DNA from: Candidatus Iainarchaeum sp.
Lineage (GTDB): Archaea > Iainarchaeota > Iainarchaeia > Iainarchaeales > GW2011-AR10
Direction of reading: 5' to 3'
DNA: 10,713 nucleotides
NCBI GenBank assembly: GCA_016186855.1
Contig: JACPKT010000101.1
Location: 1-10,713, forward strand
The notes under the pieces: generated by a model
The model's input: the letters and a program-made list of their open reading frames with translations, nothing else
Told to the model about the DNA's origin: nothing
Databases searched by the model: none
Position numbers and translations under genes: made by a program
In this document: piece after piece, positions 1 through 10,713 of the stretch
Position numbering within the stretch: the stretch's first letter is position 1
How the letters are laid out: every line of letters starts with the position of its first letter

Positions 1-1077
1 GCCTGGCGCAGAATCATGGTGCCTTCCTGGTCCGCCACCCCTAAAACCGTTTCTTGCCACAAAATTTTTTTCCAAAAATTTTTTTGAATAATAGTCATTT
101 GATAAAAAATTCACCAGCTTTCCGTTTTTGATTATTTCTGTTTTGCCTGTTGAAAGCCCTTCGTCCGTGACAGTTTTTGTCCCAATCTCGCCTTCAAGCG
201 TGCCATCGTCAAAAATTGAAAGGTCAGGAACTGCAACGGCTTCCCCGAGGCTGTCAGTAAAAGGAGAGGCCTTTAAATCAATCGAATTCAGGCCAACGTC
301 AAAGCGGCTGTACAATAGCTCTGCAACTGCAACGCGGCCAAACACTACGTCAAATTCGCCTGAACTGATTTTTTTTGCCTCCTGCATTGAAAGGGCTTTT
401 TGCGCAGAAATTTTCCCTGTTTTAAAAGGCTCAAGTTTTTTCAGCACTGTTGCAGAATCAAACCACATTCCTGAAATGTTAGGGCGTTTTTCCAAAATAG
501 TCGTAAGCGTGGCCAGTGCAATGGTTGTCTGGTCAAAGGAATCTATGCCATTAGAGTTTTTAACTGACATTTGCTCTGACAAATAATTTAATTCACCCGT
601 AAGATTCATATTTGAAGAGAATTTCTTTTTTTCAAGAGCGGATAGCGCGCCGTCAAGGCAATCGTAAGCTGACTGAATTGCTTTTTCCTCGTCCAAATCC
701 ATTATTTTTTTGTCAAAAACCGGTTTTTTTTTCTTTTCTTTTACAGGCTCAGGAAAACTTTTAAAATCCGAGTCAAAAACAGCGTTAATTTTAGCCTTTT
801 CAAATGCGTTCCTAATCCCTTTCATGGAAAGCTCTGCATCCGTTTTCCCAAAACCTACTTTTCCGTCCCAAAAAAGAACGTGCACGCTTAAGCCGAGGCT
901 TTCAATTGATTTTGACTCTTCAATCGCATTGTTTGGAACATTTGTTGCAAAGGCAATCCTTAAAACGTTTAACCGATTTGCTGATGCAAAAACCTCAAAC
1001 TGTTTCACTCCTCCCTGTTTTTCCAGAAAACTACAGCCTGATTCAACGGTTTTTTTCAATTCGTTCAATTCAATCAT
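1..1077 (-). CDS. tldE: TldE/PmbA-family protein, C-terminus cut by the window edge
   Basis: Non-catalytic partner of TldD. In the known family TldD and TldE form a heterodimer that cleaves unfolded or modified peptides, and TldE lacks the zinc motif. The 359 codons visible here are open throughout. Residues 1-120 form the usual N-terminal domain, with an ESLGLSVHVL strand and a D-x-x-F segment ahead of a Lys-rich linker. From about residue 270 the typical second-domain signature appears: KASPFTDSLG, then DDGTLEG, then a TDEGLSTGKTEIIKNGKL segment, then an RNGFRGG stretch. No HExxxH is seen, as expected. The family is usually around 430-450 residues, so roughly 70-90 residues lie beyond base 1. 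The ATG at 1077 is supported by a strong AGGAGGT Shine-Dalgarno 6 nt upstream that overlaps the tldD stop codon, so the two are in one operon. The natural substrate in this organism is unknown. Confidence 0.9.
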   Translation of the reverse strand, partial: MIELNELKKTVESGCSFLEKQGGVKQFEVFASANRLNVLRIAFATNVPNNAIEESKSIESLGLSVHVLFWDGKVGFGKTDAELSMKGIRNAFEKAKINAVFDSDFKSFPEPVKEKKKKPVFDKKIMDLDEEKAIQSAYDCLDGALSALEKKKFSSNMNLTGELNYLSEQMSVKNSNGIDSFDQTTIALATLTTILEKRPNISGMWFDSATVLKKLEPFKTGKISAQKALSMQEAKKISSGEFDVVFGRVAVAELLYSRFDVGLNSIDLKASPFTDSLGEAVAVPDLSIFDDGTLEGEIGTKTVTDEGLSTGKTEIIKNGKLVNFLSNDYYSKKFLEKNFVARNGFRGGGPGRHHDSAPG

Positions 1078-1083
1078 CCACAA

Positions 1084-1090
1084 ACCTCCT
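1084..1090 (-). promoter_or_regulatory. Shine-Dalgarno site of tldE
   Basis: On the minus strand this reads AGGAGGT, 6 nt before the tldE ATG. Its first base is the last base of the tldD TGA stop. It fixes the tldE start and points to translational coupling within a tldD-tldE message. Confidence 0.85.
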
Positions 1091-2700
1091 CAGTGCGCTC
1101 CGCTGACAACAGCCATTGCACGCAGGTGCGGCCCCCCATTGCCAACCCTCATTGTCTGCATTGGCGTGCCCTTACCGCAATTTGGAATGTTGTGCAACAC
1201 AAAGTCATCCGCTACTGCGTCAATTGACTTGAAAAAAGTCTGCGAGTCACCCGTTATCCCTCCCTGACGGTACAACTGCCCTATCTCACCGTTCTCTATT
1301 TTGAACAGTTTCCAGCATGTGATTTTAAAGTTTTGGCGGGTCTCGCCAATAGAAGGAGTTTTTTGGCCCACCAGATAATACCCTCCTTTTGTTTCTTCAA
1401 AAATTTCCTCTTTTTTCCAAGAACCATGGGCAATTGCAGTGTTGTTCATTCTCACCAACGGCACGTGCTCTGCAGCCATTGCCCTCATTCCACCGTTTGG
1501 CACTTCATTTAAAATCAGGCTGGTTTCAACGCTGTTCAAAAAACCGATTAGCACGCCGTTTTTTATGTGAAAAACTTTTTTGGCAAGCGTTCCTTCATCA
1601 TCATACTTATATACTCCATAACCGCTTAAAGATGGGTCACTAAAGGCACTTAGTTCCAGTGAACCAACTTGCTGGTTAAAGCGGTTATCGTCAATACCGT
1701 CAAACCACCAGGACCGTCCTGCCCAAGCAGCCTCCCGCTTTAGCGCGCGGTCTGCCTCGCTTGGGTGCCCCATTATTTCGTGCGAGAGCAAAGCATTAAA
1801 CCACGGGTCCGTAATGACCGTCATTGGTGCATCAGTGGTTTTCATTGCAGGCGCATTGCTTAACTCAATTGTCCCCTCTGCAAGGAAACTACAATAATCC
1901 TCAAATGTCTTGTCAAATTCGTTTTCTCCCTCCAAAACCTCAAGGCCTTTAAAGTTTCCAAGCGAGCCATAATATGTTTCAACCGCTTTCCCTTTTGCGG
2001 CAACATATGCAAAGCCTTCAACCAGCGGCCAAGTCTGCTCTATAAACGACCCACTGGAGCTTGCAAAAATCTTTTTTTCAAAACCACAAACGAGGCTCAC
2101 TTCGTTTGCGACAATTCCGATTGTATTTGAAAGAGCTGCAGAAAGCTTTTCAGCGCGCGAAACAATTTCTTCCAGCGACAGGTTAAGAGGGTTTTTTTTG
2201 AACGGAAACTCGACTTTATCAACATGCACCTGTTCTTGCAAAAAATCCGCAACGCCAATTTTTTCTGAAAGCACTCTGTGCTTTTTTTTAAAAAAAGCCT
2301 TTTTTTCTGCATTGATTTTTGCCCGCTTTAACGCAAGAAAAAAAATTTCTTTGAGTTCTCTTGAAATGCCAAAAAGCTGTTTTTCCCCGAGTTGTTTTCC
2401 CACAAAACCCATTCCGATAACACCGTTTTTTTTTGCAAAAGCCCGAAAGCCGACTGAAAAATCAGAGTCCTCGACAGCGCCTTTTGGGTTTCCGTTGAGC
2501 GCGTGGGCGCCCCTGAAAATTCCGCCCTCAAGCCTGCAGTCAGCATAAAACAAAGCCGGTTCCTTTTTTGCAAAAGTCCCCATTGCCACGCTTATTTTGT
2601 CCTTTGCGTTTTCAACCAAATCAAGCGACAGCTCCACAAAAAACACCAAAAAAAAGGCTTTTATCGTATTAACAATTAGCTCGTTTAATTTAAAATGCAT
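1090..2700 (-). CDS. tldD: TldD-family zinc metalloprotease subunit
   Basis: Catalytic subunit of the TldD/TldE peptidase, an intracellular family known from microcin B17 maturation, CcdA degradation and peptide clean-up. From the ATG at 2700 the protein is 536 aa, somewhat longer than the usual 450-480. The zinc motif HEIMGH is at residues 307-312 and continues as PSEADRALKREAAWAG, which I take to be an archaeal-type variant of the bacterial HEAVGH form. Downstream family landmarks are present: VRMNNTAIAHGS (about 417-427), the IENGEIG turn (about 468-474) and CGKGTPMQTMRVGNGGP (508-524). I chose the ATG at 2700 because it lies 7 nt after the stop of the upstream small gene, which suggests coupling. 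The longer open frame begins with a TTG at 2751, inside that gene. No clear Shine-Dalgarno is seen. The tldE gene follows at once, as is typical for the pair. Confidence 0.92.
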   Translation of the reverse strand: MHFKLNELIVNTIKAFFLVFFVELSLDLVENAKDKISVAMGTFAKKEPALFYADCRLEGGIFRGAHALNGNPKGAVEDSDFSVGFRAFAKKNGVIGMGFVGKQLGEKQLFGISRELKEIFFLALKRAKINAEKKAFFKKKHRVLSEKIGVADFLQEQVHVDKVEFPFKKNPLNLSLEEIVSRAEKLSAALSNTIGIVANEVSLVCGFEKKIFASSSGSFIEQTWPLVEGFAYVAAKGKAVETYYGSLGNFKGLEVLEGENEFDKTFEDYCSFLAEGTIELSNAPAMKTTDAPMTVITDPWFNALLSHEIMGHPSEADRALKREAAWAGRSWWFDGIDDNRFNQQVGSLELSAFSDPSLSGYGVYKYDDEGTLAKKVFHIKNGVLIGFLNSVETSLILNEVPNGGMRAMAAEHVPLVRMNNTAIAHGSWKKEEIFEETKGGYYLVGQKTPSIGETRQNFKITCWKLFKIENGEIGQLYRQGGITGDSQTFFKSIDAVADDFVLHNIPNCGKGTPMQTMRVGNGGPHLRAMAVVSGAH

Positions 2701-2707
2701 AGGGCAA

Positions 2708-2887
2708 CTATTTCTTTTTAACCATCGGCAGGCCGGTTTTTTTGTTCTCAATTACCTTGTAGCCCGCAGGCAGGTCCACAAAACCCTCTTTTTTCTTTGA
2801 AAAAAAGTGCAAAACTTGGCCGTTCTTCATCTTGTTTGAATGCAGGAAATAGGCTTGTCCTTTCGAGTTTTTGTGCTCATACCCCAT
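2708..2887 (-). CDS. Conserved 59-aa small protein, first gene of the tldD-tldE operon
   Basis: The protein begins MGYEHKNSKGQAYFLHS and ends KKKTGLPMVKKK before a TAG at 2708. The middle holds a FFSKKKEG segment and a DLPAGYKVIENK segment. I recognise this pattern (YEHKNSKG near the N-terminus, FSK, LPxGYxVxEN, TGLPxLKK) as a small uncharacterised protein seen in many archaea and some bacteria. That is memory, not a search. It is highly basic, with no membrane segment, no signal peptide and no Cys-based zinc motif. The stop lies 7 nt before the tldD ATG, so the two are probably co-transcribed and coupled. A TATA-like box lies about 30 nt upstream of the ATG. The function is unknown. Coding status rests on the recognisable pattern, the tight operon spacing and the promoter. 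Confidence 0.8.
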   Translation of the reverse strand: MGYEHKNSKGQAYFLHSNKMKNGQVLHFFSKKKEGFVDLPAGYKVIENKKTGLPMVKKK

Positions 2888-2916
2888 AATTGTCTTTTAA
2901 GAAAAACAGTTAACCC

Positions 2917-2925
2917 TATTTATAA
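2917..2925 (-). promoter_or_regulatory. TATA-like box for the small protein-tldD-tldE operon
   Basis: The minus strand reads TTATAAATA here, close to the archaeal TATA consensus. Transcription starting about 25 nt downstream would begin a few nucleotides before the ATG at 2887, giving a very short leader. No obvious BRE purine run precedes it. This is inference from spacing and composition. Confidence 0.55.
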
Positions 2926-2943
2926 TCCTATCATTGCCACAAA

Positions 2944-2973
2944 AAATTAATACTTGGTCAGCTATTTTAATAA
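2944..2973 (+). promoter_or_regulatory. Candidate TATA region for the DHH phosphoesterase gene
   Basis: Two AT-rich TATA-like stretches occur: AATTAATA near 2945-2952 and ATTTTAATAA near 2964-2973. The first would start transcription just before the TTG at 2980. The second would start it just before the GTG at 3001. Each therefore favours a different start codon, and the sequence alone does not decide. Confidence 0.35.
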
Positions 2974-2979
2974 CTGCAC

Positions 2980-4038
2980 TTGAAATCTATCTTTGTAAGA
3001 GTGAATAATTTGAAACAGCATGCAAAACTTCTTGAATTCAAAAAATTTGCCCTCGGGCTCGAAAAAAAAGATAAAATCGCAGTGGTCTACGATTCTGACC
3101 CCGACGGCCTTAGCGCCGCAGTAATTGTCTCAAAGGCAATCCAGAGGCTGCGCGGCAAAAAGCCTGAACTAGTTTTTTTCCAGCAGCAAAGCATTGTTTC
3201 ACTGCAGGAGTCTACTATTCAAAAACTAAAAAAACACAAAATAAACAAACTGATAATTCTTGATTTGGCTGTAGACCAGGACGCAAAACAGATAAAAAAA
3301 GCGGAAAAATTTGCGCACCTTCTAGTGCTTGACCACCACAAAACCTATAAAAACATTTCCTCAAAAAAAACAGTTTTCTTAAAATCAAATGATTTTTCGT
3401 TCCTTGACCCAAGCAAGTACGCGACAGCAAAGCTTTCGTTTGACTTGTTTGCCGAAGTGGCAGACATAGGGGATCTCAAATGGCTTGCCTGTGTAGGGCT
3501 AACAGGGGACTATTGTATAAGCATTTGGAAAAATTTTTGCAAAACAATGTTCAAAGAAACAGGTTTCACCCAAAAAGGCATTCAAAGCGTTGTCAAGCTA
3601 ATTTCATCGGTTGAAACAGTGAACAGAAAACAAATTGCCGCCCTGTACAAGGAACTTTTGCGCGCAAAAAGACCTCAGGACTCAGAGCACTCAAAATACG
3701 GGCACTACAAAAAGCTTGTTGAAAAAGAACTCAAAATCCTACTTGCAGAATTTGCAAAAAAAAAGGAAATTTTTGCAAAACAAGAACTCGTGTTTTTTGC
3801 ATTCAAGTCAAAATACGATATCAAATCCATCCTTGTGAACAGGATAAGCACTGAAATTTACCCAAACAAAACCGTTGTTTTGGCTGAAGAAAAGGGAAAA
3901 AACATCGTTACACTGAGCGCGCGCAAAGAGCTCAAAGACGCGATGGCTGGCGGCCACATTCCCGCAGCAGGCGGAAAAATAGAAAAAAAAGACCTTGAAA
4001 AATTCAAGCAGAATGTGATCCGGATATTGAGCGAATAG
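2980..4038 (+). CDS. DHH/DHHA1-family phosphoesterase (archaeal RecJ-like)
   Basis: Metal-dependent phosphoesterase of the DHH superfamily. Members cleave phosphodiester bonds in single-stranded DNA, short oligonucleotides or cyclic dinucleotides. Counting from the TTG, motif I is DSDPDG (residues 38-43), motif II is the Asp in ILDLAVD (D95), motif III is DHH (118-120) and motif IV is the Asp in TGDY (D177). The C-terminal DHHA1 domain shows SARKELKDAMAGGH (about 313-326) followed by AAGGK, the usual substrate-binding glycine motif. All catalytic motifs look intact. At 352 aa it is shorter than bacterial RecJ and fits archaeal stand-alone RecJ-like or NrnA-like proteins. A role as the GINS-associated nuclease is possible but not shown. 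The start is uncertain: TTG at 2980, or GTG at 3001 seven codons later. Neither has a Shine-Dalgarno, so a leaderless message is likely. It is transcribed divergently from the tldDE operon. Confidence 0.88.
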   Translation: MKSIFVRVNNLKQHAKLLEFKKFALGLEKKDKIAVVYDSDPDGLSAAVIVSKAIQRLRGKKPELVFFQQQSIVSLQESTIQKLKKHKINKLIILDLAVDQDAKQIKKAEKFAHLLVLDHHKTYKNISSKKTVFLKSNDFSFLDPSKYATAKLSFDLFAEVADIGDLKWLACVGLTGDYCISIWKNFCKTMFKETGFTQKGIQSVVKLISSVETVNRKQIAALYKELLRAKRPQDSEHSKYGHYKKLVEKELKILLAEFAKKKEIFAKQELVFFAFKSKYDIKSILVNRISTEIYPNKTVVLAEEKGKNIVTLSARKELKDAMAGGHIPAAGGKIEKKDLEKFKQNVIRILSE

Positions 4039-4090
4039 CAGTTATTTGGAAAAATCCCCAGCCAAGGTTCTGATTCGCCAAAAATTTTGC

Positions 4091-4645
4091 TTACCATGGT
4101 TTTCTTATTTTTCTCAGCTTTTTTTCCACTAATTGCCCAAAGCGGCTTATTTTTGGTTCTCCATGCCGTGCAAAAAAAGTTTCCCTTTTCTTTGAGCCTT
4201 TTTCAGGGTAAGGCGATTTCATGAACATTTTTGAGTACATTTGGGTTGCCTGTTGTGCCGTGAGCCGGACTCCTGTTCTTTTTGCTGCATTTCTGAATGC
4301 ATCAATTGCAGCCAAATTTCTTCTCTGTGAATATCCAGCCATTGGCGGGTGAGCCAAAAGCAGTTCAGAAATTTTTTCCTTGTTAAAGCCAAAAGATTTT
4401 CCAATTCTTAGCGCTTGGCGCAAAACCCGATTATGGTCTAAGCCCGCAAACGGGGGAAAAGAAAAAATTGCCTTTGCAGCCTGCTCACGAGAAACACCAT
4501 AAATTTGAGTAATAATCTTCAAACGAGTACCAAACTGGTTTTTTGACTGATTCTTTACCATTAAAACAAAATTATTATCATGAAGCAATAACTGAGCATG
4601 AGACCTCAAAAAACCCAAAGACTCCAAATCTGCTATGGACAACAT
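4091..4645 (-). CDS. Helical-repeat protein with mTERF-like repeats
   Basis: 184 aa and not a family I can name with certainty. It contains about 36-residue repeats. Unit 1 (residues 50-85) begins GVSREQAAKAI and carries FPPFAGLD. Unit 2 (86-124) begins GFNKEKISELL and carries HPPMAGYS. A weaker unit 3 starts GVRLTAQQA at 125 and carries SPYP. The pattern of a Gly-hydrophobic start, a short helix, a PP turn and two more helices resembles mTERF repeats, which in eukaryotic organelles form nucleic-acid-binding solenoids. The C-terminal 35 residues are strongly basic (KGSKKRE, VEKKLRKIRK), consistent with nucleic-acid binding; that is inference. There is no signal peptide or membrane segment. 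A TATA-like box about 26 nt upstream of the ATG implies a leaderless message. It is convergent with the DHH gene, with 52 bp between them. The minus strand has a T5 run about 7 nt after the stop that could serve as a terminator. Confidence 0.75.
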   Translation of the reverse strand: MLSIADLESLGFLRSHAQLLLHDNNFVLMVKNQSKNQFGTRLKIITQIYGVSREQAAKAIFSFPPFAGLDHNRVLRQALRIGKSFGFNKEKISELLLAHPPMAGYSQRRNLAAIDAFRNAAKRTGVRLTAQQATQMYSKMFMKSPYPEKGSKKRETFFARHGEPKISRFGQLVEKKLRKIRKPW

Positions 4646-4666
4646 GCTAAAAATAAATACCTTTTC

Positions 4667-4676
4667 AAATATAAAA
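4667..4676 (-). promoter_or_regulatory. TATA-like box for the mTERF-like gene
   Basis: The minus strand reads TTTTATATTT, centred about 26 nt from the ATG at 4645. That is the spacing expected for a leaderless archaeal transcript. Called from composition and spacing only. Confidence 0.5.
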
Positions 4677-4701
4677 TAAATTGAATAAAGGCATTGAAGC
4701 C

Positions 4702-4709
4702 TTATTTTT
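4702..4709 (+). promoter_or_regulatory. Weak TATA-like box for the lipoprotein gene
   Basis: TTATTTTT lies about 23-26 nt before the ATG at 4728, so the message could be leaderless. It is a poor match to the TATA consensus. No Shine-Dalgarno is visible before the ATG. Confidence 0.35.
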
Positions 4710-4727
4710 GGATAAAAAGTGCTTTAA

Positions 4728-5786
4728 ATGGACACAAAAATCCCCGCGGTTTTTCTTGCAGCAATCTCTTTTGCGCTGTTTTTTGCAGGCTGCACCACCG
4801 GACTGCAGGAGCAAGAGCCGCTGCCTGAATCCTTCAGCGCGGGGCACTTTGTCCACGAATTCGAGTACACGCCAGAAAACGGTTTCCCAAAAAGGCTCGC
4901 GGTTGCAGTGTGGTACCCTTCAGCTGGAGCCGAAACCACCCACAGGTATGTGCCGCTTGTGACCGCTGGAAAAGTCGCATTGCAGGGAAAAATGCAGGAA
5001 GGGGCAAAGTTCCCGCTGGTGATTTTTTCACACGGCTACGGGGGCTGCGCTGTCCAGTCGGTTTTTTTCACTGAAGCGCTTGCAAGAAACGGCTACATTG
5101 TTGCCGCGCCCGACCACGCGGACGCAAAATGCAGCTCTGCCGGAAAAGGAATACAGCTGACCGAGTTTGACCTGAGCATTTTTGGCGAGCCGGAAAAGTT
5201 TGATGACACGACGTTTGCGGACAGGAAAGAAGACGTCGAGGCAGTGATTGGGAAAATGCTTGAACTCAGCCAAGACAAGGAATCGGCTTTTTTCAATGCA
5301 ATTGACAGCCAAAAAATCGGAATGGCCGGCCACTCGCTTGGAGGGTACACGGCCCTGTCAATGCTTGGCGGCTGGGAGAGCTGGAAAGACAAGCGCATAA
5401 AGGCAGCGGTGCTGTTTTCGCCTTATGTTAAGGCACACATACTCTCCGAAAAATTGTCAGGGATTGGTTCGCCAATAATGCTCCAGGGCGGAACACGGGA
5501 TTCGCCTGACATAACCCCCTTGATTGAACAGCTGGTTTTTCCCGCGCTAAAGCCCCCGAAAGTTTTCCTCATACTGGACGGCGTGGGGCACATGGGCTGG
5601 TCAAACCTTTCATGCATCGGAAAGGAAAGCACGGTTGCATGCGCGGCGCAAAACCAAAAAGTGCGTGCGATAAACGATTACTCAATTGCCTTTTTTGATT
5701 ATTACCTTAAAGGCAAGCAAGCCGCAATGCAAAGGCTTGCCGTAAAAGACAGCGCGCTTTCACTCCTAGAATACGAGTTTGGGTGA
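4728..5786 (+). CDS. Secreted lipoprotein with alpha/beta-hydrolase fold (PAF-acetylhydrolase/dienelactone-hydrolase-like)
   Basis: 352 aa. The N-terminus MDTKIPAVFLAAISFALFF is a short signal peptide followed by the lipobox FAGC, so Cys22 is probably lipidated and the enzyme anchored on the outer face of the membrane. The hydrolase features are in order: a VWYP strand (61-64), oxyanion-type SHGYGG (101-106), nucleophile elbow GHSLGG (Ser203), probable acid Asp258 in LQGGTRDSP, and His288 in DGVGHMGW. The layout resembles the platelet-activating-factor acetylhydrolase/chlorophyllase-like branch, acting on esters of unknown identity. Besides Cys22 there are Cys107, Cys135, Cys296 and Cys305, which could form extracellular disulfides. 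The gene looks richer in G+C than the DHH gene nearby. It ends one base from the convergent purQ stop codon and has no functional link to the neighbouring genes that I can see. Confidence 0.88.
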   Translation: MDTKIPAVFLAAISFALFFAGCTTGLQEQEPLPESFSAGHFVHEFEYTPENGFPKRLAVAVWYPSAGAETTHRYVPLVTAGKVALQGKMQEGAKFPLVIFSHGYGGCAVQSVFFTEALARNGYIVAAPDHADAKCSSAGKGIQLTEFDLSIFGEPEKFDDTTFADRKEDVEAVIGKMLELSQDKESAFFNAIDSQKIGMAGHSLGGYTALSMLGGWESWKDKRIKAAVLFSPYVKAHILSEKLSGIGSPIMLQGGTRDSPDITPLIEQLVFPALKPPKVFLILDGVGHMGWSNLSCIGKESTVACAAQNQKVRAINDYSIAFFDYYLKGKQAAMQRLAVKDSALSLLEYEFG

Positions 5787-5787
5787 A

Positions 5788-6534
5788 TCACTTTTTCAAA
5801 TACTCAAACGCGTTTTTGAAGATTGCAAAACCGTCCCCGTAGCCCATTTTCCCAGTGCGAGTTGACTGCGGATGGTTAATTGCAAACAAGTGCTTTTCTG
5901 GGTGCGGCATGAGCCCAAAAACCCTGCCTGTTTTGTCACAAATTCCTGCAATGGAATCAACAGAACCGTTTGGGTTTTTCTCGTACTTGAACACCACCTG
6001 GTTGTTTTCGTAAAGCTTTTTTAGAATTTCAGCGCTTGCCGGCACAAACCTTCCTTCACCGTGGTTAATCGGGCACTCCATTGACTCAATTCCTTTTGTG
6101 AAAACGCATTTTGAATTTTTTTGCACCACAAGCCTCACCCACTCGTCCTGAAAATGCATTGACTCGTTAAAGGTTAGAGTTACGGTTTGCTCTTCAAAGA
6201 GACCGCGAAACGCAGGAAGCATGCCGCACTTTACGAGCGCCTGAAAGCCATTGCAAATCCCCAATATAAGTTTTTCCTGTTCAAAAAATTCCACCAGCCC
6301 GTCTTTTAGTTTGAGTTTGAGCTGGTTTGCAAAAACCTTTGCGCTGCCCAAATAGTCACCGAAAGAAAAGCCACCAGGCAAAACAAGCAGGGAAAAATCT
6401 TGCAAAGAAAGTTTTTTTCCCAAAACAGAATTCATGTGCAAGACCGTTACCTTAAAGCCAGCTTCTTTTAGCGCAAAAGCGGTTTCATAATCACAGTTTG
6501 TACCTGCAACTCGAAGCACCAAAGCCTTGACCAT
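5788..6534 (-). CDS. purQ: Phosphoribosylformylglycinamidine synthase, glutaminase subunit PurQ
   Basis: Class I glutamine amidotransferase that supplies ammonia from glutamine to PurL for the ATP-dependent conversion of FGAR to FGAM, step 4 of de novo purine synthesis in the cytoplasm. At 248 aa it is near the usual 220-260. The N-terminus has VLRVAGTNCDYET, typical of PurQ, then PGGFSFGDYL (53-62). The nucleophile Cys94 lies in GICNGFQAL and the His211/Glu213 pair in LMPHPEKH. The PINHGEGRF segment (about 155-163) is also characteristic. All catalytic residues are present. The ATG lies 4 nt after the purL stop, with a GGTGA Shine-Dalgarno-like motif overlapping that stop, so it is translated from the purSLQ message. 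It is last in the operon and ends one base from the convergent lipoprotein gene. Confidence 0.96.
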   Translation of the reverse strand: MVKALVLRVAGTNCDYETAFALKEAGFKVTVLHMNSVLGKKLSLQDFSLLVLPGGFSFGDYLGSAKVFANQLKLKLKDGLVEFFEQEKLILGICNGFQALVKCGMLPAFRGLFEEQTVTLTFNESMHFQDEWVRLVVQKNSKCVFTKGIESMECPINHGEGRFVPASAEILKKLYENNQVVFKYEKNPNGSVDSIAGICDKTGRVFGLMPHPEKHLFAINHPQSTRTGKMGYGDGFAIFKNAFEYLKK

Positions 6535-6538
6535 TTTT

Positions 6539-8941
6539 TCACCAGTTCAGTGTTTTTTTCCAGCTTTTTTTTAATTCAAAAATGTCCTCATTCAAAACGT
6601 TTTCTTTGCTAAATCCTTTCACTACAAGGCGCGGGTTTTTAGTCACTTCCCCAACTTTTGCAAAAGCAACCCCCCTCATTTTTTCCTCGAACTCTTTCTG
6701 CCTGTTTTTATTAACCTCTACAACAAACCTCGTGTTTGATTCCGAAAAAAGCGCGAAATCCTCGCGTAAAATTTTTTCACCAAAAGGAATTTTTGACAGG
6801 TCAATTTGCATTCCAAGCCCGCCTGCAAAAGCCATTTCAGCAAATGCGACTCCAAGCCCGCCGTCACTTGCATCATGGCATGAGAAAATAACTGCCCCGA
6901 CACTGTCGACTGGAAGCTGGTTTATTTTTGAAATTCGATTAAAAATTTTTTTTGCTTTCAGTGCATCCACTTTTGGAACATTATTGCCAATAAAACCATG
7001 CATTGAAAAGTACTGGCTGCCTCCAAGTTCTTGGAAAGTTTCTCCGATAACATAAACCGGGTTTCCGACTTGCTTGAAATCCATTGAAATCCTCTTGGAA
7101 CAATCCCGCATTATTCCAACGCTTGTAACCAAAAGCGTTCCAGGAATTGAAATGTGTGTTTTTCCGGATGTGAACTCGTTGTAAAGTGAATCTTTTCCTG
7201 AAATGAACGGCGTTTCAAAAGCTGTTGCAAAATCATAGCAGGCCATGCATGCTTTTACAAGCTCGCCAAGCTTTATTGGCCACATTGGGCTTGCCCAGCA
7301 AAAATTGTCAAGCAAAGCCATTTTTTCAAACTCTGCACCTGCACTCAAAGAATTCCTTATTGCCTCGTCAATGTTTGAAGCAGCCATCCAATATGGGGAA
7401 ATGTCACCATAAAACGGGTTAATGCCATTTGCAATCACCACTCCGTACGGCTTTTCGAGCAGCGGCCTTACAATTGCAGCGTCCGACGGCCCATCATTTT
7501 CCAGCCCGGATAAAGGCTTTAACACGCTTCCCCCCTGCACTTCATGGTCATATTGCCTGATTGTTGTTTCCTTTGAAGCAATGTTTGGCAACTGCAATAA
7601 CACGTGAAGTTTTTCTCCAAGGTTTTTTTCATGGAAGATTTGCGGTTCGTCAAAAACTGGCGCAACATATTTTGCCACCAGTCTCTGGCTTGGAAGCCCT
7701 TTGTGCAAAAAGCCAAGCTCGAGGTCTATAGCTTTGATTTGGCCAAAAAACACTTCCAGTTTTCTTGAAGAAGTGAATTCGCCAAGCACTGAAATCTCGA
7801 CTTCCTCAATTTTGGCTAGTTCAAAAAGTTCTGCAAGGTTTTCTCTTGGAACACTTAAAACCATCCGCTCTTGGCTCTCGCTTACCCAGATTTGCCACGG
7901 CAAAAGCCCTTTATACTTTAGAGGCACTTTTTTTAAGTCAACCCTTGCGCCAAGACCTTTTGCCATTTCCCCTATTGCTGAAGAAAAACCCCCTGCACCA
8001 CAGTCAGTAATGTTTGTGAACAATTTTTTGTCCCGCGCACGCAAAATAAAATCCATTAGCTTTCTTTCCTCAATTGCATTCCCTATCTGCACAACAGTTG
8101 TTGGAATGTTTTCCAGCAGGCCCGCTGAAGAAAAAGTTGCCCCATGGATTCCGTCATTGCCTGTCCGCGCACCACAAGCAACAATCAATTCACCAACAGA
8201 AGCTTTTTTTTGCACAAAGTTCTTTGGAATAATTCCGACTGCACCACAGTACACCAGTGGATTTGCCACAAACCTTTTGTCAAAAACAATTGCCCCGTTA
8301 ACCGTTGGAACCCCCATCTGGTTACCGTAATCACGCACACCAGCCCTAACGCCCTTAAAAATTCTTTTTGGGGCAAGCACTCCTTCCGGCACAAGTTCTT
8401 CACCAGTTTTGGGGTGTGCAAAGCAAAAAACATCAGTGCATGCAATGGGTTTTGCTCCCAGTCCTGCACCCAAAATGTCGCGCAGCACTCCTCCAACACC
8501 AGTGTTAGCACCACCATAAGGTTCAAGCGCACTTGGGTGATTGTGTGTTTCAACTTTAACTGCAATCCCGTGCTTTCTGTCAAGTGAAATTATGCCCGCA
8601 TTATCAGAAAACACTGACAGCAAAAAGCCTTTTTTTTGCGGAGCAATTTTTTTTGTCGCACCGGCAATGAATGTCTGAAAGAGGCTGTGGATTGTATGTT
8701 TTTGGTTTTCCTCAAACTCTATTATGCAGTTAAACACTTTGTGCTTGCAGTGCTCGCTCCAAGTCTGCGCAATTGTTTCAAGCTCTGCATCAGTGGGGCT
8801 TCTTTTCTGCCTTTCAAAATAGTCCTGCACTGCCTTCATTTCAGCAAGGTTGAGTGAAAAAAGCATTTTTTCGCTTAACGAAAGCAACTCTTTTTCTGAA
8901 AGACCCAACAACTTTACTTCACTTACTTCTTGTTCATCCAC
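6539..8941 (-). CDS. purL: Phosphoribosylformylglycinamidine synthase, synthetase subunit PurL
   Basis: ATP-dependent synthetase that amidates FGAR to FGAM, working with PurS and PurQ. It is 800 aa. Residues 1-60 form a linker (SLNLAEMKAVQDYFERQ, then SPTDAELETIAQTW) leading into SEHCKHK (62-68), a PurL hallmark with His64. HNHPS (133-137) and GGANTGVGGVLRD (143-154) form the nucleotide-binding part. The second half has the KPLSGLENDGPSDAA segment, NGINPFYGDISPYWMAAS, SGKDSLYNEF and HDASDGGLG. The linker and these segments resemble, to my recollection, the bacterial branch where PurS and PurL are fused, rather than the compact Bacillus-type PurL of about 740 aa. The start is a GTG at 8941 that overlaps purS by 8 nt, with a GGGG motif 7 nt upstream. 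No ATG exists in frame near it. Deleting one A from the run at 8942-8948 would fuse it in frame to purS. Confidence 0.95.
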   Translation of the reverse strand: MDEQEVSEVKLLGLSEKELLSLSEKMLFSLNLAEMKAVQDYFERQKRSPTDAELETIAQTWSEHCKHKVFNCIIEFEENQKHTIHSLFQTFIAGATKKIAPQKKGFLLSVFSDNAGIISLDRKHGIAVKVETHNHPSALEPYGGANTGVGGVLRDILGAGLGAKPIACTDVFCFAHPKTGEELVPEGVLAPKRIFKGVRAGVRDYGNQMGVPTVNGAIVFDKRFVANPLVYCGAVGIIPKNFVQKKASVGELIVACGARTGNDGIHGATFSSAGLLENIPTTVVQIGNAIEERKLMDFILRARDKKLFTNITDCGAGGFSSAIGEMAKGLGARVDLKKVPLKYKGLLPWQIWVSESQERMVLSVPRENLAELFELAKIEEVEISVLGEFTSSRKLEVFFGQIKAIDLELGFLHKGLPSQRLVAKYVAPVFDEPQIFHEKNLGEKLHVLLQLPNIASKETTIRQYDHEVQGGSVLKPLSGLENDGPSDAAIVRPLLEKPYGVVIANGINPFYGDISPYWMAASNIDEAIRNSLSAGAEFEKMALLDNFCWASPMWPIKLGELVKACMACYDFATAFETPFISGKDSLYNEFTSGKTHISIPGTLLVTSVGIMRDCSKRISMDFKQVGNPVYVIGETFQELGGSQYFSMHGFIGNNVPKVDALKAKKIFNRISKINQLPVDSVGAVIFSCHDASDGGLGVAFAEMAFAGGLGMQIDLSKIPFGEKILREDFALFSESNTRFVVEVNKNRQKEFEEKMRGVAFAKVGEVTKNPRLVVKGFSKENVLNEDIFELKKSWKKTLNW

Positions 8942-9419
8942 TTTTTTTCCCCGAAAAAATTTTTATTTCCTCAATCAGATGGTTAAACAATTTTTTTAAA
9001 GCAATTTCTCGCACAATTTCTTCTGTTAGAGAGCCTAAAAAAACAAAAAGCTTTTTGCTCGCAATGGTTTCGTTTTCTGCAAGTGGCCTGCCCAAAAAAT
9101 CTTTCACAGCACGCATTGCTGTTAGGCCAATATTGTCTGTCACACCGGGCGAATAGCCCACTTCAAGCGAAAAATCAAAATCCGAAAACAAGTGGTCGTT
9201 GACGGAAAATTCCTCGGTCACAGGGTCACAAAAAAGGTTTTTGCACAAAGCAATCACTTCTTCTTTTCCCAACCCCGCATTTATTTCAAAAACAGAGACA
9301 ACAAACAAGCCTTCGATTCCGGAAATTTTCAGGTCTTCTTTTATTTCATTTAAAACAGTTTTTCCAAGTAAATCCTTTTGTCTGTCCTTTGGGCCGACCT
9401 CGACCCTAAAGTGGCTCAT
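8934..9419 (-). CDS. purS: Double-length PurS subunit of FGAM synthase
   Basis: Structural subunit that bridges PurL and PurQ in the FGAM synthase complex. The protein is 161 aa, about twice the usual 80-85. Residues 3-75 read as one PurS unit: HFRVEVGPKD, a KEEVIALCKNLFCDPVTEEF end with the typical Asn/Asp-Pro-Val-x-Glu signature, and an alpha/beta rhythm. Residues 80-153 read as a second unit: FSLEVGYSPGVTDNIG and a closing FNHLIEEIKIF. Two PurS-like halves are known in the N-terminal domain of large fused PurL, where they replace a PurS dimer. That assignment is by pattern, without alignment. The ATG at 9419 sits about 27 nt from a TATA-like box, so the purSLQ message is probably leaderless. 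The gene ends in FSGKKSG at a seven-A run where the frame switches to purL. Confidence 0.85.
   Translation of the reverse strand: MSHFRVEVGPKDRQKDLLGKTVLNEIKEDLKISGIEGLFVVSVFEINAGLGKEEVIALCKNLFCDPVTEEFSVNDHLFSDFDFSLEVGYSPGVTDNIGLTAMRAVKDFLGRPLAENETIASKKLFVFLGSLTEEIVREIALKKLFNHLIEEIKIFSGKKSG
8942..8948 (-). other. Seven-A run at the purS/purL frame junction
   Basis: On the minus strand this is GGGG followed by seven A and then GTGG. In the purS frame it reads Gly-Lys-Lys-Ser-Gly-stop. With one A fewer it reads Gly-Lys-Lys-Val-Asp-Glu and continues straight into PurL. It is therefore a candidate slippage site, a split point, or a sequencing indel. Confidence 0.6.
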
Positions 9420-9440
9420 AAAAATTTCTTGCCCAAAAAA

Positions 9441-9452
9441 TATTTAATAAAG
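9441..9452. promoter_or_regulatory. Shared AT-rich box between purS and purF
   Basis: TATTTAATAAAG on the plus strand contains a TATA-like core in both directions: TTTAATAAA forward, TTTATTAAATA in reverse. It lies about 27 nt from the purS ATG and about 30 nt from the purF ATG. Both divergent transcripts could therefore use this 59-bp region, with a leaderless purS message and a leader of a few nucleotides for purF. Inferred from composition and spacing. Confidence 0.5.
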
Positions 9453-9461
9453 TGCCATCAA

Positions 9462-9473
9462 CACATTTATGTG
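9462..9473. promoter_or_regulatory. Small palindrome CACAT-TT-ATGTG, possible operator
   Basis: This is an inverted repeat with 5-bp arms and a 2-bp centre. It overlaps the predicted purF transcription start and lies upstream of the purS TATA-like box. That position would suit a purine-responsive regulator. No such regulator is visible in the window, and a repeat this short can occur by chance. Confidence 0.25.
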
Positions 9474-9478
9474 CTTTT

Positions 9479-10713
9479 ATGAGTGAAGAAGCCCGCCACG
9501 AATGCGGTCTGGCTGCAATCAGTCTTGGTGACCCCCTTGAAAAATACCCGCAAGGAGGAGCAGCATACTATTTGTACAGAATGCTTTTACAGCAACAGAA
9601 CCGGGGCCAACTAGCAGCAGGAATCACTACCTTTAACGAAAACCGGGAACAAGTAATTGACACATACCGAAAATTGGGGTTAGTAAACGAAGCGTTCAGC
9701 TCCCACATCCATGAAAAAAGCCGCGCAATAATGAAAAAATATGAGGGAACAAAAGGAATTGGACACATAAGGTACGCGACATGCGGCCTTGACGATGAAA
9801 GCTATGCACAACCCTTTGAACGCCACCATGGCAGGCGCTGGAAATGGTTTGCCTTTGCATTCAACGGAAACATTGCAAACTTTGGCCCACTAAAAGCCCA
9901 AATGGAAAAAGACGATTACCGGCTGGTTAGAAACATTGACACTGAATTAATATTGCACCATCTCGAACACCAGTTTCGGGGCGACAGCAAAAAAACCCTT
10001 CCCGAAGTTTTTGCAAACATTAGCGACCTGTTTGACGGAGCATACAACATTGTTTTCATCAATGCAACAGGCCACGTTGCAGCAATCCGCGACCCACAGG
10101 GCTTTAGGCCGCTAAGCTATGCAATTGAAGACGACAAGGTCGCAATAGCCTCTGAAAGCTGCGCCCTCAAAAATCTTGGGATGGAAAACGTGAAATCCGT
10201 TAATCCTGGAGAAATGGTGATTGTTGAAAACAACCACACAGAAGTAAAACAATTTGCAAAGCCCAAAAAAATTTCGCGCTGCATGTTTGAATGGGTGTAT
10301 TTTGCAAATGCCGCATCAGTGATTGATGAGCGGAGCGTTTACCAGGCTCGTTGGAGGCTTGGCGAAGAGCTTGCAAAAAGCGAAACACTCAACATCAACG
10401 AAAAAGACTTTATAGTAGTGGCGGTTCCAGACACTGCAAAGCCAGCAGCAGATGCGTTCGCGCACTCTTTAGGGCTCCCTTCAAAAGAAGGGCTGCTCAG
10501 AAACCGTTACGTTGGCAGGACATTCATTGAAGGATCGGGAAGAGAGGAAAGAGTAAGGGAAAAATACAACCTTAACGTGCCAATTGTGGAAGGAAAAAAA
10601 GTGATTTTGATAGAGGACAGTATTGTGCGGGGAAACACTTCAAAACCCTTGGTTGACTACATCAAAAAAACCGGAAAAGCAAAAGAAGTCCATGTTCGTG
10701 TAAGCTGCCCACC
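9479..10713 (+). CDS. purF: Amidophosphoribosyltransferase PurF, C-terminus cut by the window edge
   Basis: Catalyses the first committed step of purine synthesis, PRPP plus glutamine to phosphoribosylamine. 411 codons plus two bases are visible and open to the edge. The N-terminus MSEEARHECGLAAI places the glutaminase nucleophile at Cys9, so an eight-residue propeptide would be removed to expose it, as in the Bacillus-type enzyme. IRYATCG (98-104), NGNIANF (129-135) and NIDTE (152-156) are the usual Ntn-glutaminase motifs. The phosphoribosyltransferase half has NRYVGRTFIE (342-351) and the PRPP loop IEDSIVRGNTSK (378-389). The latter departs from the common DDSIVRGTTS by Asp to Glu and Thr to Asn. 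The usual YFARPDS stretch reads YFANAAS (274-280). Cys268 is the only residue seen that could correspond to an iron-sulfur ligand of the Bacillus type. It is divergent from purSLQ. Confidence 0.95.
   Translation, partial: MSEEARHECGLAAISLGDPLEKYPQGGAAYYLYRMLLQQQNRGQLAAGITTFNENREQVIDTYRKLGLVNEAFSSHIHEKSRAIMKKYEGTKGIGHIRYATCGLDDESYAQPFERHHGRRWKWFAFAFNGNIANFGPLKAQMEKDDYRLVRNIDTELILHHLEHQFRGDSKKTLPEVFANISDLFDGAYNIVFINATGHVAAIRDPQGFRPLSYAIEDDKVAIASESCALKNLGMENVKSVNPGEMVIVENNHTEVKQFAKPKKISRCMFEWVYFANAASVIDERSVYQARWRLGEELAKSETLNINEKDFIVVAVPDTAKPAADAFAHSLGLPSKEGLLRNRYVGRTFIEGSGREERVREKYNLNVPIVEGKKVILIEDSIVRGNTSKPLVDYIKKTGKAKEVHVRVSCP

Follow-up and report, generated by a model that had tools for sequence, protein, structure and literature searches.

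Ordinary gene overlap most likely explains why purS and purL of an Iainarchaeum genome lie one base from fusion

Two genes that lie a single base away from encoding one fused protein may be a recently broken gene, a switch between two forms of an enzyme, the product of a sequencing error or simply a pair of overlapping neighbors. The purS-purL junction of a Candidatus Iainarchaeum sp. genome raises this question in a stretch of 10,713 nucleotides (the window; contig JACPKT010000101.1 of assembly GCA_016186855.1), where purS ends and purL begins beside a run of seven A. The relevant features of the locus are:

8934..9419, minus strand: purS, a stand-alone tandem (two-copy) PurS of 161 aa with the C-terminus GKKSG-stop
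6539..8941, minus strand: purL, the synthetase subunit of FGAM synthase plus an FGAR-AT linker domain, 800 aa from a GTG start
5788..6534, minus strand: purQ, the glutaminase subunit, 248 aa, above the cut-off of TIGR01737 and with PF13507
9479..10711, plus strand: purF, divergent from purS and extending past the window end, with GATase_6, GATase_7 and Pribosyltran domains
8934..8941, minus strand: purS/purL overlap of 8 nt, sequence GTGGATGA, holding the purL start and the purS stop
8942..8948, minus strand: run of seven A between GGGG and the purL GTG
8949..8952, minus strand: GGGG, a possible weak ribosome-binding motif for purL

The genes purS, purL and purQ follow each other directly on the minus strand, and the purQ ATG lies 4 nt downstream of the purL stop. 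Within an open frame of 807 aa, purL scores 552.6 bits with the small-PurL model TIGR01736 (cut-off 525.75) and exceeds the cut-offs of PF18072, PF00586 and PF02769, while the other PurL model NF002290 stays below its own (540.6 versus 648). The PurS model PF02700 matches purS with 32.1 bits (gathering score 22.2). The computed masses of 17.9 kDa for PurS and 87.9 kDa for PurL agree with the separate products of roughly 18 and 88 kDa expected in the preliminary description of this DNA. Upstream, the divergent starts of purF and purS are separated by 59 nt (9420-9478) containing the AT-rich, TATA-like sequence TTTATTAAATATTTTTT, which suggests that the purS transcript is leaderless. A divergent purF is also present in two members of the window's family, similarly close in G001 and 1.3 kb off in G003. 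Elsewhere in the window, adjoining PmbA-like and TldD-like genes occupy 1-1083 and 1090-2751 of the minus strand; the TldD-like frame has a TTG start and its N-terminus may be overlong, given that similarity to G003 begins only at residue 43. An open reading frame of 184 aa at 4091-4645 shows a weak mTERF match below the cut-off (20.4 versus 23.1 bits), here in an archaeon.

On the minus strand the junction reads ...ATTTTTTCGGGG-AAAAAAA-GTGGATGA-ACAAG, confirming the 8-nt overlap at the GTG (8934-8941) and the run of exactly seven A (8942-8948) that had been noticed before. Read in purS, the run forms two lysine codons and the first base of a serine codon, and the first base of the purL GTG lies five bases upstream of the purS stop codon (TGA). 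As also described previously, skipping one A connects purS to the PurL frame, which is +1 relative to PurS; the joined product would measure 159 + 800 = 959 aa and not about 961. The run itself is no more than chance would place in the window, where seven-A matches on both strands number 63 compared to 54.8 +/- 11.5 in dinucleotide-shuffled sequence (at least 63 in 44 of 200 shuffles). On the sense strand, purS and purL together hold ten runs of at least seven A, two of exactly seven in purS and eight in purL, the latter including all five runs of eight. Lying one indel from fusion is likewise shared by 14 of the 17 split junctions that we compared, because open frames on the same strand overlap there in different frames; this distance follows from gene overlap and is not in itself a mechanism.

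These junctions come from PurL searches covering 75 genomes of the order, 87 of the class and 87 of the phylum, with matches in 42, 43 and 43 of them, respectively. Among the 43 PurL-bearing genomes of the phylum, 17 (the window counted) have separate purS and purL genes, 22 have a fused gene and 4 are unclassed, namely G040, G058 and G037 (fragments) and G039 (31% identity). A scan of the genome contigs gave two loci, with L032 included and L033 (25% identity in its best segment) excluded. Fused frames are 988 to 1072 aa long in 21 of the 22 genomes, with 48 to 64 residues from the PurS end motif to the PurL start motif; in G043, the frame is truncated by a contig end and has PurS in the same frame. 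Separate genes are found in seven families (f1, f2, f6 with G024, f15, f16, f18 and f19) and fused genes in f3, f6 with G008, f7, f8, f13, f14, f17, f20 and f23. In the window's own family, the single-contig genome G001 as well as G003 are split, and the PurL search gave no match in G002. The order purS, purL, purQ is uninterrupted in all 15 split relatives with the three genes on one contig and spread over two contigs in G035. The earlier impression that the flanking domains resemble those of PurS-PurL fusions is borne out by the fused form in 22 of 43 genomes and by the fit of the PurS model to the N-terminus of large PurL. Its proposal to ask whether relatives carry a fused gene received a divided answer: they do in 22 genomes, and they do not in 16, including G001 and G003. 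Family f6 harbors both types on opposite sides of the PurL tree (split G024, locus L015; fused G008, locus L023), possibly through gene transfer or old paralogy.

What is conserved among the 17 split junctions is the closeness of stop and start. With purL starts taken as the ATG or GTG closest to a 4-nt overlap, by which alternative starts would be missed, eight junctions overlap by 4 nt (ATGA; G001, G003, G004, G017, G035, G041, G052 and G067), three by 8 nt (G000, which is the window, G018 and G029) and one by 11 nt (G024). Five do not overlap, with the genes touching in G044 and separated by 5 nt in G020, 10 nt in G021, 106 nt in G032 and 152 nt in G038. The spacing thus ranges from the 11-nt overlap to the 10-nt gap in 15 of 17 genomes, and the PurS ends, when aligned, fall no more than a few residues from the stop. 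The frame of PurL relative to PurS is -1 in ten genomes, +1 in six and 0 in one, with at least 4 changes over the 13 tree rows in which both frames are open together. At least seven A occur within the last 25 nt of purS in 5 of 17 (G000, G001, G017, G021 and G038). Across these junctions, neither a conserved slippery run nor a conserved frame direction, as expected of programmed frameshifting or slippage, was found; both vary even inside the window's family. Stop and start stay close while run and frame vary, a pattern that points to coupling and away from programmed shifting. The junction of G029 (locus L011) shares the GTGGATGA overlap and the KSG ending with the window, and its longest A run is 2; the other five f15 junctions are ATGA. 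Both the G029 and the window junction contain a buried ATGA, as though an older 4-nt junction had been moved by an indel.

We consider it very likely that purS and purL are two real genes, each translated on its own into a subunit of an FGAM synthase with three parts (PurS, PurL and PurQ), and that they belong to an archaeal purSLQ operon with termination-reinitiation at the junction. The genes overlap, lie in two frames and are conserved as two genes; their translational coupling we infer from where the start lies, from the closeness kept in relatives and from the literature on overlaps of this kind. In the excerpted text of Huber et al. 2023 (PMC10666635), spacings of 4, 1 and 8 nt overlap are the commonest across 1,695 prokaryote species and subunits of complexes are overrepresented among close gene pairs, with restart at 8-nt overlaps being less efficient than at shorter ones. 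In PMC3887535, again in excerpt, 4-nt overlaps make up about 45% of overlaps. The purL start falls, with its 8-nt overlap, within the range of about -8 to +6 nt from the upstream stop that characterizes termination-reinitiation. As in the overlaps described in that part of PMC10666635, the window has subunit genes of one enzyme on one strand of an archaeal genome that belong to the 8-nt class; it differs in starting with GTG instead of ATG and in that its coupling is predicted. The excerpt of PMC3711429 assigns transitions between frames to programmed frameshifting or translational coupling partly by adjacent start and stop codons and contains no mention of purL. On this reading, the ribosome would terminate purS at the TGA and then restart at the overlapping purL GTG, which may help to hold the amounts of PurS and PurL in step, and the seven A would serve as the end of the purS lysine codons and as spacer before the GTG.

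Further hints at initiation of purL come from pairing with the 3' end of 16S rRNA, for which we used the anti-SD sequence AUCACCUCC from the 16S tail of G001. The 16S sequences of the relatives are archaeal, and the window's own draft assembly yielded no 16S match. Pairing of the 19 nt before the window's purL reaches -5.0 kcal/mol; the ribosome-binding signal of the window is unproven because 18-20% of random 19-mers drawn from this locus pair as strongly, and not being significant alone, it was rejected as proof of purL initiation. Taken over all 17 split loci, such pairing upstream of purL does show enrichment (Fisher p 2.8e-4), and the same holds without the window (p 3.3e-4); a version with 14 junctions (leaving out G021, G032 and G038) gives p 7e-5, and we prefer the value for all 17. 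Because of the gaps of 106 and 152 nt in G032 and G038, tight coupling is not universal.

The preferred reading of two coupled genes has to be weighed against slippage of RNA polymerase or ribosome on the seven A, which would add some fused PurS-PurL and thereby create a switch between split and fused enzyme. The run does precede the stop, one skipped A connects the frames, and fused homologues exist in 22 relatives. Joining would give a linker of about 34 residues compared to about 38 in a fused Peregrinibacterium (both by eye), and linker length was therefore dropped as an argument against fusion. The same one-base property occurs in another family at the G021 junction (locus L016), with seven A at the purS end and a 10-nt gap without overlap, and this counts against the reading by coupling. 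However, runs of at least seven A are missing from 12 of 17 split junctions, including that of G029 despite its identical overlap, and loss of one A fuses the genes in just 2 of 17, the window and G021. G001 and G017 have PurL in the -1 frame, and the run of G038 is followed by the 152-nt gap; in none of these three would the loss join the genes. The ten runs of at least seven A inside purS and purL, five of them of eight, would also be places where slipping does mostly damage. In a large fraction of bacterial genomes, A/T runs are evidently selected against at a length of nine, a length that varies with the organism (Baranov et al. 2005, PMC1088944, in the part used here), so that seven A are not disqualified by length alone. 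A switch conserved in evolution is contradicted by run lengths and frame directions that differ among close relatives, and the slippage switch of the preliminary description we set aside on the grounds that neither is conserved. Slippage as a source of fused protein strikes us as highly improbable, and the same low standing goes to its narrower form, a leak of one base in the window's lineage and, perhaps independently, in the G021 lineage that would yield mixed split and fused enzyme without being conserved in other relatives.

The two remaining explanations are judged by the PurL tree. It comprises 39 PurL rows, namely 16 split and 22 fused ones of the phylum and a single fused Peregrinibacterium as the only outgroup; G035, whose PurL is divided between two contigs, is absent from the tree, with its junction counted among the 17. 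All split PurL fall on one side of a branch that the careful tree supports at 99/97 and the quick tree at 98, and the split/fused label changes only once, as it does in 98% of 200 bootstrap trees. The closest rows to the window are G003 and G001, both split. With split PurL of seven families on one side of the branch, the split appears to be old and no homopolymer error, and the tree speaks strongly against both sequencing error and recent fission. This unrooted tree, in which the outgroup has an end branch of 2.07, is compatible with fission first or fusion first; an old fission may have preceded the split group.

A homopolymer error of sequencing or assembly, by which the true gene would have six A and be fused, draws on the draft state of the assembly (60% complete, 160 contigs). 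The window nevertheless sits within the split group, its family members G001 and G003 show the split at the corresponding position, and a fused gene here would be a lone exception. With 16 other genomes split, this explanation from the preliminary description is very unlikely, slightly more so than slippage, and was set aside on the split relatives. Equally remote is the idea that a fused gene was broken recently and naturally in this lineage by insertion of one base into the A run, which was set aside on the tree: fused genes exist in the phylum and in a Peregrinibacterium, yet separate ones are shared by 17 genomes, which belong to seven families and fall on one side of the branch. From the earlier proposal of a recent split with reinitiation at the GTG, the separate genes hold, "recent" falls to the tree and the seven families, and the restart would follow from the predicted coupling. 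With relatives indicating two real genes, the A run next to the overlap probably reflects neither an error of sequencing nor a switch, and we regard an ordinary, translationally coupled overlap of two subunit genes as the most likely explanation.

Compared to known FGAM synthases, the window combines features of several. Its PurS of 161 aa consists of two fold units and exceeds the length below 100 aa that is typical of PurS (Brown et al. 2011, PMC3261824, in excerpt). The tandem form, about 160 aa long, recurs among the split genomes: in 16 of the 17 the aligned sequences resemble one another across both halves, and in G067 PurS is truncated by a contig end. We found no description of a stand-alone tandem PurS in the titles or abstract openings of the literature searched, and such a doubled, separate PurS seems mildly unusual. 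The archaeal mdPurL of Brown et al. has, in the same excerpt, about 200 extra N-terminal residues at the PurS position and a patchy distribution. The window resembles it in the matching order of the two parts and in the patchy pattern of fused and separate forms among relatives; it differs by comprising two genes with an intervening stop (at 8934), so that no single open frame spans the PurS and PurL parts, and by its tandem, stand-alone PurS. Like the PurLQS complex of Thermotoga maritima (3d54), it has PurS separate from PurL, plus PurQ, but the PurS chain of that complex counts 82 residues and not 161 in two copies, and PurL of the window has the linker domain PF18072. Large PurL (1t3t) also starts with a PurS-like N-terminus (model on residues 0-142), followed by PurL from residue 165, though as one chain where the window has three genes. 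On large PurL, the model of the 161-aa PurS fits the first 142 to 156 residues.

That purS and purL lie one base from fusion would thus be a by-product of overlapping subunit genes, as at 14 of the 17 related junctions. This archaeal phylum offers a tidy comparative case, its PurL tree having the fused PurS-PurL on one side and the separate genes on the other. The doubled, stand-alone PurS on the separate side is the piece that would be expected if a large-type PurL were divided.
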